In this document: in pieces, positions 1 to 64,000 of the stretch
Position numbering within the stretch: the stretch's first letter is position 1
How the letters are laid out: each line of letters starts with the position of its first letter
DNA from: Thermoplasmata archaeon
Lineage (GTDB): Archaea > Thermoplasmatota > Thermoplasmata > Lutacidiplasmatales > UBA184
Assembly: GCA_021817605.1 (NCBI GenBank)
Contig: JAKAUN010000015.1
Location: 62,001-126,000 of the forward strand
Direction: 5' to 3'
DNA: 64,000 nt
The notes under the pieces: generated by a model
Told to the model about the DNA's origin: nothing
Databases searched by the model: none
What the model saw: only the letters and a program-made list of their open reading frames with translations
Program-made: the position numbers and the translations under genes

Positions 1-1619
1 CGGGGGCGGACCCGCCGGCGCGCGTAGGCGATGTACTTCTTGAGCAGGTCCGGCGCGAACGGCGGGTGCACTTCCTCCGGGGAGTAGCCGCCGTCCTCGC
101 GATGGGAGGCGAGGATCCTGCCCGCAAGGTGCCGGTCGCGGTTCTGGTCGGGCTGGTCGCGGATGGAGAAGATGACGTCGAACCGCGAGAGCAGCGTGGG
201 AGGAAGGTCGATCTGCTCGGAGATCGACCGGTCGTTGGTGAAGCGGCCGAGCTTCGGGTTCGCCGCGGCGAGGACCGGGCAGCGGGCGTTCAGCGTCGAG
301 GTGATGCCCGCCTTGGCGATCGAGACGGTCTGCTGCTCGAGGGCCTCGTGCATCGCCGAGCGGTCCTCGCTCGTCATCTTGTCGAGCTCGTCGATGACCG
401 CCATCCCGCCGTCGGCGAGCACGAGCATGCCGGCCTCGAGCGCCCAGCGCCCTCCGGCGAAATCGTCCTTGACCGCGGCGGCGGTGAGGCCCGCGGCGGT
501 CGCCCCCTTGCCGCTCGTGTAGATCCCCCGCGGCGCCACGCCCGCCACGTAGCGCAACAGCTGGCTCTTCGCCACCCCCGGGTCGCCGACCAGGAGGACA
601 TGGATGTCGCCGCGGACCCGGATGCCGTCGGCATGCGTCTTCATGACGCCGCCGAAGAGCTGCAGCGCGATCGCCTCCTTCTCCTGCTCCATCCCCTTGA
701 TGGTCGGGGCGAGGGAGAGCACGATCTTGTCGACGACGGTGGGGTCGTCGCGGAACGTCTCGAACAGCGCGGCCTCTTCCGGAGCGACCTCGATCTCGCT
801 GTACTCGAGGCTCTTCGACTCGAAGGAGAGACCCACCAGCATCACGTCGAAGGTGGTGTTGCGCACCACCCCGCCCCGCGACGCCGTCGCCCGCTGGAAG
901 CTCTTGAGGACCCCGTTGAGGACGACACGGTTGCCCGGCAGCACCCGGCCCGTGAGGTCCTCGGTCAGGAGGACGGAGAGGCCCTGCGGGTGGGCGCCGT
1001 GCTTGAGCGACTCGGGATGCTCCTGCACCTCGATCCGCTGGGCGTCGACATAGGTCGACTCCTCGGCAACCAGGCGAAAGCGCGTCCGTCCGAGGGTCTT
1101 GCCGCAGCCTCCCTGCGCCTCGGGGCACTCGAGCGGCTCGCGAAAGACGAGAGAGGACTCGTCCTGCGGCTCGTGGAACTTCACGCGGCAGGCGACGCAC
1201 TCGAAGACGGCGTCGCGGATCTGCGGACGGACCTCGGTCACGCGGCGGACGATCCCGTCCACGGCGACCAGCCGGTTGAGGTCGGTCTCGCGGATCGCCC
1301 GGACGAGACGGTGCGAGGTTGGGGGAAGGTCGATCACACGCAGGCGGAGCCCTTCGGCCTCCGGCCCGGCGACCGGCAGGAGGTCACGCATCGCGCGGAC
1401 CCCCGCGTCGACGAGCTCCTCGGGACGGTCGAGAAGGAGGTCGGCGAGGTGGGTGTCGCTCCCGTCGATGGTCGTGAACGATATCTCGAGCGAGCGCTCC
1501 TCGGGGAACCGGTCGAAGATCTGCAGGATCCTCGGACGGAGACCGGCCTCCTCGAGGACGGCGCTCCAGCGGCTCTGCAGCTCGGGCGGGGCGGGGAGCG
1601 ACCTGCGTGCCGCGACCAT
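1..1619 (-). CDS. mcm: MCM replicative DNA helicase, C-terminus cut off by the window edge
   Basis: Replicative hexameric helicase that unwinds DNA ahead of the archaeal fork. The 539 visible residues hold the N-terminal OB/zinc region with Cys141, Cys144, Cys165 and Cys172, then the AAA+ core with Walker A GDPGVAKS (345-352), Walker B MAVIDE (406-411), sensor 1 AAANP (451-455) and arginine finger SRFD (478-481). The rest of the AAA+ domain and the wHTH tail lie outside. The ATG at 1619 follows the aspS stop by eight bases, so it is the last visible gene of a pyrG-aspS-mcm transcription unit. A long open frame on the opposite strand is only its antisense shadow. Confidence 0.96.
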   Translation of the reverse strand, partial: MVAARRSLPAPPELQSRWSAVLEEAGLRPRILQIFDRFPEERSLEISFTTIDGSDTHLADLLLDRPEELVDAGVRAMRDLLPVAGPEAEGLRLRVIDLPPTSHRLVRAIRETDLNRLVAVDGIVRRVTEVRPQIRDAVFECVACRVKFHEPQDESSLVFREPLECPEAQGGCGKTLGRTRFRLVAEESTYVDAQRIEVQEHPESLKHGAHPQGLSVLLTEDLTGRVLPGNRVVLNGVLKSFQRATASRGGVVRNTTFDVMLVGLSFESKSLEYSEIEVAPEEAALFETFRDDPTVVDKIVLSLAPTIKGMEQEKEAIALQLFGGVMKTHADGIRVRGDIHVLLVGDPGVAKSQLLRYVAGVAPRGIYTSGKGATAAGLTAAAVKDDFAGGRWALEAGMLVLADGGMAVIDELDKMTSEDRSAMHEALEQQTVSIAKAGITSTLNARCPVLAAANPKLGRFTNDRSISEQIDLPPTLLSRFDVIFSIRDQPDQNRDRHLAGRILASHREDGGYSPEEVHPPFAPDLLKKYIAYARRRVRP

Positions 1620-1627
1620 CCGTCCCC

Positions 1628-2938
1628 CTACGGCTCCAGCCGGTAGCGGTCGCGCGGGAACAGGCGGCTCTCCCGGATGTTGGCGAGCCCGGCAAGTGCC
1701 TGGACCAGTCGGTCGATCCCCAGCCCCCATCCGCCGTGCGGGGGCATCCCGAAGCGGAACGCCTCGAGATAGCCGGCGAACTTCGAAGGGTCGAGCCCTG
1801 CGGAGAGGAGGTTCGCCTGGAGGCGGTCGGGGCGGTGCTCCCGGGGCCCTCCGCTCGCGATCTCAAGGCCCTTGTAGCCGAGGTCGAAGTAGCCGGTCTT
1901 CGTGGGGTCGTCGTCCCGGCGCCACGCGTAGAACGTCTGGGCCTTGACGACGGTCGGATAGTCGGTGATGAAGTAGAACGACGCCCCGAGCTCCTTGCCT
2001 ATCCTGTCGCCGATCGCCTTCTCCTCCTCGGTGCCGAAGTCGCTCTCGGCTCCGGGGCGGCCGAGCCATTCCTCGCAGGTCGCGAACGGGATTCGCGGGA
2101 ACGGTGCCTTGACCTCGGGAACGGAAGCCGCGAGGGGGTTCTTCGCCTCCTCGAGGGCCCGTCGGCAGGAGCCCACGGCGTCCACCACGATATCCTCGAG
2201 GAGCCCACGGAGCTCCTCCGCGCCGTCGAGGTAGCCGACCTCGGCGTCCAGGCTGGTGAACTCGGTGATGTGGCGGACGGTGTCGGAGGGCTCGGCGCGG
2301 AACGCCGGGGCGATCTCGAAGACCCGCTCGAGGCCGGCTCCGATGAGCATCTGCTTGTAGAGCTGGGGGCTCTGCGCGAGGTAGGCCGGCGCGCCGAAGT
2401 AGTCGATCGTGAAGAGGGTGGCGCCGCCCTCGGCTCCTTGGCGGAGGAGCTTCGGGGTCTCGACCTCGAGGAAACCGCGCTGGACGAACGCGGCGCGAAA
2501 GCCGGCGAGCAGCCTGGCCCGCAGCTCGAAGATCGCCCGGACCCCCGGCTTGCGAAGATCGAGGACACGGTGGTCGAGGCGGGTCGGCAGTTCGGCGCCG
2601 ACCTTGTCGACCACGCCGAGGGGCAGGGGGACCTCGGCTCGGGAGATCACCGACACCCGGTCCGGAAGGAGCTCCACGCCGCGGTGGGCCCGCTCCGAGC
2701 GGCGGACGGTCCCTTCGACCTCGACCACCGACTCGCGAGGGGTCTCTTCGAACAGCCGAAAGAGCTCGGGCGGACTCGTCCCCTTCTTGAGCGTGACCTG
2801 GGTGGTGCCCGAGACGTCGCGCACGAGGGCGAAGGCGACCCCGCCGAGGGTCCGGTACTCCTCGAGATGGCCCGCGACGCGGGCGGCCTCGCCGTCCCGC
2901 CCGAGGAGCTCACGCGAGAGCCGGCGAGGCAGCGGCAG
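1628..2938 (-). CDS. aspS: Aspartyl-tRNA synthetase (archaeal type), probable CTG start
   Basis: Class IIb synthetase that charges tRNA-Asp, possibly also tRNA-Asn if non-discriminating. It has an N-terminal OB-fold anticodon domain followed by the class II core, with motif 2 FRAE and a motif 3 ending GLGIDRL near the C-terminus. The first GTG in frame (2824) would delete most of the first OB strands (RVAGHLEEYRTLGGVAFAL). Upstream to the in-frame stop at 2960 there is no ATG, GTG or TTG, but a CTG at 2936-2938 lies nine bases after a perfect AGGAGG (2948-2953). That start gives 436 residues, the normal family length, and overlaps the end of pyrG by 29 bases. The CTG start is an inference. 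Confidence 0.93.
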   Translation of the reverse strand: MPLPRRLSRELLGRDGEAARVAGHLEEYRTLGGVAFALVRDVSGTTQVTLKKGTSPPELFRLFEETPRESVVEVEGTVRRSERAHRGVELLPDRVSVISRAEVPLPLGVVDKVGAELPTRLDHRVLDLRKPGVRAIFELRARLLAGFRAAFVQRGFLEVETPKLLRQGAEGGATLFTIDYFGAPAYLAQSPQLYKQMLIGAGLERVFEIAPAFRAEPSDTVRHITEFTSLDAEVGYLDGAEELRGLLEDIVVDAVGSCRRALEEAKNPLAASVPEVKAPFPRIPFATCEEWLGRPGAESDFGTEEEKAIGDRIGKELGASFYFITDYPTVVKAQTFYAWRRDDDPTKTGYFDLGYKGLEIASGGPREHRPDRLQANLLSAGLDPSKFAGYLEAFRFGMPPHGGWGLGIDRLVQALAGLANIRESRLFPRDRYRLEP

Positions 2939-4544
2939 GGGAAGGAACCTCCTTGTGGGCTAGGGCGGCCTGGACGAGGGCGAGGTAGAGCGGATGGGGC
3001 GCCTCCGGACGGGAGAGGAACTCGGGGTGGTACTGCACCCCGACGAAGAACGGATGGTCCGCTAGCTCGAGAGCCTCGACCCGCCCGTCGACGGTCCGGG
3101 CGGAGACGGTGAACCCGGCGGCGGCGAAACGGTCGAGGTACTTCGGGTTGATCTCGTAGCGGTGGCGGTGTCGCTCCCAGAGGTCGGTCTTGCCGTAGAT
3201 CTCGGCGAGCTTGGAGCCGGGGGTGAGCAGGACCCGCTGCGCGCCGAGCCGCATCGTCCCCCCGAGCTCGGAGAGCTCCTTCTGCTCCTCGAGCAGGGAG
3301 ACGACCGGCTCCGGGGTGGCCGGGTCGACCTCCGTGGTATTCGCCGCGGCGACGCCGAGGGCGTTGCGCGCGAACTCGACCGCGGCCATCTGGAAGCCGT
3401 AGCAGACACCGAGGTAGGGGATCTTCGCCGTGCGGGCGAGGGCGATGGCACGCATCTTCCCCTCGACACCGCGGGCTCCGAAGCCGCCGGGGACCAGCAC
3501 GGCGTCCGCCTGCTCGATCCGGGCGACGATCGCCGGGTTTCTCGGTATGTCCTCCGAGTCGTACCAGTGAAGGCGGATCCCGACCCCCAGGCGCCCCTGG
3601 CAGTGGTGGAACGCCTCGGCATGGGAAAGGTAGGCGTCGCGAAGCTCGGTGTACTTGCCAACGACCGCCACGTCGATCGGGGTCTCCGCGCGGCGGTACG
3701 TCGCGAGGTACTCCTTCCACGAGGAATGGTCCGGCGGCCGGTCGGGGAGGTTGAGCAGGCGGGCGAGCAGGGGGCCTACCCCCTCGGCCTCGAGGACGAG
3801 CGGGACCTCGTAGATGATCGACTGGTCGGGGACGGAGACGACCGCCTCGGGAGGGACATCGCAGAAGAGCGAGATCTTTGCCTTGATGTCGGCGGTGAGG
3901 GGAGCCGGGCCTCGCGCGACGATGAGGTTGGGACGGATCCCGATCGCACGGAGCTCGCGGACCGAGTGCTGCGTCGGCTTGGTCTTCGCCTCGCCGACCG
4001 GTCCGACCACGGGAACGAGCGTGGTGTGAACGAACGCCATGTGCCCTTCCCCCAGCTCGTAGGAGAGCTCGCGCAGCGCCTCGAGGAAGGGCATCGACTC
4101 GATGTCGCCGACCGTGCCGCCGACCTCGACCAGGACGACCTCCGCGCCCGCCGCCTCCGCGACCTCGCGGATCGACCTCTTGATCTCGCCGGTGACGTGG
4201 GGGATGATCTGGACCGTGTTGCCGAGGTAGTCGCCGCGACGTTCCTTCTCGATGACGGAGCGGTAGATCTTCCCCGTGGTCAGGTTGTGGCTGCCCGAGA
4301 GGCTCTGCCCGAGGAACCGCTCGTAATTGCCAAGGTCGAGATCCGCCTCGGTCCCGTCGTCCAGCACGAAGACCTCCCCGTGCTGGTACGGGTTCATCGT
4401 TCCCGCGTCGACGTTGAGGTACGGGTCGATCTTGACGATGGTGACGGAGATCCCCCGAGCCTTCAGCAGCCGGCCGAGCGACGAGGTCGTGATCCCCTTT
4501 CCAAGGCCGGAGATCACCCCTCCGCTAACGACCAGAACCTTCAT
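2910..4544 (-). CDS. pyrG: CTP synthase
   Basis: Converts UTP to CTP using ATP and glutamine, the last step of pyrimidine nucleotide synthesis. The N-terminal synthetase domain starts MKVLVVSGGVISGLGKG with its P-loop. The C-terminal class I glutamine amidotransferase domain has the nucleophile in LGVCYGFQMA and the triad His-Glu in HPEF. The ATG at 4544 is preferred over an in-frame upstream codon because it begins exactly at the conserved N-terminus and gives 544 residues. A TATA-like box lies about 40 bases upstream. It heads the pyrG-aspS-mcm unit. Confidence 0.97.
   Translation of the reverse strand: MKVLVVSGGVISGLGKGITTSSLGRLLKARGISVTIVKIDPYLNVDAGTMNPYQHGEVFVLDDGTEADLDLGNYERFLGQSLSGSHNLTTGKIYRSVIEKERRGDYLGNTVQIIPHVTGEIKRSIREVAEAAGAEVVLVEVGGTVGDIESMPFLEALRELSYELGEGHMAFVHTTLVPVVGPVGEAKTKPTQHSVRELRAIGIRPNLIVARGPAPLTADIKAKISLFCDVPPEAVVSVPDQSIIYEVPLVLEAEGVGPLLARLLNLPDRPPDHSSWKEYLATYRRAETPIDVAVVGKYTELRDAYLSHAEAFHHCQGRLGVGIRLHWYDSEDIPRNPAIVARIEQADAVLVPGGFGARGVEGKMRAIALARTAKIPYLGVCYGFQMAAVEFARNALGVAAANTTEVDPATPEPVVSLLEEQKELSELGGTMRLGAQRVLLTPGSKLAEIYGKTDLWERHRHRYEINPKYLDRFAAAGFTVSARTVDGRVEALELADHPFFVGVQYHPEFLSRPEAPHPLYLALVQAALAHKEVPSPAAASPALA
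2948..2953 (-). promoter_or_regulatory. Shine-Dalgarno AGGAGG that decides the aspS start
   Basis: The minus strand reads AAGGAGGT inside the last codons of pyrG. It is spaced nine bases from the CTG at 2936-2938, and no standard start codon follows within reach. This is the main evidence for the proposed non-AUG start of aspS. Confidence 0.6.
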
Positions 4545-4580
4545 GCAACGAGCATCCCGCGGCTCGTAGCGGACTTTGAG

Positions 4581-4588
4581 CATAAAGG
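4581..4588 (-). promoter_or_regulatory. TATA-like box of pyrG
   Basis: The minus strand reads GCCTTTATGC here, the only A/T-rich stretch in the 103-base gap between pyrK and pyrG. Its centre is about 40 bases before the pyrG ATG, which would leave a short leader of roughly 14 bases. Confidence 0.45.
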
Positions 4589-4647
4589 CTTGCGAGCGGT
4601 TTTCGCCCGCGGCAGGGCAGAACGCTCTTCCCCCGGCCGCGTCGGGC

Positions 4648-5424
4648 CTAGAGCGGCCGACGACGGCCGGAGGCGTCGCGATGGAACCGCCCGAAGTCCT
4701 CCGCGGAGGCGAGCTGGCGGTCGGTGAAGACCGGCCCGTCCACGCAGACGTGGAACGGACCGAGGGCGCACGCGTCGCACATCCCCAGGGCGCACTTCAT
4801 GTGGCGCTCGACCGAGCAGCGGACCGGCAGCCCGACGGCGCCGGCAGCCGAGACCACCTTGCGCATCATCACCTCGGGACCGCAGGTCCACACGGCGTCG
4901 AACGACCCCTCCCTGAGAAGCCTCTCCGCCGGGCCCGTGACGAACCCTTTCTCGCCCGCCGACCCGTCGTCCGTGGCGAGGACGAGCCGCGCTCCCATCG
5001 CCTCGAACCGCTCCCGGAAGAGCAGCTCCGGGGCGGTCGTCGCGCCGAGGGCTACCGTCACCTCACCGCCCAGTGCCCGCGCCGCCTCGACAGCAGGGGC
5101 CAGCACGGCGGAGCCCGAGCCGCCCGCGACGACCAGGATCCGACGCGGGGTCGGGTCGAAACAGTTGCCGTAGGGGCCCCGGATCCCGATCCGCTGGCCC
5201 GGGGCGATCCCCAGGGACCTCCGGGTGGTCTCGCCCATCGCCTTGATCGTGACTCCCTTGAGGGTTCCTCGGGTGTAGGAGAGCGACATCGGCAGCTCGT
5301 CGTCGTCGGGCAGCCAGACCATCACGAACTGGCCCGGTGAGGCGTCGGGCTCGTAGCGGAAGCGCAGCGTGACCGTGGTCGGGGTCTCCGCCACCCTCTC
5401 CTCGACGCGGACGACGGCGCGCAC
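4648..5424 (-). CDS. pyrK: Dihydroorotate dehydrogenase electron-transfer subunit
   Basis: Iron-sulfur flavoprotein that passes electrons from PyrD to NAD+ in the class 1B dihydroorotate dehydrogenase. Residues 1-95 form the FAD-binding barrel and 96-205 the NAD-binding fold (GGSGSAVLAP, CGPEVMM). A C-terminal 2Fe-2S motif has Cys211, Cys216, Cys219 and Cys227. It starts with GTG, 39 bases after pyrD. An A/T-rich palindrome CCTATTAGG near 5447-5455 is about 27 bases before the start and could act as an internal promoter. The adjacent pyrD supports the assignment over other FNR-type reductases. Confidence 0.92.
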   Translation of the reverse strand: MRAVVRVEERVAETPTTVTLRFRYEPDASPGQFVMVWLPDDDELPMSLSYTRGTLKGVTIKAMGETTRRSLGIAPGQRIGIRGPYGNCFDPTPRRILVVAGGSGSAVLAPAVEAARALGGEVTVALGATTAPELLFRERFEAMGARLVLATDDGSAGEKGFVTGPAERLLREGSFDAVWTCGPEVMMRKVVSAAGAVGLPVRCSVERHMKCALGMCDACALGPFHVCVDGPVFTDRQLASAEDFGRFHRDASGRRRPL

Positions 5425-5463
5425 GCCTCGCCCGAGCGGACGGCGCCTATTAGGCCCGCGGCG

Positions 5464-6405
5464 TCACGCCGGTGACGCGGCGCCTCGTCCCGCTCCGCGA
5501 TGGGCGAGCCCGACGGCCTCCCGCGCGCTTCCCAGGCCGAGCTCGTCCAGGAGGACCGAGAGACCGGAGGCGAGACGCCCGAAGACGCCGATCCCCTCGA
5601 ACGCCACCGCGGTACCGACCTCGACCGCGCGCGCCCCGGCCATGAGGTACTCCAGGGCGTCCTCGGCCGTGGAGATCCCGCCGACACCGACGAGGGGGAT
5701 CGAGATCCGTGAGAAGATCTGGTAGACGCACGCGAGGCCCACCGGCTTGATCGCCCTCCCGCTGAGCCCGCCGAGACCGTGCGCAAGGACCGGTCGGGCG
5801 AGGCGCACGTCGATCGCGAGGGCCCGCACGGTGTTGATGGCACTGACCGCGGAGGCCCCGGCCCGCTCGGCCGCCTCGGCCAGCGCTGCGGGGTCGGAGG
5901 TGTTGGGAGTGATCTTCGCGATGACCGGGAGCCGAACGGCCCGGACAACCTCCCTCACTATGGCCCCGACTTCCGCGGGGGTCCCGCCGACCTCCGTGCC
6001 GTAGCCTTCCGCGTGCGGGCAGCTCAGGTTGAGCTCGAGGGCCGCCACCCCGGTCGCGGCCATCTTCCGTGCGAGGTCGGCAAACTCGCCGGGGTCGGCG
6101 CCGAAGATCGATCCGATCACGGTCGCGCCGGCGGCCCGCGCCGCGGCGATCTCCTGCGGGTACTCGTCGATCCCGGGATTTGGGAGCCCCATGGCGTTGA
6201 GCAGGCCCCAGCCGTCGTAGCTCTCGATCGTCGGGTTGGGGTACCCCGGGCGCCCCACCGAGCCGATCGATTTGGTCACGACGCCGCCGGCGCCGGCACG
6301 ATGGGCGCCGGCGAGCGACTCTCCGCTCTCCCCCCAGACCCCCGAGGCGAGCAGGAACGGGTTCCGCAGCCGGAGGCCCGCCAGGTCCACCGAGAGATCC
6401 GCCAC
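5464..6405 (-). CDS. pyrD: Dihydroorotate dehydrogenase, catalytic subunit (class 1B)
   Basis: FMN enzyme oxidising dihydroorotate to orotate in de novo UMP synthesis. The 313-residue TIM barrel begins with the conserved NPFLLASGVWG region, carries the class 1 catalytic cysteine in LNLSCPH and ends with the glycine-rich FMN phosphate loops (GVGGISTAEDALEYL, GARAVEVGTA). The pyrK gene directly downstream shows that it is the NAD-linked 1B type. Its ATG is 29 bases from a TATA box shared with clpB, so the mRNA is probably leaderless. Confidence 0.95.
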   Translation of the reverse strand: MADLSVDLAGLRLRNPFLLASGVWGESGESLAGAHRAGAGGVVTKSIGSVGRPGYPNPTIESYDGWGLLNAMGLPNPGIDEYPQEIAAARAAGATVIGSIFGADPGEFADLARKMAATGVAALELNLSCPHAEGYGTEVGGTPAEVGAIVREVVRAVRLPVIAKITPNTSDPAALAEAAERAGASAVSAINTVRALAIDVRLARPVLAHGLGGLSGRAIKPVGLACVYQIFSRISIPLVGVGGISTAEDALEYLMAGARAVEVGTAVAFEGIGVFGRLASGLSVLLDELGLGSAREAVGLAHRGAGRGAASPA

Positions 6406-6429
6406 GGCCCCGCGCGACGGGAGCGTGAC

Positions 6430-6438
6430 TTATTAAAT
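6430..6438. promoter_or_regulatory. Shared divergent TATA box, pyrD / clpB
   Basis: TTATTAAAT (read ATTTAATAA on the other strand) is the only A/T block in the 58-base gap between the two ATGs. It lies about 29-30 bases from each start codon, so one nearly symmetric element can serve two leaderless transcripts. Confidence 0.7.
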
Positions 6439-6463
6439 CGGCTCGCCCCGAGGACCCTTGGCC

Positions 6464-9058
<2,595 letters not shown>

Positions 9059-9065
9059 GACACCC

Positions 9066-10004
9066 GTGGCTCCCTCCCTCACGGTCGCGGTGGTCGGATC
9101 GAACGGGGCCGCCCGCGAGCTCGGCAAGAAGGGAACCGCGTCGGACCTGACGCTGTACAACGACGTCCACGAGACCCACGCTCTCACGCTGGTCGAGCCG
9201 ACGGGGTTCCCGGAGAAGCTCGCGCCCCTGCTCAACGCTCTCGCGATGGCCGACCACTGCCTTCTCCTGGTCCCCGAGCTCTCGCGCGGCCTCGCCGAGG
9301 CGGTCGCGGTGGTCGAGCTCACCGAGCTGCCGGTGACGATCGCCCGCGGCCCGGCGGTCGGGGATGCGGAGCTCTCCCGGGCGCTCAAGGGAAGCCGGCT
9401 CGACACGGCGCCCCGGGTCGGGTTCGACACGCCCAGCCTGCGGGCGAGCCTGAGCGGCCTCTCCGCGGCGCCCCGCGAGGGTCCGGTGAGCGTGGTCCTC
9501 GACCACGCCTTCCCCGTGAAGGGCGTCGGTGCGGTGGCGCTCGGGCTCGTCCGCCAAGGCACCCTCAAGGCCCACGACCGCCTGCAGCTCTGGCCGACGC
9601 CCAAGATCGTCGAGGTCCGCTCCCTCCAGGTCCACGATGTCGACCGCAAGGAGGTCTCCGCCGGCGAGCGCGTCGGCGTCGCCCTCCGAGGTGTGGAGGC
9701 TGACGAGCTCGAACGCGGCCAGGTCTTGGCGCCGGAGGGCTCCCTTACGGCGGACGCCGAGCTCACCGGAGGGCCGCTTCTCCGCTGCCGCTACTACCGA
9801 GGGGACGCCGGGGTCGGCGCAAAGTTGCATGCCTCGGTGGGACTCCAGGTCGTCCCGGCCCAGCTCGAGGAGTTGGGCCCCACCGGTCTCAAGCTGCTCG
9901 CAGACCGCCCGGTCGTCCACGCCGCCGGCGAACGCGCTTACCTGCTCGACCTCTCTGTCCCCGCCGGACCACGAATCGTCGGCGCAAGCGTGCTCACGCG
10001 CTGA
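9066..10004 (+). CDS. EF-Tu/SelB-like protein with a degenerate GTPase domain
   Basis: Related to translational GTPases but probably not a GTPase. Residues 1-140 resemble a G domain yet lack the P-loop GxxxxGK(S/T), the DxxG switch and the NKxD motif. Residues about 143-225 match the EF-Tu domain 2 barrel (VKGVGAVALGLV, then a DRLQLWP turn), and a third barrel-like region follows. Length is 312 residues, with a GTG start seven bases after clpB, suggesting co-transcription. Similar EF-Tu-like proteins without GTPase motifs occur in other archaea and their role is not known to me. Confidence 0.75.
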   Translation: MAPSLTVAVVGSNGAARELGKKGTASDLTLYNDVHETHALTLVEPTGFPEKLAPLLNALAMADHCLLLVPELSRGLAEAVAVVELTELPVTIARGPAVGDAELSRALKGSRLDTAPRVGFDTPSLRASLSGLSAAPREGPVSVVLDHAFPVKGVGAVALGLVRQGTLKAHDRLQLWPTPKIVEVRSLQVHDVDRKEVSAGERVGVALRGVEADELERGQVLAPEGSLTADAELTGGPLLRCRYYRGDAGVGAKLHASVGLQVVPAQLEELGPTGLKLLADRPVVHAAGERAYLLDLSVPAGPRIVGASVLTR

Positions 10005-10187
10005 GCGCGCAAGGCAGAACGGAGGGACGGGTCGTGCCCGCAACGCTGTCCCGAGCGGCGCCGGATTTTCGTGCGCCGGGCCCGAAGCGACCGCCCGCGC
10101 CCGAGGGGCGAGCCGGACCGAGGCCGGCCCAGGCGCCCGCGTGCGATCGGACGAGCAAGGGGGAGAGGGTAGAGTCCGGTTCCCGCG

Positions 10188-11396
10188 CTAGGCGAACATC
10201 GTGACGGACTCCTTACGGAGCTCCTCCTCCCCGACGACCTTTTCGATCGCCCGGTCGAAGTCCGACATCGTCACGCTGTCGCGTTCCTCACGGATCGCCC
10301 ACATCCCGGCTTCGGTGCAGATCGCCCGGATGTCGGCTCCCGTCGCGCTCTCGCATCGTCCGGCGAGCGCCTCGAAGTCGATCGGCTCCCGCAGGGCCAT
10401 GCCGCGGCTGTGTATCTTGAAAATCTCCACGCGCCCGGCAAAGTTGGGGACCGGCACCTCGATGATGCGGTCAAAGCGGCCGGGCCGCAGGAGGGCGTCG
10501 TCCAGGATGTCCGGGCGGTTGGTCGCGGCGATGATCTTGACGTTGGAGAGAGGCTCGAAGCCGTCCATCTCCGCGAGCAGCTGCATGAGGGTCCGTTGGA
10601 CCTCGCGGTCGCCGCTCGTGGCGACCTCGAGGCGCTTTGCCCCAATCGAGTCCACCTCGTCGATGAAGATGATCGTCGGCGCCTTCTCCCGGGCGAGCTG
10701 GAAGAGTTCTCGCACCAGACGCGCCCCCTCGCCGATGTACTTCTGGACGAGCTCGCTACCGACCAAGCGGACGAAGGTCGCGTTGGTGTGGTGGGCGACG
10801 GCCTTGGCGATGAGCGTCTTGCCGGTTCCCGGCGAACCGATGAGGAGCACTCCCTTGGGGGGGTCTACGCCGACCTTCTGGTAGAGCTCCGAACGCAGGA
10901 GCGGGTACTCGACCGCCTCGCGGATCTCCCGGATCTGCTCGGAGAGCCCTCCGATCTTCTGGTAGGAGACGTCCGGCTTGTCGACGATCTCGCTTGCCGT
11001 GACCAGCGGGTCGAGCGACGCGGGCAGCACCCCCATGACCGCGAGGGTCTGCTTGTTGAGCGCGACCCGGCTCCCGACCGTGATCTTCCCGTGCTCGACG
11101 CTCTCGGCCGAGTTGACGACAAAGTCCGGGCCCGTCGACGATTTGACGATGACCCGGCCGTCGGTGAGGACGTCACGGACGCTCCCGACAATGAGCGGAG
11201 GATACCTCAGGCGGTCGAGCTCCGTCTTGAGCCGCTTGACCTCGCGCTGGAGACGCAGGATCTCGGCCTCCATGTAGTGACGCTCGCTCTCTACGCGCTT
11301 GATCGCCTCGGCGAGCTGCGTGTTGCGCAGCTCCAGGAAGTTCACGCGGTCAAAGGACTCGTGCTGGGGCGCGACCGGAGAGTCAGGTTCGCTCAT
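10188..11396 (-). CDS. pan: Proteasome-activating nucleotidase PAN
   Basis: Hexameric AAA+ unfoldase that feeds substrates to the archaeal 20S proteasome. An N-terminal coiled coil (about 22-62) is followed by an OB domain (66-125) and a single AAA+ module with Walker A GSPGTGKT (187-194), Walker B IIFIDE and a PGRFDR region. The protein ends MFA, a variant of the HbYX tail that docks into the proteasome, with Phe replacing the usual Tyr. It starts at ATG 11396 with a divergent promoter about 56 bases upstream. No proteasome subunit genes are in the window. Confidence 0.95.
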   Translation of the reverse strand: MSEPDSPVAPQHESFDRVNFLELRNTQLAEAIKRVESERHYMEAEILRLQREVKRLKTELDRLRYPPLIVGSVRDVLTDGRVIVKSSTGPDFVVNSAESVEHGKITVGSRVALNKQTLAVMGVLPASLDPLVTASEIVDKPDVSYQKIGGLSEQIREIREAVEYPLLRSELYQKVGVDPPKGVLLIGSPGTGKTLIAKAVAHHTNATFVRLVGSELVQKYIGEGARLVRELFQLAREKAPTIIFIDEVDSIGAKRLEVATSGDREVQRTLMQLLAEMDGFEPLSNVKIIAATNRPDILDDALLRPGRFDRIIEVPVPNFAGRVEIFKIHSRGMALREPIDFEALAGRCESATGADIRAICTEAGMWAIREERDSVTMSDFDRAIEKVVGEEELRKESVTMFA

Positions 11397-11448
11397 GGAT
11401 GGTGATCGCTCGGTCGTGACGGCTACCCTTCTTCACTAGACAAGGTGG

Positions 11449-11456
11449 CTTATAAG
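11449..11456. promoter_or_regulatory. Palindromic TATA box between PAN and pantoate kinase
   Basis: CTTATAAG is a perfect palindrome in the 93-base gap between two divergent genes. It lies about 37 bases before the pantoate kinase GTG and 56 before the PAN ATG, so it could drive both directions. Confidence 0.65.
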
Positions 11457-11489
11457 TAGTAGACCGTCGGGCGGCGTTCGGGTGCGACG

Positions 11490-12413
11490 GTGGCCCCCCA
11501 GCGACCCACGCAAAGCCGGGCGTTCGCTCCCTGCCATGTCACCGGTATCGTCCTGCCGGAGACCTCCGCGCGGGATCCCCGGGCCCGGGGATCGCGGGGT
11601 GCCGGGCTCGTCCTTCGTCTCGGGGTGACCGCGATCGCTCGGCTCGCTCCGGCCTCCCGCTTCTCGCTGAGGCTGGAGGGGCCGTTCGCCTCCGATCTGG
11701 CAATCTCGCGCGAGGTCGCCCGACGGCTCGCCTACGGGTCCCGCGGCCGCCTCGCGATCCGCCTTGAGCACGATCTGCCCATCGGCCAGGGATTCGGCAC
11801 CAGCGCCGCGGGGGCGCTCGCGACCGCCCTCGCGGTCGCGCCGCTTGTCGGCAGGGAAAGGCCGCAGGCCGTGGAGGTAGCTCATCTCGCCGACCTCTTC
11901 GGTGGAGGGGGGCTCGGTGGGGTCGCTGCCATTTTGGGCGGAGGCCTCGAGGTCCGTCGCCGGGCCGGTCTCCCTCCGTTCGGCGAGATCGTCCGACGCG
12001 GCCATCCCGGCGCGCTTCTCGTCGGCACCGTCGGGCCGCCGCTCCCCACCCCCCGCCTCCTTGCCGACCCCAAGCTCCTCGGTCGCCTGCGAGGCGCCTC
12101 CGCTCTCTTCGAGCCGCTCCTTCACCGAGCCGACCCGGCGACCTTCTGGGATGTTGCCGAGGAGTTCACCTCCCGAGCCGGGCTCTGCCCCCGCCCTCTC
12201 GGCACCCTGCTGCGGAGCCTGCGGAGGCGCGGCGCGAGGGCGGCGCAGGCGATGTTCGGAACCGGTTTCTTCGCACGGGTGCCGCAAGGAGCTCCGGGAC
12301 GCGAGCTCGCCCTCTGGATCGCGGGACGAGGTCTCCATGCCGCACGCACGTCGGTCGACTCCCGGGGTGCCCGCGGGCTCCCCTCGCCCCGTGGCCACAA
12401 CGGGACTGCCTGA
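11490..12413 (+). CDS. Pantoate kinase, archaeal CoA pathway (GHMP family)
   Basis: Phosphorylates pantoate, the archaeal replacement for part of the bacterial pantothenate kinase route to CoA. The N-terminus AFAPCHVTG and the GHMP phosphate loop DLPIGQGFGTSAAGAL (about 95-110) match the family. A second glycine-rich loop GGGGLGGVAAILGG lies near 160. The 307-residue length is typical. It starts with GTG downstream of a palindromic TATA box. The partner phosphopantothenate synthetase is not in view. Homoserine kinase-like alternatives are less likely given the N-terminal motif. Confidence 0.85.
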   Translation: MAPQRPTQSRAFAPCHVTGIVLPETSARDPRARGSRGAGLVLRLGVTAIARLAPASRFSLRLEGPFASDLAISREVARRLAYGSRGRLAIRLEHDLPIGQGFGTSAAGALATALAVAPLVGRERPQAVEVAHLADLFGGGGLGGVAAILGGGLEVRRRAGLPPFGEIVRRGHPGALLVGTVGPPLPTPRLLADPKLLGRLRGASALFEPLLHRADPATFWDVAEEFTSRAGLCPRPLGTLLRSLRRRGARAAQAMFGTGFFARVPQGAPGRELALWIAGRGLHAARTSVDSRGARGLPSPRGHNGTA

Positions 12414-12490
12414 GGGCAGGTCCCGGTCCTGCCGGGGTTCAGGATGAACCGAGGCTCGGACTCCCGAACCTCCTCGGGCCGAACGCAAGC

Positions 12491-12499
12491 GTTTTCAAC
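12491..12499 (+). promoter_or_regulatory. A/T-rich promoter element of the uL16 gene
   Basis: GTTTTCAAC is the A/T-rich block in the gap before the ribosomal protein gene. Its centre is about 28 bases from the ATG, the spacing of a leaderless archaeal transcript. The match to a TATA consensus is only partial. Confidence 0.4.
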
Positions 12500-12522
12500 C
12501 GAGGGGCGTCTCCGCCGCGCCC

Positions 12523-13032
12523 ATGACGCGTAAGCCGGCCCGAATGTACCGCAAGGTCGAGGGCCAGATCTACACCCGACGCGAGTACATGGGAGGCGTC
12601 CCGAACTGCCGTGTCACGCAGTTCGACACAGGCAACGTTCACGAAGAGTTTCCCTGGAGCCTCTCGCTCGGAACGGAGGAGGCCGGCCAGGTCCGTGACG
12701 GCGCGCTCGAGGCGGCCCGCGTGAGCGCGGTCCGTGTCCTGGAGAAGGCAGCGCCGAACCAGTTCCATCTCAAGGTGCGCCGGTTCCCCCACCAGGTCCT
12801 GCGCGAGCACAAGATGGCGATGGGCGCGGGGGCCGACCGTATCTCCGACGGGATGCGCCGGGCGTTCGGAAAGCCGGTCGGCCGCGCGGTCCGCGCGGGG
12901 ATCGGCGCGGAGCTATTGACGATCTACACGACCGAGGCGCACTTGGCGGACGCCAAGGAAGCGCTGCGCAAGGCGTCGCACAAGCTGCCGGTGCCGACCC
13001 GAGTGATCGTCACGCCCCGGCCGGCGGCGTAA
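12523..13032 (+). CDS. Ribosomal protein uL16 (archaeal L10e)
   Basis: Large-subunit ribosomal protein near the peptidyl transferase centre and the A-site tRNA. The 169 residues begin MTRKPARMYRKVEGQ and include the family segments RREYMGGVPN, RRFPHQVLREHKMA and GADRISDGMRRAFGKP. It is a single gene, not in a ribosomal operon here. Its 3' end overlaps the convergent universal stress protein gene by 23 bases. Confidence 0.97.
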   Translation: MTRKPARMYRKVEGQIYTRREYMGGVPNCRVTQFDTGNVHEEFPWSLSLGTEEAGQVRDGALEAARVSAVRVLEKAAPNQFHLKVRRFPHQVLREHKMAMGAGADRISDGMRRAFGKPVGRAVRAGIGAELLTIYTTEAHLADAKEALRKASHKLPVPTRVIVTPRPAA

Positions 13033-13480
13033 TCTTCGCCCGCACGACCAGCACCGGGCACGGGGCCCGGTTCACCAGCGCCGAGGAGACGCTGCCGAGG
13101 AGGAAGCGCTTGGCCACAGAGAGGCCTCGCGAGCCGACGACGAGGAGGTCCGGGGGGTTCGGGTCGAGGTGCTGGAGGATCTCCTCGACCACGGCGCCTT
13201 CCTCGCAGACGCCGGTCACGCTCTCGACGCCCGCCGCCTGAGCCGTCTCGACCGCAGCCTCCACGAGCTGGCGGTAGTGGGGGACAGGGTTCTCGGGGAT
13301 GGTCGGAGGCACGAACGGCTCACCCGGCGCGGCGTAGACCGCGGGCAGCGGCGCTACGGCGAGGACCAGCAGCTCGCTCCCGTAGCGTTTCGCAAGGTCG
13401 CAGGCGACCTTGACCGCCACAGAAGCGCTTTCCGAACCGTCAATGGCGACCACGATCCTCTCGAACGGTGGCTCGGGCAT
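13010..13480 (-). CDS. Universal stress protein (UspA family)
   Basis: Single-domain Usp with an alpha/beta fold. It begins PFERIVVAIDGSESASVAV and ends with the ATP-binding signature GSRGLSVAKRFLLGSVSSAL, so it probably binds ATP and acts as a soluble stress-related dimer. The 156-residue length is normal. Its tail overlaps the uL16 gene by 23 bases. I see no clear TATA box upstream. Confidence 0.93.
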   Translation of the reverse strand: MPEPPFERIVVAIDGSESASVAVKVACDLAKRYGSELLVLAVAPLPAVYAAPGEPFVPPTIPENPVPHYRQLVEAAVETAQAAGVESVTGVCEEGAVVEEILQHLDPNPPDLLVVGSRGLSVAKRFLLGSVSSALVNRAPCPVLVVRAKITPPAGA

Positions 13481-13564
13481 CCCTTTCGGGCACGGTCGCG
13501 CGGTAGATGTCGGTTGTGCCCGCTCCTCGCGGTGGGGGAAGGACGCTGCCAGTGGCGACTACGT

Positions 13565-13573
13565 CCTTTAAAC
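13565..13573 (+). promoter_or_regulatory. TATA-like box of the zinc-ribbon gene
   Basis: CCTTTAAAC lies 36 bases before the GTG at 13605. Unlike the leaderless genes nearby, this gene also has a Shine-Dalgarno sequence, GGAGGAGG at 13591-13598, with six bases to the GTG. Confidence 0.5.
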
Positions 13574-13604
13574 GGAGGGGACTCTCCGCCGGAGGAGGCC
13601 GAAC

Positions 13605-14126
13605 GTGCCGGTCTGCAGCAATTGCGGCGCTGAGGAGTTCGTCTGGGTCGACAGCCTTCGTACGGGGACGATCGGCATCGGAACTCTGTCGATCCGCTCC
13701 GGCGGCGCCCTCTCCCTCGGCACGCGCATCTGCCGCGCCTGCGGACACGCCGACCTGTTCCTCAAGGACCCGGCGATCCTGCGCCAGCCGCACACTTGGA
13801 GGGAGGGAGAGTTCGTGCCGATCCCGTCCCGGTCGTCACCGCCCGCGCGCGGGTCCGCACCGCCGTCACCCCCCCCATCTCCGCCGACACCCGCCTTCGC
13901 CCCCGTCGCGTCGGCCGCCCCCTCGGCCCCGGCACCGCCACCGGCTCCGCCGGAGCCCGGCCCCGCGCTGACGAGCCCGCCCGCCGCCGCCGCTCCTCCG
14001 CCGTCCGAGGCTCCGGCCGAAGAGCCGCTCGAGGAGCGGGCGACCGCATCGCCCGCCCGTCGGCCGACGCGTCGCCGGTCGAGCTCCAAGGCAAAGAGCG
14101 ATACCCCGCCGCTCACCCACGACTGA
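13605..14126 (+). CDS. Zinc-ribbon protein with Pro/Ala-rich basic tail, function unknown
   Basis: Residues 1-55 form a small zinc ribbon: CSNC at the N-terminus (residues 4-7) and CRAC near residue 43, with a short beta segment between. Residues 65-173 are low-complexity, rich in Pro, Ala and Ser, and end in a basic Arg/Ser/Lys stretch that suggests contact with nucleic acid. It starts with GTG after a strong Shine-Dalgarno. I do not recognise a named family. The next gene also carries a zinc ribbon, so the two may be related in function. Confidence 0.7.
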   Translation: MPVCSNCGAEEFVWVDSLRTGTIGIGTLSIRSGGALSLGTRICRACGHADLFLKDPAILRQPHTWREGEFVPIPSRSSPPARGSAPPSPPPSPPTPAFAPVASAAPSAPAPPPAPPEPGPALTSPPAAAAPPPSEAPAEEPLEERATASPARRPTRRRSSSKAKSDTPPLTHD

Positions 14127-14258
14127 GCGAGCCAGCCCGTCGTTCGCCTCAGCGTCGCGGGCTCGGAAGCGCGCGCCTTCCACCGGAGCCCTCCGGCTAC
14201 CCGGACGGCAATTGTCCGGGGGCGGGAACCCCGTGGATTTTCGGGGAAACTCTTAGGG

Positions 14259-15182
14259 ATGGGTCGCCCCTCTCCCACAATTGTGCGCAAGGGACGCCTC
14301 GTTGTGGGACTCGTCCTGCTGGTCATGGGCCTCCTGCTCCTCGTCGCGGGGCTGGTCGCCAACGTAGGGACCCAGACGGCGAAGATCCCCCTCGGAGGCG
14401 TCGAGCTCAAGAACACCGCCATGACGGCCGAAACCCTCACCGTCTCGTGGTCGAAGGTCGCCTCGACGCTGAAGGTCTACCTCATCGTCGGGACACCGAA
14501 CTGCACGAAGCCCTCCGGGGTGGTGTCCTCCGGGTCCTCCGGTAAGGGGGTCTCCGCCTCGTTCACCGGGACCCTGGAGGTAGGGAAGATCTACACGCTC
14601 TACGCCTGCAATTCGGCAACGTTCGCCGTGGTCACCATCAACTACGTCCTCTCGCCCGGGCTCACGATGGTCGACCTGATCGGAGGCGCAGGGATCCTCT
14701 TTGGCGTCCTGTTCCTCCTCTGGAGCCGAGGAGGACCGTCGCCCCCACGGGGAGCGGAGGATTTCCGCCTCGACCGCACCTCTTCCGACGCTTACCGCCG
14801 AGACGAGTTCGACGGCCTACCCCGGCGTCGGCCGACACGACTTAGGGAGGGCTTCCGCGGAAGCCATTCGGCGCGCCCGGACCCGCTCCTGCCGACGCGG
14901 GGCCCGGCTCCCCTGGCCGCAAGAGCTTGGCGCGGGCCCGTCCGGCCCGCCCCCACCTACGAGCTCCGTCCGAGGCCGGTGGAGACGTGCCCGGGGTGCG
15001 GGCGTGTCTACACCCGTGGTCGGCACGCCGCGTGTCCGGCGTGCGGTGCCGAACTTTCGGGTCCTTCGGTCGATCGGAGCCCGCAGGTCGGGTCCGGCAC
15101 GGAGCCGTTCGGAACCCCGAACGAAACGGCCGACGCGACAGGACCTGCCTCGGGCAGCGACGCTTCGCCGCACGGCTCGTGA
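14259..15182 (+). CDS. Membrane protein with extracellular beta domain and C-terminal zinc ribbon
   Basis: Unrecognised protein of 307 residues. One hydrophobic helix lies at about 14-35 and a second at about 135-152. Between them are roughly 100 Ser/Thr/Val-rich residues with two cysteines, which look like a small extracellular beta domain. The rest is probably cytoplasmic and contains a CPGCG...CPACG zinc ribbon (about 243-263) within a disordered Arg/Pro-rich linker. The arrangement resembles a receptor or anchor with an intracellular zinc module. This is inference from topology only. Confidence 0.65.
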   Translation: MGRPSPTIVRKGRLVVGLVLLVMGLLLLVAGLVANVGTQTAKIPLGGVELKNTAMTAETLTVSWSKVASTLKVYLIVGTPNCTKPSGVVSSGSSGKGVSASFTGTLEVGKIYTLYACNSATFAVVTINYVLSPGLTMVDLIGGAGILFGVLFLLWSRGGPSPPRGAEDFRLDRTSSDAYRRDEFDGLPRRRPTRLREGFRGSHSARPDPLLPTRGPAPLAARAWRGPVRPAPTYELRPRPVETCPGCGRVYTRGRHAACPACGAELSGPSVDRSPQVGSGTEPFGTPNETADATGPASGSDASPHGS

Positions 15183-15594
15183 GCGGCCGCCCGCCAGCAG
15201 GACCCACACCGGACGGGCATTCCTCGGCGAGCCGGCAACCCTAGTCCGAGTGCCGGACGGCGCCCCGGCGATGAGCCTCCCAAGAGGCAGAGGCAGCGAA
15301 GGGGAGCTTGCCGCATCCTCTCCCGGGAGAAGGGCCGGGCTGGGATCTCCCCGGGAGTACCGCGACGAGCCGGTAGATCTTCGCTGACTCCTGCCGATCC
15401 GCGGGTCGTGCTCTCGGCCTTCCGACCGGCGTGCCGAGGGGCTTCGCACCGACGCCTTGGGACTCGCGGACCCGAGGGTCCTCGGGCGAAACGCTGCCCG
15501 GTGGAGTGCCGGGGGACGGCCGAGCCTCCCGCGGAACTTCCGGCAAGCGAACCTGGCAGCCGAGGCGCCCGTACGACGCGCGTCGCCTCCACGA

Positions 15595-15605
15595 CATATA
15601 TATAG
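15595..15605. promoter_or_regulatory. Strong TATA block (catatatatag) in a gene-poor stretch
   Basis: Eleven A/T-dominated bases surrounded by very GC-rich sequence, and the most TATA-like element of the window. If read to the right it would start RNA near 15628, about 200 bases before the sulfatase. If read to the left it would transcribe the apparently empty 15183-15590 region. Confidence 0.5.
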
Positions 15606-15700
15606 CGGGGGTCGGTTGCAGCCCCCTCTTCACCACCGGAGACGACGCATTTCCGCGCGCGCTGACCGGGAGGCGGGGAGTTGCGGGGGTAGAGCTAGCG

Positions 15701-15829
15701 ATGACCACGCCCGACGACCACCTCGGCTCGATCGAGCGGGCGCGCCTGCTCCTCGCTGCCGTGCCGGCTAGCGCCTCCTTCTTGGGGCACCCGCACGCCT
15801 CCTCCCGATTCGGGCTCGGAGCAGGGTAG
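15701..15829 (+). CDS. Possible small ORF before the sulfatase gene
   Basis: Forty-two codons beginning ATG ACC ACG and ending TAG five bases before the sulfatase GTG. It lies downstream of the TATATATA block and has a weak purine stretch before the ATG. The predicted peptide (MTTPDDHLGSIERARLLLAA at its start) matches nothing I know. It could be a leader peptide or chance. Confidence 0.2.
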   Translation: MTTPDDHLGSIERARLLLAAVPASASFLGHPHASSRFGLGAG

Positions 15830-15834
15830 CGGCT

Positions 15835-17334
15835 GTGGCGACTCCCCCGGCGACAGCGCGGCCGCCGGACATCTTTGTGGTCGTCCTCGACACCGTCCGC
15901 AAGGACTTCCTCTCGGGAGGGACGAGCCCCGCACCGGGCCAGGCGTTCCTCGATCGTCTCCGGCAGCAGTGCTTCACCCACGACAGGGCGGTGGCCCCGG
16001 CTCCTTGGACCGCCCCGACGCACGCCAGCCTCCTTACCGGCGTGCCCCCGTGGGAACACCAGGTCCATCTCAAGGGCAAGCGAGCTCTCTCTCCGTCCCA
16101 GGACACCCTGGCCGAGACCCTCCGCGGGCTCGGCTACCGGACCGCCAGCTTCGCGGCGAACAGCTACATCGGGCCCTCCACCGGGATGCAGCGGGGCTTC
16201 GAGCAGTGGTGTACCGGAGGCAAGCACGACTGGACCTTCCGGGGCTTTCCGGGTCCGCCTACCTTCGCGTCGGCCAGCAGGCCCCGGGGCCTCCTCGGCG
16301 GACCCCGCGGGCCGTCGAGGCTCCTCTACTACTCCATGCACGAGCCGATCTGGACGTATCTCGGCCGGTGGCCGACGGCTGCCGACCGCCTCGTACGACT
16401 GACACGGTCCCGGCGCCCGGGCCCCGACGGGCTCAAGGTCTCCGGATGGATCGATGACGAGCTCGGTTTCTGGCTCGAGGGGATCCCTGCCCGCGAGCCG
16501 GTCTTCGTTTTCCTCAACTACATGGAGGCGCACGAGCCGTACTTTGGCGTGCTCCCCGACCGACCCAACCCACCGGGCCCCCCGCGAGGCTCGGCGATCC
16601 GCCAAGACTCTCGGGGGTGGGCGAGCGGGCGGTGGGTCCCGAGCGACGAGCAACTCGACAATCTTCGTCGTGCGTACGCCACGACCTTCGAGGTCCTGGA
16701 CCGGAGGATCTCCGACCTGGTCGAGATGCTCCAGACGACCGGTCGCTGGGAGAATTCGCTGTTCCTCCTGACCAGCGACCATGGTCAGGCCCTCGGGGAG
16801 GGCGGCATGCTCTACCACGCCATCCAGACCTCCGAGCCGCTCGTCCGGGTCCCGTTGTGGATCCGCCCTCCGCCCGGCGGTGAGGTCGCGCTTTCGCCGA
16901 AATCCTGGTTCTCGCTCACGTCGCTGCGCTCGGCGATCGAGGGGATGGTTCAGGGGGCTCGGGCGGGCGAGACGCCGACCCTGGGCGCAGCGCCTGCCGC
17001 CGACGCGGCCCCTCCCTCTGTCCTTACCATCGCCGACGGAGTCGGTGGCCAGATCCGCCCCCATGTCCCCACGCCGCGGCTCACCTCCCTAGAACGCCTC
17101 ATGGTGACCGGCTACCTCGGGTCGACCAAGCTGAGCTTCGACCTCGCCAGCAACAGCTGCTCGCTTGTCGACCTCGAGCGCGATCCGGCGGGAAGGAACC
17201 CCACCCCGGTGGTCCCCACGGGGGAGCTCGAGCCGCTCTACCGGCAGCTCGTCGACGTCGCTCAGCGCGCCTTTGGTCATGCTCCGCCTCCCGGCGACGC
17301 CGTCGAAAAACGCCTCGCCGGTTGGGGGTATTGA
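15835..17334 (+). CDS. Sulfatase / alkaline-phosphatase-superfamily hydrolase
   Basis: Metal-dependent hydrolase of sulfate or phosphate esters. The N-terminal metal site IFVVVLDTVRKD is present. The nucleophile region reads APWTAPTHASLLTG, with Thr where formylglycine sulfatases have Cys, so a phospho- or phosphonate substrate is as likely as sulfate. A second metal site LLTSDHGQALGEGG follows near residue 320. The protein has 499 residues, no signal peptide and a GTG start. A preceding TATATATA block may be its promoter. The physiological substrate is unknown. Confidence 0.85.
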   Translation: MATPPATARPPDIFVVVLDTVRKDFLSGGTSPAPGQAFLDRLRQQCFTHDRAVAPAPWTAPTHASLLTGVPPWEHQVHLKGKRALSPSQDTLAETLRGLGYRTASFAANSYIGPSTGMQRGFEQWCTGGKHDWTFRGFPGPPTFASASRPRGLLGGPRGPSRLLYYSMHEPIWTYLGRWPTAADRLVRLTRSRRPGPDGLKVSGWIDDELGFWLEGIPAREPVFVFLNYMEAHEPYFGVLPDRPNPPGPPRGSAIRQDSRGWASGRWVPSDEQLDNLRRAYATTFEVLDRRISDLVEMLQTTGRWENSLFLLTSDHGQALGEGGMLYHAIQTSEPLVRVPLWIRPPPGGEVALSPKSWFSLTSLRSAIEGMVQGARAGETPTLGAAPAADAAPPSVLTIADGVGGQIRPHVPTPRLTSLERLMVTGYLGSTKLSFDLASNSCSLVDLERDPAGRNPTPVVPTGELEPLYRQLVDVAQRAFGHAPPPGDAVEKRLAGWGY

Positions 17335-17404
17335 CCGTCTGGCCCGGCGCGGAGCTTCCCCGCGGAAGGCGTCGGAATCCGCGTTTCGCCCGCGCCGCGG
17401 GCAC

Positions 17405-17412
17405 GGTTAAGC
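17405..17412 (+). promoter_or_regulatory. TATA-like box of the HIT gene
   Basis: GGTTAAGC, centred about 25 bases before the GTG at 17434, in the 99-base gap after the sulfatase gene. Confidence 0.4.
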
Positions 17413-17433
17413 GGCCCTAGGACATCGCCGGGC

Positions 17434-17853
17434 GTGCCCGAGTGCGTCTTCTGCCAACTGGCACGCGAACCCTCGCGCGTCGGCCATCGCATCGCCGACT
17501 CCGAGCACGCCCTCGCTCTCCTCGACCTGCGTCCCCTCCGGCGCGGCCACTCCCTGGTCCTACCGAAGCGCCACGTCACCGACCTTTCGGAGATCTCCCC
17601 CGAGGCGTTCGGGGCCCTGATGTCGCTCGTCCGAGAGGTGTCGGGCTTGCTCCGCCGACGCCTCGGCACGACCGGAGAGAATCTCTTCGTCGCCAGCGGG
17701 CCCGGCTCGGAGCAGTCGGTCTTCCATCTTCACGTCCACGTCATCCCACGCCTCCCCGACGACGACCTGCGCTGGAACGACTGGTGGGAGTCGAAGGCCA
17801 CTCCCGCGGACCCGGCCGAGCTCGAGCTCCTGGCCCGCTCCCTCCGCGGCTAG
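17434..17853 (+). CDS. HIT-family nucleotide hydrolase/transferase
   Basis: Small HIT protein that probably hydrolyses nucleoside phosphoramidates or dinucleotides such as Ap4A. CVFC at residues 4-7 suggests the zinc-binding N-terminus seen in many HIT proteins. The HIT signature HLHVHVIPR (about 101-109) provides the catalytic histidines. The 139-residue length is typical. It starts with GTG, and the spacing to its TATA-like box suggests a leaderless mRNA. Confidence 0.93.
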   Translation: MPECVFCQLAREPSRVGHRIADSEHALALLDLRPLRRGHSLVLPKRHVTDLSEISPEAFGALMSLVREVSGLLRRRLGTTGENLFVASGPGSEQSVFHLHVHVIPRLPDDDLRWNDWWESKATPADPAELELLARSLRG

Positions 17854-18054
17854 CCCTCTCGGCCCCGAGGGCGACGTTCGAACGGTCCCCGCAAGGCTCG
17901 AGGTGGTTGGCTCGGGCGCTGGGAGGTCCCTCTGGAGTGTGGGCCCAAGGAGGCCGAACCACTCCTCTTCCCGGGCAGGCCTCTCTCCGCGACGCCTCGG
18001 GGTGCGAGGGAAATGCGCACGTCGTGCGACTCGGGACCCCGCCCCGCAGGTCGG

Positions 18055-18711
18055 TCAGCGCGAGGTGCCGGCCGGCTTGGGACCGCCTGCCGGGATGCGA
18101 CGTGGACGAGCCAGCCGCGGCGCCCTCGCGCGCGCCCCCCCTGAGGGCGCGACCTTCCGGGTGACGACCCACCTTCGGAGGGCGATCTTGCGGTCCTTTG
18201 CGAAGCCGGCCTTCTCGAACATCCCGAGAGTTCCGCTGCAGAGGAACGAGTTCGAGGTACGCTCGTCGGTGTAATCCTCAGGGTACGCCTCGACCGTGCC
18301 GCCCCCGGCGCGAGCGATGTACCGGACCGCCTCTCCGAGGGCGAGCGAGGCGATGCCGCTCCCTCGGCGTTCCCGGTCGATGAAGAAGCAGGTGATGCGC
18401 CAGTCGGGGAGCTCGCGCAGCCCCCGCTCGTACTCCTTCTTGCTCCGTATGTTGGGCAGCTCCGCCGTCGGGCCGAACTGGCACCAGCCCACGGCCTCGG
18501 TGCCGTCGAAGACCAGGGCCGCATGCGCCCGACCCTCTCGGACGCGGGCCTCCTTGAGCTCGCGGTAGGTCCCGGCGCTCCGTTTGTTCTCGCCGGCCTC
18601 AAGGTGGAAGGAGATGCACCAGCATCCGCCGAAGATCCCGTGGTGCTTCTCGACCAGGCGGGCAAAGGCGGGCCAGGTAGCCTTCGAAAGAGGGCGGGAG
18701 CTGAGCGGCAT
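18055..18711 (-). CDS. GNAT-family N-acetyltransferase
   Basis: Acetyl-CoA-dependent acetyltransferase of unknown substrate. The core contains beta strands HAALVFDGTEAVGWCQFGP and the acetyl-CoA loop RRGSGIASLAL, followed by GMFEKAGFAK, a typical late GNAT element. The frame extends upstream, but conserved-looking sequence begins at ATG 18711 (MPLSSRPLSKATW). A GTG nine bases earlier is an alternative. The last 35 residues are basic and low-complexity. Confidence 0.8.
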   Translation of the reverse strand: MPLSSRPLSKATWPAFARLVEKHHGIFGGCWCISFHLEAGENKRSAGTYRELKEARVREGRAHAALVFDGTEAVGWCQFGPTAELPNIRSKKEYERGLRELPDWRITCFFIDRERRGSGIASLALGEAVRYIARAGGGTVEAYPEDYTDERTSNSFLCSGTLGMFEKAGFAKDRKIALRRWVVTRKVAPSGGARARAPRLARPRRIPAGGPKPAGTSR

Positions 18712-18893
18712 GTACGGCACCGGGGCCCCCGCCGGACGGGGCAGGAGGTAATACTTCCGCCGGTGGCCTTCGACACGGGCGAGGAGAGAGGCCGGAGGCG
18801 TCGCGGGGCCCGCGGAGAGCCTATCGGTCCGGTGGGACGGGTCCCGCGCGCGGAGGCTCAGCCTCCCCGCCCCGGCCTTTGGCGAGGGCCGTC

Positions 18894-19349
18894 TCAGCCG
18901 AGCGCCTGCCTCAGCAGCGCGGCGATCCTTGCCTCTTCCTCCGCCGTGAGCTCCGTCAGCGCAAAGGTGGTCGGCCACATGCGACCGTCGTCGAGGCGCG
19001 CCTCATCGCTGAACCCGAGCGTCGCGTAGCGCGTCTTGAACTTCTGGGCGCTCTGGAAGAAGCAGACCACACGCTCCCCCTTGGCGTAGGCGGGCATCCC
19101 GTACCATGTCCGTGGGGAGAGAGCAGGCGCGTGCCTCTTGACGATCGAATGCAACCGCTCGGCCATCGCGCGATCGGCGGGCTGCATCGCCGCGACCTTC
19201 GCCAGGAGGTCCCCTTCCCCGTCGGCCTTGCTCGTGCCCGAGCGGGCTCTCCGTTCCCGGACGGCTTCCCTCATCGCGGCCCGTTCCTCGGGAGTGAAGG
19301 GGCTAGAAGCTCCGGCCGCACCCACCGTTCCACGACGTTTCGCGACCAT
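18894..19349 (-). CDS. DUF1801-family protein
   Basis: Small alpha/beta protein with the DUF1801 pattern: a helical N-terminus, then [19 protein letters not shown], a VVCFFQ strand and [15 protein letters not shown]. Members are sometimes called iron-chaperone-like, but the biochemical role is unclear. The ATG at 19349 was chosen because a TTAA box is 28 bases upstream and the further upstream frame is Arg/Pro/Gly-rich antisense-like sequence. Length is 151 residues. Confidence 0.8.
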
Positions 19350-19372
19350 CGCAGGGCCCATTCTCGCCAGAC

Positions 19373-19380
19373 CCTTAACT
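19373..19380 (-). promoter_or_regulatory. TATA-like box of the DUF1801 gene
   Basis: The minus strand reads AGTTAAGG, centred 28 bases before the ATG at 19349, consistent with a leaderless transcript. Confidence 0.4.
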
Positions 19381-19910
19381 GCCGCCGGTTCCCGTGGGAC
19401 TGGCGGCCCAATATCCACGCCGGTGTCCCTTCCTCCCGAGGGGTCGCGAGACCCGGACATCGAGTGTGCCACAAGCCACCCTCGGGCGGAGGACGCCGGC
19501 CCGCGGCCCGTCCCTGTCGGCACCCAAGCTTGACCAAGGGCGTGACGGACCCTGAGGGCGGGAAGGGGACACCGTGCCGGATCCATGGGCTGCCAAGCGC
19601 GGAGGCCTGCGATCGCGCGAGGCCCCCGTGGTCGGCACGAGATCTCGAGGGGTACGGCGGCTCCTGTCCCTCCTCGAAACGGTTGCCCCGCCCCACGGGG
19701 TGGACGAGCCGCCTCGCACCCCGGCTCCGTCAGGGAAACCCAAGGTCTGCCGAAAAGCGAATGACCTCGCCGTTCAAACCTGGGCCGCTCGAGCTTGCGT
19801 CGGTATCCCGGACCAGAGAGTCACCTAGAGGATGCCGTCGACCCCCTGCGGATGCCCCGGCGCGGGGGAAGAAGTACGGTTCCCTTCGGCGAAAGGACGA
19901 CCCCCGAGAG
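19381..19910. other. Gene-poor stretch between divergent genes
   Basis: About 530 bases lie between the DUF1801 promoter and the cyclase promoter. All open frames here are short and Arg/Pro/Gly-rich. I see no tRNA, repeat array or conserved protein. Confidence 0.5.
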
Positions 19911-19914
19911 GCGG

Positions 19915-19922
19915 CCTTAATC
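19915..19922 (+). promoter_or_regulatory. TATA-like box of the cyclase gene
   Basis: CCTTAATC, centred 27-30 bases before the GTG codons at 19945 and 19948. This spacing favours a leaderless start there over the TTG at 19924. Confidence 0.4.
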
Positions 19923-19944
19923 GTTGGGGCGCCATCCCGAACTC

Positions 19945-21923
19945 GTGGTGCCAAGCCGCCGCCTTGCAGCCATCATGTTCACCGACCTCGAAGGGTTCAC
20001 GTCCGAAACGCACGAGGACGAGCAAGGCGCCCTTCGACGGATCGACGAACTCGGAGCCCTCGCCACGCCCATTGTATCGGCACACGGAGGCCGGAAGATC
20101 AAGGCCATGGGGGACGGGCTCCTCCTCGAGTTTCCCAATGCCAGGGATGCCCTCGAGTGTGCTGTTGCGCTCCAGCAGTCCCTCCACGAACGCAATGCGC
20201 GGGAGGGCCCCCACAAGCTTCGCATGCGCGCCGGGATCCACCTCGGCGACGTCGAAGATCGAGAGGGCGACATCCTCGGAGATGCCGTGAACATCGCGTC
20301 GCGGATCGAACCCATCGCCGAGGCCGGAGGGGTCTGCCTTTCCTCCCAGGTCTATGACCAGGTGCGTACCACGGTCCCCTACCAGCTCGAGAGTCTGGGA
20401 CCGAGGCGTCTCAAGGGCCTCCGCGAGAGCGTCGAGGTCTACCGAGTGGTGCTGCCGTGGGCGACCCCGGAGCCGTTTCCGAGATCTCCGGCGCCTCCTC
20501 GGCTCGCCGTCCTCCCCCTCACGAACATCAGCCCGGACCCCAAGGACGAGTACCTCGCCGACGGGCTCACGGAGGAGCTCATCACGACCCTTTCGCAGAT
20601 CAAAGGTCTCAGGGTGATCTCGCGGACCTCGATGGGACAGTACAAGGGGACCACGAAGCCGGTGGCCCAGATCGGCGCGGAGCTCAGCGCCGCGACCGTT
20701 CTCGAGGGGAGCGTGCGGAAGGTCGGAGACCGGCTTCGGATCGCCGTCCAGCTCATCGACACACGGACCGACGAGCACCGCTGGGCGCAAAGCTACGACC
20801 GGAAGCTCGAGAACGTGTTCGCCATCCAGGCGGAGGTCGCGGAGCGCACGGCCAACGCCCTGAAAGTGGAGCTCCTAGGCTCCGAAAGGAAGGCTCTCCA
20901 GGAACGGCCCACCGAGAGCCTGGATGCCTACGAGGCGTATCTTCGGGGAATCCAGGCCAGCCTCTCGAGTTTGCCGTCCGGTTTGAGGCGCCGGTCGATG
21001 CCCGGGCATCGGCCTACTTCGAGGACGCCATCCGCCGGGATCCGCGGTTTTCGGCAGCCATGGCGCGCTACGCGGACCACCTCATCCACGTGATAGGGGA
21101 GACGCGGACGCCCGCCGAGGTGGTCCCTAAGGCCAGGGCACTGCTCGCCGAGGCCGTCGCGCTCAACCCCGGTTCCTCGGAGGCGCATACCGCCCTCGGC
21201 ACGCTCTACATGCAGGTGGACCGCGATGGGGGACGCGCGGAGGCCGAATATCGGCAGGCGATCGAACTCAACCCGAGCGACTCGAAACCCCGCCTCGAGT
21301 ACGCATGGTTGCTACGGGTCCTTCAGCGATTCCAGGAGTCCCGAGAGCCGGCGAGCGCGGCGTGGGAGCAGGACCCGCTCAGCTACCTGGCGAGGATCTC
21401 GATTGCCCACAATTTCGGCGTAGGAGGAGACCTTGCTTCGGCGCTGCCCGCGGTGGAGAAGTTGGTCGAGGACTACCCAGATAACCCCGTGCCCCGTACG
21501 CTGTTGGCGCAGAACTATTGCTGGTCCGGCCGCCTCGAGGAGGCGCGCAAGGCTCTGGGACCGGTGGCCGGGTACAACGACCTGCTTTCTAGAGCCACCC
21601 GGGCCGTCGTTCGGGCCCTGCTAGGCGACCCCAGCGAGGCCCGTAGCTACTTGTCCGATTGGGAGACAGGTCGGGTGACCCTGCAGTACAGCGCCGCGAG
21701 GGCAGCCCTCCTCTATGCAGCGATGGGGGAGAAGGATCGCGCCCCCGACCTTCTGAAGCAGGACGATCGCGAGGGCCCGGGGCTGTTCTGGAGCGTTTAC
21801 CAGAGCCGCGTTTTCGACGAGGTGCGTAGCGACGCCCGCTTCGTGGCCCTGCTGCGCGCTCAGAAGCTTCCAACCACCCTCGGCCGAGCCCTGTATCGGC
21901 GTCCGCCCGACGTAGCGAAGTGA
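19945..21923 (+). pseudogene. Class III nucleotidyl cyclase-TolB-like-TPR protein, frameshifted
   Basis: Residues 1-170 are a class III cyclase domain with the metal motif FTDLEGFT and the second aspartate in AMGDGLLLEF, plus DAVNIASRIEP. It probably makes cAMP or another cyclic nucleotide. Next is a TolB-N-like domain (LAVLPLTNISPDPKDEYLADG). TPR repeats (YFEDAIRRDPRFSAAMARYA, then further helical pairs) follow in another frame. The first frame runs into unrelated sequence near 21006. Restoring one G in the cccggg run at 21001-21006 joins the frames as ...SMPG-ASAYFEDAI. This architecture is common in soil bacteria, so transfer is likely. It may be intact if the missing base is a sequence error. 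Confidence 0.85.
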
Positions 21924-22079
21924 CCGTCCCTCTGTCGCCGACCGCTCGCCCCCGCTCCCTACCCCCGTGCTCGCCTCGTCCACCGACCGCATCGCGTCGG
22001 GCCGCAGGCATTGCCTACGACGAGAGTTCCGTAGCGGGCCGCGCGAGGAAAGGTTGGGTCTGGCAACTCGCCGTAATCC

Positions 22080-22182
22080 TAGCGGGGCATGGATTTGAAC
22101 CATGGATCTACGGGTTATGAGCCCGTCGGGATTTCAGGACGGACGGCGACGCCGACCGCTTTCCTGACTACCCTACCCCGCT
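22080..22182 (-). tRNA. Initiator tRNA-Met (CAT) with an insertion in the D-loop
   Basis: Cloverleaf read from the minus strand: acceptor AGCGGGG/CCCCGCT with A1-U72, anticodon arm ACGGG-CTCATAA-CCCGT, and T arm CATGG-TTCAAAT-CCATG. The A1-U72 pair and the three G-C pairs in the anticodon stem are the archaeal initiator signature. Removing 28 bases from the D-loop gives a normal 75-base tRNA with D-stem GGG/CCC and the conserved AGTCAGGAAAT loop. No CCA is encoded. A TATA box precedes it at the usual distance. Confidence 0.92.
22135..22162 (-). other. Putative 28-base tRNA intron in the D-loop
   Basis: The extra bases start and end beside AAA, so the exact borders can slide by three. They form a hairpin: CGG-T-CGGC with GCCG-T-CCG around a three-base loop. 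This is flanked by a second pairing TCAGGA/TCCTGA with an unpaired AAG, similar to a relaxed bulge-helix-bulge. Archaeal tRNA introns are mostly at position 37/38; D-loop introns are non-canonical. Confidence 0.7.
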
Positions 22183-22206
22183 GCGCCGGCGGCCATGCAG
22201 GGCTGT

Positions 22207-22215
22207 GTATATGAG
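22207..22215 (-). promoter_or_regulatory. TATA box of the initiator tRNA gene
   Basis: The minus strand reads CTCATATAC, centred about 28 bases before the tRNA 5' end. Confidence 0.6.
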
Positions 22216-22380
22216 AGCTAAGCCCGCCGGGTCGGCCGCGGACCGGAGGCGAGCGGGCCGGGCCGCTGCGCCCCGCCGAACGATCCGCCTATCGGACCGC
22301 CGCAGGGTTGGGTCTCCCCGGAGGGGTTACCCGGGCGCCCGCAAATCTTTTTCCCGAGCGGTCCGCTCTCACGGGAGCGA

Positions 22381-23655
22381 ATGGGCGCAGCTTCCGACCC
22401 GTCCGGGGTGGGCCGGAGCTCCGCCGCCACGCCACGGTTCGCCGCTCTCAAGCGCTGGCTGCCCCCGGCGCGCCTGGTCTGGATCTTCCTCCTGGTCCTG
22501 GGAGGCTACAGCCTCCTCTACCTGAACGGCCTCGGGCTCACCCCGCTCGTCGTGCTACCGCTGATCGCGGTGGTGGTGGACCTCGCGTTCCAACGGGTGC
22601 GCTTCGAGCGCCTTCGGCTCCCCGACGCCGCGATCGCGACGGGTCTGTTCGTCGCGCTCGTCCTCCCCCCGATCGCCCCGCTCCTCTACACCGGCATCGC
22701 GGTTTTCGTCGCGGTCGCCACCCGGCACATCCTCCGCTACAGCGGCCGCCCCTGGTTCAACCCCGCGGCCGGCGGGATCCTCCTCGCGGCGTTCATGTTC
22801 GGCCTCGCCCCCGCGTGGTGGGCGGGGGTCGGGCCTCTCGGCGAGTACCTCGTTGTCGCCCTCGGGATCGCGCTCATCGTCCGATCTCCGGCCCAGTGGC
22901 GCACCCCGGTGACGTTCCTCGTGGCCTACGCCTTCCTCGCGACCCTCCAGCACGTCATCCTCGGAGCCACCACGGACCCCCGCATCCTCTTCCTTCAGGC
23001 GACCGACCCGACGACGGTCTTCTTCGCCCTCTTCATGGTAGCCGAGCCGAGGACCTCCCCCTCCTCGCCCGCCGCGCAACCCCTGGTCGCGGGGGCGATC
23101 GGGACCCTGACGGCCTTCGCGCCTCTCTTCGCACCCGCGGTGGGCCCGCTCCTCGCCCTCCTGGCCGGCAACCTGCTCACCCTGGGGCTCCGTCGGGCCG
23201 AGAGGGCACGGGTCCCCGCGCTGGCCTCCCCGAGCCGGCCTCGCCGCAAGATCGGGCCGGCGAGGAGCCCCGCCGGGCTTCGCTGGACGATCTCCCGCCG
23301 CGCCGCAGCCGCCCTTTTGGTCGGGACCGTGCTCCTCGGAGCGGTCTCCGCGGTCCCGGTGCACCGTGCCCAGGTCATCCTGGTCGGTAGCGTCCCGACC
23401 GGCGGGCTCGGAGGGGCCGGCGGCGGCTCCGCCGGCTGCACCACGAACAACACCTCGATCCCTGCCTCGACCCTGCAGCAGCTCCACAAGCTGCTCGGCC
23501 CGTCGGTGATCCTTGCCTACAACGGGGGACAGGGGTCGGTGGTCTTCTACGATCCCGTCAACCACGTCACGGTCACGGAGACCGACCTCTACGAGGACTT
23601 CGGCTTCGCCGAGTTCAACGGCGACGATTACGCCGTGAGCGGCTGCGCGGGCTGA
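22381..23655 (+). CDS. RnfD/NqrB-like membrane protein with extracytoplasmic C-terminal domain
   Basis: Polytopic protein of 424 residues related to the RnfD/NqrB/NqrE superfamily of flavin-linked membrane electron carriers. About nine hydrophobic helices span residues 25-280. Family marks are RPWFNPAAGG in the middle and FALFMVAEPRTSP later, the counterpart of the FMATDP motif. HVILGATTDP near residue 180 resembles, but does not fully match, the covalent-FMN S(T)GAT site. A last helix (about 310-330) leads to some 90 residues outside the membrane with two cysteines. No other rnf or nqr genes are present. The next gene is a cupredoxin, which suggests a joint role in extracytoplasmic electron transfer. 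Confidence 0.75.
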   Translation: MGAASDPSGVGRSSAATPRFAALKRWLPPARLVWIFLLVLGGYSLLYLNGLGLTPLVVLPLIAVVVDLAFQRVRFERLRLPDAAIATGLFVALVLPPIAPLLYTGIAVFVAVATRHILRYSGRPWFNPAAGGILLAAFMFGLAPAWWAGVGPLGEYLVVALGIALIVRSPAQWRTPVTFLVAYAFLATLQHVILGATTDPRILFLQATDPTTVFFALFMVAEPRTSPSSPAAQPLVAGAIGTLTAFAPLFAPAVGPLLALLAGNLLTLGLRRAERARVPALASPSRPRRKIGPARSPAGLRWTISRRAAAALLVGTVLLGAVSAVPVHRAQVILVGSVPTGGLGGAGGGSAGCTTNNTSIPASTLQQLHKLLGPSVILAYNGGQGSVVFYDPVNHVTVTETDLYEDFGFAEFNGDDYAVSGCAG

Positions 23656-23885
23656 TCCGGCGGAGGACGGCCGCGGCGACCGCCGTCGCCGACCGTGGGG
23701 CCGGTCCTCCCGCCACGCCCAACCGTCGTTGACCCCCGACCCATGGAACCGGCCGGTCCTGCACGGACGAGGGAACGATGTACGCGGCGGCGGCAGGCCC
23801 CCGCCACGGCCCGCGGTCGCCCAGCGGTAGCCCGGGAGCTTGGCCGCCCGGCCGCCTTCGCCGAGGGCCACGACGCCTCGGGGGC

Positions 23886-24502
23886 ATGCGCTCCGCGAAG
23901 ACCTCACGAGCGACGAGGGGGGCGGTCGCCGCGGGGTCCATCGCCCTAGCCGTGGTCGTGATCGCCGCCTTGCTGTTCCTCGCCGCGGGGCCGCAGAGGG
24001 TCGAGGACCTCAGCTACGGGCCGCTGCGCGCGCTCTCTGCTAGCCAACTTTCCGACCTCGAGAATGCCTCCGCGACCTCCCTGAGCGCTATGCCTCCAAC
24101 GAGACGGTCTGGGCTCAGGGCAGCAGCTCCGCCACCGTGGTCGTGCTGCTGAGCCCTCCCGGCCACGACGATCGGTTCGTCGTGGACGGGCTGGTGAATC
24201 CCGCGCTGCACGTCCGCGAGGACCTAAGGCTCACCGTCAGCGTCGTGAACGAGGATCCGACCGACACCCACAGTTGGGCGATCTCGAACGCCGGGCCCCC
24301 GTACAACGCGCTCCCGATGATGGGGTCGGGCCGCGGGCTCCCTCTCTGGGGATCGACGATGCTCGGCGAAGCGTCGGGGAACCAGTTCTGGTCGCAGAAC
24401 CTGTCCTTCACGCTGCCGGTCGGCGGCACGTCCTGGTACTTCTGCCTGCACTACGGCTACGCAGCGGATGGGATGTACGGCTCGGTCGTGGTCTCGAGCT
24501 GA
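23886..24502 (+). pseudogene. Membrane-anchored sulfocyanin-like blue copper protein, frameshifted
   Basis: Residues 1-40 are basic and then hydrophobic (a signal anchor ending LLFLAAGP). The cupredoxin domain follows with DTHSWAISNAG carrying one His ligand and WYFCLHYGYAADGMYG carrying Cys and Met. The N-terminal frame is broken at about 24083: one extra G in CTGAG would join ...SATSL to ERYASNETVWAQG. Sulfocyanins normally have His at Cys+5. Here Cys+5 is Tyr and a His sits at Cys+2, so the copper site is atypical. The gene follows the RnfD-like gene on the same strand. It is possibly intact if the indel is a sequencing error. Confidence 0.75.
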
Positions 24503-24583
24503 GCGTCTTTCGGCCCGGTCGGGGGCCGCCGCGATCGACGCCAGGAATCTCGACAGGAGCGATCTCTCGGCCGACGCGGGCAG

Positions 24584-25348
24584 CTAGGGAGCGGGCGGCC
24601 CGCGAGATGTCGGCGAGCAGCCCACCGCCCTACGGTGGGCGGCATTCGCCTCCTCGAGCGAGCGGAGGGTGTAGCGACGAAGGCGCTCGAGCTCGTCCCC
24701 GGCCAGGCGAAGGGCCGCCCAATCCCAGTGAATGGCGACCGTGTCGCCGACCGCGAGCCCCGGGAGCAGCTTTGGGTCGTAGCCGACCACACGGGTCGCT
24801 TCGCCCGCGAGGAGGAGAGCCTCCGAGGCTGCGGCCAGCCGGGGACCCCGGACCACGAGCTCGTCCGCGCCGATCCTCTCCACGACCCCCCACGACGGGC
24901 GGCAGGACTCCATCGTGGCGAGGGTCGTGGCGACATGGCCGGTGACCGCGCCGACCCCGACGAAGGCCACGTGGAACACGTGGTGGGGGAGCGGGTGCGG
25001 CGGCAGGGACCGGGAGAGCTCCCGGGCGACGAAGCCGGGGAGCCCCCGACGGACGAGGGCCGCGAGGATCCCGTCAAACTCCTCCTGCCCGAACCCGTCC
25101 AGAAGAGGGTTGCCGACCCAATAGGCCTCGACGACCTCGTGGTCGAAGGGGGAGAGCCCGTGCCGACGGGCGATCGCCTCCAGGTACGGGAAGAGCGCCT
25201 CGAAGCGGCCGAGCGCGGCAGCAGCAGCGTCCAGCTCCTCCCCGTCGACGACCGCGCGGTAGAGGAGGGGCTCCGCGTCCGACGGGCCGCAGTACTTGAG
25301 CCGGTTCGTCGCGAGGCTGAAGCGCGCCCCGAGCCTAACCCCCTCCAT
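24584..25348 (-). CDS. DUF6390-like protein linked to hydrogenase genes
   Basis: Soluble protein of 254 residues with no catalytic motif I can name. Characteristic stretches are [10 protein letters not shown] near the N-terminus, [18 protein letters not shown] in the middle and [18 protein letters not shown] recall this type (DUF6390) near [NiFe]-hydrogenase and hyp genes in other genomes, and here it ends the hypC unit. The ATG at 25348 sits one base past the transporter stop (TGA-G-ATG), so the two are translationally coupled. Earlier in-frame codons give only Arg-rich antisense-like sequence. A role in hydrogenase maturation is an inference. Confidence 0.65.
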
Positions 25349-25349
25349 C

Positions 25350-26306
25350 TCAGTCGGGGCTGCCCCGCAGCCCCTTCGCGCGCCGGAGCCAGGCCCAGGA
25401 GGCCCTAAGACGCGAGAGCCCGACCACGAGCCCCACGCCCGCGAGGACCGCGACCGCGCCGGCCGCCTCCTCCGTCGAGAACGTCGCAGCGCCCACGGCG
25501 ACAAAGAGCAGCCAGGTCACCGGGTAGCCGAGCACGAGGACCGAGGTGGCGACGCCGAGCTCGACCCGGGCAAGGCCCGCGTACCACGTCGCCACGAAGG
25601 CGGCGAGGAGCGCGGCGGAGATCCCGACCCACTCCCACTGCCCGTAGGAGAACCGGCCGACCAACCCCCATTGCGCCGTTACGCCGAGGTAGGCCGCGAG
25701 GAACAGCCCACCGAATCCCATCCGGCCGAGCGCGACCGTCGAAGGGGCCAGGCGGGAGAGGGTGGCCTTGGAGAGCGTGTACTCCGCCGCCCAGAGCACG
25801 GTGGCGGCGAGGACGTAGACGGTCCCGTCCGTCAGCACCGCGGAGTTGAGCGAGAGCAGCAGGTAGCTGCCGGCCAGGAGCACGACGGCTCCGGCGACGT
25901 AGCGGGCGTTGGGGCGCTCGCGCAGGAAGACCCACGCGAAGACCGCGGCGAGCAGGAACAAGGTCCGATAGAAGAACGAGGCCGTCGTCCCCCCGTGCTG
26001 GGCCGCGGCGAGCTGGAGGCCGTGGAAGAACAGGAGGAACGGGATCGCTCCCCCGAGGAGGCCGATGAGCCCGAGACGGAGAAGATCGGTGCGGCCGATG
26101 GGCGAGCGACGCAGGCGTCTCCCTGCGGTAAGAGCGAACATCGGCAGGATCATCGCCGCCACGACCAGGTTGCGCACCGTGACGAAGGCATCCGAGCTCG
26201 TTCCCTTCACGGCGTAGATGTTCACGAAGGTCGAGAGCCCGCTCACCAACGCGGTCACGAGGACGAGCAACAGACCGGTGCCGACGGCCTGGCGGTCCGT
26301 GGTCAT
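25350..26306 (-). CDS. EamA/DMT-superfamily transporter
   Basis: Ten predicted membrane helices in two homologous EamA halves over 318 residues. The first half includes [14 protein letters not shown] and [20 protein letters not shown], the second [22 protein letters not shown] proteins export or import small metabolites, and the substrate cannot be told from sequence. Its ATG overlaps the hypC stop by four bases (ATGA) and its own stop is coupled to the DUF6390-like gene. It may therefore serve hydrogenase assembly or related physiology. Confidence 0.85.
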
Positions 26307-26554
26307 GGCGGGACGGACAGCGAGGCCACGGGAGGGGCCGACGCCCATGCCTCCGCGACCTCCCGAGCCTGCTCTTCGGTGAGGAGTCGGATGCCGAAAC
26401 CGGCCTGCACCAGGATGTGGTCTCCGACCTGGGCCTCCGGCAGGTAGAGAAGGCTCGCCGTCCGAAGCTGCCCGGGGTAGTCGACCTCGGCGACGCGATG
26501 CCCGTCCGCGTCCTCGGCGATCCGGACGATGCGGCCGGGGATCGCGAGGCACAT
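26303..26554 (-). CDS. hypC: Hydrogenase maturation chaperone HypC
   Basis: Small chaperone (83 residues) that carries the Fe(CN)2CO unit with HypD to the hydrogenase large subunit. It begins MCLAIPGRIVRI with the essential N-terminal Cys2, followed by the barrel segment AEVDYPGQLRTASLLYLPEAQVGDHILVQAGFG-like core. It has its own TATA-like box 29 bases upstream and overlaps the next gene by four bases. HypB, HypD, HypE and HypF are not in the window. Confidence 0.93.
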   Translation of the reverse strand: MCLAIPGRIVRIAEDADGHRVAEVDYPGQLRTASLLYLPEAQVGDHILVQAGFGIRLLTEEQAREVAEAWASAPPVASLSVPP

Positions 26555-26578
26555 GGTCGAGGTCAGCCGACGGAGCGG

Positions 26579-26587
26579 CAAATAGCT
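26579..26587 (-). promoter_or_regulatory. TATA-like box of hypC
   Basis: The minus strand reads GCTATTTGC in the 88-base gap between hypA and hypC, centred about 29 bases from the hypC ATG. It would allow the hypC unit to be transcribed separately from the hydrogenase operon. Confidence 0.45.
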
Positions 26588-26642
26588 GGCGATGGCCGCA
26601 CCTTGACGGGCGTGACGCGTCGGCGAAGACGCGCGCCTTGGT

Positions 26643-26918
26643 TCACGGCAGCTGCTCCTCGTCGGCAAGGTCGACCGAGACGAGCACCACCGTGCCGGCG
26701 TCCGGGTGGGCGAGGTCGGAGGAGACCTCGACCCGGAGCGTAGCGCCGGCGGCCGGGCCACCTTGGGTCAGGGCCGGCCAGGCCTCCCGAAGGCGCTCCT
26801 CGGTAAGGTGCGAGAGCGCCCCGATCCAGACGCGAACGACGACAAGCCGGCCGCTCTGACCGTCCGCGGCCCGCTCGAGGGCGCCTCTCAGCTGTGCGAA
26901 GAGCCTCTCCTCATGCAT
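26643..26918 (-). CDS. hypA: HypA-like nickel-insertion protein lacking the zinc ribbon
   Basis: The N-terminus [14 protein letters not shown] has the Met-His-Glu nickel-binding start of HypA, and RLVVVRVWIGALSHLTEERLREAW follows the family fold. At 91 residues it stops where normal HypA has its CxxC...CxxC zinc domain, and it contains no cysteine. It is either a reduced HypA form or a divergent subfamily. Its start overlaps the protease gene by eight bases, which places it at the end of the hydrogenase operon. Confidence 0.8.
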   Translation of the reverse strand: MHEERLFAQLRGALERAADGQSGRLVVVRVWIGALSHLTEERLREAWPALTQGGPAAGATLRVEVSSDLAHPDAGTVVLVSVDLADEEQLP

Positions 26919-27423
26919 CGGCGGTACCGGAGGACGTCGCGGCTCGAGGGGAAGGGGGCCCGGCTGCGCCGACCTCCCGGCCGACCCGCTCGAGGACGAT
27001 CGCGATGGCTTCCTGGACGGCGGCCGACCTGCCGCTCCCCTCGCCAAGCTGGCCGACCTCGACCCCGTAGACGACCAGCCGCTCGGAAAGACGGCCGAGG
27101 CTGCGCCCGAGGTCGAGGACCGAGGCGAGCGAGAGGCCGTGCGTCGAGACGGTGCGTGGGAGAGGGAAAGGCTGCCCCCCGGCGAGTTCCCAACGATGGA
27201 CGGTGCCGCTCGGCGCTCCGGAGCGCACCGCGTCGACGACGATGACGAGGGGGCGTCCCTCGAAAAGCTCGAGCAGGGCCGTGAGCTCGCCCGTCCAGAC
27301 CACGACCTCCGCGCCCGAGACGCTTTCGGCCAGCGCCCGCGCGACGTCGAGGCCCACGCCGTCGTCGCCGCGCTCGTCCCTCCCGACGCCGATCACGAGC
27401 GGGGGGCGCGTCGGGCTAGACAT
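26911..27423 (-). CDS. Hydrogenase maturation endopeptidase (HycI/HyaD family)
   Basis: Cleaves the C-terminal peptide of the large subunit after nickel insertion. It begins with the family motif [15 protein letters not shown] containing the nickel-binding acidic residue. [17 protein letters not shown] gives the second acid and VSTHGLSL the histidine. Length is 170 residues with a disordered C-terminal tail. It overlaps hydA by eight bases, and its target is the DPCISCATH tail of that protein. Confidence 0.92.
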
Positions 27424-28711
27424 GTTCCACCCGGAGGTCGAGGAAATGCGTGGCGCAGGAGATGCACGGGTCGTGGTTGCGCACCGCCCTCTCGCAGGCG
27501 TCCGACAGCGCGGGGTCGGGAAGGTCGAGGGAGCGCTCCACGAGATGCCGAAGATCCTCCTCGATCCGGGCTTGGTTCTGCGAGGTCGGGGGGACGATCC
27601 GAGCCTCTCGCACGAGGCCGTCCGGGGCGATCTCGTAGCGGTGGTAGAGGATCCCTCGGGGTGCCTCGGTGACGGCCGCCCCCGTGCCGCCAGCAAATCC
27701 CTCGGGCAGCTCGACGAACGGCCGGGCCGGAGGCGTGTAGCGGTGAACGAGCCGTAGCGCCTCCTCGCAGGCCGCGTAGACCTCCAGCGCCCGGACGACG
27801 ATGCTCCGGAACGGGTTGCGCACCACCTCCTCGAGGCCAACCCCTTCGGCGAGCTTCCGCGCACCGGCGGGAAGGAGGTCACGGTTGAGGGCGTAGCGGG
27901 CCATCGGTCCGACCAAGTAGCTCCCTCCGCCCTTCCGACGGGCGTGGAGGGCCGTGGAGTAGGGGACCTGGACCTCCTCGAACGCCTCCTCGAAGCGCTC
28001 CTGCGGCATCCTTAGGCCGCGGCTCGAGACGAGATCCCCCTCGTTCATCGGGTACTCCGAGCCGTGGCGCAGCGCGACGAATTCGTAGTCCTCCTCGGCC
28101 GCGGGGAACGGCAGGCCGACAGCGAACCGAACGGTCCTCTCCGCGGCGACGAGGGCCTGCTCGAGGACCGGGACGAGAGAGGAGAGCTCCTCGCGTGACG
28201 GCACGCGGTAGAACCCGCCGACACGCACGTTGACCGGATGGACCTCGCGGCCTCCGAGCAGCCGAAGGACGGTGTTGCCCGCCTTCTTGAGCGCGAGTCC
28301 CGTCTCGACCTCCTCGCGATGGTCACGGGCCATCCGGACCGCGTCCGGGTAGCCGAGGAAATCGGGGGCGTGCAGCAGGTAGATGTGCAGCGCGTGGCTC
28401 TCGATCCACTCCCCGCAGTAGAGCAGCCGCCGCAGCTCGCGGAGCGCACCGCCGACCGTGAGGCCGTGGGCCCGCTCGATGGCGTGGCAGGCGCTCATCT
28501 GGTAGGCGACCGGGCAAATGCCGCAGATGCGGGCGGTGATGTCGGGTGCCTCCTTCGCGTCGCGGCCGCGGAGCATCGCCTCGAAGAACCGTGGCGGCTC
28601 GAAGATTTGCAGCTCGACCTCCTCGACGGAGCGCTCCCGCAGACGTACCCGGAGCGACCCTTCCCCCTCGACCCGCGCGACGTAGTTCACCCGAACCGTT
28701 CTCTCGCTCAC
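27416..28711 (-). CDS. hydA: [NiFe]-hydrogenase large subunit, group 3b type
   Basis: Holds the NiFe active site of a cytoplasmic bidirectional NADP-linked hydrogenase (sulfhydrogenase). The L1 motif [17 protein letters not shown] is near residue 60 and the L2 motif DPCISCATH is at the C-terminus. All four cysteine ligands are present, and nine residues after the His form the peptide removed on maturation. Length is 431 residues. The GTG start overlaps the hydD stop (GTGA). The hydB-hydG-hydD-hydA order supports group 3b over F420-reducing or NAD-linked types. Confidence 0.95.
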
Positions 28712-29505
28712 GTCGCCTCCTTGTCGAGCGCCTCGCTCGCCTTCTCGAACGGTGCGGCCGCGGCGTTGAACGTGCGATAGAAGCGGACGGCCTCCTGTGC
28801 TGTCATCCCGAGCTCGATCAGCCGACGGCTCCACGCTTCCGTGTTGGGGGTGTCCTGCGGACCAAAACATCCGTAGCAGCCGCGCGCGAACGCCGGGCAG
28901 ATCGCCCCGCAGCCCGCCTGGGTCACCGGCCCGAGGCACGGGGTCCCATGGGCGATCACGACGCAGACGGTGCCACGCCGCTTGCACTCGATGCAGACGC
29001 TCTCGGTCGTCACGTTGGGCCGCCGCTCGTCGAGGAACGCGAGCAGGACCTCGAGCAACTGGGCCTTGTTGACCGGGCAGCCCCGCAGCTCGAAGTCGAC
29101 CGAGACGTGGTCGCGGACCGGCGTCGAGCGGGCGAGGGTGGCGATGAACTCCGGGCGGGCGTAGACGGCCTTGCGGAACTCGTCGACCTCCGAGAAGTTC
29201 CGCAGCGCCTGGATCCCCCCGGCGGTGGCGCAGGCGCCGATAGTGACGAGACGGCGAGAGCTCGCCCGCACCTCGGCGATCTTCCGCGCGTCCGATTCGG
29301 TCGTGATCGACCCCTCGACCAGGGAGAGGTCGTACGGGCCGTCCGCGACGGCGCTGGAGGCCTCGAGGAACCGGGCGATCTCGACCTCGTCGGCGAGGGC
29401 CAGGAGCTCGTCCTCGCAGTCGAGGAGCGAGAGCTGGCAGCCGTCGCACGAGGCGAACTTCCAGATCGCCAGCCGAGGTCGCGTCCTGCGCGCCGTCGTC
29501 CTCAG
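28708..29505 (-). CDS. hydD: [NiFe]-hydrogenase small subunit, probable CTG start
   Basis: Carries the iron-sulfur relay to the NiFe site. The proximal cluster begins [10 protein letters not shown], with GACA and GCPV further on. [11 protein letters not shown] and [17 protein letters not shown] supply the medial and distal clusters. The nearest ATG/GTG/TTG upstream would require more than 200 bases of overlap with hydG, and none occurs between there and the conserved [14 protein letters not shown] at 29503-29505 overlaps the hydG stop as CTGA, exactly like the GTGA and ATGA joins elsewhere in this operon, and gives 265 residues. The CTG start is inferred. Confidence 0.92.
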
Positions 29506-30362
29506 AGCTCCCGCACGCGAAGCAGCGGGCGCAGCTCCCGGTACGGGAGCACGGGGCCGTCGCGGCAGAGCAGGTACGGCCCGAACTGACAGTGGCCGCA
29601 GAATCCGACCCCGCAGCGCATGTTGCGCTCCATCGACAGCCAGATCGCCTCGGGCCGTACCCCCCGACCCTCGAGCGCCTCGGCCGAGAGACGCATCATG
29701 ATCTCCGGCCCGCAAAGGAAGGCGACCGTGTTCCTGCCGTCGAAGCGGCAGTCGGGGATCCTCTGGGTGACGACGCCGACATCGCCGTACCAGTCACGCC
29801 CCGCGGCGTCGACCGTTACCTGGAAACGCGCGTTGCTCCGTGCCCTCCACTCCTGGAGCTGGCGATAGTAGACGAGGTCCTGGGGAGAGCGCGCCCCGTA
29901 GATCACCTCGAGGCGTCCGAACCGAGCCCTCTCCCGCAGCAGCGCGTAGAGGAGAGGGCGCAGCGGGGCGATGCCGATACCGCCCGCGACCAGCACCACG
30001 TCCCGGCCCCAGGCGGCCTCCAAAGGCCATCCTCGTCCGTACGGGCCGCGGACGGCGACGGTGCTGCCGGGGGACAGGCGACCGATCGCCTGCGTCGAGA
30101 GGCCGAGCGAGCGGACGGTGTGGACGAGCTCGTCCGGCCGAGCGGGGTCTCCGCTGATCGAGATGGCGACCTCCCCGGCCCCGAGGACCGAGAGCATGTT
30201 GAACTGCCCCGGGAGGAAGGGGGCCGGCCGGTCCCCCGTCAACGGATCGAGGGTCAAGGTGACCGTGTCGGCGGTCTCCGCCGCCCGCTCGCGGACGGTG
30301 AACGGCGACGGGGCAAGGGGGATCCCGTCGGCGGACGGAGACGGCTCACGGTCGGTGGACAT
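29502..30362 (-). CDS. hydG: Hydrogenase FAD/NAD(P)-binding gamma subunit
   Basis: Diaphorase subunit that links the hydrogenase to NADP(H). It has an FNR-type FAD barrel (about 20-115), a nucleotide-binding fold with [14 protein letters not shown] and CGPEIMM, and a C-terminal 2Fe-2S motif [17 protein letters not shown]. Length is 286 residues from ATG 30362, which overlaps the end of the cNMP-fold gene by 17 bases. Its fold resembles PyrK at 4648-5424, but the operon context separates the two. Confidence 0.93.
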
Positions 30363-30812
30363 CGAGCACCTGCAGGCGGGTCGCATCGAGGCGCTGGGCG
30401 AGCACGGGGACGAGCCTCCCGAGGAAGCGGTAGCCGTCCTGAGGATGCGCGTCCAGCGCGGCCCGCAGACGCTCGGCGGAGATCGCGAGGACCCGGGTCG
30501 GCTTCAGGGCCCGGGCGTCCGACCTCCAGAGATGCGGCGGGGCGAGCCACGACCAGCCGAAGACCTCCTCGGGGCCGACGGTGAGCACCGTGAGCCGCGG
30601 ACGGTCGTGGGGGACGAGCTCGAGGCCGACCTTTCCCTGGACGATGAGGAAGAACTCGTGCGCGGCTTCTCCCTCTCGGACGATCGTCGCACCGGTGTCG
30701 AAGTCGAGCGCCTCGGTGCCGGGGACGAGGTCGCGGAGGAACCCCTCGCCGAGGCCCTTGAGGAACGGGTGGGCGGCGAGCTCCGGAAGGCCGACGGCGG
30801 TCCGCGGGCCGC

Positions 30813-30816
<4 letters not shown>
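30346..30816 (-). CDS. Cyclic-nucleotide-binding-fold protein inside the hydrogenase operon
   Basis: A 156-residue single CRP-type beta roll without a DNA-binding helix-turn-helix. FLKGLGEGFLRDLVPGTEALDF and FFLIVQGKVGLELV follow the fold. The phosphate-binding cassette reads VFGWSWLAPPHLWRSDARAL, with Trp where cAMP/cGMP binders have Glu, so cNMP binding is doubtful. The GTG start overlaps hydB (GTGA) and the 3' end overlaps hydG. It is probably a regulatory or structural part of this hydrogenase. Confidence 0.88.
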
Positions 30817-31979
<1,163 letters not shown>

Positions 31980-31998
31980 CCCTGCCCCCGTCCCTCCG

Positions 31999-32922
31999 TC
32001 ACGTGAGGTAGCTGAGCCAGTCCTCGTGCTGGGGGATCTGCCCCCGGACGGCTTTGTCGTAAAGGGCCTGGAGGCGCCGCGTGACCGCGAAGTCGCCCGA
32101 GCCGATCGGTCGGCCGTCGATCTCGCGGATCGGCGTGATCCCCGCGGCGGTCCCCGCGTAGAAGAGCTCGTCGGCGGTGAACAGCTCCTCCCGCGCGATC
32201 GCGGTGCGCTGGGTGGGGATCTGCTCGTCAGCGGCGAGGGTGAGGACCGTGTCGCGCGTGATCCCCCGCAGGATCCCCGCCGAAGCCGGCGGGGTGCTGA
32301 GGATGCCGTTGCGCACCCTGAAGATGTTCTCCCCCGGGCCCTCGGAGACCAGCCCCGCGGTGTTGAGAAGGATCGCCTCGTCGTACCCGCCGGACTTCGC
32401 CTCGAGCTTGGCGAGGATGGCGTTGGCGTAGTTCGCCGAGCACTTCGCCTGGGGTGGGAGAGAGCGCGAGTCGATCCGGGTCCAGCTCGAGACGGTTGCA
32501 CGGACCCCTTTCTTGACCCCGGCCTCTCCAAGGTAGGCGCCCCAGGGCCACATCGCGACGGCGACCTGCGTGCGGCTGCCGGTGGGGTCGAGTCCCATCT
32601 CCCCGTAGCCGGTGAAGGCGATGGGCCGGATGTAGCCTTCCTCCAGGCGGGTCGCGCGGGCGAGGTCGCCGACCGCGCGCTCGAGTGTCGGGACGTCGTA
32701 GGCGAGGGGCAGCCGGTAGATCTTCGCGCTGTCGGCGAAACGCTCGAGGTGCTCGGTGAGGCGGAACGCCGCCGGCCCTTTCGCCGTCCGGTGCAGCCGG
32801 ATCCCCTCGAAGACCGCGTAGCCGTAGTGGAGGCCATGCGATAGGACGTGGATGGTCGCGGCGTCCCACGGGACGAGCGCCCCGTCGAGCCAGATTGAGG
32901 AGGTGGACACGAGCGCAGGCAT
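31999..32922 (-). CDS. ilvE: Branched-chain amino acid aminotransferase
   Basis: PLP enzyme (fold type IV) interconverting Leu, Ile or Val and their 2-oxo acids. HVLSHGLHYGYAVFEGIR is the class IV N-terminal signature, the PLP lysine lies in PPQAKCSANYAN, and EGPGENIF is also present. Length is 307 residues. The ATG at 32922 is chosen because an A/T box is 29 bases upstream. The gene precedes hydB by 19 bases and is divergent from the POR operon, whose substrates are related 2-oxoacids. Confidence 0.94.
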   Translation of the reverse strand: MPALVSTSSIWLDGALVPWDAATIHVLSHGLHYGYAVFEGIRLHRTAKGPAAFRLTEHLERFADSAKIYRLPLAYDVPTLERAVGDLARATRLEEGYIRPIAFTGYGEMGLDPTGSRTQVAVAMWPWGAYLGEAGVKKGVRATVSSWTRIDSRSLPPQAKCSANYANAILAKLEAKSGGYDEAILLNTAGLVSEGPGENIFRVRNGILSTPPASAGILRGITRDTVLTLAADEQIPTQRTAIAREELFTADELFYAGTAAGITPIREIDGRPIGSGDFAVTRRLQALYDKAVRGQIPQHEDWLSYLT

Positions 32923-32945
32923 GACAGGTTCCAAGGCGGTTCTCC

Positions 32946-32955
32946 CGATTAAGTC
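32946..32955 (-). promoter_or_regulatory. TATA-like box of ilvE and perhaps the hydrogenase operon
   Basis: The minus strand reads GACTTAATCG, centred 29 bases before the ilvE ATG. The short ilvE-hydB gap and the tight overlaps downstream make this the likely promoter of the whole hydrogenase unit. Confidence 0.55.
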
Positions 32956-32980
32956 ACGGTGTCAAACCATATTGACTGAG

Positions 32981-32989
32981 CCGTTATCC
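32981..32989 (+). promoter_or_regulatory. TATA-like box of the POR operon
   Basis: CCGTTATCC, about 37 bases before the ATG at 33022. A Shine-Dalgarno-like AGGGGGA at about 33012-33018 follows. A second A/T block (CCATATTGA, 32968-32976) lies just upstream. Confidence 0.4.
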
Positions 32990-33021
32990 CCCTCACCCTG
33001 GCTCCGAACGCAGGGGGAACC

Positions 33022-33876
33022 ATGCAAGAGGTCCGCTTCCTCGGCCGAGGAGGCCAGGGAGCGGTCATCGCCGCCGAGCTCTTGGCCCAGGCCGCCTTCT
33101 TGGACGGCAAGATCCCGCAGAGCTTCCCGTTCTTCGGCGTCGAGCGTCGGGGAGCCCCTGTCACCGCCTACGCCCGTGTGAGCTCCGAGCCCATCGAGGT
33201 CCGGGGATCGATCGCGACGCCGGACGCCGTGGTCGTGCTCGACCGAGGGTTGCTGCGCTTCGCCGGCGCGACCGACGGGCTCCGAGAGAACGGCTGGGTG
33301 TTGGTGAACGCCCCGGCATCCGTGCAGGCATTCGCCGCGCCCGCCGGCATACGGCTCGCGAGCGTGGATGCGGCTCGCATCGCGGTCGACCATCACCTCG
33401 GCTCGCCCACGCTGCCCATCGTCAACACGGCGATCCTCGGCGCCCTGGCCCGCGTCACGGGGATCGTCTCGCTCGACGCGCTCGAGCGCGCTATCGCGGC
33501 GGCGGTCCCTCGCAAGCCCCAGGAGAATCGGGCCGCGGCTCGCGCCGGCTTCGAGGAGGTCCGACCTCTCACCGATCCCAGGAGCCGACTTCCTCTGCCC
33601 CCGCCTCGACCCCGCAGGGAGCTTCCCCTCCCCGAAGGCCCGCTGGCGCTGCGCAGTTCCGAGGAGATCCTGACGGCCTCGTGGAGGTCGCTTCGGCCCC
33701 AGATCGACCTCTCCCGTTGCACGCGGTGCAACTTCTGCTGGAAGTACTGCCCCGACGTCGCCATCACGCTCGACGCGGAAGGCTACCCGAAGCTCGAGGA
33801 GGAGCACTGCAAGGGCTGCGGGATCTGCGCCGAGGTCTGTCCGCCGAAGACGATCGCCATGGTGGCGGAGGCGTAG
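33022..33876 (+). CDS. porGD: Pyruvate:ferredoxin oxidoreductase gamma-delta fusion subunit
   Basis: Fuses the gamma subunit (residues 1-180, beginning VRFLGRGGQGAVIAAELLA with SFPFFGVERRG) to the delta ferredoxin-like subunit (residues 225-284). The delta part has two 4Fe-4S motifs, CTRCNFCWKYCP and CKGCGICAEVCP. It supplies electron transfer for the four-part enzyme. The gamma-delta fusion fits the Por/Vor type. porA follows after ten bases. Confidence 0.93.
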   Translation: MQEVRFLGRGGQGAVIAAELLAQAAFLDGKIPQSFPFFGVERRGAPVTAYARVSSEPIEVRGSIATPDAVVVLDRGLLRFAGATDGLRENGWVLVNAPASVQAFAAPAGIRLASVDAARIAVDHHLGSPTLPIVNTAILGALARVTGIVSLDALERAIAAAVPRKPQENRAAARAGFEEVRPLTDPRSRLPLPPPRPRRELPLPEGPLALRSSEEILTASWRSLRPQIDLSRCTRCNFCWKYCPDVAITLDAEGYPKLEEEHCKGCGICAEVCPPKTIAMVAEA

Positions 33877-33886
33877 GAGGCCCGGG

Positions 33887-35071
33887 ATGACGGTCGAGGT
33901 ACTCTCCGGCAACCACGCGCAGTCCGAGGCGGTCCGCCTCGCCCGGGTCCAGGTCGTCTCCGCCTACCCTATCACCCCCCAGACGACGGTGGTCGAGGGG
34001 ATCGCAGAGTTCGTCGCCTCGGGACGGTTCCCGACGCAGTTCGTCAAGGTCGAGTCCGAGCACAGCGCCCTCCAGGTGTGCGTGAGCGCCTCGGCCCTCG
34101 GCGCGAGGACCTACACCGCGACCTCGAGCCAGGGGCTGTTGCTCATGCACGAGCTCCTCCACTGGGCCGCGGGGATGCGTGCACCCATCGTGATGGGCGT
34201 GGTGAACCGCGCCGTGGCGCCACCGTGGGCCCTCGGCGCCGACCATACCGACACCTTCTCCCAGCGCGACACCGGCTGGATCCAGCTCTACGCCGAGAAC
34301 AACCAGGAGGTCCTCGACATGGTGCTCGAGGCCTACCGGCTCGCCGAGGACCCGGCGGTCCGCCTGCCGGTGATGGTCGCGGAGGACGCCTTCTATCTCT
34401 CGCATACCGTCGAGCCGGTGGACGTGCCGGCCCAGGAGGCGGTCGACGCGTTCCTCCCGCCCCGCCAGGGGCACGCCATCCTCCGTCCGGGGGAACCGAG
34501 CCGGCTCGGCTCCTTCACCAGCCCGGAGGATTACGTGCTCTTCCGCCACGAGCTCGCCGCGGCCGCCGACCGGGTCGTGCCGACCCTCGGCGAGGTCGAG
34601 GGCGACTTCGCCCGACGGTTCGGACGCTCGCTCGGCGGGACGGTCGTGCCGTACCGTTGCGAGGGGGCCGACGCGGTCCTCGTCACCCTCGGGACGGCCT
34701 CGACCCCCGCCCGCGCGACGGTGGACGCCCTTCGTTCCGAGGGGAAGAAGGTCGGCCTGCTGAAGCTGCGCCTCCTGCGCCCGTTCCCGGAGAGCGAGCT
34801 GCGCGCCGCCCTCCGTGGCGTCGGCGCGGTGGGGGTCTTCGACCGCGCCTACACCTTCGGCGCCGCCGGCGCGGTGGCGACCGAGACGCGGGCGGCGCTC
34901 TACGGCGAGCGAGAGCGTCCTGCGCTCACCAGCTTTGTCGGCGGCGTCGGGGGACGGGAGGTCACTCCGTCGCTCGTCCGTCGGGTCTTCGACCACCTGC
35001 TCCGGGGCCCCGAGGAGGGGATCGTCTGGAGCGACCTCGAGCCTCATCGGGAGCTGGAGACCCATGGCTAG
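33887..35071 (+). CDS. porA: Pyruvate:ferredoxin oxidoreductase alpha subunit
   Basis: Binds the 2-oxoacid and pairs with the TPP-binding beta subunit. The N-terminal pyrimidine-binding domain reads GNHAQSEAVRLARVQVVSAYPITPQT, with SSQGLLLMHE and the family element NRAVAPPWALGADHTDT. The C-terminal domain II begins near residue 255. Length is 394 residues, starting ATG ten bases after porGD and overlapping porB by eight bases. Confidence 0.95.
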   Translation: MTVEVLSGNHAQSEAVRLARVQVVSAYPITPQTTVVEGIAEFVASGRFPTQFVKVESEHSALQVCVSASALGARTYTATSSQGLLLMHELLHWAAGMRAPIVMGVVNRAVAPPWALGADHTDTFSQRDTGWIQLYAENNQEVLDMVLEAYRLAEDPAVRLPVMVAEDAFYLSHTVEPVDVPAQEAVDAFLPPRQGHAILRPGEPSRLGSFTSPEDYVLFRHELAAAADRVVPTLGEVEGDFARRFGRSLGGTVVPYRCEGADAVLVTLGTASTPARATVDALRSEGKKVGLLKLRLLRPFPESELRAALRGVGAVGVFDRAYTFGAAGAVATETRAALYGERERPALTSFVGGVGGREVTPSLVRRVFDHLLRGPEEGIVWSDLEPHRELETHG

Positions 35072-35996
35072 GCTAACGATCCCGAAGGAGGAGCTCTTGC
35101 GCCCGGGCCACGCGGCCTGCCCGGGCTGCGGTCCGGCGCTCGCCGTCCGCCTCCTGCTGAAGGGCCTCGGGGCGAGGACGATCGTCTCGATCCCGGCGAG
35201 CTGCTGGACGGTGATCGCGGGGACCTACCCGTCCTCCGCTCTCGGCGTGCCCGTGCTCGACACGCCGATCGAGTCGACCGGGGCGTCGATCTCGGGTCTT
35301 AGGGCCGCCGCCGACGCGCTCGGCCTCGAAGGGCTCACCGTCGTGGGCCTTGCCGGCGACGGCGGCACCGCCGACATCGGCCTCCAGGCGCTCAGCGGGA
35401 TGCTCGAGCGACGGACGGACGCGATCTACGTCATGTACGACAACGAGGCCTACATGAACACCGGCATCCAGCGCAGCGGGGCGACCCCCCTCGGCGCGTG
35501 GACGACGACGACGCCGGTCTCGGCGTCAGCCCGCGGGAAGGCCGAGCCGAAGAAGGACGTGATGAGCATCGTCCTCGCCCACCGCCCGGCCTACGCGGCC
35601 ACCGCCAACCCGAGCTTCCCGGAGGACCTGGTCGCCAAGGCGGAGAAGGCCCGCGCCGTCCACGGAGCACGGTTCCTCCACCTCTTCACCCCGTGCCCCC
35701 CCGGTTGGAAGTTCGACTCCGCCGACTCCGTCGCGATGGGCCGCCTGGCGACCGAGACCGGGCTCTTCCCCCTCTACGAAGTCGAGGACGGCCGCCTCAA
35801 GATCACCCGACGCTACTCCCGTCTCAAGCCCGTCGGGGAGTACCTCTCCCGCCAGGGACGATACTCGCACCTGACCCCCCAGGAGGTCGACGCCGTCCAG
35901 GCGGAGGTCCTCCGCGGATGGGTGGGACTTCTTCGCCGCGAAGCCGAGGCCGGCCCTGCGCACGACGCCCCGTCGGCCTCCCTCCTGACCCGCTGA
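35064..35996 (+). CDS. porB: Pyruvate:ferredoxin oxidoreductase beta subunit
   Basis: TPP- and cluster-binding subunit. The 4Fe-4S ligands start with CPGCG near residue 20. The TPP/Mg motif is GDGGTADIGLQALSGMLER...YDNEAYMNTG. The segment MNTGIQRSGATPLGAWTTTTP resembles pyruvate-specific enzymes more than isovalerate- or oxoglutarate-specific ones, so pyruvate is the likely substrate. Length is 310 residues. The start overlaps porA by eight bases. Confidence 0.93.
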   Translation: MARLTIPKEELLRPGHAACPGCGPALAVRLLLKGLGARTIVSIPASCWTVIAGTYPSSALGVPVLDTPIESTGASISGLRAAADALGLEGLTVVGLAGDGGTADIGLQALSGMLERRTDAIYVMYDNEAYMNTGIQRSGATPLGAWTTTTPVSASARGKAEPKKDVMSIVLAHRPAYAATANPSFPEDLVAKAEKARAVHGARFLHLFTPCPPGWKFDSADSVAMGRLATETGLFPLYEVEDGRLKITRRYSRLKPVGEYLSRQGRYSHLTPQEVDAVQAEVLRGWVGLLRREAEAGPAHDAPSASLLTR

Positions 35997-36064
35997 CCGA
36001 CCGCGCCTTGGCCGCGGAGCCTCGGGGCCGGCCCGACGCGAGGCGTCAAACCCTCTTCACCTTC

Positions 36065-36074
36065 GGTTAACAAT
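36065..36074 (+). promoter_or_regulatory. TATA-like box of the formyl-THF ligase gene
   Basis: GGTTAACAAT lies 33 bases before ATG 36103 but only about 15 before the GTG at 36085, which argues for the ATG as the start. Confidence 0.4.
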
Positions 36075-36102
36075 TCAGCAGGGCGTGGTCTCGCCCGATC
36101 GG

Positions 36103-37713
36103 ATGAGAGCCGTCGCGTCGATCGCCGAGGAACTGGGCCTGCCGCCCGACGCGTGGAGCCCGTGGGGCCGCTGGGCCGCCAAGATCGACCCCGGCCGCCT
36201 GGCGCGTCGGAGCGGCCGCCCTCGGGGAAAGATCGTCCTCATCTCCGGTATGACGCCCACGGTCCACGGCGTCGGCAAGTCGGTGACGATGCTCGCCCTG
36301 GGCGAGGCGCTCCACCAGCAGGGCGTGAGCTCCGTCTCCTGCCTGAGGCAGCCGTCGCTCGGCCCGGTCTTCGGCCTCAAGGGCGGAGGCGCCGGCGGGG
36401 GCCGGGCGACCGTCGAGCCGATGGGAGAGGTCAACCTGGGACTCACCGGCGACCTCGATGCCGTCGCGAACGCCCACAACCTGCTCGCCTCCACCATCGA
36501 CAACCATCTTCACCACGGCAACGAGCTCCGCATCGACCCGGAACAGGTCCTCTGGCCCCGGACCCTCGACCTCGAGGATCGGGCGCTCCGCGACATCGAG
36601 ATCGGGCGGGGCCGCGTCAACGGGCCGGTGCGCCGCTCCTCCTTCGTGATCACCCCCGCCTCCGAGGTGACGGCGATCCTGGGGCTTGCCTCGGGACCCG
36701 CCGATCTGAGGGAGCGGCTCGAGCGCATCCTCGTCGGAAGGACCCTCGACGGAAGGGTCGTCCGCGCGGGCGAGCTCGGCGCCGGCGGCGCGATGGCGGC
36801 CCTCCTCCGCCACGCCCTCCTGCCGAACCTGCTCCAGACCCAGGACGGCGCGCCCGTGCTGGTCCACGGGGGCCCGTTCGGCAACCTCTCCTACGGCACG
36901 ACCACGCTCAACTCCCTGCACGTCGCGCGGGAGCTCGCCGACATCGTCCTGGTCGAGGCCGGCTTCGGCACCGACCTCGGCGGGGAGAAGTTCGTCGACC
37001 TCGTCTCCCCCGCCGGCGACGTCTTCCCGTCCGCCGCCGTCCTCGTCGCGAGCCTGCCGGTCCTTCGCGCCCATGCTCCCGGCCAGGTCGGACCGGCCGG
37101 CCTTGAGCCCGGGCTCGCCAACCTCGAGCAGCACGTGCTCAACCTGCGCTCCTTCGGCCTCGAGCCGATCGTGGCGCTCAATCGCTTCGCGGAGGACGAC
37201 CCGGCCGACGTGCGGGCGGTCGCCAGTTTCCTCGAGGGACTTTCGGTCCGCGTCGAGGACTCCCGGGGTTTCGCCGAGGGTGGCCGCGGCTGCGTCGGGC
37301 TCGCCGGCGCCGTCGTCGCGGCGGCCGGCAGCGGCGCCCCCGCCCGGCCGGTCTACGAGCCCGGCCAGTCCGTGGCCGCGAAGATCGACCGCATCGCCCG
37401 CACGATCTACGGCGGCGAGGGCGCCGAGCTCTCCGGCCGCGCCGAGGAGCAGCTCGCCCACCCGGAGTGGGACGACGCACGCCGCGCACCGGTCTGTCTC
37501 GCCAAGACGCAGCTCTCGCTGAGCGACGACCCGAAGAAGCTCGGCCGACCGCGGTCGTTCCGCGTCCGGGTACGAGAGTTCGTGCCAGCGGCCGGGGCAG
37601 GCTACCTGGTCGCACTGCTCGGGGAGATCCAGACGATGCCCGGCCTCCCGAGCGACCCACGGCTGCGACGCATCGGGATCGCGGCGGACGGCACCCTCGA
37701 GGGTGTCGGCTAG
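36103..37713 (+). CDS. fhs: Formate-tetrahydrofolate ligase
   Basis: ATP-dependent formation of 10-formyl-THF from formate. The P-loop is ISGMTPTVHGVGKSVT, followed by LRQPSLGPVFGLKGGGAGGG and the hallmark TGDLDAVANAHNLLA. LVEAGFGTDLGGEKF and TMPGLPSDP near the C-terminus complete the family marks. Length is 536 residues from ATG 36103. Many archaea use tetrahydromethanopterin instead, so this gene suggests folate-based C1 metabolism. It is monocistronic here. Confidence 0.95.
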   Translation: MRAVASIAEELGLPPDAWSPWGRWAAKIDPGRLARRSGRPRGKIVLISGMTPTVHGVGKSVTMLALGEALHQQGVSSVSCLRQPSLGPVFGLKGGGAGGGRATVEPMGEVNLGLTGDLDAVANAHNLLASTIDNHLHHGNELRIDPEQVLWPRTLDLEDRALRDIEIGRGRVNGPVRRSSFVITPASEVTAILGLASGPADLRERLERILVGRTLDGRVVRAGELGAGGAMAALLRHALLPNLLQTQDGAPVLVHGGPFGNLSYGTTTLNSLHVARELADIVLVEAGFGTDLGGEKFVDLVSPAGDVFPSAAVLVASLPVLRAHAPGQVGPAGLEPGLANLEQHVLNLRSFGLEPIVALNRFAEDDPADVRAVASFLEGLSVRVEDSRGFAEGGRGCVGLAGAVVAAAGSGAPARPVYEPGQSVAAKIDRIARTIYGGEGAELSGRAEEQLAHPEWDDARRAPVCLAKTQLSLSDDPKKLGRPRSFRVRVREFVPAAGAGYLVALLGEIQTMPGLPSDPRLRRIGIAADGTLEGVG

Positions 37714-37784
37714 CTCGGGTCGCGTCGAGTTGACCTGAAGGCTATCTCCTTTGCCGCGAACGAGGGAGCAGGAGCTCCGAACCG

Positions 37785-38345
37785 ATGGACGAAAGGACCC
37801 CGGTCTCCAAGGTCATGACGAGCGACGTCATCGCCACGACCCCCGACGCCAGGGTGGAGGAGGCGGCGCGTCTCTTGCGCGAGCACCACATCTCCGGCGT
37901 CCCGGTACTCGGAGGGAACGGGCGCGTGGTCGGCGTCCTCACCGAGAGCGACCTCGTGCGCGACCTCCATGCCGCCGCGGGCGTCGACAGCCCGCGGGGA
38001 CTTCTCGACCTCGTCCTCGAGTCGGCTCCGGCCCGGGGCGAGAGCCTGCTCGAGATCTGCCGCAACCGCCTGCGGCGGGCCCGCGTCCGCGAGCTCATGT
38101 CCCAGCCTGCGGTCACCGTCGAGCGCACCGCGAGCGTCCAGGAGGCGGCCCGCCTGCTCCGCGTGAGCGGGGCCAACCGCCTGCCCGTGGTCGACCGGGA
38201 CGAGCGGCTCGTGGGGATCGTGACCCGCGGCGATCTCGTTGCCGCGATCTCGGGAGGGACCCCGCATGCCCGCGGCGCCCTGCACCCGTCGTCGGCCCGA
38301 GCTGCACCGGACCGCGTGCCGTCGGACCCGTACTCCGACGCCTAG
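37785..38345 (+). CDS. Two-CBS-domain protein
   Basis: A CBS pair (residues 8-60 and about 98-155) that probably binds an adenine nucleotide and acts as an energy sensor. VSKVMTSDVIATTPDARVEEA begins the first repeat and VRELMSQPAVTVERTAS the second. Each repeat ends with the (V/T)ESDL or RGDL type motif. No effector domain is fused. The last 30 residues are disordered. Target unknown. Confidence 0.88.
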   Translation: MDERTPVSKVMTSDVIATTPDARVEEAARLLREHHISGVPVLGGNGRVVGVLTESDLVRDLHAAAGVDSPRGLLDLVLESAPARGESLLEICRNRLRRARVRELMSQPAVTVERTASVQEAARLLRVSGANRLPVVDRDERLVGIVTRGDLVAAISGGTPHARGALHPSSARAAPDRVPSDPYSDA

Positions 38346-38399
38346 AACGGCCCACGCTCTCGAGAGGCGAGCCCACCCCGGCCGGCCGAGGAGGAAAGT

Positions 38400-39455
38400 T
38401 CAGCCGCCCTTCGGCGGGCTCTTCTTGCGGGCCGGGAAGGCGAGGTTCGCTCCGTTCTCGGCAGGGGGAAGGAAGCTCACTTCCTGGACGATCGCCCCGG
38501 CCGCCCGGCCTCGCTCGGTCAGGCGGTAGACCTCGTTCTCGTGGACCGCGAGCCCGCCGTCCACGAGCTTGCGCATGTGGAACGACATCTTCGGCGAATC
38601 GTCTAGGTCCGCGGCCTTCATCGCCTCGCTGAACGACGCCGGCCCCTCGAGGAGGCGCCGGAGGATCTTGCGACGTATCGGGTTCGCCAGCGCCTCGAGG
38701 GTCTCGTGGGTCTCCTTCGAGGTCACCGCCCCGGCGAGCGCCATCGCCGCGGCCGAGCTCACCCGATGCGCGTCGAAGCCGACCCTCAGCGAGCCGTGCC
38801 CTGAGAGCGCCTCGCGGGTGCGGTCCAGGATCTGGACGACGTCCTCCAGGCGGTGGTCCTCGAGCAGCCTCTCCGCCCCGGCGATGACCACCGAGCCGGT
38901 CGGGTACTGGGCGACGAACGCGGCGGTCCGGTGGACCAGCTGCGACGGGTTGGACGGGTCGAGCGGCTCGAACTCGATGTGGGAGCACGGCGGCGGGAAC
39001 CGGTCGCCGAAGAACAGGACCGGATGCTGGGCGTCCGTCGCCAGCGATCGGGCGGTCTCCTCGGCGTCCCGCAGGCTGTCCGTTCCGCTCACGAACTCGT
39101 GTTCCTGACGGGCGAGCTCGAGCGTGTGGTGGATCTGGGAGAGCTGGAACGGCTTCCGTACGTAGTCGAAGGCCCCGAGCTTCATCGCCTCGATCGCCGT
39201 CTCGACGGTGGCAAACCCCGTGACCACGACAACCATCGTCCGTGGCCAGCGGCGGCGGACGTCGCTCAGGAGCTCAAGCCCGCTGTGGCGGGGCATCTTG
39301 AGGTCCGTGAAGACGAGGTCGAACTCCTCCTGCTCGAGGACCTCGAGCGCCTTCTGGACGGAGGGGGCCCGGGCGACGCGGTGGCCGTCCTCCTCGAGCA
39401 GCTCGCTGAGCTCCTCCCGGAAGACCGTGTCGTCGTCCACGACCAAAAGACGCAT
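38400..39455 (-). CDS. Response regulator: receiver, DUF835-like middle domain, winged helix
   Basis: The receiver domain (1-120) begins MRLLVVDDDTVF with phospho-acceptor Asp in DLVFTDLKMPRHSG, the conserved Thr in VVVVTGFA and Lys in VRKPF. Residues about 145-235 resemble the archaeal DUF835/MEDS-like fold. An ArsR-like winged helix follows (LEALANPIRRKILRRLLEGPASF). The architecture implies phosphorylation-controlled DNA binding. The likely partner kinase is at 40445-41896 on the same strand. The start is the ATG at the receiver's first strand; the longer frame is disordered. Length is 351 residues. Confidence 0.88.
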   Translation of the reverse strand: MRLLVVDDDTVFREELSELLEEDGHRVARAPSVQKALEVLEQEEFDLVFTDLKMPRHSGLELLSDVRRRWPRTMVVVVTGFATVETAIEAMKLGAFDYVRKPFQLSQIHHTLELARQEHEFVSGTDSLRDAEETARSLATDAQHPVLFFGDRFPPPCSHIEFEPLDPSNPSQLVHRTAAFVAQYPTGSVVIAGAERLLEDHRLEDVVQILDRTREALSGHGSLRVGFDAHRVSSAAAMALAGAVTSKETHETLEALANPIRRKILRRLLEGPASFSEAMKAADLDDSPKMSFHMRKLVDGGLAVHENEVYRLTERGRAAGAIVQEVSFLPPAENGANLAFPARKKSPPKGG

Positions 39456-39822
39456 GCCCTGACGGAGCGTCGGCGAGGCAAGAGCGTTGCTCCGCGGACT
39501 CTCCGCCCCAGCTCCCGGGCTCGGGCGGCTCGGACCCGGATCGCTAGGGTCGATCGCTCGCACTCCGGGACGCGAGGTTCCGGAGGTCGGCCCTGCGCTT
39601 CCGAGTTCCGTCCGCATGGCAGCGTCTGTGGGTCTCGGGAGGGCACCCTGGGGCCTCGGTCCGGTCCCGGGGGCAACGAAGGCCGGTCCGACCAGATGGG
39701 GGAGGTTCGCTGAGAACCCGCCGCAGGATGTCCTCGGAGGGACCTGAGGCGTGCGAGGGGGTCAATCCTCGGTCAAGAAGATTTCACGGCCGGTCTAACC
39801 GCTCCGATGCGTCTGTGGGTCC
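39456..39822. other. Intergenic stretch between divergent genes
   Basis: 367 bases between the response regulator and the phosphoesterase gene. I see no conserved protein or RNA. A mildly A/T-rich patch near 39776-39800 is the only promoter-like sequence. Confidence 0.5.
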
Positions 39823-40419
39823 ATGGCGCGGCCGCGAAGGCCCTCCCGGCGGGAATTCGCCCCGCCCGCGCCGACCTTCGTCGTGCAGGAGCACTGGACG
39901 GCGCGTCCCCACTACGACCTGCATCTGGAGGTGGACGGAAGGCTCGTCTGCTGGATGCTTCCGAAGGGACCTTCTCGCGACCCGCGCCTGCGACGGTTCG
40001 CCCTGCGGACCCCCGACCGCGAGCTCGACTACGGAAGGTTCGAGGGGGTGATCCCCGACGGAGAGCCCGGGGCGGGAGTCGTCATGGTATGGGACATGGG
40101 GAGCTACGAGCCGTACCTCCCGGCGGGGCTCTCGGCGAGCCAGGGGCTCGACCGGGGGCTTCTCAAGCTCCACTTCCACGGGGAGAAGCTTCGTGGCCTC
40201 TGGCAGATGGTCCGGTGGCGTCCGACGCCCGGGAGCCCCGAGACCTGGGTGCTCGTGAAGCTTCGCGACCGCCACACACGCGCCGGAGAGGACCTCGAGG
40301 GAGAGGCCCGGTCGGCCCTTACGGGACGCGACCACGACCGCATCCTCGCCGATGCCAAGGCCGCCTCGCCCCCAACGACGACCTCTGCCCTCCGCCTTCC
40401 CGCGGCCGGGCTCGGCTGA
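39823..40419 (+). CDS. LigD-type 3'-phosphoesterase domain protein
   Basis: Stand-alone version of the N-terminal phosphoesterase of bacterial LigD, which trims 3' ends in end-joining repair. FVVQEHWTARPHYDLHLEVDG, WMLPKGPSRDP, LDYGRFEGVIP and VVMVWDMGSYEPY follow the family in order. HYDLHLE replaces the usual HYDLRLE, and PDRELDY replaces the usual (E)DHP(L)xY, so two residues counted as catalytic in the Pseudomonas enzyme are changed. Length is 198 residues. No Ku or ligase gene is nearby. Confidence 0.85.
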   Translation: MARPRRPSRREFAPPAPTFVVQEHWTARPHYDLHLEVDGRLVCWMLPKGPSRDPRLRRFALRTPDRELDYGRFEGVIPDGEPGAGVVMVWDMGSYEPYLPAGLSASQGLDRGLLKLHFHGEKLRGLWQMVRWRPTPGSPETWVLVKLRDRHTRAGEDLEGEARSALTGRDHDRILADAKAASPPTTTSALRLPAAGLG

Positions 40420-40444
40420 GCGAGCCCGTCGGCGGATCGCACGC

Positions 40445-41896
40445 TCAGCTCGTCGCGGTCGTCGCCCCGAGGTGGAGAGGCAGCGAGAGGTGGAAGACCG
40501 CCCCGCCGCCGTTGGCGTTCGCCGCGGCGATCGTCCCGTGATGCGACTGGACGATCCCGTGGCAGATCGCCAGTCCAAGGCCGGTCCCCTTCCCCTCGCC
40601 CTTGGTGGTGAAGAACGGCTCGAACATGTGCGGCATCACCTGCTCGGGGATCCCCGGACCGGTGTCGGCGAACTCGACAGTGGCGAACCCGCCGGAGCCG
40701 CGGAACTCGACCCGGACCTTCCCCTGCCCTTCCATCGCATCGAAGGAGTTGATGAGAAGGTTGGTGAACACCTGGATGAGCTGGCCGCGGTCGCCGAGCA
40801 CGGTGAGCGGCTCCTCGGGGAGGTTGAGGACGACCTCGACATCCTGCGATTGCTTTCCCTTGACGAACTCGAGGGCGTCCCGCGCCACCTGGCGAAGGTC
40901 GACCGGCGCCATCTTCGGCTCGCCCCGTCGGGCGAAGTCGAGGAGGCCGCGAACGATCCGCGCGGCGTTGTCGATCTGCTCGGTGACGGTCGTGATCCGG
41001 GAGCGGACCCATTCGTCGGTCGTTCGCCGCCGGATGCTCTCGGCGATGAGCATGACGTTCGCGAGCGGGGTGTTGATCTCGTGCGCGACCCCGGCCGCAA
41101 GCTGTCCGATCGAAGCGAGCTTGTCCGAGTGGGCGGCCTGCTTCTCCCACGCCCGCCGCTCGGAGAGATCGACCGCCACGCCGAGGTAGTGGGTGATCTC
41201 GTCGTCCGGATTGCGGACCGCCGTGATCGTGAGGAAGACCGGCCGCTCCCGTCCCCGCTTGTCGCGGTTGAGCATCTCGCCCGCCCAGAAGCCGCGCTTG
41301 GGGTCGGTGATGCTCGCCCAGAGCTCCAGGTAGACCTCGGGCGGGGTGAACTTGCTCCGCACGACGTTCGGCCGCTTCCCGAGGACCTCGGACCGCCGGT
41401 AGCCGTAGATCCGCTCGAACGCCGGGTTCACGTCCACGAGCACCCCCCGGGCGTCCGTCACCTCGATCGCGTTGTTCGACGTGAGGAACGACGTGTAGAA
41501 CAGGTGCGATCGCTCCCGCTCGGCGAAGCTCGTCGTGACGTCCGACACATGCACCCCGGCCTGAGCGAGGGTGCCCGAACGGTCGGGAAGAGGCACGATC
41601 TCGACCTCCAGGTACCGACCCCCGGCCGGGTCGCTCCCACGCAGGTGCACGTCGTGGAGCATCTCGGGGTGGCCGGTGGCGACGGCGCGCTCCACCGCTT
41701 CGAGCACCCCGGCCCACGGGCCGTCCGCGGCGAGCTCGAGAGGCGCCTCCGCGGGGGTCCCCGTCGCCCCGCAGAGCCGGCCGAACGCCCGGTTCCACCA
41801 GCGGACCTTGCCGTCGGCGGTCAGGACGGCGAGGCCGGAACTGGTCCGGTCGGCAAGGTCGGCGAGCAAATGCGTGCCCGTCGTCTCCTCCGGCAT
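40445..41896 (-). CDS. PAS-domain sensor histidine kinase
   Basis: Soluble sensor kinase of 483 residues with no membrane helix. It has two PAS domains (about 10-125 and 135-255; the second contains YGYRRSEVLGKRP and FWAGEMLNRDKRG), a HisKA dimerisation helix with the phospho-acceptor in LAAGVAHEINTPLANV, and a HATPase domain with TKGEGKGTGLGLAI. The nearest DNA-binding regulator is at 38400-39455. A receiver-like protein is divergent at 42011. Confidence 0.94.
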   Translation of the reverse strand: MPEETTGTHLLADLADRTSSGLAVLTADGKVRWWNRAFGRLCGATGTPAEAPLELAADGPWAGVLEAVERAVATGHPEMLHDVHLRGSDPAGGRYLEVEIVPLPDRSGTLAQAGVHVSDVTTSFAERERSHLFYTSFLTSNNAIEVTDARGVLVDVNPAFERIYGYRRSEVLGKRPNVVRSKFTPPEVYLELWASITDPKRGFWAGEMLNRDKRGRERPVFLTITAVRNPDDEITHYLGVAVDLSERRAWEKQAAHSDKLASIGQLAAGVAHEINTPLANVMLIAESIRRRTTDEWVRSRITTVTEQIDNAARIVRGLLDFARRGEPKMAPVDLRQVARDALEFVKGKQSQDVEVVLNLPEEPLTVLGDRGQLIQVFTNLLINSFDAMEGQGKVRVEFRGSGGFATVEFADTGPGIPEQVMPHMFEPFFTTKGEGKGTGLGLAICHGIVQSHHGTIAAANANGGGAVFHLSLPLHLGATTATS

Positions 41897-42010
41897 CTCG
41901 GGCGGTAAGGGGTGGATTCCGCTTGACCTTGGCGCGCGGGCCCGGCTGCGCTTGGGTAAAGCCGGATTTACGTACGGTTCAAGAGCCCCTCCCCGGCATG
42001 CGAAGGGTGC

Positions 42011-42493
42011 ATGGAAGGCTCCCCGAGGATCGTCGTGGTGGCCGAAACGCCCAGCCTGGCTCGTTCGATCGGGGACCTTCTCGAGACCGAGGGGATGGAC
42101 GTCATTACCGTGCGGGACTCCGGCCGCGAGCTGGTCGGCCAGCTCGAACCGGACGAGGCCCCGGTCTCCCTCGTCATCAGCGCGTCCAACGGCTTCTACT
42201 GCGAAACGGCCCGACGCTGGATGCGGGGGGAGATCTCCGGCGTCGACCTCGTGGTCGTGGGCTCGCGCGACCCTGACCTGCGGTCGGGGCCGAGGGTGCA
42301 CGTGGTCGGACTCCCGCTGGTCCCCGGCGCCTTTCTGCGTCTCGTGCGGCATCTCCTCGACGGGACCTCCGTGAGCCCGCCGAAGGTCGACGACGGCTCG
42401 GATCGGCGGCCGGGCAAACCGCCAAGACGGCAGTTCCCGGGCGCGCGGAGGAGGCTTTCTCTGCCGCGGGTCCGCCTCGGCGACGCGACCTAG
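42011..42493 (+). CDS. Receiver-like protein lacking a clear phospho-acceptor
   Basis: About 115 residues have the alternating alpha/beta pattern of a receiver (RIVVVAETPSLARSIGDLLE at the start, then VDLVVVGSRDP), but the acidic pocket is replaced by VAET and the usual Asp position reads VISASN. A basic disordered tail of 40 residues follows. Divergent from the PAS kinase gene, it may be a pseudo-receiver partner. The family assignment rests on pattern only. Confidence 0.55.
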   Translation: MEGSPRIVVVAETPSLARSIGDLLETEGMDVITVRDSGRELVGQLEPDEAPVSLVISASNGFYCETARRWMRGEISGVDLVVVGSRDPDLRSGPRVHVVGLPLVPGAFLRLVRHLLDGTSVSPPKVDDGSDRRPGKPPRRQFPGARRRLSLPRVRLGDAT

Positions 42494-42502
42494 CCCGATC
42501 GG

Positions 42503-43114
42503 TCAGCCGTCCGCCGCTGCGGTCGGGGGCGGCCCGCCTCTGCGTTCCCCCGCGGACGGCTTCTCCGCCACCGCGAGCTCGCGGCGCCAGCGACGTTCCC
42601 GCGCCGTGACGACGTAGCCACGGGAGGAGAGCCAGGACGCGAGGCGTTCCTTGTGGAGGAACTCCTCGTAGGCGAGGACGCCTCCCGGGCGAAGGACCCG
42701 GTCGATCTCCACGAGGGCGTCGGGAAGGCGGCTGGCGTCCCGATGGCTCGTGCCGGCATGATGGAGGCTCGAGAAGGCAAATACGGCGTCGAACCCCCGG
42801 TCGGGGAACGGCAGGCGGAGCATGTCGGCGGGCCGAAACTCGAGGCCCGAGGGTATCCCGCCCGGATAGGCCCGGGCGATATACGCGGCGGCCGCCTCGA
42901 GCTGGTGCGGATCGACATCGGTCGCGACCAGTCGGGAGGGACCCATGCCGTTCATGATGCGAACGGCCATGTTGCCGTTGCCGCAGCCGACCTCGAGACA
43001 GACGGAGGCTGGCGGAAGCGTGAGGTGGCCCTCGAGCCAGGCATAGAGCCGCGTGTTCGCGCGCCCCTTGAGGTGGTTCACGAACCATCGGGAGACCCGG
43101 TTCATCTCGGCCAT
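42503..43114 (-). CDS. SAM-dependent methyltransferase (class I, UbiE-like)
   Basis: Rossmann-type methyltransferase with motif I VCLEVGCGNGNMAVRI, motif II acid in LVATDVDPHQLEAA, and motifs FDAVFAFSSLHHAG and VLRPGGVLAYEEFL. Substrate is unknown. Length is 203 residues from ATG 43114; ATG 43105 is an alternative. The tail end is ten bases from the convergent receiver-like gene. Confidence 0.88.
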   Translation of the reverse strand: MAEMNRVSRWFVNHLKGRANTRLYAWLEGHLTLPPASVCLEVGCGNGNMAVRIMNGMGPSRLVATDVDPHQLEAAAAYIARAYPGGIPSGLEFRPADMLRLPFPDRGFDAVFAFSSLHHAGTSHRDASRLPDALVEIDRVLRPGGVLAYEEFLHKERLASWLSSRGYVVTARERRWRRELAVAEKPSAGERRGGPPPTAAADG

Positions 43115-43690
43115 CGCGCCCTTCCCGAAGGGCAGGGGGGCCTTGACGGTTGGGCACGGACAGGGTCGCTCCCGTCCTGGCGCTCGGAACCCGCGAGACC
43201 CGACAGCTGCCGCCGGCGGGAACCGTAGCTCCGAGGGGAGCAGCGGGGAGTGCAGACCCACCCATGCACCTTCGCTGCAAGACGCCAACCGCCATCCGAC
43301 AGACCGACGAGGCAGGCGACGGGAGGGGGGCTACGCCCTCTCCTTCGGCCCCGTTTCCCGGACGAGTGCCGTGGGAGCGAATCGGGGGAGCGTAGCCCGC
43401 CCACTCGTAGCCCTCGTCCTCAGGGTCAGCCGGCTCGTTGAGGCATTCCCGGCGGAGGGATCCCGCCAGCGTCGTGCTCGCCCTGCTCGCCCTCGGTCCC
43501 GTCGGGCGGGTGAGGCCTCGGAGTCGGTTTACTCCCCGCGTCCCGTGTTCCCCCCGCGGTCCCGCTGGCGGCCCGCACCCGGTGAGGGAAGCTGCGCCCC
43601 TGCCCGCCACTCGACCGGCGAGGGGCGTCCCGCGCACTTAGGGAGGCCTCGGGCGAAGGGTTTTCGGGGCCGGGCGGCTGCGGCGCGGTC
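43115..43690. other. 576-base stretch without a recognised gene, with an inverted repeat
   Basis: No conserved protein seen. It contains an inverted repeat: gggctacgc near 43329-43337 and gcgtagccc near 43390-43398, about 52 bases apart, which could form a stem in RNA or act as a protein-binding site. I could not match this region to SRP or RNase P RNA by eye. A weak A/T patch (gggttttcg, about 43658-43666) lies before the K+ channel gene. Confidence 0.45.
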
Positions 43691-44746
43691 GTGATCCCCC
43701 GACGCCTCCGCTATACGTTCGAGCTGGCCCGACGCATCCGCTGGCTCCTGGCGGCGTTCGGGGCGGTCTACGTCGTCGCGTCCCTCGGCTTCTTCTTCCT
43801 CGACGCCCACCGCGTGTCGCTGTTCAACTCGTTCTACTGGGCGATCGTCACCCTCGGAACGGTCGGCTACGGGGATGTCGTACCGACGACGGCCGCCAGC
43901 AAGCTCCTGACGATGGGTGTCATCGTCACCCAGATATTCCTCCTCGGCTACCTGTTGAGCATCATTTCCGCTGAAGGGGCCGCCGAATCCGAGCGAAGGG
44001 CATTGGGCCTTTTGGGGACCGACTTGGAGCGGCACATCGTCGTTCTCGGCTCCGGTGGGGTCGCCCGCGCCGCGGTGCGAGAGCTTCTCGTCCAGGAGCA
44101 GAAGGTGGCGGTCGTGACGGAGGTGGCGGACGAGGTGGCGAACCTCCGGACGCTCGCCCCTTCCGACCGGCTCTACGTCACCTTCGGGGAGCCTGCCGAG
44201 GTCGACATCCTGCGACGGGCGAACGTGCCCAAGGCCCGGAGCGTCATCGTCGCCACGGACGACGACGCCCGCAACATGATCGCCACGCTCAACGTACGGA
44301 CCCTCGCCCCCACGGCAAGGGTCGTCGTTTCGGTCCGTCGTCCCGAACTGCGCGAGACGCTGCGCGCCGCAGGGGTCACCTACGTCGCGAGCCCCGCGGA
44401 CATGGGAGGACGGCTTTGCGCCAGCGCGGCGTTCGAGCCCGAGGTCGCTCATGCGGTGGAGGACCTTCTGAGCGCCGACGTCCGGGCCGATTTCCGCGAG
44501 TACCTCGTGCGGTCAAACAGCCCGATCTCCACCCAGACGTTCGGCGAGGCGGAAGGAATCGTACGACGCGCGACCGGCTGCATCCTGATCGGCTACGCCC
44601 ATCCCCGTCCGGACGGGGAGTTCGACACCCGGGTAGGGCCGCCTCCTGAGACCCGGCTCGCGCCGGGGGACGCGCTGCTCATCGTCGGCTCGCTCGAGGC
44701 GTCGCGGAAGTTCGGGGACTGGTTCGGCGAAGAGCAGGGTCGCTGA
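43691..44746 (+). CDS. Two-helix K+ channel with RCK (TrkA) domains
   Basis: Ligand-gated potassium channel of the MthK type. The first membrane helix spans about 17-38. A pore loop with selectivity filter TVGYGD (57-62) is followed by a second helix (70-95). The cytoplasmic RCK/TrkA-N domain begins HIVVLGSGGVARAAV and a TrkA-C domain ends with APGDALLIVGS. Length is 351 residues with a GTG start. Gating is probably by Ca2+ or a nucleotide, which the sequence does not settle. Confidence 0.94.
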   Translation: MIPRRLRYTFELARRIRWLLAAFGAVYVVASLGFFFLDAHRVSLFNSFYWAIVTLGTVGYGDVVPTTAASKLLTMGVIVTQIFLLGYLLSIISAEGAAESERRALGLLGTDLERHIVVLGSGGVARAAVRELLVQEQKVAVVTEVADEVANLRTLAPSDRLYVTFGEPAEVDILRRANVPKARSVIVATDDDARNMIATLNVRTLAPTARVVVSVRRPELRETLRAAGVTYVASPADMGGRLCASAAFEPEVAHAVEDLLSADVRADFREYLVRSNSPISTQTFGEAEGIVRRATGCILIGYAHPRPDGEFDTRVGPPPETRLAPGDALLIVGSLEASRKFGDWFGEEQGR

Positions 44747-44814
44747 GCCGCCGCCCACGGGAACGCGCCGCGGCCTTGATCGAGGCGTCCTCGGGAGACG
44801 CGACGCCGCCTCTC

Positions 44815-45213
44815 CTACCGAGCGGTCCACCGCGCCACGAGCTGCACGGGGTTCCCTTCGGGGTCCGCGACCCACGCACCACCGAGGCTGCCGCCGACGT
44901 CGTCAGGCGGGCTCAGGGTAGCGGCCCCCACCGCCTTCCACGAGGAGAAGGCAGCATCGACGTCGCGCACCCAGAGCACCAGCTCTCCCCGCGGCGGCCG
45001 CTCGCCGCCCACGAGCCCGTGGGCGCGACGCAGGGCCCCGAGCGTCGAGACCGCGAGGTTGAACGAACCGAGCTTTGGCTCAACAAGGTCGGGAGAGCCT
45101 TTCCGGGGCACCCGGAATTTCTCGGTGGATCCGAAGCGACGGTAGAATCCAAGGGTGCGGCGGAGGTCCGCCGCATACGGGTTCGGCTGCGGGTAGGCGA
45201 AGACGATGGGCAA
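44815..45213 (-). CDS. VOC/glyoxalase-fold protein
   Basis: Two paired beta-alpha-beta-beta-beta units in 132 residues. YAADLRRTLGFYRRFG, GELVLWVRDVDAAFSSWKAVG and GGAWVADPEGNPVQLVARW are typical of this superfamily. The Glu/Gln at strand ends suggest a metal site. The function (dioxygenase, lyase or antibiotic-resistance-like) cannot be assigned. The start appears to be TTG at 45213. Confidence 0.8.
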   Translation of the reverse strand: MPIVFAYPQPNPYAADLRRTLGFYRRFGSTEKFRVPRKGSPDLVEPKLGSFNLAVSTLGALRRAHGLVGGERPPRGELVLWVRDVDAAFSSWKAVGAATLSPPDDVGGSLGGAWVADPEGNPVQLVARWTAR

Positions 45214-45440
45214 GCTCCGTCCGTCGCCGTCGGCCCTCCGGGTCGCTTCGCCGCCGACCGGCTCGCCTCGGGTGTTCTAAGGGGTCGGTGAACCCCTCCT
45301 GAGGAGGCCGCGGGGTCCGTGCTCCCCCGGGTCGATGAGTCGCTCCGCGCGCCTGGGCTAGGGGGCGGCGACGGCGGTCGTCCCGTGCCTCAGATGAGTT
45401 CTGACCTCGGGAGTCGCGTCCCGCGACCGAGCGGACCGGG

Positions 45441-46337
45441 CTACGTCGTCTCGAGCTCGAAGGTCGCGTGGACGATCCCAAAGTCGCGTTCCATGCTCTC
45501 GCGCAACCGCTGGACCAGCGACATCCCTTCTCGTATCGACATCTCCTGGACGCCCACGTGGGCCGTCATGCAGACCAGCGTGCTGCACACGGCCCAGACG
45601 TGGATGTCGTGGACCTCGGTGACCCCAGGTACCGTGAGCACTGCCTGCGTGATCCGGTCGAGGGAGAGGCCCTTGGGGGTCCTCTCGGTCAGGACCTCCC
45701 ATCCGCCGCGAAGCAACGGGACGCTCTCGTAGACGAGGACCCCGGCAATCCCGAGGGCCGCGATAGCGTCGGCCCAGCCGTCGGCAGGACGGAGGAGGAG
45801 GGTCGCCCCCGCGAAGAGGAGCGCGGCGGTGATGGCCACGTCGCCGGCGAGGTGGACGAAGACGCTCCTAAGGTTGAGGTCCCGGATCCGGCTCGGCAAT
45901 CGACCCAGCGCGCCCAGGTTCACCACGCGCAGGACCAGCGTCGGGACCGCGGCCGAGAGGAGCCAGACCGGATCGACCGGGCCCGCAAAGGAGACCGAGC
46001 GCAGCAGCGAATCGAGCGCCTCGTAGGCGAAGGCAACCCCGGCGCCGAGCACGAGGAGACCGTTGAACAGGCCCGCGAACACCTCGAGGCGGTGCTTTCC
46101 GAAGGTGAACTCGGCGGTCGAGCCGGCCTCGGTCCCTTGGAGCGCGGCCCAGGAGATCGCGAAGGCAAGGATGTCGGGGACGTTGTGGATCGCGTCGACG
46201 GTCAGGGAGAGGCTGCGCGAGGCGAAGGCGCCCACCGACTCGATGACGAGGATCACCGCCGACAGCTCGACCGCGAGCCGAAGACCCCGGAGGACCCGGC
46301 GCTCCCCTTCGCCCTCACCGTGGGGGAGGATCGGCAT
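45441..46337 (-). CDS. Cation diffusion facilitator (Zn/Co/Cd efflux)
   Basis: Six-helix CDF exporter. The transport site residues are DAIHNVPD in helix 2 and HLAGD in helix 5, which together make the usual D-H-D-like metal site. A cytoplasmic C-terminal domain (about 215-298) has VHDIHVWAVCSTLVCMTAHV. Length is 298 residues. It follows a CsoR-like repressor by 29 bases, so metal-responsive control is likely. Confidence 0.93.
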   Translation of the reverse strand: MPILPHGEGEGERRVLRGLRLAVELSAVILVIESVGAFASRSLSLTVDAIHNVPDILAFAISWAALQGTEAGSTAEFTFGKHRLEVFAGLFNGLLVLGAGVAFAYEALDSLLRSVSFAGPVDPVWLLSAAVPTLVLRVVNLGALGRLPSRIRDLNLRSVFVHLAGDVAITAALLFAGATLLLRPADGWADAIAALGIAGVLVYESVPLLRGGWEVLTERTPKGLSLDRITQAVLTVPGVTEVHDIHVWAVCSTLVCMTAHVGVQEMSIREGMSLVQRLRESMERDFGIVHATFELETT

Positions 46338-46366
46338 GGCCCGGGAGGCTCCGCTACCGGCCCGGC

Positions 46367-46630
46367 CTATAGCGCGCTCGCCACGACCTCGCGAAGCTCT
46401 TCCACGACCAGCGCCGCTCGGCCCTTCGCCGAGGCGGAGCTGACGAACTCCTCAACGAGATCCTTGACGATCGCCTGAAGCACCGAGTCGAGCGCGGCCC
46501 GTATGGCGACGATCTGGTGTACCAACTCGGGATAGCCCCGCCCGTCGTGGGCCATCCGGTGCACCCCGTGGACGTGGCCCTCGATCCTCGCGAGCCGAGC
46601 CTCGATGGCGTGACGCTGGCCGTCGGACAT
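46367..46630 (-). CDS. CsoR/RcnR-family metal-responsive repressor, atypical ligands
   Basis: All-helical repressor of 87 residues. RLARIEGHVHGVHRMAHDG and HQIVAIRAALDSVLQ are family segments. The protein has no cysteine: the residue at the usual Cys position is Pro in GYPELVHQI, and the later His/Cys pair is also absent. Histidines in GHVHGVH may bind metal instead. It heads the operon with the CDF transporter and its start codon sits within an inverted repeat. Confidence 0.85.
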   Translation of the reverse strand: MSDGQRHAIEARLARIEGHVHGVHRMAHDGRGYPELVHQIVAIRAALDSVLQAIVKDLVEEFVSSASAKGRAALVVEELREVVASAL

Positions 46631-46655
46631 ATCCCCTCGGGGGGGAGTGGATATG
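46628..46655. promoter_or_regulatory. Probable operator of the CsoR-like repressor
   Basis: Inverted repeat with arms catatcc (46628-46634) and ggatatg (46649-46655) around a C/G tract. It lies between the TATA-like box and the repressor start and includes the ATG itself. CsoR operators are typically G/C-tract palindromes, so autorepression is likely. Confidence 0.6.
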
Positions 46656-46662
46656 CCCGGCC

Positions 46663-46670
46663 CTGATAAG
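46663..46670 (-). promoter_or_regulatory. TATA-like box of the csoR-CDF operon
   Basis: The minus strand reads CTTATCAG, 36 bases before the repressor ATG. This places the transcription start inside the inverted repeat. Confidence 0.5.
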
Positions 46671-46982
46671 CCTGAGTCCTCCCCCCGGGTAACGCAGTCC
46701 TCTCGCGGGAGGAACCCCGCGCCGGGAGAGCTCCCCGGTCCCGCTGCCGCGACTAGGCTCTCGGCTCGGGCTCGGACGAGCCAACGAACTCGGGGGGCCG
46801 AAGACCGGAGACGCTACGGATCAGGGAGTCGCGACCTCGGAAGTAGGCCCCCTTTCGAGGTTGCGGGCTTGGAGCGAGAAGAGACCCGCAGGCGCGAGCC
46901 GCCTGCGAGCCGGGGTCACCACCGGGCGCACTCCGTTCGTCCTACGGGCCCACGTCCGGAGCCGCTACGAAGGTGATGTTGA
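46671..46982. other. Intergenic stretch before tRNA-Thr
   Basis: 312 bases, GC-rich with several short self-complementary runs (for example ctctcgcgggag). No protein, tRNA or known structured RNA recognised. Confidence 0.45.
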
Positions 46983-47055
46983 AGCCGCGGGAGGGATTTG
47001 AACCCTCGGCCTGCTCCTTACCAAGGAGCCGCTCTGCCAGCTGAGCCACCGCGGC
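46983..47055 (-). tRNA. tRNA-Thr (GGT)
   Basis: Minus-strand cloverleaf: acceptor GCCGCGG/CCGCGGC, D arm GCTC/GAGC, anticodon arm GCTCC-TTGGTAA-GGAGC with anticodon GGT, T arm GAGGG-TTCAAAT-CCCTC, discriminator T. It has 73 bases, no intron and no encoded CCA. A box GCGATAAAGG at 47081-47090, inside the end of the upstream enoyl-CoA hydratase gene, is about 31 bases before the 5' end. Confidence 0.96.
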
Positions 47056-47058
47056 ATC

Positions 47059-47949
47059 TCATCGTAGGGCCGGGTGCCGTCCTTTATCGCCCTTTCCCTC
47101 GGGAGGCGCGCTCCCGGTGCGACCCCAGGGGAAGGGGCGGGACTGCTCCTCCCACCGCTCGCGATCGAGCTGCCTGAGAGGACGCTTCTCGAGGAAGGCA
47201 CCCATACCCTCGACCTGACCCTCGGTCCCGAACAGGTTCGACCAGAGGTCGAGCTCGTAGGCGAGGCCTTCGTCCACGCGCGGGTCGAGAGCTTCGAGGA
47301 GAGCATACTTGGCGGCAGCGACCGCGAGAGGCGACTTTCCCGCGAGCTCCTGGGCGAGAGCGAGCGCGGTCCTCAAAAGCTCCGCGCGATCGACCACGCG
47401 GTCGACCAGGCCGGCCGCCTCCGCCTCGGCCGCCGAGACCGGGAGGCCCGTGAGGATCCAGCGACGGGCCGCAGCCGCCCCGATCCGACGGGGCAAGCGA
47501 CGCGTCCCTCCCCAGCCGGGCATCACGCCGAGGTTGATCTCGGGCTGCCCGAAGCGCGCGTCGTCGCTGGCGATGATGAAGTCGCAGGCGAGCGATAGCT
47601 CGCATCCGCCGCCCAGGCAGACACCATGCACGGCGGCGATGACCGGCAGCGGCAGGCGCTCGATCTGGCGCGTGAGGGCTTGGCCCCTCCCGCCGTGCGT
47701 GCGTGCGGCGGCGGGGTCGAGCTCGCGCATCTCGCGGATGTCGGCCCCCGCGGCGAACGCCTTTTCCTGCGCGCTCGCGAGGACGACCGCACGCACCTCC
47801 TCGTCCTGCTCCGCCCGCCGGAGCTCCACGGAGAGGGCTTCGAGGACCGGGCGGGAGAGAACGTTCACCGGCGGATGGTCGATCGTGAGCAGGAGCGTCC
47901 GTTCGCGTCGCTCGGTGCGGACGAGAGGGGACGGGGGTGGGGCACCCAC
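47059..47949 (-). CDS. Enoyl-CoA hydratase/isomerase family protein
   Basis: Crotonase-fold enzyme acting on enoyl-CoA thioesters. The first oxyanion-hole loop is AFAAGADIREM and the second GVCLGGGCELSLACDF. The catalytic Glu lies in FGQPEINLGVMPGWGGTRRL, matching hydratases. The GTG at 47949 is chosen because a TATA-like box is 27 bases upstream. Length is 296 residues, including a C-terminal AFLEKRP segment typical of the family. Its stop is only three bases from the tRNA-Thr gene. Confidence 0.92.
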   Translation of the reverse strand: MGAPPPSPLVRTERRERTLLLTIDHPPVNVLSRPVLEALSVELRRAEQDEEVRAVVLASAQEKAFAAGADIREMRELDPAAARTHGGRGQALTRQIERLPLPVIAAVHGVCLGGGCELSLACDFIIASDDARFGQPEINLGVMPGWGGTRRLPRRIGAAAARRWILTGLPVSAAEAEAAGLVDRVVDRAELLRTALALAQELAGKSPLAVAAAKYALLEALDPRVDEGLAYELDLWSNLFGTEGQVEGMGAFLEKRPLRQLDRERWEEQSRPFPWGRTGSAPPEGKGDKGRHPALR

Positions 47950-47972
47950 GAGACGACCGAGGCTAGCGTCCT

Positions 47973-47979
47973 CATAATC
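47973..47979 (-). promoter_or_regulatory. TATA-like box of the enoyl-CoA hydratase gene
   Basis: The minus strand reads GATTATG, centred 27 bases before the GTG at 47949, consistent with a leaderless mRNA. Confidence 0.5.
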
Positions 47980-48063
47980 TCGCGGGGGCTTTCCGTGCGG
48001 GAGACCGTTCCGGCTCCGAGGTCCTCGGGGCAGGGGCGCAAGGCTCGAAGGAGGGATCCAAAG

Positions 48064-49095
48064 GTGGTTCGCTCGGTCGTCTCGCTCTGGCACGGCGCCT
48101 ACCTCTTGGACGGGGAGAGGGTGGTGCAGGCCCGCGCCGTGCCCCTCGACGCCGCTGCCCTCTCGGAGCGCCTGCGGGCTCGCAACCAAGGTCTCCTGAC
48201 TCCCGAGGAGAGGGCGCTCCTAGCCGAGCATGCCGGAAGGCCGTGGACGACCCGCGACCGGAGGCTCGTCGGAGAGGGCGTCGTGCTCGATGCCCGGGCC
48301 CCCGCAGGGCTGGGCGGTGCCCCGGCGGATCGCGCGGCCCATCGAACGGCGCTCCTTCGCGCCGCCGAGCTCGCGCTCTCGGAGTCCTGGGACCCCTCGG
48401 TCCACGTGCAGGAGGCGGTGCGCACCCTCAGGGACATCGATCGTGCCCTCAATCTCCTCGGCGAGCGCATTGCCGGCTGGGCGTCGCACGATACCCCGGG
48501 GGTGAGCCCGTACGACCCCGTGGCGGCCGCCCGCGCGATCCTCGACCGGGTCGAGCCGAGCGCGTTCGGGCCGTCCGAGCCCCTCGTGCAGGAGGCGCGT
48601 CGCCGTCTTGCGCAGCTCTTCCTCGAGCTCCGCGCGACCCGCGACGCGGTCGAGCGCGCCGTGAGCACGGCCGCAGCGCAGCGGACGCCGAACCTCTCCG
48701 AGCTGCTCGGGCCGGACCTCGCGTCGCGGCTGGTCGCCCAGGCTGGGGGCCTCGAGCGGCTCGCGAGGCTGCCGGCGAGCACCGTGCAGGTGCTCGGCGC
48801 GGAGAAGGCGTTCTTCGAGCACCTGCGCGGCCGGGCCCCGCCGCCGCGCCACGGCCTGCTCTTTCTGCACCCGGCGATCCAGTCGTCGCCCCGCTCCGAA
48901 CGTGGGCGGCTGGCCCGAACGCTCGCCTCCAAGGCGGCGATCGCCGCGCGTCTCGACCGGGCGGGGCGCCCGATCGATCCGACCCTCAAGGCGATATTCG
49001 AGCGGCGTCGCGAGGCCCTGCGAGGCCGTCGGGGGGCGCCGAAGCGTCCGCGACGCCCCCGCGGCTCAGGCCTTCCATTTGATCGTGCAGCCTAG
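48064..49095 (+). CDS. nop5: Nop5 (Nop56/58), box C/D RNP core protein
   Basis: Scaffold of the box C/D ribonucleoprotein that guides 2'-O-methylation of rRNA. The N-terminal domain is followed by a long coiled coil and the C-terminal Nop domain. The Nop domain includes LGPDLASRLVAQAGGLERLA, STVQVLGAEKAFFEHLRG and HGLLFLHPAIQ. The tail is basic. Length is 343 residues. GTG is preceded by a purine-rich site. Fibrillarin, often adjacent, is not present. The 3' end overlaps the convergent redoxin gene by 30 bases. Confidence 0.95.
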   Translation: MVRSVVSLWHGAYLLDGERVVQARAVPLDAAALSERLRARNQGLLTPEERALLAEHAGRPWTTRDRRLVGEGVVLDARAPAGLGGAPADRAAHRTALLRAAELALSESWDPSVHVQEAVRTLRDIDRALNLLGERIAGWASHDTPGVSPYDPVAAARAILDRVEPSAFGPSEPLVQEARRRLAQLFLELRATRDAVERAVSTAAAQRTPNLSELLGPDLASRLVAQAGGLERLARLPASTVQVLGAEKAFFEHLRGRAPPPRHGLLFLHPAIQSSPRSERGRLARTLASKAAIAARLDRAGRPIDPTLKAIFERRREALRGRRGAPKRPRRPRGSGLPFDRAA

Positions 49096-49614
49096 GACGG
49101 GCAGCTCGGACGGCTCGACCTTCGATCCGGCGAGGGCCTGGTCGAGGGCCTTCTCGAGGTAGCGGTGACGGACCCTCTCGGGGTGGTCGTGGCTATCGTC
49201 GATCCTTCCTTGGAAGAGCAGGCGCCGCTCGCGATCGAAGAGCAGCGCGTGCGGCGTGACGAGCGCCCCGTAGGCGCGCGCGACCTCCTGCGACTCGTCC
49301 CGGAGATACGGGAACGGGTAGCCCTTCTCGTGGGCGCGGGTCCGCATCGAGGCAAGGTCGTCGGCAGGGTAGGCCTTCGTGTCGTTCGCGTTGATGAGGA
49401 AGATGGCCACGCCCTTCCCTCCGTAGCGGCGCCCGAGGTCGATCATCCGCGACTCCCACGCCTGGACGTACGGGCAGTGGTTGCACCAGAAGACGGCCAG
49501 GAAGAGCGGCTCGTGAACGTCGGAGAGACGGTGGACCTTCCCTTCGGTGTCGGGAAGGGCAAAGTCGGGAGCCGTCTCCCCCGCGGACAAACGGAACTCG
49601 GCGAGCTCGGCCAT
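49066..49614 (-). CDS. Thioredoxin-fold redoxin (PRXL-like)
   Basis: AhpC/TSA-related protein with APDFALPDTEGKVHRLSDV and a CNHCPYVQAWE active site, a CxxC rather than a peroxidatic single Cys. VTPHALLFDRERRLLFQGRIDD closes the fold. It is probably a thiol reductant or peroxidase-like protein of 182 residues. A TATA-like box lies 26 bases before its ATG. Confidence 0.88.
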   Translation of the reverse strand: MAELAEFRLSAGETAPDFALPDTEGKVHRLSDVHEPLFLAVFWCNHCPYVQAWESRMIDLGRRYGGKGVAIFLINANDTKAYPADDLASMRTRAHEKGYPFPYLRDESQEVARAYGALVTPHALLFDRERRLLFQGRIDDSHDHPERVRHRYLEKALDQALAGSKVEPSELPVLGCTIKWKA

Positions 49615-49635
49615 GGCCTTCGGACATCGGGCGGC

Positions 49636-49644
49636 CTCTTATCG
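49636..49644 (-). promoter_or_regulatory. TATA-like box of the redoxin gene
   Basis: The minus strand reads CGATAAGAG, centred about 26 bases before the ATG at 49614. It is 52 bases from the divergent ligase-like gene and might also serve it. Confidence 0.5.
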
Positions 49645-49691
49645 TTTGGAGAACTGCGACGGCCGATCGACGGGGGGAGGGCAGACCGGCC

Positions 49692-50393
49692 ATGAGCTCC
49701 GGGCCGGACGGGACGGACCCCTCCCGGCCGCGGGGCGGATCGGCTTCCCCGCCCGAAGGCCTCCTCCGCTTCTTCGACCTCGAGGAGAAGGCGCTGCGGG
49801 AGGGCCGTCCCAGCGCTCGCGTAGCGGCTGTGGTCGGACCTCGGGCGCTCTCGGTCGGAGTCGCGGTCTCCGATCGGGAGGGCTACCTTGTCCGGGCCCG
49901 GTCCGAAGGCCTCGCCGTCGTCCGTCGGGGGAGCGGAGGCACCGCGCTGCTCCATCTGCCCGGCGATCTTCTCTGGTCGGTCGTTCTTCCGAGGAGCGAC
50001 TCCAGGGTAGGCCACGATTTCGTGCGGGGCTACGAACGGCTAGGGGCTGCGGTGGTCGAGGTCCTCCGCTCCGTCGGACTTTCCGCGAGCTGGGCGGAGC
50101 CGCCGGGCCTCTCGGAGGAGTACTGCCCGCTCGGGTCGCGAGGGAAGGTCCTCCTCGCCGAGAGCCGGGTGCTGGGAGGGGCCGCGCAGCACGCGACGGC
50201 CGGCGCGCTCCTTCACCACGGGGCGATCGCCGTCGAGGTCGACCGGCCGACCCTTGACCGCCTCTTCCTCTGGTCCGGACCGAGCCCGGCGGCGCGGCTC
50301 GGAGGGTTGCGAGAGCTCGGCGTCTCGGCCCCGGTCGAGGAGCTTCGGGCCGCGCTCCTCCGACGGCTTTCCGAGTTCGTGAGCGCCGCCTAG
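49692..50393 (+). CDS. Lipoate/biotin protein ligase family protein, atypical active site
   Basis: LplA/BPL fold: RRGSGGTALLHLPGDLLWSVV is the substrate loop and VLGGAAQHATAGALLHHG the following motif. The lysine that contacts the acyl-adenylate in lipoate ligases (GxKxxG) is missing; the sequence reads SRVLGGAAQ. It could be an octanoyl- or lipoyl-transferase-like protein or a degenerate member. Length is 233 residues with a disordered N-terminus. No lipoyl-bearing complex is nearby. Confidence 0.72.
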   Translation: MSSGPDGTDPSRPRGGSASPPEGLLRFFDLEEKALREGRPSARVAAVVGPRALSVGVAVSDREGYLVRARSEGLAVVRRGSGGTALLHLPGDLLWSVVLPRSDSRVGHDFVRGYERLGAAVVEVLRSVGLSASWAEPPGLSEEYCPLGSRGKVLLAESRVLGGAAQHATAGALLHHGAIAVEVDRPTLDRLFLWSGPSPAARLGGLRELGVSAPVEELRAALLRRLSEFVSAA

Positions 50394-50408
50394 GCGGCCC
50401 CGGGCCGT

Positions 50409-51725
50409 CTATCCTGCCCGGGACGCCCAGAGCGTGTCGGCAGCGAGCTCGGCGTCGGAGCGGACCTTCTCCCAATCGGCCCCGAGGAGCACGCGGTCGC
50501 GGACCACGGGGCGGCCGCCGACCCAGACCGAGGCGATCGCCTCCTCGCTCGCGGCGTAGGCGAGGTGGGAGACGATCGCCTCCGGTCGCGCCGGCAGCAA
50601 GGTCGGGTGATCCAGCCGCACGAGGGAGAAGTCGGCCGCCTTGCCGACCTCGATCGATCCGATCTCCTTCTCGCGGCCGAGCAGGCGCGCCCCCTCGAGG
50701 GTCGCGAGGTCGAGCAACTCCTGCGCTCGGAGGACCGAGGCGTCCCAGCGCTGGTTCTTGTGGAGGAGGCCGGCAAGATGCATCTCCCTCAGCATCGAGA
50801 GCGAGTTGTTCGAGGCGACCGAGTCGGTCCCGAGGCCGACCGACACGCCGGCCGCCCGGAGCTCGACCACCGGAGCGAGCCCTCCGGAGGCGAGCTTGAG
50901 GTTCGAGCTCGGGCAATGGGCGACACCGACCTTGCGACGGGCGAGAAGGCCGATCTCCTCGCCGGTGAGCCAGACGGCGTGGGCCGCCACCTGCCCCGGT
51001 CCCAGGAAACCGATCTCCTCGAGCCAGACCGCCGGACGCCGCCCGGTGCGCTCCTCGTGCTCGTGGACCTCACGGCGGGTCTCCGAGAGGTGGTAGTGGA
51101 GGAGGGTGTCGTTCTTCTCGGCGAGCTCTCGGGCACCGAGCCAGGTCTCGCGCGAGCAGACGTAGACCCCTTGGGGGGCGACCAGCGGGGTCACCGTGGG
51201 ATGGCCCGCCCAGCGGGAGAGGAACCCCGCCGCTCCCTCGAGGGGAGGACGCGGCTGGGTGGTCTTGTCCGGGTCGAGCACCGCCCAGCCGAGGAAGCCG
51301 CGGGCCCCGAGCTTGTCGGTGGCGCGTGCCACGGCGTCCTCGGCGTAGTAAAGATCGAGGAAGGAGGTCGTGCCGCCGAGCAGCATCTCCGCGACCCCCG
51401 CGCGGGCGCCGACCTCGACGTCCGCCTCCGTCCGCTTCGCGTCGACCTTGAAGAGCGTCCCGAGGAACCCGTCGAGCTCCACGTCGTCCGCGATGCCGCG
51501 GAGCGGCGCCATCGCGACGTGCGCGTGCGTGTTGACGAATCCCGGGACGACGGCGAACCGGTGGCCGTCGACGACCTCGGCACCCTCCCGGGAGGCGTGG
51601 CCGCCGACCTGGCTGAACCGGCCGGAGTCGATCCGCACGTCGCCACGCAGGACCCTTCGCGCCGGGTCCTGCGTGACCAGAAGCGCCTCGGCGATGACGA
51701 GCGGCGGCGGGTTCCCTGCGGGCAC
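50409..51725 (-). CDS. Amidohydrolase, MTA/SAH (adenosine-type) deaminase family
   Basis: Metal-dependent deaminase of adenosine-like substrates such as S-adenosylhomocysteine, 5'-methylthioadenosine or 5'-deoxyadenosine. Metal ligands lie in GFVNTHAHVAMAPLRG, LHYHLSET, AHAVWLTGEE and GLGTDSVASNNSL. The N- and C-terminal beta sandwich segments enclose the barrel. Length is 438 residues from GTG 51725, eight bases after the CorA-like gene's stop, so it is probably in one unit with gyrB. Confidence 0.92.
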   Translation of the reverse strand: MPAGNPPPLVIAEALLVTQDPARRVLRGDVRIDSGRFSQVGGHASREGAEVVDGHRFAVVPGFVNTHAHVAMAPLRGIADDVELDGFLGTLFKVDAKRTEADVEVGARAGVAEMLLGGTTSFLDLYYAEDAVARATDKLGARGFLGWAVLDPDKTTQPRPPLEGAAGFLSRWAGHPTVTPLVAPQGVYVCSRETWLGARELAEKNDTLLHYHLSETRREVHEHEERTGRRPAVWLEEIGFLGPGQVAAHAVWLTGEEIGLLARRKVGVAHCPSSNLKLASGGLAPVVELRAAGVSVGLGTDSVASNNSLSMLREMHLAGLLHKNQRWDASVLRAQELLDLATLEGARLLGREKEIGSIEVGKAADFSLVRLDHPTLLPARPEAIVSHLAYAASEEAIASVWVGGRPVVRDRVLLGADWEKVRSDAELAADTLWASRAG

Positions 51726-51733
51726 GCGGCGCG

Positions 51734-52555
51734 CTAGGGCCTCTCGCGAATAAGCCGTTCGGAGTCCCGGGAGCGGATCGCCTCGGCGGGGGAGACCTCG
51801 GGAAGGTCGGAGAGGCCCTCGGAACTGCGGGCCTCGAAGGTGTGCGAGCTCGCGAGCATCCTTCGCACCCACGGCCGGCTGAACACGACCACGAGCGGGA
51901 TGATCGCGAGGACGACCAAGGTCGCATCGACGGCCAACCCCGGCACCCAGGCGGCGCTCGGCATCCCGAGAATGGTCGCGGCGGTGTTCGGGATGAGAAC
52001 GACCACGCTCACGAGTGCGATCACCAAGGCGACGTAGGCGACGCCGAGCATCCGCACGTTGGAGTTGTTGGCCAGCGCCGCGATGGCGTTGGAGGTCCGC
52101 CCGAGCTCGTTGGCCGCCGCGGCGAGCCGGTTCGCCTCGACCGTAGCGCGGAGGTTCGCGAGGTCACGAACGGCCTGCAACAGCCCCACGGAGATCTCCC
52201 GGGTGCGGGCAACCTCGGTCGCGAGGCTCGCGGCCGCCCTCTCGGTCCCGGGAAAGAGCGTGCCCGCCGAGCCGGAGAGCTCCGCGAGGAGCCGCTCGAG
52301 CCGAGCGAGGTGCTTGTGGGCCATCAGCATCCCTCGCTGGAGCCGCACGAGCTCCTCGACCGGCGGAATGTCCGACCGAGCCTCGAGCTCGTCCAGCCGG
52401 ACCCCGAGCTCCTCGAAGCGGTCGGCATAGGAGACCGACGCCGCCACGGCGAGGTCGATGAGGCTGCGGGCGGGCTCGGAAAGCTCGAGGGAGCGGGCCA
52501 GCTGGCTCGGGGGAACCGGATCGCCGACAGGGCGGACACTTCCGTCCTTCAGCAA
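51734..52555 (-). CDS. CorA-like two-helix membrane protein without the GMN motif
   Basis: A long helical cytoplasmic region (residues about 30-170) precedes two membrane helices near the C-terminus (VAYVALVIALVSVVVLIPN and LAVDATLVVLAIIPLVVVF), the CorA layout. The GMN signature of Mg2+ channels is absent (ILGMPS is found), so ion selectivity is doubtful. The first usable start is TTG 52555. However, coding-like sequence continues upstream without a stop to the gyrB stop at 52730 (including VLEGGGATLVLLATLATRGE), with no ATG, GTG or TTG. The true N-terminus is therefore uncertain. Confidence 0.65.
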   Translation of the reverse strand: MLKDGSVRPVGDPVPPSQLARSLELSEPARSLIDLAVAASVSYADRFEELGVRLDELEARSDIPPVEELVRLQRGMLMAHKHLARLERLLAELSGSAGTLFPGTERAAASLATEVARTREISVGLLQAVRDLANLRATVEANRLAAAANELGRTSNAIAALANNSNVRMLGVAYVALVIALVSVVVLIPNTAATILGMPSAAWVPGLAVDATLVVLAIIPLVVVFSRPWVRRMLASSHTFEARSSEGLSDLPEVSPAEAIRSRDSERLIRERP

Positions 52556-52729
52556 GACGCCGTGCCAGTTGCCCTCACCGCGGGTCGCAAGCGTCGCGAG
52601 GAGGACGAGAGTGGCGCCTCCGCCCTCAAGAACGGCGCGTCGTGGCGGCTCGGGACGGGACTGGCCGACGGCCCGGAGCGCCTCGACGACGCCGATCGCG
52701 TGCGTCGCGGCCGTGAGCTCCCCCTCCGC

Positions 52730-54829
<2,100 letters not shown>

Positions 54830-54866
54830 CTAACCGCCCCCGGTGCGCTGGGGGGGGGCTGAGCCG

Positions 54867-55436
54867 ATGCCGGTCCGCGAGAAAGGCGATATCCGGGTAC
54901 GCCGGATCTTGGTCGGGGAGTGGCGGCCGCTTCGGGAACTGCGCCTGCGGGCCCTAAAGGTCGACCCCCTGGCCTTCTGCTCGACCTTCGCCCGGGAAGA
55001 GCGCTTCGCAGAGGAGCTGTGGCAGGAGCGCACCGAGAGCGGTGCCCTCTCGGTAACCACGTCCCAGTGGGTTGCGGAAGGGGCCGACGGGGCCTTCCTC
55101 GGGACGGCGACGATCGCCGAGGCCGACGGGGAGGTCCAGCTCTTTGGCATGTGGGTCGATCCGACCGCCCGCGGGCGGGGGGTCGGCCGGCGCCTCCTGG
55201 ACGTCGCCCTCCTCTGGACCGAGGAGGCATTCCCCGGAAGGGCCGTACACCTCGAGGTCAACCGCGGACAGGCGGCGGCGGTCCGTCTCTACGAGTCGAG
55301 GGGGTTCCGGTTCACGGGAACCTCGCGACCCATCGGCCACACGGAGGGGGTGGAGGTCCAGGAGATGGTCCGCCCGTCGCGAACCGGCGGGGCACCCCCG
55401 GCCGCCGACGGCACTCGGGCGGCGTCGGAGCCCTAA
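54867..55436 (+). CDS. GNAT-family N-acetyltransferase
   Basis: Typical GNAT order: RRILVGEWRPLRELRLRAL at the N-terminus, DGAFLGTATIAEADGEVQLFGMWV, the acetyl-CoA loop RGRGVGRRLLDVAL, and RLYESRGFRFTGTSRP. The substrate is unknown; free amino acids or antibiotics are possible targets for this subgroup. ATG 54867 is used, with an upstream GTG-like alternative at 54843. Length is 189 residues. Confidence 0.87.
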   Translation: MPVREKGDIRVRRILVGEWRPLRELRLRALKVDPLAFCSTFAREERFAEELWQERTESGALSVTTSQWVAEGADGAFLGTATIAEADGEVQLFGMWVDPTARGRGVGRRLLDVALLWTEEAFPGRAVHLEVNRGQAAAVRLYESRGFRFTGTSRPIGHTEGVEVQEMVRPSRTGGAPPAADGTRAASEP

Positions 55437-55469
55437 TAGCGCGGGCCCGGCTCCGTCCGAGCCGTTCCT

Positions 55470-56051
55470 ATGGGCGACGAGCACCCTGCCGAGACCCCGG
55501 TCGAAAGCTCGCCAGAGGGGCGGCCGTCGGAGCTCCCGTCCCCGCCTCCGAAGCTGCCGTCCGAGGACTGGGAGTCACGGTTCAAGTACCTGCTCGCGGA
55601 CTTCGAGAACTTCCGCCGACGCTCCGAGCGGGAGCGCGAGTCGATCAGCCGCCAGAGCCGCGCGGCGCTCCTGAGGGAGCTGCTGCCGCTGGTCGAGGCG
55701 TTCGGCTTCGCTCGCGATTCTTCCGGCCATCTCCCCTCCGACGACCCGCTGAGACGGGGTCTCGAACTGCTCGACCGCGAGTGGGCGAAGCTCCTCAAGC
55801 ACCAGGGGATCGAGCCGGTGGCCTCCCCCGGCTCCCCGTTCCGGGCCGAGGAGGCCGAGGCCGTCGGGGAGACGGCGCCGACCGACGCCGCCCCGGACGG
55901 TACGGTGGCGGAGGTCGTCCAGCAGGGCTACCGGTTCTTTGGCGGGCTGCTGCGCCCGGCCAAGGTCGTCGTTGCCCGAGGCCGCGCGAGTCCCGAGACC
56001 GGAGCGAGCGGAACCCCCGGCACCGACGAGACCGGGGGAGCCACCCCATGA
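55470..56051 (+). CDS. grpE: GrpE nucleotide-exchange factor
   Basis: DnaK co-chaperone. The disordered acidic/Pro N-terminus (1-32) is followed by the long helix DWESRFKYLLADFENFRRRSE and the C-terminal beta domain with VAEVVQQGYRFFGGLLRPAKVVVAR. The usual conserved GYxxxxRxLRPAxVxV signature is recognisable. Length is 193 residues. DnaK and DnaJ are not in view. Its stop overlaps the hmgR ATG (ATGA). Confidence 0.93.
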   Translation: MGDEHPAETPVESSPEGRPSELPSPPPKLPSEDWESRFKYLLADFENFRRRSERERESISRQSRAALLRELLPLVEAFGFARDSSGHLPSDDPLRRGLELLDREWAKLLKHQGIEPVASPGSPFRAEEAEAVGETAPTDAAPDGTVAEVVQQGYRFFGGLLRPAKVVVARGRASPETGASGTPGTDETGGATP

Positions 56052-57367
56052 GCGAGCCGACCGAGAGCCGCTCGTCGGAGGTTCCCGGCTTTTACCGGCG
56101 GACCACGGCCGAGCGCCGCGAGTTCGTCCGCGACTGGGCCGGGCTCGGCCCTGAGGAGCTCAAGGCCTACGAGTTCCCTCCGGGAGTCGACCCCGCGACC
56201 TTCGAGCGGATGATCGAGAACGTCATCGGCGTGATGCCGCTGCCGCTCGGGATCGCCACCAACTTCCGCGTCAACGGCCGCGACCTCCTCGTCCCGATGG
56301 CGATCGAGGAGCCGAGCGTCGTCGCCGCGGCGTCCAACGCCGCGAAGGTCGCCCGGGCCGCGGGAGGCTTCTTCGCTCAGTCGACCCCCCCGGTGATGAT
56401 CGGCCAGGTCCAGATCCTCGACGTGCGCGATCCGTCCGCGGCGAGGCTGCGCATCCTCGACCGCAAGGACCAGCTGCTCACCGCGGCCAACGCGGTCGAC
56501 CCGGTCCTCGTGAAGTTCGGCGGAGGCGCCAAGGACCTCGAGGTGCGCACGGTCGAGTCCCCACGGGGAAGGATGCTCATCGTCCACCTCTTGGTCGACG
56601 CGCGCGACGCCGGCGGGATGAACGCGGTCAACACGATGTGCGAGTCGCTCGCCCCCGAGCTCGCCGCGCTCGCGGGAGGCCGTCCCCTCCTGAGGATCAT
56701 CTCGAACCTGGCGGTCCACCGTCTCGCACGCGCGCACGCGACCTTCCGCGCCCAGCTGCTCGCAACGCCGACCACCCGCGGGGAGGAGGTCGTCGAGGGG
56801 ATCCTGGACGCCCACGCCTTCGCCGCTGCCGACCCGTTCCGCTGCGCGACGCACAACAAGGGGATCATGAACGGCGTCTCGAGCGTCGTGCTCGCCACCG
56901 GCAACGACTTCCGTGCCATCGAGAGCGGCGCGCACACCTTCGCGGCCTGGCAGGCCGCCGGCGAGGGCACGGTGGTCCGTCCCCTCACCACCTACGAAAA
57001 GGACCGAGAGGGCAACCTCGTGGGGTCGATCGAGATCCCGGTTCCCGTGGGCCTCATCGGGGGTGCGACCGCGGTGCACCCCACGGCGAAGGCGAACGTG
57101 AAGGTCCTCGGCGTGCGCACCTCGCGCGAGCTCGGCGAGGTCCTCGCCTCGGTCGGCCTCGCCCAGAACTTCGCGGCCCTCCGCGCCCTCGCGACCGAGG
57201 GGATCCAGCGCGGGCACATGGAGCTGCACGCGCGCAACCTCGCCGTCAGCGCCGGGGCTCGCCCCGAGGAGGTCGACCGCCTCGTCGAGCGGCTCGTCCA
57301 GGAGAAGAAGATCCGCTTCGACCGCGCCAAGGAGATCCTCGAGGAGATGCGTCGCGGAACGGCATGA
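56048..57367 (+). CDS. hmgA: HMG-CoA reductase, class II
   Basis: Makes mevalonate for archaeal isoprenoid lipids. Catalytic regions are ENVIGVMPLPLGIATNF (Glu) and THNKGIMNGV (Lys), with LIGGATAVHPTAKAN. The C-terminal segment HARNLAVSAG is also present. These match the bacterial-type class II enzymes, also found in Thermoplasma relatives, rather than the class I form of most archaea. Length is 439 residues. It is coupled to grpE upstream and pdxT downstream through ATGA overlaps. Confidence 0.95.
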   Translation: MSEPTESRSSEVPGFYRRTTAERREFVRDWAGLGPEELKAYEFPPGVDPATFERMIENVIGVMPLPLGIATNFRVNGRDLLVPMAIEEPSVVAAASNAAKVARAAGGFFAQSTPPVMIGQVQILDVRDPSAARLRILDRKDQLLTAANAVDPVLVKFGGGAKDLEVRTVESPRGRMLIVHLLVDARDAGGMNAVNTMCESLAPELAALAGGRPLLRIISNLAVHRLARAHATFRAQLLATPTTRGEEVVEGILDAHAFAAADPFRCATHNKGIMNGVSSVVLATGNDFRAIESGAHTFAAWQAAGEGTVVRPLTTYEKDREGNLVGSIEIPVPVGLIGGATAVHPTAKANVKVLGVRTSRELGEVLASVGLAQNFAALRALATEGIQRGHMELHARNLAVSAGARPEEVDRLVERLVQEKKIRFDRAKEILEEMRRGTA

Positions 57368-57957
57368 GGACGGGAGTCCTCGCGCTCCAGGGCGACGTCC
57401 CGGAGCACCTCGCGGCGCTCGGCCGTGGCCTTGGAGGGCTCGCGCCGCGTCCCGTGCGCACCCCGAGCGACCTCGAGGAAATCGATGCCCTCTTCCTTCC
57501 CGGGGGCGAGTCGACGTCGATCGCCCGCCTCCTTCGGGACGCCGGGCTCTGGGAGACGCTCGAGAGGCGCCTGCGGGCAGGGCTTCCGGTCCTCGCTACC
57601 TGCGCGGGACTCATTCTCCTTGCCGGGCATCTCGAGGAAGGGCCAAGCGGGCCGAATCCGCCGACCTTTGGGGTGCTGGACGTCACGGTCCGACGCAACG
57701 ACTACGGCGGCCAGCGCGAGTCGTTCGAGGCCCCGGTGCGCGTCCAGGGACTGGAGGGCGGCGACTACCCCGGGGTGTTCATACGGGCCCCACGGATCCT
57801 CAAGGTCGGAGCTAAGGCCGAGCCGTTCGCCTGGAGGGACGAGGAGGTCGTGGGGGTCCGACAGGGGCCGGTCTGGGGGCTCACCTTCCACCCGGAGCTC
57901 TCCGGCGACCCGAGGATCCACCGGCGGTTCCTCGACGCGGTCAGCTCTCCTGCCTAG
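57364..57957 (+). CDS. pdxT: Glutaminase subunit of PLP synthase
   Basis: Class I amidotransferase that feeds ammonia to PdxS for pyridoxal phosphate synthesis. It begins MRTGVLALQGDVPEHL. It carries LPGGESTSI, the nucleophile in LATCAGLILLA and the His-Glu pair in LTFHPELSGD. Length is 197 residues. PdxS is not adjacent. Its ATG overlaps the hmgR stop, and its end touches the convergent membrane protein gene by four bases. Confidence 0.95.
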   Translation: MRTGVLALQGDVPEHLAALGRGLGGLAPRPVRTPSDLEEIDALFLPGGESTSIARLLRDAGLWETLERRLRAGLPVLATCAGLILLAGHLEEGPSGPNPPTFGVLDVTVRRNDYGGQRESFEAPVRVQGLEGGDYPGVFIRAPRILKVGAKAEPFAWRDEEVVGVRQGPVWGLTFHPELSGDPRIHRRFLDAVSSPA

Positions 57958-58367
57958 GCAAGGCCCAGCGCAACGATCAGCAGCAGTACCAGGGCCAGGC
58001 CCGCGACGAGCGCGAGGGTCCAGCGCACCCAGCGCGGCGTCGCCTTCCACGAGCCGAAGAAGATCGGCACCGGGCCGACGAGCAGGAGCCCCCCAACCCC
58101 GCTTTCCGCCGGACCGCGCGCGGCCGTCGGCTCGGGAGGCCCCGGCTCCTCGTCCCCTCCCCCGAGACCGAAGGGCAGGGCAAGGAACCCGAGCAGAACG
58201 AGCCCCACGCCGGCGAGGAAGAGAGCCGAGCCACCGCTCACCACAGGAACGACCACCCACAGCGCGACGGACGCCGACCCGGTCGTGATGGCGTAGACGA
58301 TGAGGCCCACCCCACCGGCGAGCAGAAGAGGACCGACCAGCCGAAGAGGTGCGCGCGACGAGTTCAT
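57954..58367 (-). CDS. DUF131-family (TIGR00304-like) membrane protein
   Basis: Small archaeal membrane protein of 137 residues with helices at about 9-27, 36-66 and 113-136. The family hallmark GGLLLVGPVPIFFGSWK precedes the last helix. The function of this family is unknown. ATG 58367 starts just before the first helix; a GTG at 58403 would add 12 residues. Confidence 0.75.
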   Translation of the reverse strand: MNSSRAPLRLVGPLLLAGGVGLIVYAITTGSASVALWVVVPVVSGGSALFLAGVGLVLLGFLALPFGLGGGDEEPGPPEPTAARGPAESGVGGLLLVGPVPIFFGSWKATPRWVRWTLALVAGLALVLLLIVALGLA

Positions 58368-58420
58368 CGGACCGACACCGGTGGGCTCGGCGTCTCCCTC
58401 CACCGAGCTCGCGAACCGCC

Positions 58421-59461
58421 CTAGTGGTAGGTGTCGAAGCGGTACGGCTCGAGGGGAAGCTCACCGATCGCCATGAGGAACTCGGGCGGCGTGAGGACCG
58501 GCTTCGGGTAGTTCGAGCTGTCGTCGAGGGCGATGCGCGGGCAGGCGGTGTTCACGTAGGCGTCCAAGTTCCGTCCGAGGAGATCGGCCGGGTCGAGCCG
58601 GCTCGCGAGGAGGATCTCCGCTTCCAGGCCGCGGGCCCGCGCCCGCGCCTGGAGCGCGAGGGCCGTGGGGCTGCGATTCTGCCCGCGAAAGGTCGAGACG
58701 AGGATCCCCCACGACCGGGCGTCACGGGTCGAGGCGACGAGGAGCTGGCGGCGCCGAACGAGCGCGCCGCGGTCGATCGGGGACTCGAGCTCGCCACGGG
58801 CCGGGTCGAGCGACCAGACCGGCTTCTCGACGGCGAAGGCGAGCCCGAGCGGGTGGAACCGGCCCGTCCCCACGAAGAGGTAGGCGTCGACCTCCGCGGC
58901 GAGCTCCTCGGCGCCGGTGTAGTTGCATCCCAAGGCCTGTCCCGCGTAGGCAAGGCGTCGGTCGCCGCGGCCGACCCTGACGGTGAATCCGCGGCGCTCC
59001 AGCGCCGTGGAGAGCGGGGCTAGGAGGTCCATGTGCTGGATCGAGAAGACCAGGCCAAGACGGGAGGGAAGGTCCGCGGCGCGGACGCGCTGGGCGAGCG
59101 TGTCGGGGTCGCCGACGGGGCTGCGCATCTCGACGAAGAACGTCCGTCGGTCGGTCGGCACGTTCGGGATGGGCGAGTGCCCGAGGACGATCGCGAGGTC
59201 GGCACGAGGCGCCTCGTCGCGTTGCGGAGGGTCGCAGGCCCCGAAGCAGGGACGGGCTGCGACATCGACCGCGACGCCGGTCCCCTCCCGTAGCTTCGCG
59301 GCGAGGGAGTGGGCGTCCCGGACGAGGCCCGCGGGGACCTCGAGCACCACCCGACGGGGCCCGGCTTCGCGGATCGCGTCAAGGAGCTCGGGTCCGACCG
59401 TGGCGAAGACGCGGTCGCCGGACGGCTCGGATGCCACGCGCGCTCCGGGCGTGCTCTTCAT
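58421..59461 (-). CDS. dph2: Diphthamide synthase Dph2
   Basis: Radical-SAM-like 4Fe-4S enzyme that transfers 3-amino-3-carboxypropyl to a His of elongation factor 2. The three cluster cysteines are in the expected places: GACD (76), LGCNYTG (179) and NTACPRIALDD (307). DRRLAYAGQ and FVGTGRFHPLG are other family segments. Length is 346 residues from ATG 59461, 31 bases from a TATA-like box located at the end of the Nudix gene. Confidence 0.95.
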   Translation of the reverse strand: MKSTPGARVASEPSGDRVFATVGPELLDAIREAGPRRVVLEVPAGLVRDAHSLAAKLREGTGVAVDVAARPCFGACDPPQRDEAPRADLAIVLGHSPIPNVPTDRRTFFVEMRSPVGDPDTLAQRVRAADLPSRLGLVFSIQHMDLLAPLSTALERRGFTVRVGRGDRRLAYAGQALGCNYTGAEELAAEVDAYLFVGTGRFHPLGLAFAVEKPVWSLDPARGELESPIDRGALVRRRQLLVASTRDARSWGILVSTFRGQNRSPTALALQARARARGLEAEILLASRLDPADLLGRNLDAYVNTACPRIALDDSSNYPKPVLTPPEFLMAIGELPLEPYRFDTYH

Positions 59462-59488
59462 CGCGGTCGAAGAGAGGCCGGGGAGTCC

Positions 59489-59496
59489 CCTAAACG
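59489..59496 (-). promoter_or_regulatory. TATA-like box of dph2
   Basis: The minus strand reads CGTTTAGG, overlapping the Nudix stop codon and centred 31 bases before the dph2 ATG. Confidence 0.45.
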
Positions 59497-59933
59497 CCTT
59501 TCGGGAGGCCGAGACGCCCGACCAGGCGGCGCACGGCCTCCCGGTTGTCGGGAAAGTGCAGCTCGGAAAGAGCCGTTTCGAGGGGGACCCATCGGAAGGC
59601 GTCGTGCTCGGGTCCGAGGCGTGGGGTGAACCGTTCCGCGACCTCGATCCCGTAGGCATGCAGCCTCCAGGTCTCGCCGTTGTCGGCGCGGAACGGGACG
59701 TGCCAGTCGAGCGGGAAGACCGAGCGCGGGGTCGATAGGCCGGTCTCCTCGAGCACCTCCCGCCGGACCGCCGTCTCAAGGTCGGCGTCCGTCGGCTCGA
59801 CCTTGCCGCTCACGGGGACCCAGATGCTCCCCCGCGAAGGAGGCCGACGCAGGAGGAGGAACTCGAGCGGCTCCCGCCCAAAGAGGTAGCCCTCCACGCA
59901 CTCGCGGACGACCGGGCCGAGGCCGGGGGTCAC
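59490..59933 (-). CDS. Nudix hydrolase
   Basis: Hydrolyses nucleoside diphosphate derivatives. The Nudix box GKVEPTDADLETAVRREVLEETGL is complete, with REVLEETG providing the metal-binding glutamates. RRPPSRGSIWVPVSG and EHDAFRWVPLETAL fit a (d)NTP or dinucleotide-type hydrolase, but the substrate is unknown. Length is 147 residues. The GTG start overlaps the aNAC stop (GTGA). Confidence 0.92.
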   Translation of the reverse strand: MTPGLGPVVRECVEGYLFGREPLEFLLLRRPPSRGSIWVPVSGKVEPTDADLETAVRREVLEETGLSTPRSVFPLDWHVPFRADNGETWRLHAYGIEVAERFTPRLGPEHDAFRWVPLETALSELHFPDNREAVRRLVGRLGLPKGV

Positions 59934-60328
59934 CGACCGCCCCGGGTGAGGATCCGCATGATCGCCTCGGCGGGCTCGCCCTTCGACTGGACGAGGGCCT
60001 CGACGGCTTCCTCCCTCGAGACGTTCGCCTGGTCCATGACGAGGCGGATGTCCTCCTCGGGCGGACCGGACGGTGCGGGCGGGGCCCCCCCGGAGGCCGC
60101 GGTCGGCGCCCCCGCACTACGGGGGCGAAGCTCGGGGTTCCCGACGACCTGGTAGGTCCTCACGCCCTGGACGGTGAGGATCGTGACCTCGGGAGCCCGA
60201 AAGACGTGCTCCTCGGTGCGGGTCCGCACCACGACCTCCTCGACCCCTGCCAGGGGCTCGGTCGTCATTCCGAGCCGGCGCATCATCGCCTCGACCTGGC
60301 GCGGGTTGCGGCCGCCTCCCGGGATCAT
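59930..60328 (-). CDS. nac: Nascent polypeptide-associated complex protein (aNAC)
   Basis: Ribosome-bound chaperone that contacts nascent chains as a homodimer. It starts MIPGGGRNPRQVEAMMRRLG, with a NAC beta domain (EEVVVRTRTEEHVFRAPEVTI) and a Pro/Ala linker. The C-terminal UBA domain contains DIRLVMDQANVSREEAVEAL. Length is 132 residues. It lies between the CBS/HPF gene and the Nudix gene in a minus-strand unit. Confidence 0.95.
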   Translation of the reverse strand: MIPGGGRNPRQVEAMMRRLGMTTEPLAGVEEVVVRTRTEEHVFRAPEVTILTVQGVRTYQVVGNPELRPRSAGAPTAASGGAPPAPSGPPEEDIRLVMDQANVSREEAVEALVQSKGEPAEAIMRILTRGGR

Positions 60329-60341
60329 GCCACCTCCGGGG

Positions 60342-61586
60342 TTACGCTTCGTCCCGACCCAGGCGACGGAGCTTCGCCTCGAGCTCGGGGTCCTCGGCGC
60401 TGCTCTCGTCGGAGGGGACCGGCTTGGACCGGCGGCGCCCGCGCTGGATCTTTGCCTCGCGCGTCCGCCGGGTCTGCGCCTCGAGCTCATCCAGAAGGCC
60501 GGCGACCCCGGCCATGAGGTTCCAGCCGGTGTGCGAGGCGTAGAAGATCCCGTTGTCGGTGTGCAGACGCGCCTCGACCGTAAGATCGCTGGTGCGGTGC
60601 GTCGCGTGGGGGGCGAAGTGCAGGGTCAGCAGGAGCGGTCGGACCGAGCGGGTGATCCGTCGGAGCCCCCGGGCGACCAAGTGGTCGATGTCGGCGAAGA
60701 GCATCGGATCGTTCGACCCGCGAAGGCCGGTGATCTCGACGTAGACGTCCTCGACTCGGCCACGGCCGGGTCGGCCCCGGCCGCGGGAGACGATGTAGCC
60801 GAGGAGGTCGGACTGCGCGAGGATGCGCACCGGGCGGCCGTCCTCGACGACGAAGACGCTCGAAACCTTCTCCCGGCTCATGAGACGGGCGGCGGTCGCC
60901 ACGTCCGTCCCGAGGGGGACCGTGAGCGGCGGGGTATGCATGATCGAGCTCACTTTGACGTCGAGCGCGGTCGTCGCGGCGAGGGGGTCGCGCTTCCCCG
61001 GGGTCACCGGTCGCCAGAGGACCTTTCCGAGGTCCCGGATCCCGACCGCGCCGACCAGGCGGCCCTTGCGGTCGACGACGGGCATCGGGTGCTCCTCGAG
61101 CAGCCGGACCTGGTTCACCAGGTTGCGGCAGAGGTCGTCCTCGCGGACGAGCGCGCTCGCCGGGCTCGCGAGCTCCTCGACCGCGGGAGTGCGGGGACGC
61201 ACCAGCGCCGGGATCCCCGGCAGCGCGCGGACCAGATCGGTGCGGCTCACGACCCCGAGCAGCTCGCCGCGTCGCCCGACGACCGGTGCACCCCTGAGCC
61301 CGGCGGCGAGGAGCGACTCGGCGACCTCGGGATACGACGTCTCCGAGGTGATGAGAGGAGGCAGGACGAGGAGGTGCTCGACCTTCGTGGAGAGCGCGAG
61401 GCTGGCGCGTCGCGCGATCGCCTCGAAGGTGACCATCCCGCGCAGGCGGGAGCGCTCGAGGACCGGGATCTCGTGGACCCCGCGGGTGCGCATCAGACCA
61501 AGCGCTCGGGAGATCGGTGCGTCGCTAGGAAGCGTCACGGGACGCGCGGTCATGAGGTCGCCCGCGCTGGGCCACTTGTCCGGCAT
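60342..61586 (-). CDS. Four-CBS protein fused to an HPF/RaiA-like ribosome-binding domain
   Basis: Four CBS repeats occupy residues about 5-60, 75-125, 138-190 and 208-268. Residues 280-375 (VYVEITGLRGSNDPMLFADI, then RPLLLTLHFAPHATHRTSDL and GWNLMAGVAGLLDELEAQTR) look like the hibernation-promoting factor fold. A basic then acidic tail follows. Such fusions are known in archaea. The likely role is nucleotide-sensing control of ribosome dormancy. It is upstream of aNAC by 13 bases, which fits a ribosome-associated function. Confidence 0.85.
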   Translation of the reverse strand: MPDKWPSAGDLMTARPVTLPSDAPISRALGLMRTRGVHEIPVLERSRLRGMVTFEAIARRASLALSTKVEHLLVLPPLITSETSYPEVAESLLAAGLRGAPVVGRRGELLGVVSRTDLVRALPGIPALVRPRTPAVEELASPASALVREDDLCRNLVNQVRLLEEHPMPVVDRKGRLVGAVGIRDLGKVLWRPVTPGKRDPLAATTALDVKVSSIMHTPPLTVPLGTDVATAARLMSREKVSSVFVVEDGRPVRILAQSDLLGYIVSRGRGRPGRGRVEDVYVEITGLRGSNDPMLFADIDHLVARGLRRITRSVRPLLLTLHFAPHATHRTSDLTVEARLHTDNGIFYASHTGWNLMAGVAGLLDELEAQTRRTREAKIQRGRRRSKPVPSDESSAEDPELEAKLRRLGRDEA

Positions 61587-61634
61587 CGCCGGGCAGCCGG
61601 GCGGAAGGTCTTAGCGACTGCGCCCCGGTCTCCG

Positions 61635-62138
61635 CTACAGATCGACCGCCATGTGGTAGCCGTTCTCGCCGTCCGAGTAGTAGGCGCGCAAGAGGTCGGT
61701 CACCGAGTAGCGGTAGCGGGTGTAGAAGCGGATGGCCCGCGCGTTGGAGACGCGGACCTCCAGGGTCACGCGGCGAAACCCTCGGGTCCGGCACCGCTCC
61801 AGGAAGGAGTCCATGAGCCGCGCCCCGACGCCCCCCTGGCGCCAGGCACGGTCGACGGCAAACATGAGCACCCGGCCCTCCCCGGTAACTTGGCTGACGC
61901 CGAGCAGGAAGCCGACCGGCGTGTCGGAGCGATCGGCAGCGACCAAGAAGCCCTCCGGCCACTCCGCCCCAAGCGACGCGTAGAGCGACGGGTCGTAGTA
62001 CTCGTGGAGCGACTCGACGACGATCGCGGAGATCCGCGGCACGTCCGCGGCACGGAAGCCGCGGAGCGTGACCGACGCACGCTCGGGCTCCGCGGAAGTG
62101 GCGGGCGGCCCCGGGGTTGACTCAGCGATACATCTCAC
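61635..62138 (-). CDS. RimI-like GNAT acetyltransferase
   Basis: N-alpha-acetyltransferase-like protein of 167 residues. VTLRGFRAADVPRISAIVV starts the domain, FAVDRAWRQGGVGARLMDSF is the acetyl-CoA loop, and VTLEVRVSNARAIRFYTRYRY is the usual final element. Archaeal RimI homologues acetylate protein N-termini. The GTG start overlaps the PAC2 gene by 17 bases, so the two are co-expressed. Confidence 0.87.
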   Translation of the reverse strand: MRCIAESTPGPPATSAEPERASVTLRGFRAADVPRISAIVVESLHEYYDPSLYASLGAEWPEGFLVAADRSDTPVGFLLGVSQVTGEGRVLMFAVDRAWRQGGVGARLMDSFLERCRTRGFRRVTLEVRVSNARAIRFYTRYRYSVTDLLRAYYSDGENGYHMAVDL

Positions 62139-62916
62139 CCGGCCCTTCGGCGTCCCCGACCCGCAGGGGTGAGGCCGGCTCGCGCGTCTGCTGCAGGGTC
62201 TTGCGCACCTCGGCCTCGATCTGCCGCGCCTTCTCCCGAAGAGGCTTCGTGTCGAGGAGCAGGAGGGGGACCAAGGGGTTCACGGTCTCGATGACCTTCG
62301 CCGCCGCGCGGGCGTCCGGGTAATCCTTGTGCGCCTGGGCGATCAGGCAGAGCACCGGGGTCACCCGACCGATCGCCCCGAGGAGCAGTCCGCCGGCGAG
62401 CCCGGTGACGACCCCGTTGGCCGCCTGGAAGCCGTACTTTCCCAGCAGGGGGGCGGCGGCGCGGTTCGCCATCGCGACGACACGCGCGTCTCCCTGCACC
62501 TCGCCGTCGATGGGCTGGCCCTCGATGGCGACCACGAGCTGGACCCCCTTGTGCTCCGCCCAGTCGAGCAGCGTGCGTCCGAGCAGGTTGAGCGTCCCGG
62601 TAGGCGGCTGGATGTCGGCCATCACGACCACGAGCTGGTCGCAGGAGCGGTCGACGCCGCAGACCAGCTTGCTCGCGTAGAGCCGTACGGGGGCGCTCAC
62701 CACCCCCTCCTCCATGATCACTGTCGGGGGAAATGCCTCGCTCACCATGTAGGCGACCGGGGACATGTCGAGCGAGTGGACGAGGTACGACGCCGCCACC
62801 GACCCGACGAGGCCGTGGGTGGGGAAACCGACGACCATCATCGCCCCTTTGAGCGACTCCTCGCGCGTCTCGACGATACGGATCTCGGAGGCGGGGGGGT
62901 TCGGCTCAGCGGACAT
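62122..62916 (-). CDS. PAC2-family (proteasome assembly chaperone-like) protein
   Basis: Archaeal member of the PAC2/DUF75 family. MMVVGFPTHGLVGSVAASYLV is the conserved N-terminal strand and loop; DQLVVVMADIQPP and GVVTGLAGGLLLGAIGR are further segments. Links to proteasome assembly are known for eukaryotic relatives, but the archaeal role is not established. The ATG at 62916 is preferred over 62949 because the latter lies within the A/T-rich promoter region. Length is 264 residues. Confidence 0.87.
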   Translation of the reverse strand: MSAEPNPPASEIRIVETREESLKGAMMVVGFPTHGLVGSVAASYLVHSLDMSPVAYMVSEAFPPTVIMEEGVVSAPVRLYASKLVCGVDRSCDQLVVVMADIQPPTGTLNLLGRTLLDWAEHKGVQLVVAIEGQPIDGEVQGDARVVAMANRAAAPLLGKYGFQAANGVVTGLAGGLLLGAIGRVTPVLCLIAQAHKDYPDARAAAKVIETVNPLVPLLLLDTKPLREKARQIEAEVRKTLQQTREPASPLRVGDAEGPGEMYR

Positions 62917-63036
62917 CGGAGGCGGTGAGGTCGTGGCCGCCTTATCCATTTTATTCGGGATTCGTCACCCCGGGGTGCGGAAAATACCCCGCGGAGAGCC
63001 CCCGGAGTCGGCTCCGGCCGAGAGGTTTCCGGCCAG

Positions 63037-63046
63037 ACTTTAAGTC
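63037..63046 (+). promoter_or_regulatory. TATA-like box upstream of the M20 peptidase gene
   Basis: ACTTTAAGTC, about 78 bases before the peptidase ATG and 31 before a TTG that opens a 16-codon frame. The peptidase itself has a strong Shine-Dalgarno, GGAGGAGAGGT, at 63105-63115. Confidence 0.45.
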
Positions 63047-63071
63047 GCCCCGGCGTTTGCGGGAAAGGAAG

Positions 63072-63122
63072 TTGGACTCCGAAGAGGCGAAACCGTCCGG
63101 CGAAGGAGGAGAGGTCCGATGA
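63072..63122 (+). CDS. Possible 16-residue leader peptide before the M20 peptidase
   Basis: A TTG frame coding DSEEAKPSGEGGEVR after the start ends at a TGA that overlaps the peptidase ATG (ATGA). The TTG is at leaderless distance from the TATA-like box. It could couple translation to the peptidase, or be chance. Confidence 0.2.
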   Translation: MDSEEAKPSGEGGEVR

Positions 63123-64000
63123 AGCGCCAGATGGTAGAGATGCTAGCGGAACTGATCAAGATCCCGAGCGATCCGTTCTCCGACAAGCAGGAAGTTCTCG
63201 ACTACGTCCAGACGTTCACCGACCAGATCCACATGCGCAACACGCTTTTTGGCGACGCCCAGTCTCCCGCCCTCCTCGCCGAGTACGGGCAGGGAGGTGT
63301 CGTGCTCTCCGGGCACCTCGACACCCCGCCGATCGGCGACTACTGGAGCTTCTCGCAGAGCCAGCTTGCCTCCGGGCGCATGTACGGCCGCGGCGCCGCC
63401 GACATGAAGGGCACCGTGGTCGCGATGCTCGAAGCAGCGCAGGACCTGGTCGCCCGAAAGATACCGATCGTGCTCGCCTTCTCGACGGACGAGGAGACGT
63501 CGATGCAGGGGGCGAGCGCGTTGTCGAAGACCCTCCCGCTCCGCCGGGCAAAGGCGGTCGTCGTCGGCGAGCCCACCGGATTGCGGGTCGCCTACGCGGA
63601 GAAGGGGGTCCTCGACCTTTCCATCGAGACCCGCGGGAAGGCGGCCCACGGGGCGATGCCCCATCTCGGCGAGAACGCGATCACCAAGATGATGCGCATC
63701 CTGCGTGGACTCGAGTCGTTCAAGAGCCGCATCGCCCACCCGGAGCTCGGCACCGTGACGCTCAACATCGGCACGTTCAACGGAGGCACCCGGATCAACG
63801 TCGTGCCCAACAAGTGCACGAGCGAGGTCGACATCCGGTTCCCCCCGCCGTACACCCCCGACCAGCTCTACCACGAGATCGAGGAGCACCTGCGACGGAT
63901 CAAGACCCCCTTCACGCTCCGTCGCATCCTGGCGATGCCGGCGGTGCAGATCGACCGCAACGCCGAGCACGTGCGCCTGCTCCAGGAGGTCTCCCAGGCC
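63119..64000 (+). CDS. M20-family metallopeptidase/deacylase, 3' end outside the window
   Basis: Zinc-dependent amidohydrolase of the DapE/ArgE/LysK/CPG2 type. Metal and catalytic residues are visible in VLSGHLDTPP, MYGRGAADMKG and FSTDEETSMQG. VVVGEPTG supplies a further ligand region, and KAAHGAMPHLGENAI starts the dimerisation domain. 294 residues are visible and about 50-100 more are expected. The substrate is likely an N-acyl amino acid or peptide. A purine-rich ribosome site precedes the ATG. Confidence 0.92.
   Translation, partial: MKRQMVEMLAELIKIPSDPFSDKQEVLDYVQTFTDQIHMRNTLFGDAQSPALLAEYGQGGVVLSGHLDTPPIGDYWSFSQSQLASGRMYGRGAADMKGTVVAMLEAAQDLVARKIPIVLAFSTDEETSMQGASALSKTLPLRRAKAVVVGEPTGLRVAYAEKGVLDLSIETRGKAAHGAMPHLGENAITKMMRILRGLESFKSRIAHPELGTVTLNIGTFNGGTRINVVPNKCTSEVDIRFPPPYTPDQLYHEIEEHLRRIKTPFTLRRILAMPAVQIDRNAEHVRLLQEVSQA

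Follow-up and report, generated by a model that had tools for sequence, protein, structure and literature searches.

The DNA analysed here, termed the window, is a stretch of 64,000 nucleotides from a Lutacidiplasmatales-type member of the Thermoplasmatota, represented by a high-GC soil metagenome-assembled genome. Positions 22080-22182 of the window, singled out in an earlier prediction made from the sequence, proved on reading to be the exact extent of a complete, archaeal-type initiator tRNA-Met(CAT) gene encoded on the minus strand (22182..22080) and carrying a 28-nt insertion in its D-loop after the conserved GG. The gene reads AGCGGGG TA GGGTAGTCAGGAA [intron AGCGGTCGGCGTCGCCGTCCGTCCTGAA] ATCCCG ACGGG CTCATAA CCCGT AGATC CATGG TTCAAAT CCATG CCCCGCT A on that strand, and comprises the following features.

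22080..22182, minus strand: initiator tRNA-Met(CAT) gene with D-loop intron, 103 nt, mature form 75 nt (sequence, fold and ARAGORN on the spliced form)
22161..22182, minus strand: exon 1, AGCGGGGTAGGGTAGTCAGGAA (5′ strand of the acceptor stem, 5′ strand of the D-stem, D-loop to position 20a)
22133..22160, minus strand: 28-nt intron, AGCGGTCGGCGTCGCCGTCCGTCCTGAA, with predicted ends
22080..22132, minus strand: exon 2, from position 21 to discriminator base A73 (sequence and ARAGORN on the spliced form)
22163..22167, minus strand: exon strand UCAGG of the central helix H, including G18 and G19 (invariant in 64/64 distinct sequences)
22134..22138, minus strand: intron strand CCUGA of helix H (four of the five pairs in 64/64 sequences, the closing pair in 62/64)
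22160..22162, minus strand: 5′ splice-site bulge AAA (AAA in 62/64 sequences, AAC in one and ATA in one)
22131..22133, minus strand: 3′ splice-site nucleotides AAU, facing UAG in a 3x3 internal loop before the D-stem (fold)
22139..22159, minus strand: intron hairpin GCGG-U-CGGC / GCCG-U-CCGU (covariation in 44 relatives of equal length)
22208..22214, minus strand: TATA-like box TCATATA, 26-32 nt upstream of the tRNA 5′ end

Every arm outside the insertion is that of an archaeal initiator, as had been proposed, with an A1-U72 pair, three G-C pairs adjoining the anticodon loop and the anticodon CAT. The TATA-like box is conserved, positions -29 to -25 being A or T in 85-100% of 82 distinct upstream sequences. 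The boundary of exon 1 was placed by the rule that cutting occurs after the second bulge nucleotide and by comparison with intronless relatives, giving a predicted spliced junction of AGTCAGGAA|ATCCCG; moving the intron ends by 1 or 2 nt would yield an identical product in most species. The two parts of the gene are collinear, neither lying apart as in split tRNA genes nor standing in reversed order as in permuted ones.

The unspliced gene is poorly recognized by standard tools. Its match to Rfam was weak (30.6 bits) with a misread D-arm, an ARAGORN search of the window missed it, and ARAGORN run on the locus only, with introns allowed, miscalled it as tRNA-Arg. Once the 28 nt were removed, ARAGORN called a full-length tRNA-Met(CAT); the spliced product, of 75 nt as anticipated, has a D-loop as long as that of intronless relatives. 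The predicted precursor fold is a cloverleaf from whose D-loop the insertion protrudes as a hairpin, with a folding energy of -50.6 kcal/mol; dinucleotide-shuffled sequences gave -33.3 +/- 3.4 (z = -5.0; 0/200 as good).

The same predicted design, consisting of the D-stem, a 3x3 or similar internal loop, the UCAGG/CCUGA helix, the 5′ bulge and the intron stem, recurred in all 64 distinct genes available. The helix between exon and intron has 5 bp in 62/64 sequences and 4 bp plus a G-A apposition in the other two; the 5′-side bulge is 3 nt across the predictions, with one nucleotide more in a few. The interior of the intron is free in sequence and in length (26-32 nt), the splice-site nucleotides are fixed, and where the first and last intron nucleotides vary (AAC; ...CUGAG) the predicted mature sequence is unchanged. 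In the 44 copies of equal length the intron stem is 93.4% paired, above the 28-73% of slid pairings, and shows 30 double-change cells against 8.8 +/- 2.4 in 1000 shuffles, a control that ignores relatedness as the slid-pairing control does not. The hairpin with flanking pairing described in the original prediction is thus borne out by fold, helix and covariation alike.

In this predicted structure, removal of the insertion restores the cloverleaf, a helix of about 4 bp joins the 5′ exon to the 3′ part of the intron, and a 3-nt bulge is followed by an intron helix, as in bulge-helix-bulge (BHB) signals. A strict hBHBh′ motif has its second 3-nt bulge directly flanked by an exon helix; the minimum-free-energy structures have the 3x3 UAG/AAU internal loop at that place. 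Because the 3′ site sits in this internal loop, the motif was classed as relaxed HBh′/BHL: the 5-bp exon-intron helix, the 3-nt 5′ bulge and the internal loop together are, as modelled, the relaxed bulge-helix-bulge signal of the archaeal splicing endonuclease. The order of helix and bulge might appear reversed; we rejected this reading, the order being normal under the published BHB rule that the 5′ exon sequence (the anticodon, in 37/38 introns) pairs with the intron (PMC4090602).

To follow the insertion in related genomes, initiator genes were compared across the family. The insertion occurred in 66/66 family genomes with a readable initiator gene, belonging to genera g1, g6 and g7 (the 64 distinct sequences above), and in 0/10 genomes of the sister genera g2-g5, whose gene reads AGTCAGGTCATCCCG or close variants, equal in length to the spliced form AGTCAGGAAATCCCG. 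The exons are almost identical across the 64 genes. A sequencing or assembly error was rejected, the same insertion with a variable interior being present in 64 distinct initiator genes from independent assemblies. On a tree of the splicing endonuclease EndA, a single branch separates the intron-bearing from the intronless genera (support 100/100; 0/500 shuffles as clustered). Since the insertion is present throughout three genera, absent from four sister genera and explained by one change on the EndA tree, this distribution indicates that the intron was gained once, in the g1/g6/g7 lineage.

Among 400 genomes of the class, the insertion was confined to g1/g6/g7 and to two genomes from a single other family (f17); the other pattern matches did not read as initiator tRNA. 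Those two genomes (G116 and G126; L207 and L208) carry a separate, longer intron at the same place of the initiator D-loop, of the form CAGG-AAA...CCTG-ATA. The first nucleotides of the G126 intron, ATCCCGA, repeat the beginning of exon 2, a hint of origin by short duplication. Screening 84,980 species genomes for initiator genes whose D-loop holds 10-40 additional bases yielded 68 stretches. Almost all come from Thermoplasmata MAGs, among them Candidatus Lutacidiplasma silvani and UBA184; one Lokiarchaeota and two records named as bacteria with the same initiator type also appear. Because the gap range was narrow and the D-stem fixed, the scan leaves room for initiator D-loop introns in other archaea. 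The bacteria-labelled contigs (L068, L122) bear an archaeal, Lutacidiplasmatales-type initiator tRNA and are probably misbinned or misnamed. The initiator tRNA of the Lokiarchaeon (L086) has a D-loop insertion of its own. By sequence, the introns of f17 and of the Lokiarchaeon apparently represent separate gains.

The initiator is far from the only interrupted tRNA gene of its genome. A census built from searches and fetched stretches counted at least 16 non-canonical tRNA introns, the initiator intron among them. Two more lie in D-loops, in tRNA-Arg(GCG) (L287, around C12:78911, minus strand; GUAG-CUA-CGG...CCG-CUAC-AGU) and in tRNA-Lys(TTT) (L313; CCGG-UUG...CCGG-CAC), the latter at nearly the same place as in the initiator. 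Thirteen further introns interrupt the T-loop after GTTCRAA (L028, L029, L030, L305-L314), namely in Asn-GTT, Arg-TCT, Glu-CTC, Ser-GCT, Gln-CTG, Ala-GGC, Ser-GGA, Gly-TCC, Ser-CGA, Arg-TCG, Asp-GTC, Lys-TTT and His-GTG; they are short hairpins (26-34 nt in the 12 measured singly), many of which end in GAAC or GAAT, complementary to the T-loop GTTC. tRNA-Lys(TTT) thus has both a D-loop and a T-loop intron and was called by ARAGORN only after removal of both. With the insertions taken out, 15/15 interrupted sequences tested were called correctly; unspliced, 12/15 were not found and 3/15 were found only in truncated form. Many tRNAs that seem to be absent from the genome turn out to be interrupted. 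In genomes of this kind, tRNA callers lacking an intron model will overlook the initiator along with roughly one third of all tRNA genes. Several further tRNAs have introns at 37/38, and tRNA-Trp(CCA) (L278, C8:105144-105223 and upstream) is interrupted after the anticodon by a long insertion that may comprise more than one intron. T-loop introns were also present in G003, whose initiator is intronless, and in G174 of another family; on these grounds they look older than the initiator intron.

Taken together with the machinery described below, these features make it very probable that the D-loop of the single initiator gene is interrupted at 20a/21 by a non-canonical archaeal tRNA intron that EndA and RtcB remove. 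In the precursor, the 3′ end of the intron (CCUGA) would pair with the D-loop UCAGG to form the relaxed HBh′/BHL motif, the endonuclease would cut after the second bulge nucleotide on each side, and RtcB would join the exons into the 75-nt initiator tRNA. G18 and G19 are required for the tRNA elbow; before splicing both would be locked in helix H, and the unspliced form should be inactive because the elbow cannot form.

The stable stem of the insertion, conserved over three genera, could also suit an element that the mature tRNA retains in a larger D-arm, for instance an identity or initiation-factor element. This is very improbable: the paired D-loop segment holds the very G18 and G19 that the elbow needs, the interior varies freely while the splice-site nucleotides are fixed, the 13 T-loop insertions of the same genome cannot all stay in working tRNAs, and the intronless sister genera make do with a standard D-loop.

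Under the intron reading, splicing would bear on translation as a whole. The original prediction had taken the initiator gene to be single-copy, and no second initiator gene, intron-free or otherwise, was found in the genome by a pattern search allowing 3 mismatches, in agreement with the full tRNA list. The genome is a draft of 16 contigs, and one might suppose that the interrupted gene is decayed or unused and that another initiator serves translation; given that a genome with a listed completeness of 100% yields a single initiator match, that the exons are nearly identical across 64 distinct genes and that the TATA box is conserved, we regard this as hardly credible. Splicing of the single initiator would then be essential, in line with the claim first made for this gene. 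A single-copy initiator tRNA that must be processed has precedents among permuted and split genes (PMC3218864): maturation of the initiator needs the splicing endonuclease in Thermofilum pendens, where the gene is single-copy and permuted with its junction at 59/60, and in Nanoarchaeum equitans, where it is split at 37/38. Unlike these, the gene in the window is collinear with a D-loop intron.

The genome encodes RtcB and a single EndA, whose 353-aa ORF contains two PF01974 units; PF01974 matches elsewhere in the genome, as expected of a separate subunit, were absent. With two fused units and no separate subunit gene, the enzyme is of the alpha′2 type. It can be aligned along its full length to the A. 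fulgidus alpha′2 enzyme (1R0V, 2GJW), with the Y, H and K of the catalytic triad matched in the second unit, and shares the two fused units with the Archaeoglobus and Thermoplasma enzymes (1R0V, 2GJW, 2OHC), from which it differs in length (353 aa vs 289-305 aa) and in natural substrates that apparently include relaxed D-loop motifs. In alignment with the A. pernix enzyme, YGSRVGHRLELSL has no lysine-bearing CSL/ASL loop before the LSLIE strand of the catalytic unit, and the A. pernix CSL stretch is without counterpart. We had expected the intron-bearing genera to possess a different type of EndA, but the family alignment showed none, all 40/40 EndAs, from genomes with and without the initiator intron, sharing the two-unit, loop-less build. 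The f17 genomes have a two-unit EndA too. In the Lokiarchaeon the endonuclease is encoded by two separate genes, one of which has a lysine-bearing, CSL-like insertion at the position of the CSL.

Two points weigh against removal by EndA and RtcB, namely the position of the 3′ splice site in an internal loop rather than a 3-nt bulge and the rating of alpha′2 enzymes as narrow (PMC6379350, PMC4033280, PMC12397907). A relaxed motif in a genome whose EndA is devoid of the loops linked to relaxed cutting may speak for another route, self-splicing or a different nuclease, an idea with next to no probability since 28 nt is far below any known self-splicing intron, the exon-intron helix and 5′ bulge of the insertion are exactly those of an EndA substrate, and EndA and RtcB are both present. 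Group I introns have a ribozyme core and usually exceed 200 nt; a group I intron was rejected at 28 nt with no Rfam intron match.

The kind of intron proposed here is already known. Introns of archaeal tRNAs have been established at 20/21 and at 59/60, as have HBh′ motifs (PMC4090602). Chan et al. describe non-canonical introns as almost exclusively crenarchaeal (PMC3218864). The original prediction needs the qualification that the host belongs to the Thermoplasmatota, not to the Thermoproteota, and that its initiator intron is one of at least 16. The 20/21 and 59/60 introns known mostly from Thermoproteales and other Crenarchaeota (PMC4090602, PMC3218864, PMC8450103) resemble the present ones in their D- or T-loop position and BHB/HBh′ pairing, in being short hairpins and in interrupting several tRNAs per genome; the system in the window differs in its Thermoplasmatota host, its one alpha′2 endonuclease without a CSL and its fixation in the initiator tRNA of a whole clade. 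Heavy tRNA intron loads at non-canonical positions are also known in the Asgard Atabeyarchaeia and Freyarchaeia, an unrelated lineage whose load is higher still, at 92-95% of tRNA genes (PMC11291895). The description of Lutacidiplasmatales mentions tRNAs but not introns (PMC9287336), and a partial literature search returned no report of tRNA introns in this order.

What is new is the lineage, the intron load and the conflict with the view of alpha′2 enzymes as narrow. Reviews describe alpha4 and alpha′2 enzymes as cutting canonical BHB motifs only (PMC4033280), alpha′2 has been rated narrow (PMC6379350) and broad cutting tied to CSL/ASL loops (PMC12397907); one group maintains that homodimers cut BHL motifs too (PMC8707768), and the A. 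fulgidus alpha′2 enzyme acts on full-length pre-tRNA to excise a 37/38 BHL intron (PMC6379350). From the genomes at hand, we lean slightly towards the view that a plain alpha′2 EndA without CSL/ASL naturally removes relaxed HBh′/BHL D-arm introns from essential tRNAs across a Thermoplasmatota lineage. Non-canonical tRNA introns have so far been tied to Crenarchaea and to co-evolving loop-bearing endonucleases; if a loop-less alpha′2 enzyme does cut relaxed introns, loop acquisition would be no requirement for intron diversification, contrary to current models. Because a high intron load coexists here with such an enzyme, the co-evolution idea becomes testable, and the lineage offers a natural test of what the alpha′2 class can cut. 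Randau and Soll, as cited in PMC4033280, proposed that split tRNA genes are thereby shielded from integrating elements; a similar benefit might extend to the present genes, which is speculation.

Within the EndA family, the residues preceding the catalytic tyrosine region are mostly LVVKTGFKYG in the intron-bearing genera and LxPKTGFKYG in the sister genera with an intronless initiator, a V/P difference.
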